From Bryum argenteum (taxonomy: Eukaryota; Streptophyta; Bryopsida; Bryales; Bryaceae): DNA of 64,000 nucleotides. Within the stretch, counting starts at the first letter, position 1; the number at the start of each line of letters is the position of its first letter. Of this stretch, positions 1-64,000 are shown one piece after another. A program made the translations under genes and the position numbers. The notes beneath the pieces are model-generated. The model was given only the letters and a program-made list of their open reading frames with translations. It ran no database searches and was not told where the DNA came from. The DNA is taken from the NCBI GenBank assembly GCA_037043015.1, contig CM073323.1:16873758-16937757 (forward strand), in the 5' to 3' direction.

Positions 1-570
1 GCAAAGAAGAAGTGAAGGGGGGACGAAGGGAACATCAGAGAGGATCTAGGAACGAGTAACAAAGGATATAAACTGAGAACGAATGATGGGAACTAGGAAC
101 AAATAATGAGAACCAAGAATGAATAATGGAAATCGGGAACAAATGATGGAAACCAAAATGGAAAGTTGGGAGATGGGAAAGTGGGAACAAAAGATGGGAA
201 CCATGAATGAAAGTCTCGAGGTAGAGAACCAATAAGAAAAAGAATGGTGAATAGGGAATCATATCAGAGGACGGGTAACTCGAAACAATGGAACAAGGGA
301 ACGGAGGACATGCTACAAATCCTACAAAACACGGGGAACCAAAAAGACAAGAACGGAGGACATGCTATAAATCTTAAACAACATAGAGAATTAAGAAGCT
401 GGGAACTTGCATATCGATTGCATATCCCATAATTTCAACATCACCAAAAACCTCCAACTTCATATTTTTTATTTATACCTAGGTTTGGAATTTTTTATAC
501 ATATATAACCTTTTTGATGTCCGTGTTTGGAGGACACACGTAAAAACTTGTTTGTTATAAAAATACAAAG
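1..570. repeat. Purine-rich dispersed repeat, copy 1 (cut by window edge)
   Basis: The plus strand is strongly A/G-biased up to about 425 and is built from degenerate units of the type GGGAACNAATGATGG. It is followed by two versions of a segment reading GGAGGACATGCTAYAAATC. The last 80 bases (around 510-560) hold a motif like GGAGGACACACG followed by AAAACTTGTTTG. The same order of elements recurs at 51020-52020 in the same orientation, so this is one dispersed repeat family rather than simple local low complexity. The open frames on the minus strand are low-complexity Ser/His/Phe strings and not credible proteins. Confidence 0.75.
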
Positions 571-1305
571 AATCACGAAATAAGAATACCATCACACAAA
601 CATAGTATTAACACAATCTTGAACTTTTAGTCAAAGTACAAACTAGTGGTGAATTTTTTTATAGGTTTTGGAGACCCGTGTAATCTCCATATTGAGGACA
701 TACTGCACCCTAATAACTGTCATGGGTTACCCCATGTGAAGGAAAAGTGGGAGTAGGGGGGTTAAAAAGGAAATTTCTGGAAACAAGAGCAGGGAAGGAA
801 GAAGGGAGGAGGCGCACTTGAGCTCCCTTTTCTGACAGGAGGGGAAGGCAAGGCAAGGCAATAGGTAGCCGACTGGAATAGGCCGGAGGCAGGCAGGCAG
901 GCAGGCAGCCAGGGGGCTTGCCCTTCCTCTTCGTTCCCTTCCTCTTCCTTCCGCTTTCCCCCTTTGAACAGCGTCATCGTCGTTGTCGTCGTCTCCTATT
1001 TCCAAGACGACATACCCCATACCCTGCCACGTCCATCGGGGTGGAGTAGTTTTATCATCATCCTTCCCTTCATCATCATTCTCATCAATCCAGGCTTATC
1101 ATCGCTGCTTGCTAAGGGGGGGAGGGCAACGCATCGAACCATTGGAGCAAGGCAACGTTGTTGTTGCATCTTTGCAACAGCAGTACAGTAGTTGTGGATA
1201 GTAGGCAGCACGACCAGTTTGTTAGGGTTGCAGGGGAAGCTTTACACCAGGTTAGGGTTTGCGCGTTCATGCTGATGCAGGAAGCGCGAGCCGGCAGCAC
1301 GATCT
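571..1305 (+). promoter_or_regulatory. Upstream region and leader of the BAT2-like gene
   Basis: No gene is visible. The segment holds an AGGC microsatellite at about 888-909, a pyrimidine-rich stretch at 915-965 and CGTCGT/ATCATC triplet runs at 970-1090, the kind of composition common in plant 5' leaders. I cannot place a transcription start. The reading frames here (for example 727-1020 on the minus strand) follow the triplet runs and show no family resemblance. Confidence 0.35.
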
Positions 1306-4300
1306 ATGGCGCGAGCCGCTGGTAGCAACACAAAGTTTGCTTCTGTGAACTTGAACAAAAGCTATGGGAAGCCCGCCGCGACCACCCCGAGCGGCAGCAG
1401 CAATGGTGCCGGAGGGGGTGGTGGTGGTAGCGGCCGGTTGGTGCGCTCGCTGTCGTCGTCGTCGCCGTCGTCGGCTGGCGCCCATGGCGGGATGCTGCTG
1501 TTGTCGCGGCCCGGGACGACTGTGCCTACTTCCAAAGGAGGGAAGGTTATCGTGCCGCGCCCCGTCAATCTGCCGTCTCTGAGACGCGAGCATGCCGGAA
1601 ACGATCCCTCCATCGCGCTTGTTGGCGGCTCGGGGTCCGGTGCGGGATGGACCAAAGCCGCTCCCGTGCAGGAAGATATGACGCCTGCGGTTGTTGTCTC
1701 CACTCCTGAAACCACACCAGGTATGTGTGTGCTTTTTCCCTGCCGCCGAGATTGCTGTTCTTTCTTTCGTTTCAAAATCGGAGCGGTTACAAAATCGGAG
1801 ATTGGAACGGAACGCATGATCTAGATTTTTTGATCAGGATTCTCGCCCTCAGAGATTAAGATTTTTCAGTGTGATAGTCGCGCTAGGGCAATGTGTGTCG
1901 TTTATTTTGTCTGATCGAATGATAAGTGTTTCGGAGATGTGGAAGGTTTGGCTAGTCTATCGTCAGTTCAAAACTACGAGAGCGGAGATGTTAATTTGTT
2001 GAACTGGCGTGTATGACGAAATACAGTAATTTATTGGAATAGTGTTTCTCGCCGCACTTCCCATGATCATGGTATCGCATTAGTGATAGCCAGCGTAGTG
2101 GCATCTTCAAATGTTACGAGGTCTTTGTTGATAGCAGTTTGGTTTTAGGGTTTGGGGATGCTGTGGCTGATCGAATGTCCAAGCTAATAGATAGCACTAT
2201 CAGTTTATCTCAGATTGCGTGGGGCTACACGAGTTTATGAAAGGTCCTATAATGCGCTTTCGAGGTTGTAAACGAGAGCCCGTCTGAGACTTGCCGCCAA
2301 TCCGGAGTTAGGATTATCGTGTTTTCAGATTCGATGTTCAGTTGGGAAAACTCAACGACGGCAGAGTTTTCTGGATTCAATAACTGCTGTGATAGTGCTA
2401 TCTATTAGCTTGGACATTCTGATGAAAGTTCGGAAGAATGAGAGGACCCTTTTGAAGTTATGAGCATTTTCATTTGCAGGGATGGCACGGTTAGCACCAG
2501 CTTTGAGTGCGGGATCAACTTGGGGGACTTCATCTTCACTATCAGTTCAAAGTTCTGGAGGATCTTTGAGCGGAGAACAGTGGCCTGCACCTACACAAGC
2601 TGGAGCGGGATTATCCAATCAAGGTTCTGTTGGAAGGCCTGGTGTGTATACACCACCTCGTGCGCGTGCGATGCAAACTCCCACTTTGACAACTGGTCAT
2701 GTGGTTGCAGTCGAAAAGGCCGTTGTATTGAGAGGGGAGGATTTTCCAACTCTGCAAGCCGCCTTGCCCCCTCCCCCAGTTTCTGCTCATCAGAAACAGA
2801 AAGAACAGAATCTGAAACAAAGGGAGAAGCAGCAGGAACTGAAGGACCAGCAACAAAAACTACAGTCATTGTCCGAGCAGCACGCAGTTTTGAAGCCTGA
2901 CGAAGTCCTACAATCTCAGCTTGGAGGTGGGTTATTGTGGCCATTGATTCGATTCCAGGAAGACCTTGGAAGTTTCTTCCACGTACTTCTCGATGGTTGC
3001 TATATTAAAATCAGCTCAGTATTGATGTACTTTCACCCAGTCCACAAATCTTTTGTAAATTTGTTTGATGTTGTCATTAAGCGTCCTGTTTATGGGTCTT
3101 TGTGTAGGTCCCCAGCTCCAACCTGCGCAACCATCGTCAGGGCAAACAAGGAACGAGCATATGCAGAAGGATGCCGCAGAGGAATCCGTACTTCTGGAGC
3201 AGCAGCGTTTTTCAGACCCAGGATTGTCCGGTCGATCAACATCCAAAGCCGGCAATTCTTCTTTTGGGCCGGCATCATCTGGGCAATACCAACGACGTCA
3301 ATCAAATTGGACTGACGACGAGCGAGACTCTACCTTTCGGCCACAAGGGGGCAATTATGTCGAATGGAATGATCGATCAGACCGCGAGCCTGATCAGTCT
3401 GCTAACCGTGTTGGCGACAACTTCGGCTACAATCGGCCTTTACCTTCTAGAGAAATGCCTTTTGCTGCAGGGCGTGATGGTCAACCTGTCAAAGTTGCCG
3501 ACGGTCGAGAAAATAGGTTCAATGGCGACGGTTCTTTTGGTCGCGATTCTTCGTACGGTGGAGACAGCAGCTTTAGTCGAGGAAGCAATACTGTCCGAGA
3601 GGGTGGCTTCCGGGAGTGGGGAGGCGGAGTTAATAGAGATTCTGCATTCGGTGGTCGGAGTTTCAACCGTGAGGGGAATAGGGACGCTGTATTTAACAAG
3701 AACGGAGGTGACGGACGTCCCAATAGCAGGGGTCGGGAGGGGTTTGATGATCCGCATGGTTTCGGGAACCGAGATCTGGGGCCTCACAGAGATGCAAGCT
3801 CGGGTCGGGAGAGTGGCCCGAATAGGGATAATTTTTTTGGTAGGGACAACAGACGCATTCAAAGCGGTGATTATGATGCAGGCCGCGGTCGACTTGGCGG
3901 CGATCGTTTTCAGAGAAGTGGTGCCCCGGGGGATTTTTTTTCTGGGCGAGGCTTTTCAGGCCAGGAGCTAGGTGGTGGAAGACGATTACATGACGGTTAT
4001 CATTTCAGTGTTTCGCATAATCGAAGTTCTGAAGAGATCCATGGCTTGGACAACTTCCGCCCATCTCAAGGAGTTGGAATAGATCCACCTATGCTTCCAA
4101 TGCTTGGTTTCCGAAGGAAGAAGGAAGAGGCTAAGGAGAATGAATTCCGGGACGCGGAGAGGGAAGCATTTGAAGCTGAGCTGGAGAGGGTTCAGAAAGC
4201 TCAGGAACTGGACCGTCAGCGGAAACAAGAAGAGAAAGAACACGCTGTTGAGATGGCTCAGAAAGAGTTAGAAGATCGTGAACGACAGGCGAGAGAGGAA

Positions 4301-7300
4301 GAAGAAAGACAGGTCTTTATGTGCTGCCTTTGTGGATATTTTGAAATGGGTCTGTTGTTGGCATATTCAGGCTGTTGCTTACGGAATTTTGTGCATCGTT
4401 AAATTGGTTAAGTTTTGTGCAATGCACTCTCAAACCTCATACATACTGTTACTTGTATAGTTCATTATTTTTTCATTCTAATACTGTCATATGAGTGGAT
4501 CCCTACAGGCTAGAGAAGAGGAGGAAGCTAAAGATGCAGCTGCAAGAGCTGAGAGGGAGGCCTTGGAGGCAGCTCAGAAGGTGGAGGATGAGCGGAAGGC
4601 GAGGGAGGAAGAGAAGCGGCAATTGCAACTGGAAGAAGAAAGGCGAAAAGAGAATGCACGTCGTAAGCTGCTGGAGCTTGAGGAGCGTATTGCGAAACGA
4701 GAAGCTGAGAGCAAGCAGCAGGAAGAAGCGAGGTCTTTACTTTACACTCTTTTGTTCCAATCATGTATGATGGTAGAGACTATCTTCATGAGACCTAGCT
4801 AATCTTTTGATCTTCTTCAGTCGTCAAGGATTGTTGGTTGCCATGACATGTGAGGGTTAGGGTATTAGGGTATGACCTGCTCTGTGAGAAGAACTTGACA
4901 TTTTCTGGAGGGCCGGTTCATCTGTTACGTTTTGCGTATTTGGTTGAGTTCTGCATGTATCCGTTATTGACTATCACCGTAAGGATTGTTCACGATTGTG
5001 TCAAAGTTTAAGATGTGTTCAGTAACTTGATTCTGCCTGAACAGACAAAACGTGGAGGACAAGCCAGTAGACATATGGCTGAGAGGTGAGGAGGAGGAAC
5101 TTAGTCGGCGAGAAGATGTGGAAAGGGAAGAACAAGAGAGGATAGTTGCAAGTGTCACCGGGAATGCCCACGATGATGATGACCGAGCTCCTCTCCGGTC
5201 CTCAGCTGGTCTTTCGTACGCTCAGGTGTCTCAGAGGGCCTTGCAATCTGAAGTTGCTCCTCCTATTAAATCTTCGGAAGTTCAAGCCCCATCTGCAAAG
5301 TTGACAACCCGTGTTCCTGAATTTCGTGGCGGTAACGTTGCACCTGAATCTGAGCGTGGGCCCTTTGCTCATTGGCGGAGGGATCAACCGGTCGACAGAT
5401 TCATTGGGACTGCAGGGCAGATGTATCCTCAACAGGCCAGGACTGAGAACATTGATTTCCAATCCTCAATTTCTCGTGACCGGGTCTACAATTGTCGAAA
5501 TTATGGAGATAGGGTAGATAACTTTCACGGGCCTCCTCCCAATATGCCGGGATTCTCTGACGGAGCCTCTGGAGAATTCTCTCGAAGACCCCAATTCACT
5601 GACCAACGATGGACATCGGAGGAGTCGGGCTTTTTCAATAAGCAGTCTAATCATAACCGGACGTCAATTCCAGATTATGAAGGTGGAGCTCCAGATAGTA
5701 TGGAAGATAGAGATGATCGGCGATGGGGCAGGGATAGGATGGATCGATGGCGATCTGGACGAGAAGGTCCTGGCCAACGACCTTCTCCACCACAAACGCC
5801 CCCGTACTTCCATGAGACAACTGAACCTTCTCCTTATGGACGTCTTCGAAATTCTTTGTCAAGACAGCCACGGGTTCCTCCACTACCGGCAAGGACGGGT
5901 CCTGTACGACCTCCTAGACTTTCCACTGAACAGACATTTGCGTCAACTTCTCACGCAAGGGGAGAAAAGGGTATCCCTAATGAACAAGTGTTAGTGGTAG
6001 ATAGGGCTTCCAGTTTTTCTAGTCAAGATGATAACGACGAACTGCGTTCTAAGGTCTCTCGTGGGAAAGTTACTGGAGATGAAGACCAAGAGGATGCTTC
6101 ACAACAGCACAACAAAACTTGGAGTGCAATGCAGAGAGGTTGGCAGCAGTTTCCGACATCCTCCCTCCCTTCGCCCCGCTCCTTCGCCCAGGTAAGTAAC
6201 CGTGATAGAGAGTGTCACGTATCCTGTTGTATCTGCTGACGGATTTGGCCTTGTGTTCTATCTTATTTCGGCTTTCTACACAACCGCTTACTAGGGCTCG
6301 CTCCTCCAGGTTTCTCAAGGTCTTGCACATGAAGATGTGAAGGTGAACATGTTTACTTCAGCACATGGGAGCGGTGCGATTATGCAGAATGGAGACTCTC
6401 CTTCTTCATGTCCATCGCAGTCAGAGGACGACTATGACCAAAAGGATTCAGTAGCGTCGGAGGTCGTGTCAGAAATCGATAAGCAAGAAGTGCATGTACA
6501 ATCGGATGACAAGAGTGTTGACCGGGATACCGACGTGGTTCCCACTGATGTGAGTTACCTCCTGTTTTTATTGGGATGCTATGGTATGACAATGCGTTGA
6601 ATGTTCTTTAGTTTTTGATTGGGTCAAGTCGATTCAATCTCGTCTGTATCGAATCTCTGTGATTAATGCAATAGGCACTCTTGGTCTAATCGCTGATAGG
6701 TCTGAATCACTTATACAGGTTGATGAAGAGGACGAAGATGAAGGCGACGGGGAAGGTTATGAGACTTATGAGGGATATGATGAAGAGGAAGATGATGAAA
6801 AGGATGGCGATCTTGATGGGGTGGATGACGAAGTCGAAGGACCACCTGAGCAGGGCACAGGCACAGCCGGTGTTGCAATTGAAGGCGGCAATAATCTGGA
6901 GTACTCTGTGCCAGACCTTAATGAGCGCGTCATTGAAGTTGAAGGGGCAGAAGTTGAGGATGGGGACTTTGTGCAAGATCAAGCCGCAGAACTCAATCTT
7001 TCTGGAAACTCACAGGTAGGGCTACTCCTCTTTAACAAATTCTGTGTTGACATCATTCTGGTTTCTCTGGTTTACTGTTTCTTTCGCAGTGAATGTCTCC
7101 TTGATTTTTCTTTGGTTTGTTGTCGTATATTGTGCCTGTACTGATTACTGAGTTTGAGCATTTTTGTCAGGTGACTGAGGATTTGGAGAGAAGGTATCTG
7201 CCCCAAGAGGAAGCTGAACAATCAAGACCGACAGAAAGTGGGTCATTGAAAGAGCCGGATACTTGTGATGCACCACAGGCACCTTCACAACTTCTGCAAC

Positions 7301-10300
7301 CACCTCTGTCTTTCATGGATTCGTTGATGCCTCCAAGCAACGACGGTAGTATCATATCTCCGCAACTTGGTCCGGACTGGCTATCTGACCTACATCAGCC
7401 GTCAGAAGTTCCTTTGATGTTTGGGCTCCTTCCGGTCACTCCGGTTCTCCAGGGGTCAGTTTCTGGGATTCAGATTGGTTCCATTCCCCTGCATGTACCT
7501 CAACAAGTTGTTCATCCGACATCCATAGCTCCTATGATCCAGTTTGGACAACTGGCGCACCCGCCTTCACTGTTACAGCCTACTCCTTTCGTGAGCCAGT
7601 CTACTTTGGCAGCTACTGTGTCGACCCAAGTGCAGGCACAAATCGCAGATTCCGCTTCCATGTTTAAGGTGCAAATCTGACCTCATTTCTCGCTACACAT
7701 GCACGACGCTCCATCTTAAAGGTTCTCGTTTCATTATCATAAAAAACCTGTTTGTTCTTAAGAGTCCTGTCAGGTTTCGTGCTCCCTGGTCATACAGCCA
7801 AGTACCGCTGATCGCATCTTTTTGCAAGTATTACTTACGTCTCGGTGTGCGATATGCAATTAAGAGTTAATTCATTTCCATTTCTGCTTTTTAATAGGGT
7901 ATACGATTGTATCGTGTGTATGCCTGTAGGTGTCCTCACATGACCAACAAGATGCTGCATCGATGAATGCACTTGTGGAAGGGCAGCCTGGAAAGGACTC
8001 TATTTCGCTTCAACCTCAGTCACCGTGGATGAATCAGTTCGTGTCCGTCGATGAAAAAGCTCCATCAGAAGTGGAAACTAAGGAGGCTAGGTTCACTGCT
8101 GGGAGTACGGGTCAGCGGCCTGAAAGGAGGGTGCGTGACAGAGGGGTCGGTCGTGAAGGATCAACTGGTTCTGAGGCTTATTCCCGTCCTAAAAATTCGC
8201 GCAGAGATTCCGGTAACCAGCGTGTACCTCAAGATACCGCAGCCTCACAAGGTAATATTATTTTCGTTACTTTTGGCTTAAGTGTGGAAGGCTGATTTTT
8301 TGAAGACGATTTCAATCTTTTATATCATCGCATATTTTGATATTATCATCTACAATAGTGTCCTTAAAACTGTGCGGTAATTGTAAATCACTCTGTTGTG
8401 CTTCAGGATTTGCTAATGTACTCGACCCAGTGGGGGGGAGTGAGAAATATGGTGGTCGTGGACGAGGAAATCGACCAGGGAGTATGTCTGGTCGTGGTGG
8501 AAGGAATGCTGGACAGAATGTTTATGACCACGCAGGTTCCTCAGCTGGAACGACTGCTCCGTATGCAAGTGGTGACCCAGCAGCTCTCCGACCACGTTCA
8601 AATCGACGTAATAATTTCCGTCGAACTGATCCCAGGAGTCGCGATTCTGGTGAGCAAGTTTTCGACGTTTCTGGAGGAAGATCATCTAGGCAGTCCGGGA
8701 ACGGTTCTGGCGAAAATTTAGATTCTGTGACCGGCATTGATACTAGAGATACCGATTCACCTCTGCAAGAGAGAAGCTACTCTGGTGAAAGTACACGGAG
8801 ATTCCGAGCCACGTCAGAAGGTGGTGCCTCATCTCATACCTTTTCAAGGAGCGAACGGACTGGTGGTAATGATGCATCGAGAAAGAGCGGGGGTAAAGCT
8901 TTCGGTGCTTCGGATCAAGCTGTTGAGAGCTTACTTGGAAAGCATCTATCTGAAGCGACAGTAGAGAGTCACGGGTCTACGCATCCCGGTGGTGAACGTG
9001 AGGACGACGATGATTTCATTGAAGTAAGATCAAAGCGACAGATGCTAAGCGACCGTCGAGCTGTGCGGGAGAAGGAGATCAAGGCTAAATCCAATATGAA
9101 GGTGCGTTTCGACCTTATTTTCTTTCTGATTACTTAAAGGCGATGGCCATACTACAGAATCTCTACATGCACATTTGGTTTTCGGGCAGTGTTTAGTTAC
9201 TTATTCTAGATACTTTAGTTACGTATGTCTTTCTGGTACCGCATGTACGGTAGGTCATATATTTTCTTTCTGCTTAACAGGCGAAAGAGCAGGCAGGTAG
9301 GAAGCCGAGGGGCTCTGTTAAGGTTGGACTACAAGCAGAAGGATCGACTGGACAGGGAAGTAAATCAAGTGGCTTCGCAGAGAAACGTGCATCCAGTGGT
9401 AATCTGGATATTGTTGGCAGTACCGTTCGAAATGCCCAATCTGGAGTCGGATCTACAGTTACTGTAGTATCAGTAACAACAGCTTCTACAAGCTCTCAAA
9501 GTGTTCCTCTTGCTCCAATAGGCACACCCTCAGGTGGAGTGTCTGATACGCGTGCCAATGCGTCGAAGTAAGTGAATTCTTCGACCCTAGTTTATGTGTT
9601 TTCCCTTATAGTTTGTTAGAATGGCCTAGCCCGTTTTCTTGAAAACTTCTTGGCGCCTCTCTGCTGTTGTGGTTCTTAGAGAAACTTGTTCGTTATTAAT
9701 TTACGGGTCTGTCCTATCGATGACTGAAGCATTTGTTAAAATTACACTGAAAATAGTAACTAGGTGTTAACCACCCCAGTTGGTATATACCGTAACTGCT
9801 ATAACTTGATCCAGAAATTTCTCTTACTATGTCTTCAATTTGTATAGATACGCTTAGTAGAACTTCATCAGCCTGTCACTACAAACTCTAATTATATAGT
9901 GCCATCATCAGTGCATTAAGCCTTACAGTTTATATTCTTTTTATCGTTAGGTCTTCGAGATCAAATTCTGCATCGGGGGGCAACGTCGACACTGAGGTTG
10001 CTGCTGCAGCAGTTACTCCTGATACTGCAATTCTGCACCAGGAGGGCATATCTGGCACCCCAGTTGCATGGGGCGGGACGCATTCTACCAGACAGGTTCG
10101 TACTTCAAATCCGAATTCGATGTTGTATGGATACTGTGCAGTACACTGAACATATGTTACTTTTGCTCAGTTCCTGTAGTTCTTGAGTTAAAACCCTCTA
10201 ACTACTGAGGTCACCTACGGGTTTAAATATATTGCATTTTTTTTTTGCATTACGTGGATTTGATACCTTAGCAATTTAGGACCCAATTTGTATCACGAGA

Positions 10301-13300
10301 CGTGATCTATCTCTTTTCTCTAGCAGGTAGTGAGCTTAACTCAGATTCAGCTGGAAGAATCTATGAAACCAGCTCGACACGAGGCTCTAGTTGCCCAGCA
10401 ATTACCCTTGGAAGCGCGGGGGAGTCTGGTCCTTGACCCAGGAACAACTGTGGCGTCCTTGGCAGGCAAAGACAAGTTGTATGTTCCAGTGACAGGGCCA
10501 ATTGGCACACTTCTTTCTGGAGACAAAATTCAGTTCGGTAAGTTCTGCTCTTTGATTTGCGCTGTTTTTACCAGCTTCTCAATTTATGGCCCATCAGTCT
10601 GGTAGGATGCTATATCTGGATTTGCATCTACTGCACCTGTTTTATTGTACCCTTATTTACGTTGCTCTTTTCTGTTTCAAGTTCTGGGGTTGACGCTATT
10701 GTTTTGTAACCTAAGTCTGCTCTTTTCGTGTTATTTTGACGACTTGGGGCGCTTGTTGCAGGAGCTGTGACATCACCACCTATTGGGGTGTCCAATAGTC
10801 ATTCCCATACGTCTGTCCACCTCAACGTGGTGGGCTCGCCTATAGGATCTCATGTCGATGGTGGATCTGACTTGAATGATATGAAGAAGTCAAATCAGCT
10901 ATCTAGCCCGGAACTGGATATGTCGTCATTTTCCACCAAAGGTTAGCCTATTCATGACGTTTTATCAAGCAGGATCGTGTTTCAATCTTGAATGATTCTT
11001 AGTTTTTAGGATCGGAAGTTTTATTGGGGACTTGATATTTCCGTCTCAATGTTCCGATGCGGCTTAAATGTCCTGTCTTAATATTCAAGCACATTGTGTT
11101 GGTACTGAGCAGGGAAACGTACGCGTGTTCAAGAGGATATTGGAGGAAGTTCAGATGTGGGTATCGATGCTGAGGCAGAGGCTGAAGCAGCAGCGTCAGC
11201 TGTTGCTGTTGCTGCGATCAGCAGCGATGAATCAGTTTGCAGTACTCGGGAGCCAATGTCTATGAGGATATCCAATATGAAGAACTCGTTTGTCTCCACA
11301 TCAAATCACAGTGGTATCTACTCTAGCTCAACAACGCATCTGGCCTGGTCGTAAGTTTTGGATGTAGTGCTATTTTAGCAGAGATTATAAATATGCGGAC
11401 ACTGAGCTTTACTTTACATTTTCAGGTTTGGGGCTGGGGAATTCAGTCATGCATAATTCAATGCTGGATGATTCTATGGCTGCTGCTCTGCCTGCTGATC
11501 TCTCAGTGGAACCCACCTCTATTTCGATCAGAGGGACACCAGGACAAGCGTCGAGTGTGCTTTCAACTTCAGGTCAATCGTCTTTCTCTGGTTTAGAGAT
11601 GAGCCAAATGTTAAGTTTCCCCTCTGGGTTTGGGAAAGACGTGGCCACTCTGCAGGGCTCCAATGAACAGGGTGTTCCAAGTGCAGGCCCTAGTGCGAAT
11701 AGTTGGCAGCCGCAGCACTCAGGCGCTGATTCTTTTTACGGAGGTCCACCACCTGCCTTTCCTGGCCAGTACCTGAGCCCTGGTGCAGGCATGCCTCCTC
11801 ATCACATGCTGGTGTACACCAATCCATTCGCTAGCCAATTTGGGCAGCTTGGGTACACCTACATGCCATCAGGCAAGTTCTAACTCTGAAGTTCCCTGAT
11901 TCTCTCATTCGTATTTCTTTATAATCAAGCTTCGGGCGTTGGCCTTGTTGCTTCAATCATGGAATCGAAATAGAATTCTATTTACTGCAATTCACCATCT
12001 TTGTTTTTAACGGTGGGCACATGTTTCATTTCTTTGCTCAGGTAAGCAGCCCGATTGGAAACACAATCCTGGGTGGCCATCAGGTCCGGGTATTGCCGGC
12101 ATGAGCAGCAGTGATGGCCTTGGCGGCTCGCAGCGTGGTGCTGGAAATATGCAACGAGTCGCTCCAGGGCCAGCTGCGGTGCCCGTTGTCCAATCCCCAG
12201 GACCATTCGATATTCAAATGTCGGCACCCTTTCAGGTAATTGCAAGATACGACATGCATTTGAAATTTCATTGTCGCAGTGTTGTAGATGCCCATCCTTA
12301 TCGTTTCAATATATTTTGAGTATCCTTATTGGTAAAGGCTCTCGACCGAGTATGGCAAAGATTTGTACTCAAGACGCTTCGTTTGCAGATTCCGAATGTG
12401 GACAGCTCCACTGGTTGGGCGCATGTTCCAGTCCCGCTGCATGTGCCCATGCTTCAGGGCTACATGCCGCAGGGAAGACGAGGGCCTTCTCACCCCATGG
12501 ACAAGGATGGAGGGTTCAGTCTAGGGTTAGGCCCCGGCATTGGCGCGCCGGTGAATAATGGAAATTTCACCTCTATGGATGCCGCTGCCCAATTCCCAGA
12601 TGAGCTTGGTTTGGGTGATACCTCCTCATCCGTTCCCAGTATGAATTCTCCTTACGGAGCGTCTCAAAATCTGGGAAGGAATCCAATGAGTAACCAAGCC
12701 GCGACTATCTCTCCATCAGCTCAGAGTACGAACCACATCTATCTCTTCTATTTATGTTCTTCCCTTATTCCTTGATGTCCCGGTATTGTTTTAGTGAGAA
12801 TAAGTAAGCTTGATCTAAGTACTGTACTGACGGAAACCACTTACGTTGGAACAGGTAACAATAAGTTACGGGGCAATCGACGCTCGTCCAGAGTGACTCG
12901 AGGAGGCGGTTTAATGAATACCGGAAATGGGAATAACAATGCAGGCCCAGTGAACATGGGAATGGGCGGTTACAATAATGCTGGAGCGAACGGTAGCCGG
13001 GCTCCACCAAATCATCTGCAACCTCCAGGCCCGCATCACCTGTACCAAGCAGTGGGGGGCATGGGGCAACCTCATGCACATCATGCTATCAACCATTCTC
13101 AGGACCAAAGAGGGTCCGGCTCTCAGCAGAATTCCCCCCGGGTTGCTTCTGCCAGCAACTGGTCAGGACCACAAGGGGGTTTTCGTAAAGGAGGTGGGAA
13201 CCAAGGCCGCCCACCTATGGGCGAGCGAGGGTCCTCTGGGGAGAAGATCTTCGCCCCACCTTCGAAATTGAAACAGGTCTATTCTCTCGCCACAGCTAGC

Positions 13301-13458
13301 TTCTCTCTGTACTGCCTATGAACTATTTTCTGAGATGGCAATCATCTGTGGATGTTCAGGTTTATGTAGCCAAGCCCTCGTCGTCACCAAGGAGGAGCAG
13401 CAATGAATCAGCCATTTTCAATGGTTCAGAAGGAAGCCAAGCTGCTGTGGGTCTTTAA
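1306..13458 (+). CDS. BAT2/PRRC2 N-terminal domain protein, 2670 aa, 20 coding exons
   Basis: Exons, phase-checked: 1306-1720, 2480-2926, 3108-4312, 4509-4732, 5045-6191, 6310-6549, 6719-7015, 7171-7668, 7930-8251, 8407-9101, 9281-9567, 9951-10095, 10327-10537, 10762-10941, 11113-11313, 11426-11872, 12042-12235, 12389-12725, 12855-13276, 13360-13458. Residues 10-23 (KFASVNLNKSYGKP) and 81-112 (VPRPVNLPSLRREH, then GNDPS) are the BAT2_N signature. VLRGEDFPTLQ lies near 221-231. An RG/D-rich stretch (about 300-600) precedes a charged coiled coil (about 620-764). Residues 1227-1260 are very acidic. FIEVRSKRQMLSDRR lies near 1802, and AEAEAEAAASAVAVAAIS marks exon 15. From memory this matches the plant At3g50370-type family, a lineage separate from MOS1. 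Animal PRRC2 relatives act in mRNA translation and RNA granules; the plant role is not established. The intron after exon 16 is GC-AG. Confidence 0.9.
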
Positions 13459-14488
13459 AATAACGTGCTTCAGCTTGAACAAGACTCACAATCGGTGCTG
13501 TTTTTTCTTCAACAACTGAGTCGTCGCAAGCAAGGAGGCTTAACAAGGGAGTACCGAGGGGTTTTTTATCGATGGCGATGTCGATGAAATTCCCATTTTT
13601 TTCACCATCATGACCACTAATCAATCCTTTCCACATTACGTGTTCTAATTATTGACACTGATCCCTTATGTCTCCAACAACAGCCTGCAGGGAGTCTGAT
13701 TTACCCTGCTTGTACCTTGTATCTTAGATTTGGAACCTATTGCCCTGGAAGTTCAGCGCACCTTCATCATGGATCAGCATCAGTGTGCAAGTGTTTTCCC
13801 AGCCCAGCTTAGCCGGTATTTCTCATCTGATCCAAGATACTCAGGACACTTCGTAGCTAGTCAGCTTTACAGGGCAGGTACTAGATTCCATCTTTTATTA
13901 GCTGGGGATTTTGTGTGTGCGGACCTTCTCAAGCCTTTGGCAAGCGGTTTAAGTTTCAGTTCCATCATGTTGCTTAAGCCGATTTTAACTTAGGCAGGGC
14001 AGGGCAGCTGTATACGGGCATGCAGAGACAGGTCGTGGACAGATAGCCGGACTACCTCTGAGAGCTCTTCCTTGAATGTTATCCAATGAAATTTATCAAT
14101 GGAACGATTTTGTAGTGACAAGAAATTTATTTTTCTGATTTTATATGCTGTCTCCTCTAGAAACATAAAAGTACGCACAATACCCATGCCATTTTCAAGC
14201 CTGTACAGAAGCTGGGGTTGATGAAATTCTATGAACAAGGCGTTCTGCCCGTTTGTTGATTTCTTATCTAATTTCTCACTAATTTGTAGCCCATATTGTG
14301 CTCATGTTTTAGAATTTTTCTTTTTACTTCGTACTTTTCCCACCCATCTTGTATCTCTGTTTAAATCTTGTGTACCGTCTTAGTAACTTTTCATTGACGA
14401 AGTTTTAATTTCTTGTTCGTGCGTCCATGTTGTGGACAATGGACAGTACTCGGCAAGATCTGAACTGAATTCTGAGAGCCAGTTTATC
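13459..14488 (+). other. 3' flank of the BAT2-like gene
   Basis: No protein-coding signal is convincing in this stretch. It is likely 3' UTR followed by AT-rich spacer. A short GCAGG run lies at 13993-14007. I see no clear RNA gene or repeat up to the inverted-repeat element that starts at 14489. Confidence 0.3.
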
Positions 14489-14713
14489 ACTACACTAAAT
14501 TTGATAATTAGTGTTAGATTATTATAAGATTTGAAAATGCTATAAGTTTTTACTTTTGTTTAAAAAATTTTACCAAGAGCATTGATTCTGATACTATATA
14601 AGGACCCCCATCTTGGCCAATATAGTGGGTAAAACTATTGAACAATAGTAAAAACTTATAACATGTTTATGTAAATTAGTGTATCTAACACTAATTATCA
14701 AATTTAGTGTAGT
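14489..14713. mobile_element. Palindromic-end MITE, family A, copy 1
   Basis: Both ends carry the same inverted sequence: ACTACACTAAATTTGATAAT at 14489 onward and its reverse complement ending at 14713, an arm of about 30 bp. The interior has no coding capacity. The element is present as a near-identical reverse-complement copy at 36668-36888 and as a decayed copy at 33203-33420. The terminal CACTA is suggestive of the CACTA superfamily, but no 3-bp target duplication is visible, so the superfamily is open; a TA dinucleotide flanks CACTA at this copy only. Confidence 0.9.
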
Positions 14714-15635
14714 ACACTTAATTGATATGGAGGTTCACTTGAAACCGATAATGAAGAAACGAAAATTTTGGATTTTGGATATCCAATATGTATCTTGTGA
14801 GAAGCTTTTCCTCACATATGAATCTAATTTTTTGTGAGAAGCTTTTTCTTATTTTCTGCTAAACCAAGTAATGTACTACACTAATTGGGAGAAATACAAT
14901 CATGAACCTAAGTAGCATGGCGGGGAGATTTTCTGTAAGCAGATTACTCTACTAGTTGGTTATGGGTGCCTTGACCTTAGTCCACCTATTTCTCTACTGC
15001 AAGAAATCTGCACATCTCAACTCCTTGCCAGAGCATTTCTTATGCTATCGTAATCAAGCACAACAAACATTTCAATCAATACACCAATTTTCAGCTTTAG
15101 GAACCTCAAACACCATCCATCTATGGGATATTGTGTTTACACATTTTCAACTAAATGTATTTTCACATTAATATATTGGAGGTGAAGTTTCTCTTGCAAT
15201 ACATCTAGCACCTATCTGAATTCACGTCGTGATGGAGAGTACAAGTCTTTCTCATGTAATCATTTGAACTTTGAAACATACTTTAATCATATAAGAGGGA
15301 TTTTTGCCCTCCATCGACCCTATGTACGACTTGACTCTTGATATAAAGCATTCTTAAACATCCCATATGTACGACTTGACTCTTCATGTAAGTTGAACCA
15401 AATTGTTCCAATGCAAATCTAATCTGCCAAGAGCCACATGCAACTAAACCTTTGGTAAACTGTACTTGCAATTTAAGGTCACATAGATTCCAAAGATTGT
15501 GGGTACTTTAGCAAACTTGTGATCATAAATTGTCGAAGAATCTATGCAAACCATAACTAGAAACTGACACTATACAACCAGAAGTTATGCATTTGAAAAC
15601 TAAACCAGATTGTTCGAGTGTGATGTGAGAAACTA
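14714..15635. repeat. AT-rich spacer with fragment of dispersed repeat family B
   Basis: No gene is visible. Around 15290-15395 the sequence carries GGGATTTTTGCCCTCCATCG followed by two copies of TATGTACGACTTGACTCTT about 55 bp apart. The same words recur at 22527-22800 and at 54631-54730, where they form a hairpin, so this is a fragment of a dispersed repeat. The rest is AT-rich with no recognisable feature. Confidence 0.5.
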
Positions 15636-18144
15636 TCACTTAGTTGCAGGGCGTGGCTTGCTAACACTCACGATCTTCACATCATCGTCACTGTCGTCGT
15701 CCTTACGGGCAGCATCCGCTTTTGCTTTCTTCCTTGCCGATTCCATGCTCTCATTCGCCCTCTCCATATTGTCCCTTTTCCGCTTCTCCCTCTCCCGATA
15801 CTCCCTCTCCCGAAACTCCCTCTCCCCAATCTCTCTCTCCCGAATCTCTCCCGATTCTCCTCCGCCTGAATCTTCCTCATCCGACACATTCTGCACTCTG
15901 CTGCTGCTGTTACATGCCAAAACATCAAACACAATCATACTTAAAGCTCACCGAGGTTGAGTAGTTCAACATCTACAGTCTCATTGTCTTGTTTTATATC
16001 AACTGTTCGAGGAGTGGAGCTTACTTGAATCCGCATGTAGTGTCGCGTCATCGAAGTGAAGCTGGCTGCTATCTCAGTGTCGGCAACGTTGGCCACATTC
16101 ATTGCCATTACAGTCGAGATCCTACAGCACGCAACCAAAACGGTTTTCATAACTTTATTCCAACCGGTATTGTATTGGCCATTATAGTCGAAAATCCTGG
16201 AAGCGTGCAACCAAAACGATTTTCATAAATCAACCTCAACGATACATGATAATTATAGATCGGTATTTTTGGTGCGCACCCGGCCTGCAAAGTTCCTTGC
16301 TTGTCCAGAGCGACGAGCTTGGATAGAATGAAGAAGATCCTTCTACCCCTGATTACAGAATCAGCCTGCACTCATGATTCAAATAGTTTAGTACTCTCGA
16401 AAGTATAAAACGTTCAAAGCATAAACAAACGTCATGCACAAAAAATTTGTTTACCTTACGACGAGCCAGCCATTTGAGGACGGCCGACAAAAAGTCTTGT
16501 GAATATGCACTGAGGTCGAGCAGTTCCAGCACAGTTGCCGTCACCTGACATTCCAACCCTCGTCAGATTAGAGAGACTGAGAATGCAAGTGATCAAGACA
16601 TTGATAATCACAGAAATAGTGAGCACTTACCAAGTCGGTTCCGTTGGTTTGTGGGCATTCTACACTTTGTGGTTGTTCTGTTATGAGGTCTATGAAGTCG
16701 CTTTCTTCGATTATCACTTTGTGCTTGCCTAGAACGGTCAGAAGCTGGAGCACCTGCAACTCTAGGTTAGTTAGTTTGCAGGTTGACATACCAAGACTGA
16801 GTGCATTCCTACGATGAAAGATTTTAAAACCCTTACCTGCTGAGTATTTGCCAGAGTCTTGTTCGCAAAGAGAAGCTTGGAGATGAGTTTCGATTCCACC
16901 AGCCACTTGTGCGACACCAGAGTATCTTCACTGCAAAGTACATAAATAACATGGTCACAACGGTATGAACGATAGAAGAAAGATCATGAGCGAGATAAAG
17001 TGACTTACCCAGAACTTGATGCTGGAATGAGCTCGATGGCTTCCGCTACCATCAGTGTAACCGCATCTAACCACCTTGCTGCTACGAACAAATCCCAAAT
17101 CCGGCGTTGGAAATTGCGAAGAGAGAGCACGACAGATTCGAATCCTGAGATTTCGAATCCTGAGGTTCCGCTTCGCACACCACAGATTAAGATTGAGTGG
17201 AAGTGCCGGACTAAAGCTGAGAAGGCTTGAGGGTTTTCCCTAATCATCGTCATGCCCGAAATGGATTGTGATAGTGGGGTCAGCCACTGAAACACTTTCG
17301 TACAGGCCTTCTTGATGAGCTCATCAATGATCGGACTGGCAGTGAAGAGCTTCATGAGGCGAGTGACATTGTCGAAACAAGACGCCGTCCTCACCAACTG
17401 ATGGAGGAGAAGCGCAACTGTTGGGAGCTCGAGGTTCTGCTGCATTGAACTCAGCATCCTCAGCACGAGCTCATATCCCTTCCCCCCACCCGACTTCACC
17501 AGCAGCCATGTGAGACTGAACAGGACGGGATCTGCCCACGCGGGGATTCGACAACATACACAAGGGATCTCAGAAGTGGTTACTTCGCCTGTCACAGCGC
17601 AGAAGGTATGAGGATTTTTCACGCTCCTGTTAACCCTTACCAACAAGCCGGGTACTTGCAAGACTGACGGCAGTCTGATCGAAGTGACAACCACGTCGTA
17701 AAGCCCCATCTTTCTGCGCTCCTTGTAAGCCTCGCACCCTGAGTTCAAGCCGTTTTCCAAAGCTAGAAAAAGCATAGACATGACGCGGTCCATGTCTGAT
17801 GGTGGGTGAGGAGAGGCGAAGGCTTCTCCTGCCATGGTCATGACCCCGAAGAGAATTTCATACCAGGCGCCTTGAATGAGGGGTCGGTTTTGAAGGTCCT
17901 TTGCAGCGAGCACGGACCTGCTGATTGCCCCCGGAATGTGGCAGCAGAGAGCCTCCAGTTCGCTGATTCTGCCGTTGCTTATCAAGCCCTTGGCGTAATC
18001 TAGTAACACCGATGCTAGAGCCTTCAATTCTCCCAGTGCGGGTGCATTCATGGAGTTTCCTGTGAAAGCGTATGCCCTGATGAAGTCCATGTTTACGCCT
18101 TTGGCATATACTTCTCGCTCAACCCACCCCGCCTCGCTTGCCAT
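15636..18144 (-). CDS. Conserved-looking 626-aa protein of unknown function
   Basis: Seven exons on the minus strand: 18144-17009, 16930-16837, 16753-16631, 16544-16455, 16365-16280, 16121-16025, 15890-15636, all joining in phase. The first exon alone encodes 378 residues, mostly hydrophobic-helical with Leu-rich segments, suggesting an alpha-solenoid; no transmembrane segment or signal peptide is evident. The C-terminus (last 85 residues) switches to acidic DEED and repeated EREIGEREFREREYREREK charged helix, then a KKAKADAARK basic patch and DDDSDDDVKIV, suggesting a nuclear protein. I do not recognise a domain. The last junction was chosen because only donor after 16025 with acceptor before 15890 keeps this charged tail open; another donor at 15952 would give a basic repeat frame. 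An alternative in-frame acceptor at 16196 would add 25 residues. Confidence 0.75.
16104..16228 (-). repeat. Duplicated splice-acceptor segment in the unknown gene
   Basis: Two similar segments of about 50 bp (16104-16152 and 16178-16228) lie about 75 bp apart. Each contains ATTAYAGTCG and ends in CGCAACCAAAACG/GTGCAACCAAAACG and TTTTCATAA. On the minus strand each carries an AG acceptor followed by GAT: exon start 16121 in the near copy and 16196 in the far copy. The two acceptors are exactly 75 nt apart and the interval is open in the coding frame. Confidence 0.7.
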
Positions 18145-18429
18145 ACTTGCAACTCTTCAAGTCTTGAGTTTGTTTGCAGCCAATTCAAGACAATCGGTCA
18201 CAAAGAAGTGTGTGCACCACAAAACAGTCGTGTCCGAAAGTGTCCTTCCTAAAACGGTTGTGTGCATCAAATGTCATAGCCAAAAAATCAAGAATTAACT
18301 AATAATTTCAAATAATTCAAAGTCCATAGTGAAATATGGAGTTGTACCTTCAATATTTAAGAAGCACCTTCAATTGTTGCCGCGATCACTTCAAAACAAT
18401 CGGGTGCGCTGCAAAACAAGTAAGGGTAC

Positions 18430-18942
18430 TACCAGATTGTTACTTACACGACCTCCAAAACTGCCGCAAACGCTTGCCGCTCGTCTCGAATACTCGTGAA
18501 CAATTAAGTGTGCCAACTCCGAAACAACACCTCCAAACCGCCGCAAACACTTGCCGCTTGCCAACGATCAATCCTCTCGTTTACACGCGATCAATTAAAC
18601 ACGCCAACCTTGAAACACCACCTCGGAAACGGCGGCAACCGCTTGCCAATGATCCTCTTGTTCACTCGTGAGCAATTAAGTGCGCCTATCTCCAAACACC
18701 CCTTCCAATACGGCCGCGAACGCTTGCTAAACACCCCTTTCAAAATAGCCACAAATGCTTGTCAATGATCCTCTCGTTCACTTGTGAACAATTAAGCGCG
18801 CCAACCCTAAAAGACCACCTCTCAAACGGTCGAAAACACTTGCCGCTTGCCAATGATCCTCTCGTTCACTCGTTCACAATTAAGTGCGCCAAAACACCAC
18901 TTCCAAAACGGCCGCAAACGCTTGCCGCTTTCTACTGTTTCT
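18430..18942. repeat. Degenerate minisatellite (about 85-115 bp units) upstream of the unknown gene
   Basis: At least five units share GATCCTCTCGTTCACTCGTG, then AACAATTAAGTGCGCCAAC, then CACCWCC and GGCCGCAAACGCTTGCC. The AATTAAG core recurs near 18503, 18590, 18674, 18788 and 18878. A further unit continues at 19886-19945, after the CACTA element, so the array was interrupted by that insertion. Frames through the array read as repeated LVHS-type peptides and are not taken as genes. It begins about 290 bp upstream of the minus-strand gene start, so it may lie in or near its promoter. Confidence 0.75.
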
Positions 18943-18945
18943 AGT

Positions 18946-19882
18946 CACTACAAGGAGAATAGTATCCTAATTGACGAAATTTTGACAGAAACCTGCCAAT
19001 TACTCACCTACTATCCAATTTCATTTCCGAAGATATGTTTTTTTTTATATATATATGCTTTAAGTACAAGTACAGTAGACTTTGAATATTTTTCACGATG
19101 TAAAAAAATTTTTTTTCTCAAAATTTTTTTTTGCACTATTCCATGCAGGTCTTTTTCTATATGTATAAAAAATTTCAATTTTTTTTTTTTTTTTTATTTT
19201 TTTTTGAGGTTGGGGCCATTTTTTACTACCCAGCAGACTTTGAATATTTTTCACGATGTAAAAAAAAAAAAAATTTCAAAATTTTTTTTGAAATATTCCA
19301 TGCAGGTATTTTTTTATATGTATAAAAAATTTCAATTTTTTTTGAAATTATTTTGTTTTTATGCTAGGGCCTTTTTTTACTACCGAGCAGACTTTGAATA
19401 TTTTTCACGATGTAAAAAAACTTTTTTTTTTCAAATTTTTTTTTGCAATATTTCATGCAGGTATTTTTCTATATGAAAACCAACCCAAGTGATTTTGTCC
19501 AAAACGGAGTCCGGATGAAGAAGTTATAGTTCTTCAAAGTTTCTGCCCTTCATGCAAAATGTCGTATTTTGACATTTTGCATCAACTTTGAACGTTATGA
19601 TCTCACAAATGGAGAAGATCCAACGGTTGAAAATTTCAGCGGTAGCTCAAAAACAAGTAAATTACAAGATCCTACGGTTAAAGTCTACAAAAAGTTTTAG
19701 CAATTCCATGCTTGTCGTAAATAAAATAAATTGACAAGAAGTTGACTAGAATTTGACAAGAAGTTGACAAAAACATTAATAATGTCCAAAGTGACAGAGT
19801 TGGGCTGCGAGATGCTGACTTCGTCATTTCGGACATTTTTTTGTCAACTATTTGTCATCTCGGGCCCCATTTCCTTGTAGTG
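18946..19882. mobile_element. Non-autonomous CACTA (En/Spm-type) element, 937 bp
   Basis: The left end reads CACTACAAGGAGAATAG and the right end TTTCCTTGTAGTG, giving CACTACAAGGA inverted termini close to the classic plant CACTA end CACTACAAGAA. A perfect 3-bp target duplication AGT flanks it (18943-18945 and 19883-19885), as this superfamily requires. The insertion splits the minisatellite. There is no transposase; the inside holds T-rich tandem repeats (19077-19477), a palindromic ATGCAAAATGTC region near 19553, and GACAAGAAGTTGAC repeats near 19733-19770 that may be subterminal binding sites. Confidence 0.93.
19077..19477. repeat. Three tandem units of about 155 bp inside the CACTA element
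   Basis: The word AGACTTTGAATATTTTTCAC starts at 19077, 19235 and 19389, giving periods of 158 and 154 bp. Each unit continues with GATGTAAAAAA, long T runs and CATGCAGGT followed by TTTTTCTATATG. The last unit is truncated. Reading frames through these units are poly-Phe/Lys artefacts of the homopolymer runs. Confidence 0.9.
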
Positions 19883-19885
19883 AGT

Positions 19886-19945
19886 GATCCTCTCGATCGC
19901 TTGTGAACAATTAAGTGCGTCGACCTCGAAACCTAGATTACTGCT
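19886..19945. repeat. Last unit of the interrupted minisatellite
   Basis: Immediately after the right target duplication of the CACTA element the sequence resumes with GATCCTCTCGATCGCTTGTG and AACAATTAAGTGCGTCGACC, the same unit as in the array at 18430-18942. This identifies the original array as continuous before insertion. Confidence 0.8.
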
Positions 19946-22526
19946 TGGTAGCGAAATTAAGTTTGCACGACCTATATGTCACGGTTGCCCAAAATATACT
20001 TTTGTCTTGCCATCCTTGAGTACATGTATAACTCCTTCCGATGCACAATCTCCCAAGCTTCGAAATTGTTGTTTCATGAGGCGCCCTTTCAAACTCAATT
20101 CAAGGGATGTTTGAAGAGGTCAACATTCGTTAAAGTGGTCTCGATGGTATTTAGACAATGTGATTTATTGAAGTGCATGAAAGATATCATTAACACATCC
20201 TCCACAAATTCCATAGGGAACAATGTTTTATAAGTGCAAATCTGATAATTTGTCGTGAGAGATGTAAGAAGTAATTAGATTCGTTCCTCTAGGCATTTTT
20301 ATTGAACTTTGAGAGGTTCTTCCTGACTTTGAATTTAATTATGTAACATGTGTTATTGCTAATTAATTGTGCTTGATTCACAGTAGTATAGAATTCACAA
20401 TCATTGTTAGGTACGATTGAGAATGAATATCACCGACTTTTATTCAAACAAGGGCACTTGTTTAAAAGTCAACACTAACACGTCAGTATAATGAACTTTT
20501 GGCTTAAATGCACTATAGTAAACTTTTCTTTCATAACCCCAAGCTTAGGTGAGTAGGTCATTTGTCTCATCACTAAGGGCCACTTTATATTAATGCCCAC
20601 TTGGGCTTGCACCCACTTGGAGTGGATCCCATTTGAAGTTGAAGTGGGCCTTAATTTAAGCCTTAATTTACAAAGAGGTTGTTGAATTGGCCTTGCAATA
20701 AAATGCCCGTAGGCCCACTTGGAATGCCCAAATTGAAACTTTTACTTCAAGTTGGGTCATCCAAATAGGCCTAAGTGACTTTATATTAGAGCTCATTTCT
20801 CACACCCATATTCAAATTCTAACATCTTCCAATAAGAATGCTTGAATTGCCCAAATGAGCCCAAGAGGAGAAGTGGGTCGCAATTCTATGACGACCCAAT
20901 TTTTTGGCTAGGGCCCATAAGCTTCTTTCCAAAATGCCACAATGTCACCTCCACATAAGCTTTGTGAGAAGTGGGCCAACTTATAATATAAAGCCATTGG
21001 GCCCATTTGACGGCAATCTAAGCACTCTCATTGGTTGATACATAGGTTTTGGAAATGGGCCCTAATTTAAAGTGGCCCTAAGAATATGTTTTATTTGTAA
21101 AGAGGACCACACGATCCATTTAACACTTTGAGCATATGTTGGAAGCAATATATTAGTAAGTAATTTGTTATACCAACATATGAAAGTTTTATTGGTTTAA
21201 GTTGTTGCTTTGCTAAAAACAAAATTCACTTTTTCACTTCATCTCGTCCTCCCTTTGCTCCGTTCACCTCATTTTCATTTTCATTTTCTTGTTTTTCTAG
21301 TTTTTATGTTCCCGATTTCTTGAGTTCCGGAGTTCCTCCGTTCTCTTGTTTCCTCATCCCTGCATTCTCTTTTCTTCTCAGCTTCTCGTCTCTTCCTCTC
21401 GGCTCTTCCTCTCGTCTCCTTGCCATACCTCCATGACCTTTGACGAAGCTTTTGCAGCAAAAAATAGCTTGCCTTGAAAGACCTTTTCAAACAAAAATCA
21501 GAGTTGTCACACAAGCTGATAATCAAAAAATTGACGTCCACATACAAGTATTCCAGAGATGTCCGGAGAGCACAGAGGAAAGCCATAAATGTCTTTTGGG
21601 GTAGAACGGTAGCTCTCTTTCTTGAAGTTAGTTCCGCAAAAGTCCCCTTATGGCCCTCATAGTTCTTTAGTTTATATGTGGTTGTGCACTAAAGTACAAT
21701 AAGTAAAAAGTAGCAACCTCTTGTTGAATTTGATTTCTTTACTAGCCATGACTATTCATTCTTTTGCTAGAAAAAAGTACCACCTTTCTCAATTGGTCTA
21801 TTGGTCACTCCTTAACGCATTAACCAACCCCTATTCCCTCCTAATTATTTCGAGCAACCCTCCCGGTTTACAGTATGTGAGAATGACATTGAGATAATTG
21901 ACAACTTCAAAATTGCAACAATGTGAAGTTTGCATATGTTTAGGACCTTGCATTTGTCACATGCTGTGTAGTGTTCTTATGTGTATGATGGGGTGATTTA
22001 TATTCTATCATGGTAAGGTTTTTCAAAGAAATGTGGGCGAACAACCTTCTTTGACACTAAAGATGTGAATAAAGGGTGCATTGTCTTTTTATAAATAGCA
22101 CAATATACACAAACAAGAACTGCTCACCCTCACCCTGAATTATGTTTGAATTAATTGGATCTAGGTAGCTTTTAGAGGCCAAAATGCCCACTTTTTGTTA
22201 TTGAGAATTTTAAAGGATTTCCAAGCCAAAGATTAAAATGTCCATAAAAGGTTTTGTATGTAGAATAGGATTTTGGTGAAATTAGTTTCATTTGCAATTA
22301 TATAATTTTATCTAACCTTGTAGTTATCCTTTATAGGCATTCAAATTCAATAAAAACAATAATAGAATTCACTCACACGTTAGAAGAAAAATTCTAAACC
22401 AACCCAATTCTGTTATTAATGTGTGACAAGAGCTAACTATAATTGTCCACCATCAAAATCGTGTTAAAAGGCCAAGAAGGGTGTGAAGGTCACATATAGG
22501 TTCTTGTAACAATACTTAACATGGGG
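19946..22526. other. AT-rich intergenic region with a GGCCCA-dense block
   Basis: No gene is supported. From 20574 to 21083 the sequence contains well over a dozen TGGGCC/GGCCCA/GCCCAA-type words on both strands, many within GCCCACTTGG contexts, giving local short inverted repeats. TGGGCY is also the core of plant site II (TCP-binding) elements, but the density looks like a decayed repeat rather than a promoter. Elsewhere it is unremarkable AT-rich DNA; 21240-21440 is pyrimidine-rich. Confidence 0.4.
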
Positions 22527-22800
22527 ACTCAAGTCGTACAAGGGGCCAAAAAAGACCGTCAAAAATCTCTCTCGCATGGTTGGTCCATTTCTCAAAGTCC
22601 AAAAAATGAACCAATCACATGAAAGTGATTCTTCCCCTCTTTCAAATTGAGGTACGACATAACTCCTTATGTAAAGCATCTCATAGTTAATTTTCAAGAT
22701 CTCCATGACGAATTGAGTCGTGTTGTGATGCATTTGACGGAAATGGTTGTTATCAGTTATGAAGCGTTCTTAAATATCCCCTATGTACGGCTTGACTCAT
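22527..22800. repeat. Dispersed repeat family B, copy with imperfect hairpin
   Basis: CAAAAATCTCTCTCGCATGG and TGAACCAATCACATGAAAGTG form an imperfect inverted pair, followed by GTACGACATAACTCCTTATG and, near 22782, TATGTACGGCTTGACTCATC. The same words occur at 15290-15395 and 54631-54730. No coding capacity is apparent. Confidence 0.55.
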
Positions 22801-23470
22801 CATAATATTATTAAAGGTAACTTTTGCTTCTTAATAACAAAGGCTAAAAATCAATTGAAATAAAGAACACGTTTGAGAGGGAGCTTCACTCCAAGGTTGT
22901 TGCATGCCATACAAAATGTCATTTTTTACATTTTGCCCGTTTACTGGTTGTGGCCTCATGGACCTCATGGGCTTCATGGGTCAGACAATGAGAAATTTTC
23001 CTCCTATCGGCCAAATGTGCCGCTCAAAGCTAAACTAGTCCAAAATAGATGTGATGTGGAAAGGTAACACTAAGTCAATCAACTTGTTGCATCCAACACC
23101 TGAACCCACTTGAAGAGTGAAGTTCAGTGCAGTTCAAAGAGAATCACGCGAGCAACGTTGAGGTGTTGAGGTGTGTAAAGAGAAGAGCCAAAAATCGTGA
23201 GATGTTGCTGCATAGTGACATAGTCAAACCGGTTGAATTAAATGTGTTGAATAGGTTATTATATACTTCAATTTTTCTATCATTGTTTGCTCGAATTTTG
23301 CATCAATATCTAAAATCAATGGTTGTTACAAATCATAATTGCAAGATCTTTGATTATAAACTTCGTATTTTACCATGAACCAAATGGAAGGGGTCAACTT
23401 TGAGAGCCACTCGACTTATGTCTATTTTTAAGAAACAACTAAAAAGAAAAGAGCTTATTGAACAACAAAA

Positions 23471-23525
23471 TACTCCCTCTGTCCTATTTATATTGTACAG
23501 TAGGTTCTCTCAAATCTACCTCGCA
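23471..23525. mobile_element. Stowaway-type MITE, 5' half only
   Basis: TA followed by CTCCCTCTGTCCTATTTATA and TTGTACAGTAGGTTCTCTCA matches the left half of the complete Stowaway element at 42850-42951. The right terminus is missing; sequence departs after about 23525. It lies about 240 bp upstream of the Y14 start codon. Confidence 0.7.
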
Positions 23526-23760
23526 CTGTAGAAACAAATGTCCTACCGACCTCGTCAAACAGGAGTTCGTATGCACATTGACAAGGGCGATGGATGAATG
23601 GTGTAAGACATCCATATGTTTATCATCCATCATCTCGCAGGTCTAGGTTTGTTCTGCTCATGGGCAACGATTGTTCTTCGAGCTTAAGCTAGGGTTTCAA
23701 GGTCAGGGATTGCTGGTGTGGTGAGTTGTTGCGGAAAGAGCTCGATCGGATCATATTGCA

Positions 23761-25850
23761 ATGACGACGGCAGAGGTGGTGGATGCGGTGGACTTCGAAC
23801 CGGAGGAAGATGATCTCCTGGACGAGGATGTGGCGATGGAGGACATGGAGACAGCTCCCCCGCCCGCGCCCGCCCCCGCTCAGCCCAAGCTCAAGTCCAC
23901 CATCATCAACAGCACCACTGGAGGCTCCCGCGCCGGGGCTGCTGCGACCGCGGCAGCGGCAGGCCGCAAGACCAAGGGCCGTGGCTTTCGAGAGGAGGCC
24001 GATGCTGATCGCTCTCAACGGTATGCTGTTAAGGAGTTTGAGTCTCTCGATTCCGGTGGCGGACCTGGCCCTCAGCGTTGTATCCTCTCTACCGTTTCTT
24101 TGACATTTATTTTCTTGGCGCTTTCTGTTTTGAGAAGGTATAACAGTTTCGTTTCGAAATATGATACCGCAAATAAATATGTGTATGTATAACGCGCTTC
24201 AGATTCTTTTGGATTACATTGCAACATGTTAGGTCGTTTTATCCTTTTTTGAAGCTCTCAGAAGTCTTCAGTTAGGTTTATATGTTGTGTCCTCTTACGG
24301 CTATGCTACATTGCTGTCGACATTTAGCTTTGTTTAATTAACCTCACAACCACACACGAGGGGAAATGAGATGATATAGTCTGTCAGTACCTTGAGTGAG
24401 TACCTACTCTTTATTACCGTTAACTACGTTTTAGGACGTTGTTAGAGCCATCGGAAACCCTCAGTCAGAGCATAGTGTTAGAGTATGGTGACTTTTGTGC
24501 TCATTTTTGCACCTTCGTAAAGCTCCAGTCGTTAGTCCGTTTTTCTTGATAAGCAGTTTTTAGTGATACATTATGAAGATGACGTCACGACACCGTCACC
24601 TATGCTTTTAACACATGCTGAAACTCTCAGTAGCGGAATTGTGGCGGTCAGGCCCAATGGATGCTTGAATTTGCATATTGTGACTTACACACTGCCTTAG
24701 TGAATCAGTAAGGACCTGTGTTCATCATGTGTGTAGGTTTGGAGTGAGTTCCTTTAGGCTGAAAAAGAAGAATTTGGTTTTGTTTCCCGAATGAGGCTTG
24801 CTGTAAAGTAGAATCAGCCCCCTGCGCTAAGCCTTTGGTTTTACGTGATGTATCGATCTTCATCACTGAGTTGGACGCTTGCAGGCGTAATAGTCTTTTT
24901 GTGTGAGGAACGCGTGTAAAGAAATGTTCTACATTTGAGGAAACCTTCGGATTAAAACCTCGTTGTAGGAGGAGGAATCATGCAGTTTGTAGCCGAGTCC
25001 ATGAAACTCAATGCGTTGCTAATTTCTCACTAACATTATACTTCGGATTCATTGGATTCAAATGCTTCATGATCTGCGCTCCAAGTGCTCTGTTTATATC
25101 TTTTTATTCTTTTGCATACAATGCTTTTTTTGATTCGAGGTGCCTCCTTGACTATCAACTATCAGCTGTTGAGGGTTGGATCATTTTAGTTACTGGTGTC
25201 CACGAAGAAGCTCAGGAGGATGATTTACACGAGTCCTTTTCCGAGTTTGGAGAGATCAAGAACTTGCATCTTAACCTCGACCGGCGAACTGGATTTGTAA
25301 AGGTTTGGTTCGACATCTGCTATCAATATTTTACTGTTCTGCATTATCTTTAATTTATTTGATTTCTTCTTTATTCTGCTTCATGGGAGTCGAGTATCAA
25401 CGTTATATCACAATCTGGATTTGTAGGTACTAGTGGTGTCTTATTTCGCATGTGTTTTTACACGCAGGGCTACGCGCTGATCGAATATGAAACGAAAAAG
25501 GAAGCTCAGGCTGCAATCGATAATTTGAATGGAAAGCAGTTGCTTACGCAAGCCATATCTGTCAACTGGGCATTCAGTAGTGGCCCACTTCACCGTCGCA
25601 ACGTTCGGAGAAGGTGAGATGCCTGTTTTAGTTTGTGCTGGAACTGTTTTAGAACAATGTATTGCATGTGAACAAGCGCTCGTTATTGTTGGTAATACAG
25701 TACTAGTTTTTGCTTACTTCTTGTGAATGCTCTGCATGTCGTGTGTTTCTTTTCTAAGTTGTGATTTTCCGTTCTAAGCCAAGTATTTCTCTTTGCAGGT
25801 CGCCTCGAGGTGGGCACAGGTCCCGCAGCCCTACTCGAAGACGGTTTTGA
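23761..25850 (+). CDS. Y14: RNA-binding protein Y14 (RBM8A), exon junction complex
   Basis: Exons: 23761-24079, 25166-25302, 25468-25613, 25799-25850; 217 residues. The N-terminus has the Y14 acidic segment [18 protein letters not shown] and the conserved [10 protein letters not shown] and [16 protein letters not shown]. One RRM spans about 108-187: RNP2 IILVTG near 112 and RNP1 near 147-157 (TGFVKGYALIEY). The tail is RS-rich ([16 protein letters not shown]). Y14 binds MAGO to form the core of the exon junction complex with eIF4A3, acting in the nucleus and on exported mRNA in quality control and localisation. Compared with the Arabidopsis protein it carries an Ala/Pro-rich insert at about 36-75. 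The first intron is probably U12-type. The start is the first ATG before the conserved acidic segment. Confidence 0.97.
24080..25165 (+). other. Probable U12-type (minor spliceosome) intron of Y14
   Basis: The donor reads GTATCCTCT directly after CGT-T, close to the U12 consensus GTATCCTTT. Just before the acceptor is CTCCTTGAC, matching the U12 branch consensus TTCCTTRAY, with the branch A at 25151, 14 nt from the terminal G at 25165. There is no pyrimidine tract. Only this junction restores the conserved GPQR-SVEGW reading; a U2 donor two or three bases away would put it out of frame. Length about 1086 nt, by far the longest intron of the gene. Confidence 0.85.
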
Positions 25851-27060
25851 GTAAATCTTGACATGATGTTTCGTGAACGGTCCTCTGTATGTGGGGACTC
25901 TTCATTCGACTACGGAGTTTTAAGAACAGAGGCAGTCGTCATTTACCGTAAAAGAATTTCAGTAGGATGCTCACAACCATTCATTACGAGGTAATGGACT
26001 CCCGTTTGTACATGGAATCCTAGATTCTCACTGTTTTTGTGTTTTTCTTTTTTTTTGGATGAAAAGACATATTCATGCTGTATTATGTGTATTGTGTACA
26101 CTTGTACTCATGTTTATTCACCGATTTCGGTGCTCAATCTCGCGTGGTTCATGGGAATGTTATTTGTTCTTGTGTCAGCTTTTGCAAGAACTCGTCTGAG
26201 TTGCTTGCCACTTTAGTGAAGCGATCAATTTCAACTGCTGTATATTGGAACTCCGGTCTTTTGCGTGTGAATAGAATGTCATGAAAATTCATCATGCATG
26301 TCTTCCACGTGAAACTCCCTTCTCCTATTTGTTGTATCGTAAAAGTACAGGTAGTGTTTCAGCGCCCAATGATAGAGGTAAAATCGCCGCTTTCCGCTGT
26401 CATGTTAAGCGATTGAGGAAGTGCTTCTGACAAACAATGATTGTATAGTATCAAAACATCTGGTACTGAAAAGGGAGCCGGAAAGGATGTCGGTCACGAC
26501 GCTTTTTCTTCACTTAAAGGTATCTTCTGCAGTGATTTTTTCCTGGGTCCCCTTTTGCCTCTCACCAAATCAAACTTGCACAAATCTTGGTTTACAGGAA
26601 ACTGGATTTGTGCAAACAGGAAACCTGGTTTAGAGGACTTGGTTTACAGGAAACTTGAAGTATCTTCCAACAATCTGGAAGCTGATGTGCTTATTCACTT
26701 GAAATTACTTTGTTTATAGAGATGCCGAATCTCTTTCTGAATGTAGAAAACGCGGAGATGCTGTTTACCGATCTATTTATCACGCCAGGGTTTAGTAAAC
26801 TTCCTCAATTAAATATATTTAATACCCATCCCGTTTTGAGGTACCCACCTGTTTACGATGAGCCAATTGCTGGTCCGTCCTGAAGATTACGTTGCACTTT
26901 ATGGCAGTTGTTTCAAGTTCCTTGTATCATTCTCCTTCGCCGCTAGGGTGATTGGTGAATTTTGTAGTTCCTGTATTTTGGGGATTCTTCTGTACTTTTG
27001 TCCGGAGTGCAATTGGAAAGTATCAACCTAGAGGTAAAGATCAATTTCAATTGGCCAAAG
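25851..27060. other. 3' flank of Y14
   Basis: Probable 3' UTR then spacer. Between 26570 and 26665 the words TTTACAGGAAAC and AAACAGGAAACC recur three times, a weak short tandem repeat. I see no gene or structured RNA that I can support. Confidence 0.3.
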
Positions 27061-27182
27061 CCAAGTGTTCCCTCCAGCGTCACAATCAACAGGTATTTTC
27101 TTATGAAGTGCATTTGTAAAGCCAAGTGTTCCCTCCAACGTCACATTCAACAGGTATTTTCTTATGAAGTGCATTTGTAAAG
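27061..27182. repeat. Two-copy 61-bp tandem repeat
   Basis: The unit starts CCAAGTGTTCCCTCCARCGT and ends TTATGAAGTGCATTTGTAAA; copies begin at 27061 and 27122 and differ at only a few positions. It is non-coding as far as can be seen; short ORFs on both strands only reflect the duplication. Confidence 0.9.
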
Positions 27183-29004
27183 TATCAAACTCTTGAGGTA
27201 AGAAAGTTCCAAAATATTCGTAAAGGACTCTCAAATTCTCCCTTTTTCATGGGTAAGCATTCGTAGCAGCTACCAAGGAGGATGGGGGAGGGGTAAAGGA
27301 GCCCCCTAAATTTTGATGTATAGATTTTAATTGCCAAGGAGTATGCCCCTAGAGCAGTATGGGACCACAGGGCCCATTTTTGCATTTAAAATCATCGGCC
27401 TCGGGGGGGGGGGAGGGGGTCTCGATGGATTCTAGGGTGCCTCCATGTTAGCTACCACGAACCATTGCCCCTTTTTCACTACATTCAACATGAACTTCTT
27501 GTGCTCTATTTCAATGCCAGGGGACATTAATTACTACATTTAGATATGCAAGTATATTGTTTGTCTCTTTGGCATCAAGACTACTCCAATGTAATCAACA
27601 TCACCAAACTTCTAATTGCAGATGCGTTATTATAAAATAACAATATGCCAATAGCGTTATTGGAAGCCAACAATATTGTAGCAATTGTTAACACCAACAT
27701 AGCTATGGTATACAAGATTCGATTCCTTGCAGAGCTTCACTAACAAAGCTTATATACATTTTACCATGTTCTCAAACAAATGCGTATTCCATTGTTTTCC
27801 AAGAGCCAAAATTCAAATGAATACAATAAATGTTGCATCCACTTAAAACTTCACTATTTGTAACTTGTGATATTTCTACATGTAAACTCGATTCTCTGTT
27901 AAGATATTCTTCGTACTTAGCAAGCATTTTTGTCTAGTTTTCTTGCAATTTGGATCTTCAGTGGGGCAAATTTTTTGAATAAAAAAGAATATATATTTTA
28001 GTCTTGGGTGAATAATCCACAAAGCATAAAATACTCCAAGTCTGAATTAGCTTGTTGTAAAAAAAAACCACATCCCAAAAAACATCTAGCCTAGAATTTG
28101 AGCAGATGTCTCATGTCTTAACAACCCAAATCCACACAAGAGGAAAGGCAGTGAGTTGGATGAATTGTATTGGTTCAAATGAGCAAGTGGTTGCTACATG
28201 ATAGGAAGTATGGTGAGAGACAACAATGACATGGAACAACTTCTTAGCTTTGGATTTTGCTTTGGATAATGCTTTGGGATCTACATGGCATTAAAGTAAC
28301 GTGACATGGCACATCAAATGTATTCCAAAACTACCAGGCACTAGTGCTTGGAGGCTTACATTGTAAGGAGAAAGGAAGGCAAAGCGCCATAATGGAGGAA
28401 GTCGTGAAATTTCCTCCCCCTCTCGGGTGGTTTGGGCCTCAAGCTCCTCTAGACATTACACGCCAAGTGCGTAAAAATCTTTTTCTTCCTCTTACTATTT
28501 ATTACTATTTAATGTAAAAAGCTAAAACTCTATAAAAAACACCGTGGTGTAAAATAGATGTAATGTATAGAAAAGTTTTTGGGTTGAGAAATTATTTTTC
28601 CTAGGATAATTTCATAGCCAAGAACTTTTGGGACTTTTTTACAGGAAGGGAAAGATAGGGGACGGGCAATTGTGAGGCTAGGTCAGTAGAAAGAGAGGGT
28701 TAGGCTTATCTTGTAAGGGAGAGAGCTCGGGGGTGGGGGGGGAGGAGCCAGGAGCCTTCGGAACGGAGAGTCGCAGATGCTCATGATCAGGAAGAGCCAG
28801 CCAGCCCGGAGCTCAAGGCCCCATTGCAACTACTCCCACTGATCATCAATCACTCTCAAGGCTCCAGCCTCATCCTCTTCAGCTAATCCGTCTCTCTCGC
28901 GCTTCGGAATCCTCTCTTTCACAGCCTTTTTAGGGCTTTGTTTAATTTGGTTTTGTTGGAGCGGAAGCGAGAATTTGCTTTGGTGCCTGGGGGCGAGGGG
29001 CGCC
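27183..29004. other. Spacer and leader of the acyltransferase gene
   Basis: No gene is visible. Two G-runs stand out: 27403-27419 (eleven G, one A, five G) and about 28729-28742, both on the plus strand and both potential quadruplex formers. The second lies 270 bp upstream of the GPAT start codon, in a segment that becomes markedly GC-richer (28640-29000) and is likely promoter and 5' UTR. The remainder is AT-rich spacer. Confidence 0.35.
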
Positions 29005-32000
29005 ATGGCGGGGCCGGCGTGCTTGCAGCAGCAAGTGGCTGCTGTTAGCGGAATCAGTGGAGTTAGCTGCTCCTCCTCCCGCTCGCTTTTGAACCGTGCG
29101 TTGCCTTGCGCTGTGGCATTCCCGTCTCTCGTTGTCTCCTCTTCCTTGAAACGCCGTAGCAACCTTTCCGTGAAATTCCATGAATTTCGAGGTAGCGCGC
29201 TTTCGCAGCAGGTCGCGGAGTCCACCAGCGAGACTGTGTCTGATGTCAGCGTCGCTCATTCCCGTAGTTTCGAAGGAATTCAAACGGAGCAAGGTGATTT
29301 TTCTAGCATTTTCTTTCTTCTCTTTGTTTTTTGCAGAAGAGAACACCGTCTCCAGACTTTTGGATTTTCTGTATTTACGTACAATGTTAGTCGTAAACAT
29401 TGACGTTGTGTTAGTTTTCTTGTGAGGCCCGTGCTTCTTGGCTGAATGCAAGGTGGTGGTCTTTGGGACAAGAGGCACATGCTAAGAAATTTTGATTACG
29501 TCATTTTTCATTCTCATATTTTGTTGCTTTCCGCCTTTTTAGAGTTTGGGATGAGAGAGAGTGTAATAAGCGCACTGTTATCTTCAGACTTTTGAGATTT
29601 TTGCTTCAAAATTCCAAGATGTATCCGTGTAATGCGTGTGCCTCTTTTGCCTGGTCATGAGTTTTTGAGTGTAGTGAATGTCAGTGTGCATGTCATTTTT
29701 GGATCTGAGGGTCTAGATTTCGTGCAGTCTCGCGTGTCAGTCATTATTTCAGCTGAGAAAAGCTATCCGGAATTGCAGAATTGAGGTTAGCCATCGCGAA
29801 GGAGGTAGAATCAGGTCGATTGCCGGAGCGTGCTGGGCTCGGAATGGAAGAGTTGTATCGCAATTATCGAGACGCTGTAGGTTTTGGAAGACTCCTCCTT
29901 TGAGTAATTGGCGATGTATCTATACCGTGGATGAAAGCATGCCATTTTCCTCTGAAGGCGTATTTCCATTGTGGGTGACCTTTTAACCACTTGAGATGCA
30001 CTTCTTAAACAGGTAATTAGCAGTGGCGTGGAAGATGCATTGGATGTTTCTGTCCGAGTTATGTCGACTGTTTTGGATCGGATCCTTTTGCAATTCGAGG
30101 TGCGTTCCGCTCCTCCGCCTACTTTTCTTGGGAGGGCTTATAGTACTACTGGACCGCTTCATAAGATTTTGAAGCAATTCATTTCTGCTCAAGTGTTTCT
30201 GTTATACGACGAAGAAGTGGGAACTGATTTGCAATGCTTGGCGGCTTGTTTCTCCTGCAGACTCCATTCACGTTTTCAAATTATCATCCAAGAATGACGG
30301 AACCCTTTGATTACTATGCTTTTGGTCAGAATTATGTGCGTCCTCTTATAGATTACAGGTAAGAGTCTTTTTGGGGTTTTGAGGAGGGTATAGTTGATTG
30401 ACACTACCTGCTGGTTTCAGGGGGTGCTTTAAGTGCTAAAGATAAACTTGTAATGATTCGGCTACTCTGGTATCACTGATTCAGGAACTCATACCTTGGC
30501 AACTTAAAAGTCTATGACGAGATTGAGAAGAACCTGAAAGAGGTAGGACTCATCGCGATGACTCAAATGATCTGAATCTGAATTAAAAATTTCCATTCGG
30601 GAAGAATGAGTGTCATGTTATTCACTGTGAACGCTCTTTGACGGCAGGGGCACAACGTCATATTGTTAGCCAATCATCAGACGGAAGCTGATCCAGCTGT
30701 GATGGCATTGCTCCTCGAGCATAGTCACCCTTACTTGGCAGAGAATCTGGTAAGCTTGTCCACGCTCTTTTTAGTTCGGTGATTGAAATCCTGTACTCTC
30801 AAGACACGAAACTAATTTCTGTGATGCGAACTGGTGTCATCCATACTCCAGATTTATGTGGCTGGAGATAGGGTGGTGTTGGATCCCTTCTGCAAACCTT
30901 TCAGCATGGGCAGGCAAGTTTTTAACTTTTGCAATTCTGAGGCATTCAGTACGAGTGTAGTTTTTGGTCATTGTACTCGTATGGGAAAAGTTTAATGAGG
31001 GGTAAGGGTCTTCTGTGCCATAGGCATACAATTAGCAGTCTCAAGTCGTTTGCACAGGAGAAAAATGATCTTATATACTTGATCATGTGTGTTCAGGAAC
31101 CTCTTGTGTGTTTATTCAAAGAAGCACATCAACGACGTGCCTGAGCTGGCGAAAATGAAGGCCAGGGAAAACCAGAAGACTTTGATAAAGATGACCATGT
31201 TGCTAAAGTAAGTTCATAGGTCTTCAAACAGAAAGTATCTTCTTCGGATCTACATTTTGACTATGTTTCTGTTGACTGGCAGCAGTGACTGACAGCAATG
31301 CGGTGTTGTCTGATATTCCTTGCAGGAAAGGAGGTCAATTATTGTGGGTAGCACCTAGTGGTGGACGTGATCGCCCTGACCCAGAGACCAATGAATGGGT
31401 CCCTGTAAGTTATCCTTCACAACTTATATTCGGGTGCTTAAGCATGCGATAATTGAGTACTGGGTTGCATTCGGAATCGGCTCTACCTATGCATTATTCA
31501 GTAAGTCAATCTCTTAACCTGCAAAAATATTTACCTTTAAGTTACTTTGTGCAGGCTGCGTTTGATCCTTCTTCGGTGGAAAATATGAGGCGACTTGTAG
31601 AAGCTGTGCGAGTGCCTTCTCATATACATGCTTTATCCTTATTGTGTTATGAAATTATGCCACCTCCTGTCCAGGTCAGTTCACTTAAGCCCATCGTGCT
31701 TAAATATACTCGGTGCATGGTCGGTCCTCTTGATTGGTATGTCTTAATTGAAGCTACCGTTCGTTGCAACTCATTCAGAATTGGAAACTGCTGCTCTCAT
31801 TCATGGGTCAGTCTAATCTCTACTGTGATGGTATACGCACGTTTGTATGTTGCAGAGTGTTGAACATGCCTGAGAGCTATTGGTGTACTGGTGTTGCAGG
31901 TGGAAAAGGCGCTAGGGGAACGACGAGCTGTAGGTTTTAGTGGGGTTGGTCTAGGGGTCTCCGAGGCGCTCGATTTTGATTCAATTGTGTCGCAAGAGAG

Positions 32001-32235
32001 CGACCCTGCAAAGGTAAGTTTTAGTAGCTGTCATTTCTTTCACCTAACCGGGGGAATCGAATATTCTGAAACTGTATTGACTATTCATTGGTTGCAGGCC
32101 AGGGAGGCATGCTCAGAGATGGCATGGAACAAGGTGAATGAAATGTACAACGTATTAAAAGCGGGAATTTATGGGGACAAAGGCTGTGACGCTAGCACAA
32201 GCTCCTTGAGATTGGCTCAGCCTTGGAGGGAATGA
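29005..32235 (+). CDS. ATS1: Plastid glycerol-3-phosphate acyltransferase (ATS1 type)
   Basis: Twelve exons: 29005-29293, 29779-29876, 30013-30099, 30261-30358, 30485-30542, 30648-30749, 30852-30913, 31097-31207, 31326-31404, 31555-31674, 31900-32013, 32098-32235; 451 residues, the normal family length. It transfers an acyl group from acyl-ACP to the sn-1 position of glycerol-3-phosphate, the first step of plastid glycerolipid synthesis. Residues 1-60 are Ser/Arg-rich and fit a transit peptide. [20 protein letters not shown] is the helical N-domain. The HX4D catalytic motif is NHQTEAD with H220 and D225. [19 protein letters not shown] and [13 protein letters not shown] follow, as do LCYEIMPPP and a C-terminal QPW. 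The intron after exon 7 has a GC donor. A short second exon is easily missed but is required for phase. Confidence 0.97.
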
Positions 32236-33202
32236 GAACCCGAAAATTTAGACATTCTTGTATAACTACGAAAACGGTCAGTTGCTTCTGCGCCGTCCGA
32301 GCTCCAAGTGATGCATGGATAAGAAAGAGAAGCGTGTTTCACCATCTTCACGGCTCTTGCTCTGGATGATGCGACTCATTGGCAATATTAGGTTGGTTGG
32401 CCATTTTACACCTGACCCTCATTGGGTGTTGTATTCTGCTCAAAAGTTGCACCATACTCGTACATTGTAAAAGCAGTTTCACTACTGAATTGATTTATTG
32501 ATTGACTGCTCTTAAATTTTTATAATAGCATTGTTTAAAAGTAAGTGCTTGGCTTCTGGCTAAAACTCAAAGTTGTCTCTCCATTTTACTTTGCTTGTTC
32601 TCGAAATCTCTAAACATTTCTTGCCAGTATCTCCGTGTCTCTTTACAGGAGGTGCGAACTATATCGACGCTAAGATTTGAAATATGTTGGAAATTCTGTA
32701 GAGATGATCTTGTACGCTACCATGCGTGGGGATGTTCAGCTTCACGAACTCATCAAAATTGGATGTGGTCTTCAATGAACACTCGAACGGAGAAGTTTTT
32801 CGAACAAGTAATCGATCTTTTGAGAGTCAATGCAATGTATCTATGTATTGAAGAATACTGAAGTCTCTCTTTTGCTAACTTTTTGTACAAGATAGAAAAT
32901 CTGCTTTAAATTCCCAGGAAATTTCTGATCTCTATGCGGGGGCAGTTGTATTCTATTTTCTGTTGCAAAGTTCGATCGTAAAATTTCCTTAAGAACTCTG
33001 ATAAGCTCACCACTGATGTACCATACAAATCATGTACCATACACACCATGTACCATGTCCCAAGAAGCATGCAATCTGAAAAAATGATCTGATTACACCC
33101 ATAGATACCCGCAGAGGCAAGGAACACCTTTGCAGTACACTAATAATGCTTGTTAATGTTTTTTTTCAAATTTTTAAAAGATTCAAAAATACTGCAATAC
33201 AG
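32236..33202. other. 3' flank of the acyltransferase gene
   Basis: Probable 3' UTR (to about 32480) and AT-rich spacer. Around 33014-33060 the words ATGTACCATACA and CATGTACCAT recur three times in direct order. A frame at 32595-32861 (88 codons) lacks any recognisable domain and is not called. Confidence 0.3.
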
Positions 33203-33420
33203 GTTGATTAGTGGTAAAGTTTTTGAAGTTTAAAATACTGTATGGTTTTATAGTTGACATAAGTTTTTGCATTTGACATAAATTTTACCACAGGTATTGA
33301 TGCCTATATTATAAAAAATCCCAGATCCCCATCTTGTATAATGTAGAGGGTGAAAGCATTGATCGGCAGTAAAAGCTTAGAACATATTTATAAATTAGTG
33401 CATATAACACTAATCAACAG
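33203..33420. mobile_element. Palindromic-end MITE, family A, decayed copy 3
   Basis: Same orientation and order as the copy at 14489-14713: GTTGATTAGTG near the left end, ATAAGTTTTTGC and AAATTTTACCA, then ATCCCCATCTTG, GTGAAAGCATTGAT, AGTAAAAGCTTAGAACAT and a right end ATTAGTGCATATAACACTAAT. Many substitutions have accumulated, so it is much older than the other two copies. Confidence 0.75.
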
Positions 33421-33738
33421 TGTCTAAACTGTCACTTTGTCGTTGAGGAATTTTGCAAAATCACAAAATGCATCTCTGATAATGTACAGCAGCACTGTAA
33501 CAGGAATTCACAATGTTGAAGCCGTTCCATCTGAACAAATTCGATGGTTTTCGTCTAGGAAGTTGTGCTCAAAAGACTTTCCTAAATATTAGATTGTGCT
33601 CAAAACACTCTACCTGCATATCGAACTGTGCAAGTCTCGCATTCCCGGTAGCGAATTTGAGCAAGAGTCCGAATGCAGATGAAATCGTTCACCCTTTTTG
33701 AGCTTCCTGCCATGCATGGGGGCTCTGTATATGCATCC

Positions 33739-34826
33739 TCAAATTCCTCTTTTCCTTTTCACACCTTTGGCAGCAGCAGCTCCAGCTGCTTTGGTTTTGG
33801 TGGTTTTGGCGGCCTTCTTGGGCATGGAAGCAGCTGCAGTTGACCACAACGCCCTTTCCACATCTGAAACCGTGAAGCTCTCCATCTCTGGACCCAGTTT
33901 ACGAAGCTCCTGCAACCAAACAAAGGCTTGGAAATCTTAGAGCAATATCTTTCTTGCCCCTCTGGCAAGATATGTGCTCTTTTTCTGAGTCGAACTCCAA
34001 TGAGGAATGCATGGAAGTGTCTGACACCTCTGCTTTGCTTTACAGCATGATTCGTGCTCTAACTTCAATGAGGAATGTAAGAAAGTCTTACACACCTCTG
34101 CTTTCTCCTGTAGCTTTTCAGCGAAGTTAAGATACGTTTTCAACGTGTAGTTTTTCACTCCCCCTAACGCAGCCGCCATAGCCTGCAAATTGCAACGCAA
34201 TGTCAGAACCTCAGTCTTGAAGATTGCAAAACCGGAGGAGTTGATTTTGCGTACCTCATCCGACATGAAAGGGGCTACATCGGGTGCGTGGGCAGCAACC
34301 ACGGCCGATGCCGTCGCAGGTCCTACACCCTTGAGTTTCGCAAGCTCACTGATAGAGCCGCTCAAATTCGGAAGGGCTGCGAATGCCTTCTTTGATGCCG
34401 CCTGCACCTCGTCGTCGCTCAAGGCCGCCACGAAACTCTGCAACCGAGCTCTGCATCCGATCGAACCTCAGACCAACATGATCGCTCTTGTCAAACCCTA
34501 AACCTTCGAGTTGCTTTCGATTTTCAAATTGCAGGAAAAGAGCGCCAATTCCATTTCATGCATAAAATGATCGCAAGCGATGAGGATTGTGCAATGAGCA
34601 TGCACCTCCATTTCCCGCGGCTCAGTTTCCAGTCCATGAGCTTCATGAGCTCATCCTGCGTGATGTAAGCTTCCGGATGCCGAGCCGCCACCACTTTGGG
34701 AAGCTCCAAGCGGTAAAACGCATCGAGCTCCACCAGTTTCTCATTTCCTAATGCTTCCAGTCTTTCCTCGTACAAGTCCAACGCTTCTCTCCATTCTTGT
34801 GCATCATCGCTCTCAAACTGCACCAT
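33739..34826 (-). CDS. Helix-hairpin-helix-containing conserved eukaryotic protein, 224 aa
   Basis: Exons on the minus strand: 34826-34606, 34450-34255, 34182-34096, 33909-33739. The protein has a conserved N-terminal helical block (ELDAFYRLELPKVVAARHPE, then MKLMDWKLSRGKWR), a helix-hairpin-helix at about 107-121 (LAKLKGVGPATASAVVAA), the family hallmark APDVAPFMSDE, an EVERALW-like SDVERALWSTA motif, and a Lys/Ala-rich C-terminus ending KGVKRKRGI. HhH motifs commonly bind DNA non-specifically, and the basic tail fits a nuclear location, but no enzymatic function is indicated: the catalytic Lys/Asp of HhH-GPD glycosylases is not evident. An upstream in-frame ATG (34898) would add 24 residues not typical of the family. 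It is head to head with the SKS gene. Confidence 0.85.
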
Positions 34827-35327
34827 TCTCAAACCAAATTTCAACTCCCAACACGATCGCCCTCGTAGAAACTTCAATAACAAGCTGCTCGTCCACATTC
34901 CTCACTGAACAGGACGAAGTTCGATCTATACCCGCATCGCGGGTTATAGATACCCGGGATCCGGAGCATACCCGCGGCACAAGGGTGAATGAATAAATGC
35001 GAGGTCAGGGTACAAGGGAAGGCGAGGAAATGGCTTTGCACTCATGAGACCACCACACTGTAACTAACTTGGTCCTTCGCAAAATTCACACTCTTCTTCA
35101 CTCTCACTCCAAAATTGTCGCCCCATTCTTAATCACAACAATGTTAATACCGATCCAACAAGACTCCCAGGAGATGCTCACTATCATCAGTAGCTCGCTA
35201 AATCGCCACTATATGTCCGATTTGTTATCATCAGGAGCTGAATTGTCGTTACATTCAGTAGCTGAGGCTGGTATTCCGTAGCTTGGCTTGATAGAATAGT
35301 TGATGCGAGTAGCTTTTTTTGCGTGCG
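34827..35327. promoter_or_regulatory. Shared upstream region between divergent HhH and SKS genes
   Basis: Only about 500 bp separate the two start codons, so the leaders and promoters of both genes must lie here, or the two share a promoter. A near-perfect palindrome, CTATACCCGC and GCGGGTTATAG with a 2-3 nt centre, lies at 34926-34949 and is followed by a further ATACCCGGGAT and ATACCCGC (34949-34975), so ATACCCG occurs three times within 50 bp. No TATA element can be placed with confidence. Confidence 0.55.
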
Positions 35328-38300
35328 ATGGGAATTGGGATTGGATGGCTCGCATTGGCGATCTGGGTGATGGCTGGATGGAAGACTCTTCATGCTTTCT
35401 CAGCGTACGATGACACTGATGTTGATGTGTCGTTGGCGTGGAATGTGTCCTACATCACGAAAGCGCCCTTGGGCAAACTCCAGCAGGTCAGCTCGATCAA
35501 GCTTTTCACTTACATTGACATAAGCTTTGAGCAAATTGATGAAAGCTGAGCATGCAGGTGATAGGAATCAACGGGGAGTTTCCGGGGCCAACCATATCAG
35601 CGAGAAGCAACGATGTGATAGTGGTGAACGTGTTCAATCGATTAGATGAGCCCTTGCTATTCACCTGGTTTGTTAATGCACCTTTTTTCTGCTCTTGTAT
35701 TCCATGCACTTGTTGATGGACTATCTAAGTGATTGGATTGTTTTGAAGGGCGGGATTGCGGCACCGCCACAACTCATGGCAAGATGGGGTGCTGGGGACG
35801 AACTGTGAGATTCCGCCACACTGGAACTGGACGTACAAGTTTCAGGTGAAAGATCAGGTGGGCAGTTTCTTCTACTTCCCCAGCACGCGCTTCCAGCGAG
35901 CTGCCGGTGGCTATGGCGCCATCCGCCTCCGCTCGCCCCGAGTGCTGCCGCCCTTCATTCAGCCCACTGTCGATGTCTCTGTGCTCATCGGCGATTGGTA
36001 CACCCAATCCCACAAGGTACCTGGACTGGTCTCCCTTCTCTCTCAGAATACCAGTCATTGGATTTGCATAAAGTGTCACTATTGTATGGCATTGTTGTCT
36101 TATCAGACAAAATTCCTATTTATTTGTCAAACATAATTTAGATCTACTCATAACTTATCCTTTTTTCCAGTTTTTACTGAGATCCTAAATCTCCAAGTGA
36201 GCATAATGGAAATGCCGCGAAAAGAAATATATTTTGGATGGTTGCATTCTACGGCCTTGACTTCTTAGAGAATCCTCCTCTCGCTGGGTTTATAGCTTGG
36301 CAACCCCCCACAAGGGAGCCATACCAGAGTATTCCAGATTTGATGAGATGTACATACGATACATTGAAGACGTCTTAGATGTACATCTCATCTAAATTGT
36401 GTTTAACAAATGAATAAGACTTTTGTCTGATAAGGCAACCTTGCTATACAAATATGGGAGAGTTTTGGCAAGATATGCTTGTATAAACACATGGTTGGTG
36501 GTGGCGTACAGGCGTTGCGAACCACTTTGGAGGAAGGAGAGCTTATCGGTCGTCCGGAAGGTGTCCTCATTAATGGTTATGGACCATATAATGGAATAGA
36601 CCCAACAGGATGTTGGGTCCTTCCTGTGGATCGTGGTTAGTACATTCTAATCTTTCAATAAGCTCTTCACTAAATTTGATAATTAGTGTTAGATACACTA
36701 ATTTACATAAACATGTTATAAGTTTTTACTGTTGTTCAATAACTTTACCCACTATATTGGCCAAGATGGGGGTCCTTATATAGTATCAGAATCAATGCTC
36801 TTGGTAAATTTTTTTAAACAAAAGTAAAAACTTATAGCATTTTCAAATCTTATAATAATCTAACACTAATTATCAAATTTAGTGTAGTAAAAGCAACAAT
36901 TACACTTCGTCATGTGGTTCTCAAAAAACCACATAGTTTGTATATTGATTCGGTTGAACCGGGTAAGGGCATGATATAGGTACCCTCCAATAATAGTGTG
37001 ATTTTTTAGACCTACTTTTTTGATAAAAAATAATATTGAAAAATGGTATTATAGGTGACATGGCTATAGGGTTAAAAAAGAAAATTATAGCACATATATG
37101 ATGAATTACACATAGGTCACATATAATGAGACACGTCTTAGTGGTACCCATATCATGCCCTTGCCCAACCCAACCCTTTTTTTACAGTTTGTGACATGCT
37201 ACTATAAACTATTCTAGGGTAATGTTTACCTTTGTGTATGTATGGTCAGGAAATACGTATCGTCTTCGGATCTCGAATGTGGGAGTGAAAACATCGTTGA
37301 ATTTCCGGATCGAGAGTCACAAGATGTTGCTCATAGAGACGGAGGGCTCATACACGCAACAGAAACTGTACGACAATCTGGATGTGCATGTAGGGCAGTC
37401 GTACTCCGTGCTTGTGAAGGCCGATCAATCGAGCAGCGATTATTTCATCATGGCGAGCCCCCGGTTTGAGAACGCGACCACGTTTTCCGAGTCCGCGGGC
37501 GTGGCTCTCATGCACTATAGTGACTCGCGGGGGCTCGCGTCCGGTCCTCATCCTCTTGGACCCGATCCTGATGATATCTGGTTCTCTCTTGCGCAAGCTC
37601 GATCCATCACGTACGTACGTTTACTATCCCCCCATCATGTTTTTTTTGGGGAGTTTTCATTATCTTCATTTATGACCGAATGTAATCAATGTAATCATGG
37701 CTTTACATAAAGTACTTTTACATTTGGAGGTGTTTGGGTGTAATTGGGTGTAATTTTTAACTTTAAGGTAGAGGAGCTAGAAATTGTTTGAATTTTGAGT
37801 TAGTAGGTGTGCTTGTGGAGGTTTGGTAATTACATGATTTTGGAACAATGTGTGAAGCTTGTGGCCGAGGTGGGTTGAATTGGAATGATTGTTCATGGAC
37901 TTTTGAAGTTAGAGATGTGAACCGTCCACCGCTACCTTGTTCACTATGAGAATGTTATACTCTCCAAGGCAAACCAAAATTTGTACCTCATGACAGTGGT
38001 GGGTTGTCAGATTTTGTACGCTCTATCTTATATTGTACGAGTGAAGTAAGGTAGAGTGCTCTAAAAGGGAGCGGTACCATTGATGGAGCTTTAGGCTTCT
38101 TCACCCATAGGTACATGATTGATAGTTTTGCAATCCAACAATCCCATGTACTCACAACAAACATAAAAGGGGTGATGTTTTTGGGGCACCACTTTAGGAA
38201 CACCTTTAAATACATTTTTAAAAATTCATAGCAGATTGTAGAAGAGTCCAAGAATGATGATTCCACTTTGCCCATGCTCAAGAATTTTGTATACATTGTT

Positions 38301-39014
38301 AGCTTCAATATAGATTTCCACTCTGATATCGAGTGCTCTACCTTAATACAATAAAAGCATGGTTGTCATATTGGATAAATCACTATTCATTTCATGTCCT
38401 ATAGGACAAGTTAATATTGATCAAATGTACCTTTTAATGACACCTGATGAATAGTTACTTGTCCTATAGGGCATGAAATGAATAGTGAATTGTCCATTAT
38501 GACAACCATGAATAAAAGACTTAAAAGTTACTGCTGCTACAAATTATATTTATGAGTAATGCATGTACCGGGTTGCAGATGGAACTTGACAACGGGAGCA
38601 GCGCGACTTCAACCCCAAGGATCATTCCATTACGGCAACATCACCCCCACGCAAACATTTCTCTTCAAAAACTCGGCACCCGTCATCGACGGGCATCAAC
38701 GATTCGCAATCAACAACGTATCGTTTGTGCCGACCACGACACCATTGAAGCTCGCGGACGCTTTTAACATCAGCTCGGGAGTATATACCCTCGACGGATG
38801 GCCATTGCTCTACTCTCCGCAAAATCCCATGCTCATGTTTGCGCCCACATTGGCAACCGCGGTCGTCTCCGGTCCGTACAAAGCCTTTGTGGAGATGGTG
38901 TTTGAGAATACCGAAACCACCTTGCAGAGTTGGCACCTTGATGGCTATGCTTTTTGGGTAGTCGGGTAAGCTTGTATCACTCAACACTTAAATTTACTCT
39001 CTTTCGACAAAATT

Positions 39015-39050
<36 letters not shown>

Positions 39051-40863
39051 AGAAGAAAAGAAAAGAAAAGAAAAGAAAAGAAAAGAAAAGAAGTACATAT
39101 AATTAATGATACCTTTTTTTGCATTGAATTTGATATCCTAGTGCATATAATAGAACCCAAGGATTCCTTCTTATATGTCTGATGTGGTTTTTAGGAATGG
39201 GAGGTAGACTAGTGTCCACCTTGAGAGGGGTTAGTAGTCCTACGTCATTGTTGTTATGTCTTGTGGGCATATCATCAAGGGTAGGTCAAACGGGCACTTT
39301 ATTCACGCCAACCCCACAAGGGGCTGGTGTTTGTTTTATTTTGTTTTTTGTTTTGTGTTTGTTTTTATTTATTTTTTATTTTTTAAAAGGTAGATTCTTG
39401 TAGGTGTACATGCAATTTGGATCGGAGATACTCAAAGATTGAGAAAATGTATAAAAGCTTATTGACGTTATATTTGAAGGGTTCATGGCTTAAGTGGAGG
39501 TAATATAGTCACCTTAATTAAAAAAATGGAAACATTGAAATTGCAGTATGGATCGTGGGCGTTGGAGTAATGCCAGTCGGAGCCAATACAACATGGTAGA
39601 TGCAGTTGCTCGGTGTACAACACAGGTACTCTATTATTGTTCTAATTTTGAAAAATAAAAAAAAAATAAAAAAAAAATAAAAAAAAATAAAAAATGGAAA
39701 TTAAGAAATATTTACTCCGATGGAAATTAAGGAATATTTACTCATATATAACTAAATCTGGACTCATTCAGGAATTCTTGACTGAGAGAGATTTTGGAAT
39801 TTTTGGTTTTGTGAAGTGATGAGTATGCTAATTGAGAATTAACATTGAAGGATTTGAGTATTATTATATTCTCGTGGAAATCCCCAAAAAGATTTTTTTA
39901 ATTTGCTTAAATTTATGTTCTCAAAGCTGTAGGAGAAGCCCCCGATGTGTTACTTTTAAACTGCTCCTAGTCCAAAAATGTTACAATGGAGCATTCGGAT
40001 TTAATTAGAAAAAAATTTAAAAAAATAAAAAAAATAAAAAAATAAAAAAATTATTGGTGATGTATGCATATATGATATATGCATTTTGTGTGTGTTCCAA
40101 CTATTATTCTCAAGGAATAACTTGTGGCAGGTGTTTCCTCGCTCGTGGACCGCTATAATGGTGATGTTGGACAACGAGGGTGTATGGAACTTACGAGCCG
40201 AGAATTTGCAACGACAATACTTAGGCCAAGAGTTGTACTTGCGGATTTTCAACCCCGAAATAGTAGCCAACAACAGCCCCTATGCCGAGACTCCCATCCC
40301 CGATAACGTCTTGTATTGTGGTTGGCTTGCCTATAAACAACAAGATCAGTGAGTTCCTTTTCTCAATTTGTACATGTATAAGAAGGAACATGTTTTTATG
40401 ATTATAGACATAGTCCTATTTTTTATAGCAACCGGTCCTAAATGTTTGAAATATGATTAATGGTCAAGGACCTTTGTGACTAATAAAAATTTGAATCATT
40501 AATTTAAGAATAGAATAATTAATGATAGTCATTTAGTACTGGTTTCTGAAAAAAATAGGACTATATCTATAATCATAAAAATGTGTTTTCCTTCTGGTAG
40601 AGCATTTGTTTACTCTAAGTTAGGTTCAAACATGCCTAAATATTGAGAAATTCACACCAAAGAATTTTGCCGCACTTGTAGAAGATACACTATGGCATAT
40701 CCTTTGAGTTACTAGTTTTACCAATAGTCAAAATCTTAAAGCTTGTTTTTTTGTTTGCAGGAACGTCGGATCACGTTTAATACCCAATCTCACTTTTTAT
40801 CTTAGTTTGTGTATTATGAAGATCATATATATTATATCAAGTGCAAGACATAAACCATGTTAG
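35328..40863 (+). CDS. SKU5/SKS family multicopper-oxidase-like protein, 602 aa
   Basis: Nine exons: 35328-35486, 35558-35667, 35749-36016, 36512-36635, 37250-37610, 38579-38965, 39547-39625, 40131-40348, 40761-40863. Residues 1-25 are a hydrophobic signal peptide. Three cupredoxin domains follow, with family landmarks NGEFPGPTISARSNDVIVV, NSWQDGVLGTNCEIPP and WNWTY, YRLRISNVG, SWHLDGYAFWVVG with DRGRWS, and DNEGVWNLRAENLQRQYLGQ. The type-1 copper ligands of true oxidases (HCH in domain 3) are replaced by the WNLRAEN segment, as in SKU5 relatives, which are cell-wall or GPI-anchored proteins affecting directional growth and mostly lack oxidase activity. After the usual end near PDNVLYCGW the last exon adds NLTFYLSLCIMKIIYI, a hydrophobic stretch that could be a GPI signal, though it ends in a basic SSARHKPC. 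Introns carry several mobile elements. Confidence 0.92.
36668..36888. mobile_element. Palindromic-end MITE, family A, copy 2 (in SKS intron 4)
   Basis: It begins CACTAAATTTGATAATTAGT and ends ACTAATTATCAAATTTAGTG (36884) plus TAGT. By eye it is the reverse complement of the element at 14489-14713 with only a handful of differences over about 220 bp, including the internal GGACCCCCATCTTGGCCAAT in opposite strand. Recent activity is implied. It sits 33 bp after the exon 4 donor without disturbing splice signals. Confidence 0.92.
38358..38510. mobile_element. hAT-like MITE, 153 bp, in SKS intron 5
   Basis: Left end CATGGTTGTCATATTGGA and right end TCCATTATGACAACCATG form inverted termini continuing inward (ACTATTCATTTCATGTCCTA pairs with the right half), about 55 bp arms in all. 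An exact 8-bp direct repeat AATAAAAG flanks it (38350-38357 and 38511-38518). An 8-bp target duplication with a CA-starting terminus fits the hAT superfamily. No coding capacity. Confidence 0.9.
39016..39091. repeat. Poly-A tract and AAAAG microsatellite in SKS intron 6
   Basis: About 33 consecutive A residues are followed by GAAGAAG and then about eight AAAAG units. Similar A/T-rich short repeats occur in the next intron at 39653-39692 (AAAAAAAAT) and 40008-40048 (AAAAAATAAA). They are length-unstable sequence and also prone to assembly error. Confidence 0.95.
40381..40595. mobile_element. Foldback MITE in last SKS intron, 215 bp
   Basis: The left arm AGAAGGAACATGTTTTTATG, ATTATAGACATAGTCCTATT pairs with the right arm AATAGGACTATATCTATAAT, CATAAAAATGTGTTTTCCTTCT (written in pieces), about 47 bp with few mismatches. 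The internal sequence is non-coding. No clear target duplication is visible. Confidence 0.85.
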
Positions 40864-41213
40864 TACCTTCATCATTAATACAATTTTCATAGTTCACGGT
40901 ATTGAAATAAGGTTTAAGTTGAATTTGATAAGGTATCCACTCTTTGGTTTATAGGACGAAAGTGATCCAACCAACTCATGGACCGTAAGGGCCAAATAAC
41001 CTCTTTATCTACATGGATGCTTTTACCTTTAAGTACTTCATACAAAAAGGACTCAAGCCTCTTAACTTTGCCCCTTGAGCTCCAAAGTTTTGTTTTGGTA
41101 GCCCAACAATCCACCATGCATTGTAGTTTGAGGACACTCTTGGTTTACAAATTCATCAACATTTGATTGACGACCATAAAAATACAGAAAATGTATTATT
41201 GTGCACTCTACCT
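40864..41213. other. 3' flank of the SKS gene
   Basis: AT-rich, no gene supported. Short frames at 40914-41117 and 40978-41166 overlap on opposite strands and show no family resemblance. Confidence 0.3.
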
Positions 41214-41743
41214 GAGCCTCTCTCATTCATTTGTTGGAGTCCACGACTCTAAGGGACTCATTGTGTGCCTCTCAAAACTCTACTTTCCGGCTCTAGTCAA
41301 CGATCCAAATTTTAATGGTGAAAATTTCTCATCTTGCAAGTGAGCCTCTCTCATTCATTTGTTGGGTCAAGTTCTTGTGGTGACTCTAAGGCACTCATTT
41401 TGTGCCTCAAGTTCTCAAAACTCTACTACCCCACTCTAGTCAATGATCCAAATTTGTGTGAACCTCAATTCCGTTAAAATGGCACTATGCCATGTGCCAT
41501 TTTGTCACACCAAATCTTACATATGCGCTCACAAGGAGTGGTGTATTCTGTAATATCACAAACTTTTTGATATTATCACTCCTTTATATACATTGTCACT
41601 CATTTTCCATAATATCACCATAAAATTCTGTTATATCACATGGTTTTTGAACTACAATTCTGGAAGTTGAGGTGTGCCATTTTAGCGGCATAACGCCATT
41701 TTAACGGAATTGGAGATTGTGGTAAAAAATTCTCATCTTGCAA
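41214..41743. repeat. 128-bp tandem duplication, second copy interrupted by a MITE
   Basis: Copy A (41214-41341) and copy B (from 41342) both start GAGCCTCTCTCATTCATTTG, continue through GACTCTAAGG, CTCAAAACTCTACT and ACTCTAGTCAAYGATCCAAA, and end with TTCTCATCTTGCAA. In copy B the ending is found only at 41727-41743, because a 247-bp element is inserted after GATCCAAATTTGTG. Copy A serves as a natural empty site. Confidence 0.85.
41466..41712. mobile_element. MITE with CAATTCCGTTAAAATGGC termini, 247 bp
   Basis: Perfect 18-bp inverted ends, CAATTCCGTTAAAATGGC at 41466-41483 and its complement at 41695-41712, continuing imperfectly for about 8 bp (ACTATGCC against GTTATGCC). It interrupts copy B of the tandem duplication. 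The interior contains repeated ATATCAC/AATATCAC words. The target duplication cannot be fixed by eye; TTGTG occurs near both sides. Confidence 0.9.
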
Positions 41744-42796
41744 ATTACAAACAATTTTTCAAATTTGTCAACTTAATTGTATTAGTGGAAGTGTTGTCTT
41801 TAAATATGTATGATTGGGAGTTTACTCTCTTTAGTTTCCTCACCAAATATTTCAGTTTTGTACAATTAGGTCTTGAGAGGCTTTTTAGTAACCGAAAAGA
41901 GCATGGGGATTTAAGGGTTAATTAATCTCATTGGAATTTCCCAAGCCTCTAAAAAGAACTTTCTTCAAAAACCCCATAATTGATGAATTGAGAAAATTTA
42001 ATTTTCAAGATTGTGAAACTAAGCAAGTAAAATATTAAGCATAGAACTTGTTAGAGGTACAGTAAAGCTCATTCATAAAAATGCTTGTTCCCATAACAAA
42101 TGCATGCAAGACAATTATCACACCTATACTAGAAGGAGATATAAAGAGCATTTCACCCTCACAAATGACACTTGCAAATTTATATTCCAATTCAAATAGC
42201 CTTACAATGATAAAGATTGCCAAGAGAATTATAATTGAACACTAAATCATTTTTCCAAAAAATAAAATTGAAATCTAACGGTGACTCAAGGACATATAGC
42301 TCCTCAAGAATCATCCATTTTTTTTAATTTTTTTTTTTTTTTCAAAAACATCATTGCATTTCAGTACCAATTGTATTTGGATTGAAGAGCTTTCAACTAG
42401 AAAGATGCCACATTTAACTAAATCTCAACTATCCACTTTTGTGAAATGATTTTGATACAAATTGATTTTTTTTTTTTTCAGAGGATCCAAATGTCTTTAG
42501 ATTCTCGTCATATCTCCCCAATCACATTCTAGTTTTCATGAAGTGTCTTGTCACAGAGCCAATGGGGATCCCCAATCAAGGAATTCTGGACTCCCCATAC
42601 TCTAGAACTCCTTAAATACGTCAAATTTAAGATGTAGACATTCATTTCAAAATCATACTAATGTAGAAAAATCATGAAAAACTAAATTCATGAATAGTCA
42701 TTCACATAGTTTGCTTGCAAGGGTAGGTTGAACATGCGTTACATTTGATAATGGAATACGAGGAAGCTTGCCAAAATTAGATGCTAATAGTTCATA

Positions 42797-42951
42797 CTCC
42801 CTACGTCCCATTTTTATTGTCCAATAGGTTCTTTCAAATTCACCTCATACTCCCTACGTCCCATTTTTATTGTCCAATAGGTTCTTTCAAATTCACCTCC
42901 CAAGATAGACTTGAGAGAACCTACTGGACAATTATAATGGGACAGAGGGAG
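42797..42951. mobile_element. Stowaway MITE (102 bp) with adjacent partial duplicate
   Basis: The complete element is 42850-42951, CTCCCTACGTCCCATTTTTA at the left and the complement of CTCCCTCTGTCCCATTATAA at the right, flanked by TA on both sides (42848-42849 and 42952-42953), the hallmark of Stowaway (Tc1/mariner-related) elements. Directly before it, 42797-42849 is a 53-bp exact-looking direct duplicate of its left half. No coding capacity. Confidence 0.92.
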
Positions 42952-43219
42952 TACTTCACTGTGTGGGTCAGGACTTTTACTGTACAAACTGGGTCTGAAC
43001 TTCTTCTGTACAAACTAGACTTTGATTTGGACCAAACCCAAGTAATTTTGTGGAAAATAGAGTTCAAGTGGAAAATTTATGTTTGTTCTACATTTTTGGG
43101 TTTTTTTGCTACAAAAATTAGGATTGTGAGAGGATGAAACATCTCGGAATGCTATAGCAACCCTATCTTTTAGAAGCCAAGAGAAGAATTGTTGCTAACA
43201 GTATAGGAACCCTGTGTAT

Positions 43220-43313
43220 TACTCAAATCTACCACAAGGTAGATTTGGTACTCAAGTCTACCACAAGGTAGATTTGGGAGAACCTACTGGACAATCACAA
43301 TGGAGAGAGGGAG
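43220..43313. mobile_element. Stowaway-derived right end with 29-bp duplication
   Basis: AGAACCTACTGGACAATCAC and a final GAGGGAG followed by TA (43314-43315) match the right half of the Stowaway element at 42850. To its left, TACTCAARTCTACCACAAGG and TAGATTTGG occur twice with a period of 29 bp (43220 and 43249), each unit itself palindromic. Confidence 0.8.
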
Positions 43314-43315
43314 TA

Positions 43316-44297
43316 CAAACCAAGACAGTCCTGGATCCGGATGCTTTCGCATACATACACTTTCTGGTGCTCTTACCAATGCGACCAATAACATTTCATA
43401 ACTCTCGCGAATAGCAAACATGTTGCGTGAACTTAAGGGTAGAGTTGTTGCCAAATGTAGACGTACAAGATGTGAAAGTTTGATACTTCTATCTCTCCGA
43501 TATTTTCCAAAAACTGGATAGGCTGCCTTCACCCTTCCCGTGCAAACGATTAGGCGGGTTTTTATCGACCTCTCCAAAAACACGGTTCCTCTTTATTATC
43601 GTGCATAGCAACAGTTTAAAATCTCTTACTCTCAAAAAGTTCTTCGCATTGATTGTAAGCAATCGAGGGCATCTAAGCAGCACCAAAATTCTCAGCAAAT
43701 CCAACTATACTGCACTTCACTAGAAATTGAAGCAAGCTTGATTTGAAGTGTTCGGTTTTGAATACGGCACCAAAAGTAGTTACGAACTCTCTTCGCTTTG
43801 CCTGATATTCCTTCGAGGTAACACAAACAGGACACGAGCTCTCATTGTTTAGGAGAGCGCATCCATTGTCTAATGACAGATAATGTGGGTGGCAAAAACC
43901 AGTTCAGTTCATGAGCCTGCAGAGTCAGTCTCCAACCATGGTGCAGTCGTCAGGCTTCATGACTGCACAGACGGAGAAACACCCACTAGTATCTGATCAT
44001 GGACATTACACAAACGTCGAATCTAAACATTTGGCCAGATAGTACAAATAGCAGCAGGCTGTATCCAGATCGATCCATGTAACTCGATACTTAAGGAGGA
44101 TCATTTAGTACAGGAGAAGGAGGAAATCAAACTGGGCTTGTAAAATCTAGAAGACAATGAAGATGAAGAAAAATTATCCCTACACCACCAGGTAAAAGAG
44201 GAGAGGATAAATGATGACCAGATGATAACCAAATGTACAAAGGGAAACAAACCGCTGTGTGCTGAACAACCATATATGATGATATAGCCCCGGCACA
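43316..44297. other. Spacer and 3' UTR of the WDR26-like gene
   Basis: No gene is visible. From about 43900 on the sequence probably corresponds to the 3' UTR of the minus-strand WDR26-like gene. The frames at 43284-43583 and 43489-43704 (minus) have no recognisable domain. Confidence 0.3.
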
Positions 44298-47241
44298 CTA
44301 ATCTGTATCAGAATGAAAGGGCCTCAGATTTTCTAAAAGGTCTCTTGTCCCACCATTTACTAGATGATCAATGCCATTGGACGAGCCTGCTGTCTCTTCT
44401 TCGTCGTGCTGCTTCTTGACCACCACCGGTCTGTTACTCAAACCCCATATCCGGATAGTGTGATCGTCGCTGGCCGATGCAAACATATGAGGGTTCACAG
44501 GGTTCCAGCTTACGCTATTTACAGTGCCTGAATGGCCGGGCAGCACATCCAGCAGCTCACCGTTCCACCTGTGCCAAATGTAAACCTGCACAACCACTTC
44601 TTCTCAGCATTTACTTTCCCAGAAACAGTAAGAGACTGCACTCAAGATTCTCGTAAACGTGAGTGTAGGTAGCTAGGGGCGAACCTGGGAATCTTCACTA
44701 CCACTCACGATAAACGCATAATCAGTTCCTCCGAAGCAGGACCGAATCACATATCGCCCTTGTCGATGACCTCTGTATTTCTTAGGAAGCTCTTTCGTGG
44801 CCGAGATGTCCCACAGATGTATCTCCTGACTCACCAGGTTTACCAGCAGATATCTTCCGTTCTTACTGACTGAAAGGGATGTGATCGGCTTCTCCTCCTC
44901 TATAACACGCTCTGTCTTTTCTTCCAAGTTGTAGATGCGGATATTCTTATGGTCACAAATACTCACCTGCCAGGTATCACGAATAAAAAGTAAGAATATG
45001 CTGTGCAAGATCTTCAGGATGCTTTCTACATCACCGATGCCTACACTAACGAGTCCTCCAGGGACAGGACGGTTATATCCTTTGAAAAGGTTCAGTCCTA
45101 AAGAATGTGATGAAGCACTCACATTTACAGCAAATCAGCTCGGAGGCTGAACGACTGTGAGATTATTGAATATTACCGACTAGATTACTACCAAATGGAG
45201 ACCATCTTCGCATTAACTTAAAGCATGAAAATCAGGCCAACAGTGCCGAATCAGCTGTTGAGAATATTATCTTGGATTTGTATATTTGCGCATTGCAGAC
45301 TCAAGAACTTAATGGGAGAAATTCTTTACCATATGGCTACCGTCAGTTGTAATTGCCAAATCATTGATACGAGGCATCCGCGCACCCTTCCAAGCCTCCA
45401 ACTCGTGGCCCTGAACGAACGTTGAACACGAAGTCACGTTAATATGAGAAACCGATTTGAGGTGAAGACAAGGAGGGGCATGACGATAACTCTTTGTTGT
45501 AATGAAGACGAACATTGGGTCTACAATTCGCTTCGAACTGTTCATACAAGATATCCAACTAAAAGCCGCATATTCTAAACATTGAACACGAAATTGTTAT
45601 GCTTTAACAATTGATAAGGACAGTACTCAAGGATTTAGTTAATACGGAAGTGAATCCCAGTTCTATATCAAACCCGGAATCTCCATACCTCAAGATCCCA
45701 CATGTAGATGCACTTGTCACCTCCACCAGAAACAAAACGTTGACCATCTGGGAACCATGCACAAGATGTGAAGCAGCTATTCGGTTTATCGTAAGTGTAT
45801 TTGCATTGCCCTGAAGTTGTGTCCCAAAGCTTCACGACTTCCTCATTACCACAAGTCAGCAGCATCGTGTCATCAGGACTCCAGGCAACAAAAGAAACAG
45901 GCTTCGAGTGACCAGTGAACCGGAACTTCACTTTCAGTGAGTCATCTTCTACTACCTGCGATCGATAAAATTGCAGAGCAAGATTACTTACGGTGTACTT
46001 CTGAATCTACACCACTTGGTGTCGGATGAATGATTACGTAACGGAAGAAGAATATACTACACGCTTCGCATACAGACCAAACAGATTCCGAATGAAGTGA
46101 CCAACAAACCTCCCAAATTATGGCTGTGCAGTCTTTAGATGAGGATGCGAGGTAACGACCGTCATGGGAAAATTGCAAAAACCAGACCTCATCGTCATGC
46201 ACTTCTAAAACCTGCGCAAGATAATCAACCATGATCTCAGAAATCAACATTTTCATACACAAATAACTCTTACACAAGATGCCAATCCAGAAAATGTCTA
46301 CAATACCTTCCAAGATTACATAAAAAAAATGATCATTGTCCCAATTACAAAGAAGTCCTGTCCACTACATAGACTGAGTAAAAGAAGATCATAGCTATTG
46401 GTGTATAAGCCTGTCAGTAATTAAGTCATTCAGACATTAAGTCTAGTACCTGCAGAGTCTGAGTTGGAATTTGGTCTCGGCTACAGCGATGGTCTGCATA
46501 GAGAGACAAGACATGATCGAGTGTATTATGGTAAACACATGCTTCTCGCTGCACTTGAAGTGCAACCTCAACAAGATGCTCCAATCGCTTCTCAGGTACC
46601 ATGATTGAAGGAGGAAGCAACTGCTGCAACTCTTCTAGCAAGCTCTGACGCGATTCTTGCCCAGCGCCCTTCCACTGAGCCTTCGTAAGCAGATCCTCCG
46701 GAGAACATACTATGAAGCTGGCCAGCTGATGCACTTTAGGAGTGCTGACTCCTAGTGGTGATATTTCTGAGCGCAGAGTTTCTAGAGCTGCAGTTGTGTT
46801 ACTAACCTCCAGGGACTCCAAAAACTTCTGTTGCAATATAAGAAACGAGGCAGACTTGAGGGTTGGCTCTTCAAGGACGCCAATTTTGGATAATGTGGCG
46901 ACGCATTCATCCCAGCGACCTGCCAAGATGTCCTCACGGAACTTCTGCACAGCTGGCGACTGAAGTCGAATTCCTGATTCTTCTTCTAAAGCTGCACCTG
47001 CCTGCTTGTAGCCGAGGGAGAAGAGAGCTTGCTCTATAATCCTGACAAACTCCACTTTCCGTATTTGCCCATGAGACCCCACCGTTTCGCCATCATTAGA
47101 AGGAATACTTCTGGCCATTAGGGCGGCGGACCCCGTGGCTACCACACCAGTCCGGGACCCCTCCAGGGGAGTTCTATGACTAGATTTTGACAGCTTCTGT
47201 CGCTTGAAGGGGGGTTGCCCAACGTCGCTATCTCCTCCCAT
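44298..47241 (-). CDS. WDR26: WDR26-type protein (LisH, CTLH, seven WD40 repeats), 603 aa
   Basis: Six coding exons on the minus strand: 47241-46450, 46211-46110, 45955-45689, 45410-45330, 44966-44685, 44585-44298, all joining at phase 0. Near the N-terminus PFKRQKLSK (11-19) is a probable nuclear localisation signal. LisH spans about 61-92 ([20 protein letters not shown]). CTLH spans about 98-155, starting [19 protein letters not shown]. Seven WD repeats follow from about 265 to 563, ending YMWDLEG, HLWDISA and IRIWGLS. Proteins of this type are scaffold subunits of the CTLH/GID E3 ubiquitin ligase, and the plant WDR26 proteins have been linked to hormone and stress responses; the substrate cannot be read here. 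The tail after WD7 is acidic and ends HSDTD. Its length is very close to the Arabidopsis homologue. Confidence 0.96.
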
Positions 47242-48560
47242 GTAAGGGCGTCAACCCGATGACTAGCCCATGCATGTGATGATAAAACAAGTTCTTCTTT
47301 GTTTGACTCCCAAAGCACCACTTCCTACAATTCGATCGACACAGCTCAATGCCCTGCCACAACCAACAATTACAACAAGTCCGCCTCTCAGAATGTTTCC
47401 CGCTTCATGAACCTCCGCAAAATTGTCTGAACTCTATCGAAAGTCAAGTCCAAAAAACCCTAGAACCGACATAAAGATTGCTGAAGCCGTCCCCGAATCA
47501 AGATGATGACACCATCATCATTCTCGACATAGAAACATAATCAACAATCAGCACTGCAAAGACAGCGCGTACGTGGTTTCAAGAATTGGAAGAACTACGT
47601 AGAAGCGATCGCTAAACGGACAAAGTATTTGAGCACGTGATTGCAACAGAGACAAAGATGGTCGACGATGACGGCAGAAGATAGCATAGATGCTAACGAA
47701 CAACACTAACCCTAGCCTTTCAACTTCTAACCCTAACCCCGTCTCCATCAAACCGAGACTGGTTACAACCAGAATTCTACCACATAGAAACTAACAACAC
47801 AATAAAAATCATCCTTCCAACTACACGCGCCTCAAAACCTCAAACCCTAGGCAACAGATGGATCCACTCTATCCATCCGCACCGAACCGACATCATCACA
47901 ACCTAAACCGCAAACACGGCGCCCGTGAGCCTTTTCCGTCCACAATACGCGAACGAGGATAACGTGTGCGGATCTACTCCAACATGCGCATAATTGACTC
48001 TACACCGATCGATTACTCTACCACACCAAAACCTAGAATGTCTCGAACATGCCCGGAATTGTTCCGAGCAAGCGAAGAGAGTGCAACCAATTGGAAGGGA
48101 AAGAGAGAGGCCAACCTCAAACGCGGCGATGTCGAGGCAGTACGGCAGCTATCCAAGAAACAGAGTATAAGGCCGAGAACGGAGATGAGAGCAGCGATAC
48201 CTGCAGCGAGGGCGACAAGGTCCAGAATGGAGGAGATGTATGACGAAGGGAATGGGACAGCACGAAGGGAGAGGGAATGGCGGGCTTGTATGCTTAAACA
48301 GTGAGAAAAGCACGAGAAGAATCGGTGCGAGAAGCTTAAGAAGTGCAAACTCACGATCAGAGCGCGGATCTGGTGATGGCACGAGCCGCACAAGCAGCAG
48401 CGATGGAGCAGAAGCGAGTGAAGCGCCCCTACAAGGGAGGGATGAAGACGAGCAGAAGAGCAAGCAGAGGGCTGCCGAAGCGCGGGTGGGCGGACAGCTC
48501 CGGGCCGGGCCGGGCCTGGCCCTTTGCCCCCCCTCCCTACCCTAAAGTTCCTTAACCCCT
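47242..48560 (-). promoter_or_regulatory. 5' leader and promoter of the WDR26-like gene
   Basis: This is comparatively GC-rich, especially 48030-48540, with no recognisable protein. It probably contains the 5' UTR, possibly with an untranslated exon and intron, and the promoter. A GGGCCGGGCCGGGCC run lies near 48503. The overlapping minus-strand frames at 48013-48393 and 48149-48463 look like leader-encoded nonsense rather than genes. Confidence 0.4.
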
Positions 48561-50400
48561 AAAACTTGTGAAAGAGTAACCTTGAAGCAATATTGAATTT
48601 TGGATTGACAAGATTTTGACACATTAGGGTAGAAAATTTAATAAGTTTCCAATTTTCAAGTTATCAAGTTTTCTTGTAGATTGACAAAGTGAATGAGTAA
48701 ACCACACGAGTACGACGATCAAATCAAGGATTCTCGGACCAAGATTACTTGTACACGATTCACTGTAAAGGTCAGCTGTCAAGTTGTCAATTGCTAAGAG
48801 TTACAATGTCATTTGCCGAGGGATTCTCGTACCACGAATATTTGCACCATTTCATTGAATGGTGAGGCTAGGTGTCAACCGTTTATTTGCAAAAAGTGGC
48901 ATTTTCATTGTGAGGGATCCTCAGACAGAGATTACTTGGAGCACTTAGATGTTCATTAAGAGACATTATTCATTGTTGCTTCAAAACCATTCTCCGAGTG
49001 AGAATAGATTTTTGCAACTCAATTGAAATAAGACTTCGAAAAGTCACATCATAACAAAATTGCTCATCCACCTTTATAAGAAAAAATTTGTATGACTTCC
49101 AAAAAAAAAATTTGCAACGACAATTTATCATGTGCATCTTACAATTGGGATTCAAATCATGACCATTGCATATACTAGTAAGCCATATTTAATTAGATCT
49201 AAACTTATTCATAAGATGTGAACTGGTTTAATTTTTGAGTTTTTCAAATTTGCAAAATGATTATCATGCTAATTATTAACTTACTCCGAAGGGTTTGAGT
49301 GTGTTTGTATACTTGGTGATCCCCCAAATTACATTCTCAAATTTAGTTTCTATCTTCTTCACAAAGCCATATTTTCTTAGCAAATAGAAAAAAAATTAAG
49401 AAGAATAAAATATTGTACAAAGTGGTACATTATCCCAAAAAGATGGGCATTTCAATGACTAAAGAAACATGACAAATCCTGACTGCTTCCTTCACCAATG
49501 ACAACATATTAAAGAGATAATGAAGTGTTGCATCATAAACTACATAACAATTAGACCAGATGATACCCCACTATTTGAAAAACCTCTATTGATAGGTTGG
49601 TTCAAGATGGCCATATTCGTTAAATTGAGACTTATCATAGTCTCAATTTAATGCTTGATTTTATGTATTTCATTGATTTCTTCACTAATCCTACATTTGT
49701 AATTGAATTTCTTACTAAACATAGGAAGGTTATCTCCAACACAACAATGATCTAAGATTAGGAAGTTTGAAGAAAGTCTCTGATTGCCTCAAATTAGTTG
49801 CTAAAATTTTAAGGCAAAAGTCTCAAAGTGATCATTTTGTCTCAAAGTGACAAATATGGCCTTGTTGGTTGTAATACAGATCGGTATAAGGTATTTGTAC
49901 ATGCATATCATACATGGTTGCATCAAAAGATCAAAAATTGGTTTATTTATATATTTGTCTTCAGAAATTTTATCCATATTTTTACAGCACATTGAATCTT
50001 AAGCTCAATGAACTTCACAACCTATTATGCTACATAACACTCACCAAGGGACTAGTTTAATGTAGCCATTGGAGAAGAAATTGCTAAATGTAGCACCTCA
50101 TTGAATCCACACCCTTCCACAATAGTCATGTTAAAGTTTCTTGCTATGATGTACCCCACAAGATACCATGACAGAAGTATAAAAGTACTTGAAATACAAC
50201 AGTTTAAAAGTTTTAACTCCTAAAAGGTCCAAGTGGTTTCAAGAAAAACTTAACTTTGCTAGATATGCATTCTATAATACATATGAAGTACCACTCTAAG
50301 GACAATATGAAGACCTTAATGTTTTAGATATAATCTATACAATTGAATATCCTAAAATAGTAACTATTTTTTTCATGGTGAGTTGAAGACATTAAGAGTC
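48561..50400. other. AT-rich spacer without recognised features
   Basis: No gene, RNA or clear repeat is seen. At 48552 a TTAACCCCTAAAACTTG string resembles the ends of the TTAA elements at 54304 and 59815, but no matching right end was found nearby. Frames are short and AT-driven. Confidence 0.3.
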
Positions 50401-50904
50401 CTTTACACTATGGGCCAAGAGCCATGACCAAGAAAATCAAATCAATTTTCATTGTCATGGCTCTTGGCCAAGAGCCGTAATCATCATAAATCAATTACGC
50501 AATTTTAAGTGGCTTGGTCATTCTTGTAGTGTAAAATGACTTTGGACCTCGACAAGTTTAAACTAAATATTCTAATATAAATCCACATTATTCTCTCTCT
50601 TACCCTCCACTTTTTTCTCCTTTCTTCTAAAATAATTGAACTCTAGCCAATCAATGATTTTTGAGCCTCATGGTCTCCTTCATTGTAGTTGAGTCGAGGT
50701 ATTTGCTTCAACTCAACTATAACCAATGAGACCATGAAAACGTTATCCACTATGCAAGAAGTGGCATACTTTGGGGACCTCAAAGTTAGTCGTCATACTC
50801 CTATTTTCAAGGCAGTGTAAAGCCAAATGATCCCAAGAGCACTTTACTCTCCAATCACAAATTTTAGAAGGCCATGGTCAGTCTTTCTGGTCCATAGTGT
50901 AAAA
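50401..50904. mobile_element. Compound foldback element, TTTACACTATGG ends
   Basis: The outer ends are CTTTACACTATGGGCC at 50401 and the complement of TTTTACACTATGGACC ending at 50904. Inside are a perfect 16-bp hairpin stem, GGCCAAGAGCCATGAC at 50413 and its complement at 50454-50469, then a further end-like sequence TTGTAGTGTAAAATGAC near 50518, and a second hairpin at about 50669-50736 (CATGGTCTC with GAGACCATG). This looks like nested or rearranged foldback units. A related left end occurs at the window edge (about 63935-63976). Confidence 0.65.
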
Positions 50905-51019
50905 CAACCCATAAAACTTTGGAAATCAATCTAAAATGTAATTTCTACTAATATGATTACAAATTGATATGATTTCATATATCTCTCAACACCGTACTAG
51001 AATTCGTTTTTTTGAATTT

Positions 51020-52020
51020 CCATTCTCTACGAATATTGGAAACTAAAAAGGGGAGTTGGGGGATGGGGAACTGTTAACTAATGATGGAGATCAAGTAGGG
51101 GAGTTGGAGGATTGGGAAGCGGGAACGAATGATGGAAAGTAAGAAGAGGAATTGGGTGGATGGAGAATGAGGATGGAATGATAGAAACTAAAAAAGGGTG
51201 TTGGGAGATGGAGAACTAGGAACCTAAGATGGGAATTGGGAACAAGAGTTTGGAGATAGGGAACCATTTACAAAAAATTAGAAATAGGAACTGCTATAAA
51301 TTTTAAGAAACATGAGGAATCAAGAAGAAGGGAATAGAGGACATCTTATAAATCTTAAAAAGCACATGGACCATCAAAGAGGGAACCGGGATAGGGGGTA
51401 GTTTTTGAAGAGCACCAAATAAGGAGTCAAAGGGACAAGGAATATGGAACATGAAATTGGGAGCAAAGAAGGAGTGAACAAGAGATCAAAGGAACATTGG
51501 AGGGGAACAAGGAACTAAAAACAAAGTATAGAAATTGAAAACAGAAGATGGGAACCATGAACATACAATAAGAACTAGGAAGGAATGATAGGAATTGAGA
51601 TCGAATGATGAAAACTGGGAACGAATGATGAGATCCTAGAAGAGGAGTTGTGGAACGGGGAACGAGACCAAAGGATGGAAAGTGGAAAAGGGGAGTTTGG
51701 AGATAGGCCAGGAGTAACAGAAAAACTAAGAATAGAAAACTTGAATAGAAGACATAGAACTGGAAACATGGAAATGATGGAATGGAGGACATGCTATAAA
51801 TCTTAAAGAGCAGGGGGACCATCGACGAGGGAAGCGGGGATACAAGGTAGTTTTTCAAAAGCACCAAATAAACAGTTCAACCTTTGGAACGAGGGGACCT
51901 TACTAACAAATCAATGAAATTTATTTTTTTATTTTTTTATTTTTATTTTTGTTTTTGCATGTTGGAAGGACACAAGTATATACTTGTTTTATGATAATAA
52001 AGAGAGAAGCTACCAATAAC
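51020..52020. repeat. Purine-rich dispersed repeat, copy 2
   Basis: The plus strand is almost wholly A/G over 800 bp, built of GGGAACNAATGATGG-like units. A segment containing GGACAT, CTATAAATCTTAAAR, GGGACCATC, GTAGTTTTT and AGCACCAAATAA occurs twice inside it, about 51320-51425 and 51778-51870. It ends with GTTGGAAGGACACAAG and TACTTGTTTTATGATAATAA, matching the tail of the copy at 1-570. The minus-strand frame at 51427-51867 (146 codons) is low-complexity Ser/Phe/Leu and is an effect of the composition. Confidence 0.8.
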
Positions 52021-54113
52021 CTACAGGGAACACCATTAGTTTCCTGAATTAATAACTTTACTAACACCTTGCCATGTTTGTATTTGAAGGCTTACTGTGA
52101 ACAAGCTATAGATCCAAACAAAATTTTATAAATTGGATGTCAATCCTGACTTACCAAACTTCTCAAATGTAAAATCAAATTTTTTAAAAAAACTTTTGTT
52201 GGCACTCAATATTTGGGATGGAGCTTAACCCTTAATTGTCACCGGTGACCAAACTTGTCATTGTTTTTGCTTTTGGGGTCTGACAGAGTGGTAGGGTGCA
52301 AATCTTGTCCAAAGGCACCTCTGTTCTTTTGTTTTTCCAAATCCAATGCTCCTTCTTGATCGCCTTTTTGAGGTTTGTGTGATCCGCGCAAAATTGTAGG
52401 GGCCACGTGATTCCATGGTCAATGCTCTTTGACTTGGCCTTTCTTTTATTTTTTTGACGATTTTTTTTCATAATAATAAAAAGTCTTGATCTTTATCCCT
52501 ATACGATGCTCTATGATGCCAATTTTCAGAAAAAATGACCCAAGAGGGGAAAAACCAAAAAAACAATATGATATTTCTCACTCATGATCAACAACCAAAG
52601 CATTTTTTTCTCAACGGTGCCATTTTTTGAGATTTTACCCAATGTGATCGACCTTTTTTGCATTGGTCACATCACCAAGTTACCTTGATAACCACTGTTT
52701 CCGATTCTCAAAATTGTTTTACCTTCAGTGTAGAAATAAGGCCAGAAGACAATGAGGTTGTATTTCTCTCCAATTTGTGGAGAACAAGGATGTCAATTAA
52801 AGGTTAAAATGGAGTCGAGTAGGCTCTTAGACCACTTCTAACGGTGTGGCTAAAGGAATGACTGAAAATAGTTAGGGAGGAGGGGTTTCTAAACCTAGCA
52901 CCCATTTGGAACCAAGGCCCTTTTCTCACCCTATTTCCAACTCTACTATACCATGGCAACGTCCCTTGATATCACTCAAAAAGATGAAGACAATAGAATA
53001 ATGCTAAAAAAGAATAAAGAAGATAGACGCTAAAAAAGATGACAATAAAATAAAAAAATAAATAATAAAGATAGAAGGATGCTCAAGAATATGATGAAGG
53101 GTCGCAAGTATGAAGAGGAAAGTACATTGGATTCTGAAAAGGAGGGGAGGGTGTTGGTGATAGGCTGGTGGCCGGTGAAGAGCATTTTTTTTTGCGGGTC
53201 GCCAGAGGAAGCAGATTTTGTAGTGGATTTGCTCGAAAGGAAAATGGCATTTGCCTAGCAAGTCTTGTTCTTTTAGCTAGTTCGTTAGGAATGCCCTTAA
53301 GGGTTAAATAAGGCTTTTTCAAAGACAGGCTAAAGGTCAAGTTAACTGAAATTGACAATACGTTGAGGTAGTAGTTGAGTGGTTAGAGAGGCAGATATGA
53401 GGCTTTAGAGGCTTACTACATTTGGCGAGTTCCAAAGGCGGTGGGTCCAGTCGGTAAAAAAAGAAAATGCCTTTTTGAACTTGTGGACTTTTACACTTAA
53501 ACTTGGTTATGGTGTGGTGAAGGGTACATTATAGCAATAAAAATTAACCTATGAAAGGGTGTAGATTCAAGGGGGTGTTACATTTAACGATCCCTCCTCC
53601 TTCACTAAGTTTAACTAGTTCATTACCCTTATTTTAATGAACGCCTTGGCTATCTTGTAGTGTGAACTATTATATACAAGAATAAATCAATAATCAGTAA
53701 GCAACAATACAAGTGTCATAAAGTATGTAAACAAGATTGTGGTTGTATTTGTTATTTTAATACTTTTTAGAACCTTCTATACTAATCTATTCTAATAGCT
53801 ATGTTTTGTCAATTCATAGATTTTTGACTTTAAATTTTACACTATACTCGGGTCAGGATAAACATGCCATCCAAAATCATAGAGGTAACCAAAAGTTTGA
53901 AGCTCATTACAAAATCAATAGAAATTATGAAATCCAATTTAACTTACTCCCAAAGAAGTCCTGATCTAATAAATGTGGCCTTACATACAGAAATTATATT
54001 TTCACTATACATAAGGCAATAAAATTTATAACACATACAAAGAATGAAAACATGTCCTAATATCAATTTAACATGTACATAGTACAAAATTTCTTAAAAA
54101 ATCAAAGTCTCAA
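52021..54113. other. AT-rich spacer
   Basis: No gene is supported. A CTTGTAGTG string at 53655-53663 resembles a CACTA right end, but no left partner was found. Short minus-strand frames near 52232-52471 and 53083-53358 show no domain. Confidence 0.3.
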
Positions 54114-54200
54114 ATTTTGGTGAATTTTTGGTGAATTTTTGGTGAATTTTTGGTGAATTTTTGGTGAATTTTTGGTGAATTTTTGGTGAATTTTTGGTGA
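54114..54200. repeat. 11-bp minisatellite, about eight copies
   Basis: The unit TTTTTGGTGAA is repeated about eight times with essentially no variation, indicating very recent expansion by slippage. It is intergenic. Confidence 0.97.
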
Positions 54201-54303
54201 GAAGAGCCATAAGTACTGGTTGAGTATGGCTCTTCAAGCATGAGATTATGGTCCTAAGTATCCAACATGCACTTACTTAGAAAATAATTTACCCATGGAT
54301 TAA

Positions 54304-54563
54304 CCCCTAAAGATCCAAGAAAGCCGAAATGGCTTTTTGGGGTTTCCGCAGGAAAAAAAGTCAGCCAACTTTGACCATTATAATCTCGAAATCGGAAAAA
54401 AATGAACGGTTCAAATTTGACATATGAGTGTAGGGTCAAGTTCACTTCAAGATCCTACGGTTGGATCTTCTAATTAATGCTTAGATTGAGTTTTTTCGGG
54501 CCTGAAGTAGACGAGGGTCCTTTGTGATAATTTAGACAATTTTGTATCAAGGATCTTTAGGGG
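54304..54563. mobile_element. TTAA-flanked MITE, 260 bp (piggyBac-like ends)
   Basis: TTAA at 54300-54303 and 54564-54567 flank perfect 13-bp inverted ends CCCCTAAAGATCC. TTAA duplication with ends starting CCC is the signature of the piggyBac superfamily. The interior is non-coding but includes a stretch at about 54376-54470 (from CCAACTTTGACC to AAGATCCTACGGTT) that resembles part of the CACTA element at 19580-19680. Its ends share CCCCTAAA with the larger element at 59815-61761 but differ further in. Confidence 0.85.
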
Positions 54564-54618
54564 TTAAGAATCTTATTTGTGCCTCACGGACACTTTATAT
54601 GAAGGGTCATATTCGGTA

Positions 54619-54728
54619 CATGGAGCCGAAGAGGGCAAAAATTCCTCTCATGTGATTGGTTCATTTTCTTTTACTACAAGAGACAAACTTATCACATGAG
54701 AGAGATTTTTGCCCTCCATTGGCCTCAT
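54619..54728. repeat. Dispersed repeat family B, hairpin copy
   Basis: GAGGGCAAAAATTCCTCTCA, TGTGAT at 54631-54656 pairs with ATCACATGAGAGAGATTTTT, GCCCTC at 54691-54716; the arms extend outward with mismatches to about 38 bp. Related words at 15290-15395 and 22527-22800 make this a dispersed foldback family. No target duplication was found. Confidence 0.75.
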
Positions 54729-55506
54729 GAACATTTTGACTTTCCATGTAAATCGTTTCATATATGACCAAAAAACAACCAAACAACCTAAAATAATACT
54801 TGGTTAGAGAGAACATTCCAATACGTGGAAAATAAGTAAAATTGAATTTTCGACAATAAAAAGACAATCATAGAGCTTAAGTCAATGGGCAAAAATTTCT
54901 AGAAGATTATTGCTAAACTTATCATTTCAACAAATTTGCCTAGGAACTATGAAATGAATGATACATTTTTTGGAATGCAGAGTAAACCAAAACAATATGA
55001 ATGATAGAGATTTTAGAAATTATATCTTTTGGTGCGAATGATTTAGGCCTATGATCATAATTGTTATTTTTTTATTTTTTACCTTGACATCCAAGTCTTG
55101 ACGGGTGAGCATAGAATTAGACTTTGTCTCGAGGGTTGGTGTTTCTCGGGGCATGCCGAGACTTAGAGCAGCCTCGAGAGGAGGGAAGATTGCCATATAA
55201 AAACGACTACAAGTACCAACCATGTCATAATACTTACAACATCCCGCTCAACATTTTCCGCATTGCTTTTCACATATTCCTTAATTCTATTTTTGCTCAT
55301 TCCCTTACAAGTGCTTTTGAGGTACGAATACAACTTCAACTTTTTTTTTATACATTTCTAGCCTTCATTTTATCACTCTCTTTTGTTAGATCTTACTACG
55401 TTTCTAAGATAGTTGATTGTAATTGAGTTGCACAATATTGAATTAGAGTGACCGCGATTCCAACAAGCGATTCCGAAACTTAGTTGCACTTGTGGAGTGC
55501 AGACAC
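54729..55506 (+). other. Upstream region of the F-box-like gene
   Basis: AT-rich spacer; no separate gene is visible. TATAAAAACGAC at 55196-55207 is a plausible TATA element about 300 bp before the ATG, on the plus strand. A GTG-initiated frame begins 15 bp upstream of the ATG but there is no reason to use it. Confidence 0.4.
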
Positions 55507-57072
55507 ATGCCTACCATCGACATGAGTGCACGAGCTTCTGCCCACACTCACTCGGATTCGGAATTGCTCGAAGTGGCGGATCTGGTTCTATGGTCCAGGA
55601 TTCCCACCCTCACTGCGCGCGAGGTTGCGCAGCGCAAGAGAGTGAGCAAGGAATTCTCCACCTGGGAAGCAACCTTCATCAACCCCATTGTCAAGGCCCG
55701 ACTTCTCAATCGCACTCATGATTGGTTCTTTCCAGTCATTTGCAAGACTGATTGGACTTGGAGGGGTATCGCCCATGCAGCAGCTGCGAATCTGACTTCT
55801 ACTACACTCCAAGCTCTTCCTGCATTTGAGATTTCCCCTTCCATGTATCCCCGCCATGCTATCATTGCTTGCGCTGGCGGTCTGCTTCTCATCAAGCTCC
55901 AAGCCGCCAATCCCATCACGGGGTGGCACCCACTAATCGTATGCAATCCGTTCACCAAGAAATGGAGGATGCTTCCAGAGGCCAATTTTGGAGTTTCCTG
56001 GGATTACAGCGGGGTCCAAGCCCATCTGGATGTTGCCGAGGAGGCCAACACTTACACCGTGATCCTGCTTTTCGACCACGGTGTTTCGTTTTACGAGTCC
56101 AAGTCAAACCTTTGGATATTCAACCCATTTCCTACGAATGCCGGTACATCGGAGAAGACTGGGCCTGCTGTCGCTCCATGGCCCGTCAGCATGTTTATTA
56201 CTACGAATGGCGGTATATGGGGGAAGACTGGGCCTGCTGTCGCTCCATGGGGCTTTGTGTGCCCAAGCGTATGTGAGGGCAAACGCGTCTACACAGCAGA
56301 TATTGAGATGTTTGGACGAATCGAACCCTTGATCGACCCGTCGTATGCGCGGGATGAAATGTATGCAGGTCATTTAAGGATCCACGAAATTAACTCCGAA
56401 GCTGGAACATGGGAACGGACGAACTTTCGTTTGCTGAAATCGTACCAGAACTTCGGAGATTCACCTTTAATCTGCTACAAGTTCCGCAAGAATCTAGGGC
56501 GGAAAAGCATCGTGTTCAACACAGGGATACTGAGGTACCTAAACCTGGTGGAGTGCGGCGGGGACTTGTACGTGATCATTCCTGCTCGTTTGGACGAAGA
56601 ACTGCATCACGATGAGTGCTGTACGATGTATGGGTTCGATGATGAAGATTCAGGATGCAGGTACCCGCCGACGCCTCTGAGGCTTGAGAGCGAGGGCATG
56701 GAGTGGATGCCACTTCAGTTTCACGTGTTTCAGGTGAAGCAGGGCCAGAGAGCCATTGTTTCGCATGCTGTGATACGCATCGGGGTGCCTGTGAGCAGAG
56801 GTGATCTTGCTAGTCGGAGGAAGGCGCTATTTGAGCTGACATTCCAGAGCTATCAACCATTCCGGAACTGGTGGAGCTGTACGTCCGTGGGAAGCGTGGT
56901 GTGGGTGTCGGTGCAAGACTACCTGGTGGAGTACGATGTTGCGACGGGCAGTTCGAGGACGCACATCATTTCCGTCGTGGACGGAAACAGCCGATGGGGC
57001 AATCTTGATCCCATATGGAGCGTTGATAATCTGGGATTCGCATACCGGCCGAGCTTCCACATGAAGCCTTAG
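55507..57072 (+). CDS. Intronless F-box/kelch-like protein, 521 aa
   Basis: A single uninterrupted exon. Residues about 21-55 (ELLEVADLVLWSRIPTLTAR, then RKRVSKEFSTW) have the spacing of an F-box, though it is degenerate. The remainder resembles the kelch/galactose-oxidase-type propeller that follows F-boxes in plants: AIIACAGGLLLI, VCNPFTKKWRMLP, NLVECGGDLYVI and WVSVQDYLVEYDVATG. Such proteins select substrates for SCF ubiquitin ligases; the target is unknown. Residues about 209-249 contain a 23-residue tandem duplication centred on KTGPAVAPW. Codon usage is clean and GC-richer than the flanks, so the gene looks intact. Weak F-box conservation leaves open a stand-alone kelch protein. Confidence 0.82.
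   Translation: MPTIDMSARASAHTHSDSELLEVADLVLWSRIPTLTAREVAQRKRVSKEFSTWEATFINPIVKARLLNRTHDWFFPVICKTDWTWRGIAHAAAANLTSTTLQALPAFEISPSMYPRHAIIACAGGLLLIKLQAANPITGWHPLIVCNPFTKKWRMLPEANFGVSWDYSGVQAHLDVAEEANTYTVILLFDHGVSFYESKSNLWIFNPFPTNAGTSEKTGPAVAPWPVSMFITTNGGIWGKTGPAVAPWGFVCPSVCEGKRVYTADIEMFGRIEPLIDPSYARDEMYAGHLRIHEINSEAGTWERTNFRLLKSYQNFGDSPLICYKFRKNLGRKSIVFNTGILRYLNLVECGGDLYVIIPARLDEELHHDECCTMYGFDDEDSGCRYPPTPLRLESEGMEWMPLQFHVFQVKQGQRAIVSHAVIRIGVPVSRGDLASRRKALFELTFQSYQPFRNWWSCTSVGSVVWVSVQDYLVEYDVATGSSRTHIISVVDGNSRWGNLDPIWSVDNLGFAYRPSFHMKP
56132..56253 (+). repeat. 69-bp in-frame tandem duplication within the F-box-like gene
   Basis: CTACGAATGSCGGTAYATSG followed by GAAGACTGGGCCTGCTGTCG, CTCCATGG occurs at 56132 and again at 56201, a period of 69 bp (23 codons). 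The second copy is complete through CTCCATGG at about 56252. The last 30 bases of the shared part are identical, so the event is recent. Confidence 0.93.
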
Positions 57073-57289
57073 TAGGATTAGTAGATTCCTAGTAGGATTG
57101 GTAGGATTACTCCTGTAGTAGGAAGAGAAACTCCAACCTGATTAGAGGCCAACGTGAATAGAGTTTTCGTTCGACCTATTCTTAGATGCATGCTCGGAGG
57201 TCATCACACCAATGGCAGGACCGCAGGACTGCTAACTCTTCTCCTAGTGAACACTATGTTAGTTCCTACCTAGCCGCTAGTTGATTTGA

Positions 57290-57485
57290 GATGCCCAACA
57301 TGATATTCTCCCAAAGGGCTTTGAGGTACCCATACAACAAGGTCCAAGAACCCAACCATAGTTGGGTGGACTATGGCGGTGAGTACCACGCTGTCATGGG
57401 AGTACAGCCTACGACCTCGTGATTGGAGACCCTGAGCTCTTACAACCAAGCTAAGTCTGCTGGTGCCTTGTTGTAGTAGGATCAT
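57290..57485 (-). mobile_element. Probable tRNA-derived SINE
   Basis: On the minus strand from about 57475, TTAGCTTGGTTGTAAGAGC resembles a pol III A box in tRNA context, and 35-40 nt later GAGGTCGTAGGCTGTACTCC resembles the GAGGTCGTGGGTTCGAATCC of a tRNA T-arm (B box), with about three mismatches. A non-tRNA body of about 120 nt follows, ending near CATGTTGGGCATC. The tRNA-like part is not foldable as a good tRNA, so a functional tRNA gene is unlikely. A short TACAACAAGG inverted pair (57333 and 57466) is an alternative sign of a MITE. Confidence 0.5.
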
Positions 57486-59810
57486 TGTTGCAACGAATGG
57501 CTCATGCTACTATCATTAGTGCAATGTAGGAGAGCTAGTAAGATAAATAGTATTTCAGTTTTTTACTTTTTTGATTCTCATATAGTGGATGAAAAAACTA
57601 CGAAGTTGAGCATGGAGTTAGGGAACTCAAATGTTTGCACAAAGAATGCAATGTGTCCCTAAAGGAATAGTATTCAATACAACTCGTTATTGTTATTTAA
57701 TATTTTATAACCTTTTGCCTCAAGTGTTTTATGCTTTGACATTTTTAAGATTTATTGAAGTCCATTTGTTATGTGATGATTTTTTATTGCATCAAGGGAT
57801 AGTTTATGTTGAATTTTGTTTGTTATAGATGACGAAGACATAAGTAGTTTCATTTTGAATTTCTTGACTGATGATTATTCATATATATATATATATATTT
57901 TCGTATCCAAACCAAGTTGCTATGTTTTAGGACTTGCAATACATCTACCATAGTTTGAAGGAGAATATATGAAAAGAAGTGGTACAATGGCCATAAAATA
58001 TTTGAGTTTTGAAAATATCAATTGTATTTTTTGAGTAGTAGCTCATCTTGCACAAAAAGGTAAGTGGTATTCATCATACTAGTGGTTTACGATTTGTGAT
58101 TAGATACTATTTAAGCCTCTATTATATGTGAAAAGATAATAGTAAGAGGAAGTGTTGAACCTGGTCTTTTCATCCAAACATATAATCAATGTTGCCTTGG
58201 GATTTAAGGTGAGCATGCCCGTTCACAACTTTGTTGAGTTTACTCTAATTTTGCTTCTGAAGAGAATTATTACACTTTACCACTTAAGCTCCTATCTCTA
58301 TAATGATTTGATAGCACTTGTGCATGTTTATGTGTAAAATCAACATTGACAGATCATGTATAAAAGATAGGAGAATTAAGAGTTTATTATTTGCTAAAAG
58401 AAAATGGTATTGATAAACTCCTAGAAATCTAGGAAAACCGATTTGGGTGTTTGAGATTTTGGGGAGTTCATTTGAAGGGGTTAAAATTGATATTTTTGCA
58501 TAAGATTTTTTCTAGGTACTCCTCATACTGTAATGTGTATGTGGTAAAATTTCCAATGCCAAAATTCAATTTTAAAACCTTCATTTAGAAATTTTAGGTT
58601 TTATGTAGTTTAAATTTAGATTTTTAAAAGTTTTCTTTTTCGAAAATGTGTTCATTAGCAATTTACTATTCAAATTCCAAAGTGACCGAAGTCAAAAAGT
58701 ATACCAATTTTACAAGGAGAGCCTCCAACACTTTCAAAAACAATTCCCACTAGTTCTAGTAATTTTACAAATTTTTCCAAGAATTTGTTTTCAAAATTCA
58801 CATACTCACAAAGGCACCTACTCACCGTCCAAAATTTTCTTGAACTAAATACATCATATGTGGTGCTTGTTTTACGATATTGTTGTTTTTAGACCTTCTT
58901 TCATAAAATAATCTACATGAAGACCCACAAACGTGGAATGAGTCTTTAAAACTTTGCATGAGAGTACCCAACTTCATTAAGAGACAAATCTTTGGAGTAA
59001 AAATCATCAAGTTGCCCACTTGCCCTTGACACCATTTAGACAATGCCTCTCAGGTAGCGGCAGAAAATGTTTTTGGACAAACGTTGATCGTTACCATCTC
59101 CCAAATTACAAACATCCAATGATTGAAATTTTGACAACTCCTTTGTATACATGTTTAGTTCAAGATCTTATGGTTCGAAGTCTAAAATCAAGAAAAAAAG
59201 TTTCTTCATTTCCCCATTTCCCAATGGAGGTAAAAAATGGCCGTTTTTGGTCAAGGAGGTGGAGGAGACGCTTGAATGTTTAGGGCTTAAGATTTGTCTA
59301 TAACAAATAAAACTATATTATATTACTCAAATATGAATCAATTGTGACTATATTAGTCATTACACTCATAGTAGACAAGTTATAAATATTACGATTCTCA
59401 TTCCTGAAAAAGAAGGTAATTGTGACCAAGGAGTTAATGTCAGTGCGGTACTTGTAACTACAAAATGACTAAAATGGTCCCAGAGGAGCCCGATGTCTTT
59501 GTTGATTGCGTAAAACTTGTATCTTGTTGCTTGTGTACAACACCGATCATAGATGAAAGGCCTCAAAGACCAAGTACATCCACAACTTATTGTCCATTTT
59601 GCTTATGTGAAAAAGCAAGAGTCATTGAGTAAATATACACTCAAGGCGGTGTTGGTTTTATTGTTCCCCCTATCCGACATGGATTGTCCATTGTGGGTTT
59701 ACGCTAACGTAGAACTTGAGCACTCATTGTACAATCATTCCATGTCAAGAAGTGTAGTAACCTTATTTAAAAAATTTGACGTGGCCCGTATATATATCGT
59801 TACTTATTTC
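57486..59810. other. AT-rich spacer
   Basis: No gene is supported. An AT microsatellite lies at 57880-57898. Around 59110-59165, AACATCCAATGATTGAAATT and CAAGATCTTATGGTTCGAAG resemble segments shared by the CACTA and TTAA elements elsewhere in the window, so a decayed element is likely. The remainder shows nothing recognisable. Confidence 0.3.
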
Positions 59811-59814
59811 TTAA

Positions 59815-61761
59815 CCCTTAAACGCCGACGATGTTGAAAAACGGCATTTTGGATGTACATCAGAAACTTTGAAGGGCTATATCTTCTTCATCCGAGGTCC
59901 GTTTTGGATGAAATCACTTGGATTAGGTTCCAAATCAAGTCTAGTTTGTGTTGTAAAATTTTCAAGCCCATATATTAAAGTATGAATTAATGGAATGCAC
60001 TTTAGTGAAGACAACTCTTGTTTTTGGGTTTCCAAGCATGGGGCATGTATTACCATTGCAAGCCAATTATGTGAAATTAAAAACAGTTATTTATGATTTT
60101 TTTTTTCATGGTCATGATCTTAAGGTGATTCTTAACAACTTTTTAGTGAGAAGTTTTTTGATCCAAATGATTTTGCTATTGGATTTGCAATGATGTTTTG
60201 TCAACAGAAAAAGTGAGAAAATGGATGATATTTGAGGAGCTATATCTCCCTCATCCACCGTTGGATTTCAACTTAATTTTTTGGGATGGCCTCCAATTAG
60301 AGTCTAGTCTAAGTGGTAGAAACCTTAACAAGATCGAAGATGTTTCGAAGATAAGGCATGGAATTGAATGCAAAGGGTCTAGTTTTGGACTATTTTTCCT
60401 TTGTAAAATGTTCGGTAGATTTTACCATTGCATGGCTTTTATTTGAGCCAAGAAATTTTTTTGATGAATTTTTGTTGGGTAAAGGACTTATTAACCCCTA
60501 AACGCGCCGAATGTCGAAAAACGACATTTTGGATGGAAGGCAGCAACTTTGAATAGCCATATCTTCTTCATCCGAGGTCCGTTTTGGATGAAATCACTTG
60601 GGTTAGGTTCCAAACCAAGTCTAGTTTGCGTTGTATAATTTGCAAGCCCATACAATAAAGTATGAATTAATGGAATGCACTTTAGTGAAGACAGCGCTTG
60701 CTTTTGGGTTTTCAAGCATGGGGCATGTATTACCATTGCAAGCCAATTATGTGAAATTAAAAATAGTTTTCATGATTTTTTTTTTCATGGTCACGATCTT
60801 AAGGTGATTCTTAACAACTTTGTAGTGTGAAGTTTTTTGATCCAAATGATTTTGCTATTGGATTTGCAATGATGTTTTGTCAATGAGAAAAGTGAGAAAA
60901 TGGATGATATTTGAGGAGCTATATCTCCTTCATCCACCGTTGGTTTCAACTTAATTTTTGGGATGGCCTCCAATTAGAGTCTAGTCTAAGTGGTAGAAAC
61001 CTTAACAAGATCGAAGGTGTTTTGAAGATAAGGCATGAAATTGAATGCAAAGGGTCTAGGTTTGGACTATTTTTCCTTTGTAAACTTTTTGGCGCTTTTA
61101 CCATTGCATGGCTTTTATTTGAGCCAAGAAATTTTTTTGATGAATTTTTTTTGGGTAAAGGACTTATTAAGATGAAGGTGAACATCTCTCTAGTTGGTAA
61201 TTTTTTCATTGCAATAGGTATATTGGTAGCATTTCCACCTCAAAGTGAAAATGATGAAATTTTGCAGTTTGTTTTTAGTATTAATATGTTATGATCTTCC
61301 GATCTATAAGGCCTCATGACTCAAGTTTTGGTCCACATGATCTTGGATAAGTCTATTACAAGTTTGTACGGTTGAGATCTTAATAGCTTCTCTTGATTTT
61401 CATCTATGAGGATTTCTATGGAAATGTGCTTTTCTGCTAAAAATAGGCTGGGGCGTTTAGGGGTTAAGATGAAGGTGAACATCTTTCTAGTTGGTGATTT
61501 TTTCATTGCAATAGGTATATTGGTAGCATTTCCACCTCAAAGTGAAAATGATGAAATTTTGCAGTTTGTTTTTGATATTAATATGTTATGATCTCCCGAT
61601 CTATAAGGCCTCATGACTCAAATTTTGGTCCACATGATCTTTGATAAGTCTATTACAAGTTTATACGGTTGAGATCTTAATAGCTTCTCTTGATTTTCAC
61701 CTATGACGATTTCTATGAAAATGTGCTTTTCCTGCTAAAAATAGGCTCGGGCGTTTAGGGG
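59815..61761. mobile_element. Outer TTAA element (piggyBac-like ends), split by a copy of itself
   Basis: TTAA at 59811-59814 and 61762-61765 flank inverted ends CCCTTAAACGCC and the complement of CCCCTAAACGCC. The left part (59815-60490) and right part (61468-61761) together make about 970 bp once the inner element is removed. The two parts meet at TTAA in the unsplit inner copy (61167-61170), showing that the insertion used an internal TTAA. No transposase is present; frames at 60198-60446 and 60911-61294 are decayed or fortuitous. Confidence 0.88.
60495..61463. mobile_element. Inner TTAA element, 969 bp, inserted into its own copy
   Basis: TTAA at 60491-60494 and 61464-61467 flank ends CCCCTAAACGC and the complement of CCCCTAAACGC. 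The left 676 bp repeat 59815-60490 and the right 296 bp are repeated at 61468-61761, each at high identity by eye. The uninterrupted internal junction is GACTTATTAAGATGAAGG. The only difference in architecture from a tandem array is that the order is L-L-R-R rather than L-R-L-R, which a nested insertion explains directly. Confidence 0.88.
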
Positions 61762-61765
61762 TTAA

Positions 61766-63139
61766 CTTCACCTCCCTCATTGTTAGAATCCAATGTGGAT
61801 CTTCTATTCTCTTTCTAATATTTTTGTTGAATATTATTTGTGACATGCGAATCAAAGAGTCATTGAACAGTCATTCAATGTCATGCATTGTAGTCACAAG
61901 TTTTCGATTTCAATGTAGCTCCTTGATTTTCTTCTTATTTATTATTCGTGGTATATGTTTTTTGACATGGAAAACTTAAAGTCATCTTGCAATCATATTT
62001 TTCCAAGAACTTTGGTGAGTTTTTTAAAATTTTTTTTAAATTTTTTATTTTTTTTATTTTTTTTTTATTTTTTTAAAATTTTTTTAAAAAATCCCGCTCG
62101 TCTATTCTCTCCTTATTTAATCGAATAAGTCGGAGTCATGTTGTGGTCATTTCCTGCCGGGAACTACAAATGATTTTTTTTGGGTATGTGGGTGCTCGAT
62201 CTTCTCTCGTGTTTTATGTATTTGGAAATTATTAACTGACGTGGATCACTTAATATCATTTTGAAGTCATTATGTTGTCAAGATTTTTTTTGTTTTATTC
62301 TCCACCTTTAGCGGTGTAGTTTTGATAGGCGTATTTCATAATATTATATTTTGTAATGTGGGATCAAAGAAGTTATTCTTTATTATTATTAGATAATGGA
62401 ATAACAATATTTTCATATGGAGCAGTAGAATTGCTAAGTGGAAATACAATCCTTTAGAATATAATTATTCTCATCTAGTAGGGCCAACAAATGACAAAGT
62501 TAGGCCCTGTGGTAATTTTCATTAGTCTTTCAACTTAGACTTCAAAACCTAGCAAATATATTTTGTACTCAATGTTCAAGGATAGTAATTTTGCAATCTT
62601 GAAAACCATAGCGTTGTCGGCTTTGCCATACTAGGGTTTAAATTCTATGGATTTGAACTTAATACTATAGTATGACAAGTAAAAATGACATAGAACTGAC
62701 TTAGAAATGACTTGCAGAAACCAAAATATGACTAAAGTATGGCTAGTAAAAATCCATGATGCACATATTTCCAACTAGATAGTGTTGTATTTCTCAAGTC
62801 CTTGGTGATTTATAATTGTAGAGGAGGTGTTTTATTTTATTCTACATATCACAAGGTTAAGGTAACACCATGCAACATGAGCGGCATTTTTAGCAGCAAG
62901 CCTAAAGTTTACTTCAAAAATATTTTTAGCAAATGGGTAATAGTTATAGTGTGAGCATGTTAGTCATTGTATAATCACACTTCAATTACATGTGCATAAT
63001 AACACATCTTTGACAATGTTATCACTTCAGTATCATAACTAGTAATAAAGTATGAATATTACTAATTAGTGACTTGAGTTGACACAATATTGTCTGACTT
63101 GCATATGAATGAGTTTGAAATTTTTGCAATCAACCAACC
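61766..63139. other. AT-rich spacer with degenerate GTCAT-type repeats
   Basis: No gene is visible. Between 61850 and 62280 segments such as AAGAGTCATTGAACAGTCAT, TTAAAGTCATCTTGCAATCA and CACTTAATATCATTTTGAAG, TCAT recur about every 120-150 bp, suggesting a decayed tandem repeat. A T-rich tract occupies 62015-62085. From 62680 TATGACTA/ATGACTT words become frequent. Confidence 0.35.
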
Positions 63140-63891
63140 ACGGTGGGACACGTTGCTAGTCACAACTTTGCTATAGTCATAATTAAGTCATTCTCACTGG
63201 AGTACTGACGAACCCGAGTCGGCCACGTCATTATTTACGATTATAGTTAAACGTCACCAGTCACGCATCCGCTTGTAGTCATACACCAATCATAATACAA
63301 ACCTATAAAACTAATTGCACTAGCAAACCCTAATCAAGGACGAACTTAGTCCAACCAGAATTGGACATGTCCGCAATCACAACCTTGCCGTAGTCATAAA
63401 TGAGTTATAGAATGATAAAGAATATCGGATTTACACCAGTTACACTCGGCCATGTCATCAGGCACGACTTCCATCCAGTCATAAATCACCAATCCCAACT
63501 TCACCTGTAGTCATATATAAGTCATACTATGGACCCTAAAGAAGTAGCCCATTAGATCTTGCACTTCTACGTAGGAATTTTGAGGCCGTTGACCACGCAA
63601 GCTTGCCTAAATTCCATTCGACTTTTGCGCCAAATAAAATTTTGACGTGCCACCTGAAAAATTCTAGCCATGTTAGGAGCTATGTTGGTAGCTGAGGCGG
63701 ATGATGTGCAATGGATGAAATTACAGTCATATATTAAAGATAAACAGCTATGACTGGTACGAGACACCTCGAATGACAAACGAACGACTGACCCCAGGTA
63801 GTATTTTCTATTGTCATATGTTCGTATATATGACTCACAAATGACAAAACACATTTATTTATACCTGTCATAAAAGCCTTGATTTCTAGTA
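63140..63891. mobile_element. Right end of a probable second CACTA element
   Basis: The segment ends TTTCTAGTAGTG (63880-63891), the complement of the common plant CACTA terminus CACTACTAGAAA, with a second TTTCCAGTAGTG immediately after. Upstream are many TAGTCATA/TATGACT motifs in both orientations, as expected of CACTA subterminal repeats (for example near 63175, 63275, 63395, 63475, 63510, 63725, 63818). The matching left end was not found in the window, so the element is either truncated or its left border has decayed. Confidence 0.55.
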
Positions 63892-63930
63892 GTGTTTCCA
63901 GTAGTGTTATTGGCAAATCTATGCTCATGA

Positions 63931-64000
63931 CTCTCTACAATATGAACCAAGAGCCATAACCAAGAGAAGGGTTGCATGATCTTTATCTTTTAGATTAAGA
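63931..64000. repeat. Partial foldback end at window edge
   Basis: CTCTACAATATGAACCAAGA, GCCATAACCAAGAG resembles the left end of the foldback element at 50401 (CTTTACACTATGGGCCAAGA, GCCATGACCAAGAA). The rest would lie beyond the window. Confidence 0.5.

Follow-up and report, generated by a model that had tools for sequence, protein, structure and literature searches.

Two piggyBac-superfamily mini-elements, one inserted into the other, very probably account for the repeats at positions 59811 to 61765 of our window (a stretch of 64,000 nucleotides from the moss Bryum argenteum). Both are non-autonomous, and their transposase would be supplied in trans by autonomous elements of the same moss genome. 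We base this on the nest itself, a 4-bp target duplication, the DDD transposase domain found in TTAA-flanked elements, the similarity of the ends, and near-identical copies. piggyBac is a standard genome-engineering tool known chiefly from animals, and many piggyBac transposase genes are unusual for a plant genome. Taken by itself, the nest is nothing unusual; what stands out is its surroundings, the piggyBac expansion of the moss genome.

In this scenario, an older copy would have inserted first, duplicating its TTAA target, and a second, younger member of the family would then have entered an internal TTAA of the older copy, duplicating that TTAA in turn. Such an insertion splits the older copy into a left part (L) and a right part (R), which gives the arrangement L-L-R-R. 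The transposase would have acted in trans from autonomous piggyBac elements, which in the seven measured are 4.9 to 8.4 kb long and carry a long DDD-transposase frame.

Structure of the nest

Reading the sequence places five TTAA tetranucleotides at 59811, 60491, 61167, 61464, and 61762, exactly where the initial annotation had put them, and they delimit four blocks in the order TTAA-L-TTAA-L-TTAA-R-TTAA-R-TTAA. The spacings from TTAA to TTAA are 680, 676, 297, and 298 bp, in agreement with the block lengths first given except for the second, which had been put at about 680. Pairwise alignment bears out the claim that the first two blocks repeat each other, as do the last two. Positions 59815-60490 and 60495-61166 are identical at 628 of 678 columns (42 mismatches, 6 gaps; 93.7% ungapped), and 61171-61463 and 61468-61761 at 281 of 294 (12 mismatches, 1 gap; 95.9% ungapped). 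Given their length and likeness, these repeats are not due to chance. The region is AT-rich, with 24 TTAA within 59700-61900, and the telling point is that the repeat borders coincide with the five named above.

The older, outer copy lies between target duplications at 59811-59814 and 61762-61765. Its left part (59815-60490, plus strand) has the left end CCCTTAAACGCCG rather than CCCCTAAACGC, as had been claimed; the end of its right part (61468-61761, plus strand) is CCCCTAAACGCCCGAGC in reverse complement. Between the two parts sits the inner copy (60495-61463, plus strand), a 969-bp noncoding mini-element made up of the second L and the first R and supported by genomic matches and the alignment of 28 distinct copies. 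Its terminal inverted repeats are CCCCTAAACGCGCC on the left (60495-60508) and, as the reverse complement, CCCCTAAACGCCCC on the right (61450-61463), matching at 13 of 14 positions, and a palindrome, AATGTCGAAAAACGACATT, adjoins the left repeat at 60510-60528. The target duplications of the inner copy are the TTAA at 60491-60494, which the sequence and the genomic copies identify as the former internal TTAA of the outer element, and the TTAA at 61464-61467. With the 969-bp inner copy and one TTAA removed, an outer element of 974 bp is restored, which differs from the inner one by 54 mismatches (94.4% identity, 5.6% difference). An element of about 970 bp in the internal TTAA of a second copy, as originally proposed, is thus what the sequence contains. 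The inner copy retains the corresponding TTAA at 61167-61170, still unoccupied, whereas at three other loci (L044, L046, and L048) this site is filled. A filled and an empty version of one site are paired in the nest.

Within 59700-61900, the longest stop-to-stop frame is only 128 amino acids, and a Pfam scan of three frames from this region gave nothing above the cut-off, which marks the window element as noncoding, a mini-element lodged in an older family member. Within the mini-element, the stretch 60548-61154 (like its counterparts in the other copies) also bears the remains of an ancient tandem duplication of ∼362 to 370 bp; in the numbering of one genomic copy (L008), positions 58-83 pair with 420-445 and 232-294 with 602-664.

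Genomic copies and target duplication

A genome search with the inner copy returned 6331 first-look candidates, 40 of which were scored, so the copy numbers given here are lower bounds. Among the 44 matches listed, 41 were full-length or nearly so, at 83 to 100% identity, with the window copy included. Loci were picked in two ways, 8 of them as best matches and 30, out of 78 matches, for an exact left end, using a left-end pattern that left the first T of TTAA free. This selection favors young, intact copies among the 28 distinct full-length copies obtained. TTAA stands on both sides of 27 of these 28, and ATAA stands on both sides of the remaining one (L022). Seven of the 30 exact-left-end loci fall outside the 28 because they do not align as one full-length piece. 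Two are shorter copies (L009 and L024) and one is an interrupted copy (L031, whose right end lies in L041), all with TTAA on both sides; a diverged copy (L038) has its right alignment end on ATTAA, with the terminal repeat gone; in three others (L012, L013, and L035) TTAA is established on the left side only.

Counts across the whole genome agree with this picture. The end with its TTAA, TTAACCCCTAAACG, has 3260 matches (reversed control, 3), compared to 104 for VTAACCCCTAAACG, in which the first base is A, C, or G (reversed control, 118); TTAACCCYTAAA has 23184 (reversed control, 401). Copies lacking TTAA at their borders, which according to the initial annotation would speak against a nested TTAA insertion, are thus not the pattern seen. 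The ATAA on both sides of L022 fixes the duplication at 4 bp and speaks against TA, a conclusion drawn from this single ATAA copy among the 28. A 4-bp duplication that is nearly always TTAA is a feature of the piggyBac superfamily, and it is present in the window family as well as in all seven autonomous elements described below. The 2-bp TA or 3-bp TWA duplications of Tc1/mariner and Harbinger elements were not encountered, judging from L022 as the single case and from the 3260-to-104 ratio of TTAA to VTAA.

piggyBac transposase genes in the moss genome

Searching the genome with the profile of the piggyBac transposase domain, PF13843, gave at least 116 matches, the best of 775 first-look candidates, and all 116 scored above the curated cut-off (best match, 281.6 bits, E 7.4e-82). 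Ninety-three of them are stop-free inside the match, which does not equate to intact, and 23 contain one or two stops. The profile had no match in 14 unspecified control genomes. The open reading frame of one locus, L051, brings all three catalytic D residues into register with those of the solved Trichoplusia ni (T. ni) piggyBac transposase (6X67; E 2e-29), and it also matches piggyBat (9C0F) at E 7.7e-24. We aligned 11 moss sequences, namely 10 of the 12 fetched transposase loci plus L073 (L053 and L056 were excluded, as they hold stops). All 11 have the three catalytic D residues, and 10 also have the moth enzyme's fourth D, L052 being the one without it. Substitutions next to the catalytic residues include R for G beside the third D in L051 and K for N after the second D in L055. 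piggyBac transposases carry a Cys-rich zinc-binding domain at the C terminus. A Cys-rich tail can be made out by eye in L051 and others; in the eight proteins scanned with Pfam at E 0.001, PF13843 was the only match. The open frames of the seven elements measured range from 514 to 1187 amino acids.

A tree of 44 proteins puts the moss transposases at four separate places within one group (support, 100/99), apart from the T. ni group. The other 13 members of this group are jgi, lgn, and ena sequences; because they were found with a moss query, the sampling of the tree leans toward moss-like sequences. Among public proteins, the closest show identities of 64%, 59% (over 38% of the query), and 55%; for named animal proteins the identity is 28 to 32%. 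A homolog search with the moth transposase is uninformative on mosses: all organism-named entries among the best 120 of 965 matches were from insects.

Autonomous elements and the probable partner of the window family

Seven of the 12 fetched transposase loci were traced to their ends (L050, L051, L052, L055, L057, L058, and L061). In each, convergent TTAACCC ends, 4950 to 8392 bp apart, enclose the transposase match, and CCC-starting inverted repeats are flanked by TTAA on both sides. These stretches hold further TTAACC words, and we chose the pair with mutually matching terminal repeats; in L058 and L061 the match is imperfect. The autonomous ends include CCCTTAAACGCCC and CCCCTAAAGATCCA. 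The initial annotation had suggested a search for a full-length element encoding a DDD transposase, and these seven TTAA-flanked elements, with similar ends, carry a transposase match of that kind. The piggyBac-like identity it had assigned is likewise upheld, with DDD transposase genes inside TTAA-flanked elements of the same genome. For their part, the inner ends of the window, CCCCTAAACGCGCC and CCCCTAAACGCCCC, fit piggyBac-type terminal repeats, with a start that is partly CCCC rather than CCCT.

Which of these families serves the window elements? Over the first 24 bases from the TTAA, the right end of the outer copy matches the L050/L051 5' end at 21 positions and the right end of the inner copy at 20, compared to 15 to 19 between the right ends of the nest and the ends of five other families. 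The left ends fit less well and do not favor L050/L051. The outer left end in the window matches L050/L051 at 17 of 24 and the L055 3' end at 19 of 24; the outer-copy left ends at L044 and L046 match L050/L051 at 18 of 24 and the L055 3' end at 20 of 24; and the inner left end matches L050/L051 at 15 of 24 and any of the seven elements at 17 of 24 or fewer. Outside the ends, similarity to the autonomous loci is confined to short stretches, in part involving other repeats that lie in the flanks. The L050/L051 family is favored because its 5' end best matches the right ends of the nest, and a partner close to this family appears most likely, although it is only moderately identified. The mini-elements would presumably use the enzyme through their ends.

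A second TTAA mini-element family is represented in the window at 54300-54567 (plus strand; 268 bp from TTAA to TTAA), with the terminal repeat CCCCTAAAGATCC. Its left end matches the 5' end of the autonomous L055 at 24 of 24 bases, TTAA included. One candidate for an autonomous partner, L047 (C1:1865580-1871570), was rejected; it consists of ends from two distinct mini-elements, separated by 5.9 kb, and holds no open reading frame longer than 161 amino acids. Extensions of five copies whose right end was out of view (L039 to L043) showed no transposase-like open reading frame by eye.

Nesting elsewhere in the genome

The L-L junction, GGACTTATTAACCCYTAA, has six matches in the genome and none in the reversed control. 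The L-L-R-R arrangement is thus exceptional among family copies; its presence throughout, which the initial annotation had named as counterevidence, is not what the genome holds. We read four of the six junction places (the window, L044, L046, and L048), and they contain four different inserts. Besides the window copy, these are an insert of ∼260 bp and one of ∼1.05 kb, each with a different terminal repeat (L044 and L046), and a relative of ∼0.6 kb with 73 to 76% identity (L048). In all four, the outer element resumes past the right TTAA of the insert; in L046, 79 bp are missing from the outer element slightly beyond the point of resumption. L048, a 1.59-kb long variant on C7, had been considered as an autonomous element and was rejected, as it is another nest in the same internal TTAA.

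Two further internal TTAAs gave 10 and 1 junction matches (reversed controls, 0), counted by exact left junction, with L031 alone being read; the junction searches thereby cover three of the family's nine internal TTAAs. Position 673, one of these TTAAs, was considered as an insertion hot spot and then discarded, as another internal TTAA gave more junction matches (6, 10, and 1). Altogether, the varied inserts and the several filled internal TTAAs indicate that nesting is frequent, that several families are involved, and that the nest is not a trait propagated together with the element. Other elements stand back to back with one common TTAA (e.g., L032, L016, L037, and L046). The partners belong to other families or, in L032, to a diverged copy of the same family, and in these pairs the border TTAA of the resident copy is reused as a target.

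Alternative explanations

Other superfamilies duplicate TTAA, and the transposase might instead have come from Kolobok or Sola3, the latter of which uses TTAA. A Sola1 element is tabulated for Physcomitrella in the part of PMC9033089 available, and the available text of PMC9587614 describes TTAA duplications made by Kolobok. However, the same text sets Kolobok apart from piggyBac by its ends, 5'-RR...YY-3', which differ from the 5'-CC...GG-3' of the moss family, and the piggyBac transposase genes lie within elements that have the same kind of ends as the nest. We consider either source very unlikely. A Tc1/mariner or PIF/Harbinger mini-element, for which the true duplication is TA or TAA/TTA and the remainder of TTAA is target preference, is equally compatible with the window nest alone, if its ends are read as ACCCC...GGGGT with a TA duplication. 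The nest had been presented as internal proof of TTAA choice; the TTAA target itself is confirmed by the genomic copies, but the nest alone does not prove it, since a TA-duplicating element with A...T ends would look alike. What separates the two is L022, where a TA duplication predicts GGGGTTAA on the right, whereas GGGG stands straight before the ATAA that flanks this copy on both sides. With the case against TA made up of this one site (1 of 28 copies) and the transposase genes, we give such an element hardly any weight.

It is also conceivable that L-L-R-R arose by segmental duplication or by recombination of two tandem copies, with no transposition involved, as unequal exchange can give interleaved repeats too. 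Yet both breakpoints of the nest fall exactly at TTAA, with no bases lost or added, the inner copy is complete and has ends of its own, and the same internal TTAA holds other sequences in L044, L046, and L048. This origin strikes us as extremely improbable.

Age and activity

If the nest is indeed the product of piggyBac transposition, how recently did the system move? Eleven of the 28 mini-element copies deviate from the majority sequence by no more than ∼0.2%, including two without any difference, and the most distant two are 18 and 21% away. Six transposase copies on five contigs, chosen for equal score, differ by 0 to 1 base in 1149. The near-majority copies and the near-identical transposases indicate recent movement, apparently a recent piggyBac outbreak in a plant. 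We infer cut-and-paste action of the transposases on the window family, in a system that has been mobile recently or is mobile even now. On balance, it is reasonably probable that this land plant harbors a living piggyBac system, with several deep autonomous lineages that are at least partly intact, have recently transposed, and drive thousands of TTAA mini-elements.

If true, this would be a native plant piggyBac counterpart of Ac/Ds and mPing. Near-identical plant transposase genes together with young mini-elements open questions that animal systems answer only in part. Plant silencing of piggyBac, mini-elements outgrowing their source, and the performance of native enzymes compared to the moth enzyme in plants would all become testable.

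Comparison with known systems

The moss elements share with T. ni piggyBac (6X67/6X68) and piggyBat (9C0F) the TTAA duplication, CCC...GGG ends, short inverted repeats, and PF13843 with three D residues. According to the available portions of PMC2872659 and PMC10813416, piggyBac inverted repeats are ∼12 to 19 bp long and start with CC[C/T]T or CCC, and the latter also describes CCC ends and rare non-TTAA duplications of piggyBac. The inverted repeats of the window family, at 13 to 14 bp, are like these short repeats. In contrast, the seven moss elements measured span 4950 to 8392 bp, compared to ∼2.4 to 2.5 kb for the moth element in what is available of PMC2874221 and PMC10813416, and the moss transposases are placed away from the T. 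ni group.

A close parallel for the mini-elements is found in coral CMITEs, as described in the accessible part of PMC2872659. These are TTAA-flanked, piggyBac-related mini-elements of several families, with CCC-starting repeats (e.g., CCCTTTAAGCCCTA; family III starts with CCCC, as do part of the moss ends), and they too insert in the internal TTAA of another element. They differ in being animal elements of ∼100 bp with a conserved 75-base core, whereas the moss family is 969 bp and the others are ∼260 to 1050 bp.

The initial annotation described piggyBac-like elements as seldom reported from land plants, which is fair, as long as seldom is not taken to mean never. Within the text available for each, PMC2874221 reports piggyBac-related elements in plants as present and probably inactive, PMC10004981 includes piggyBac among the superfamilies of angiosperm MITEs, and PMC6890710 tabulates 1230 PiggyBac matches for a fern. 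Like the angiosperm MITEs of PMC10004981, as far as these are described there, the moss family consists of plant mini-elements filed under piggyBac; the moss feature beside them is the presence of transposase genes in elements with like ends in the same genome. The moth element is a tool that, in the pertinent part of PMC5505980, was untried in Physcomitrella at that writing. A word search of the main text of two papers on plant MITEs (PMC12550479 and PMC12595863) found neither piggyBac nor TTAA, and in PMC10619864 the sole related word was "piggybacking." Among the matches listed from the open-licence literature, no paper was on moss piggyBac transposons by title or abstract.

Other features of the window

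Lone or loosely paired TTAACCC ends at 48552 and 52225-53307 may be piggyBac-type remnants. A 541-amino-acid open reading frame on the plus strand (55447-57072), without a Pfam match, looks F-box-like by eye. On the minus strand, 46426-47250 is an exon of a WDR26-like protein with a LisH motif, and by protein similarity it points to a moss host, its best organism-named matches being from Sphagnum, at 69 to 70% identity.
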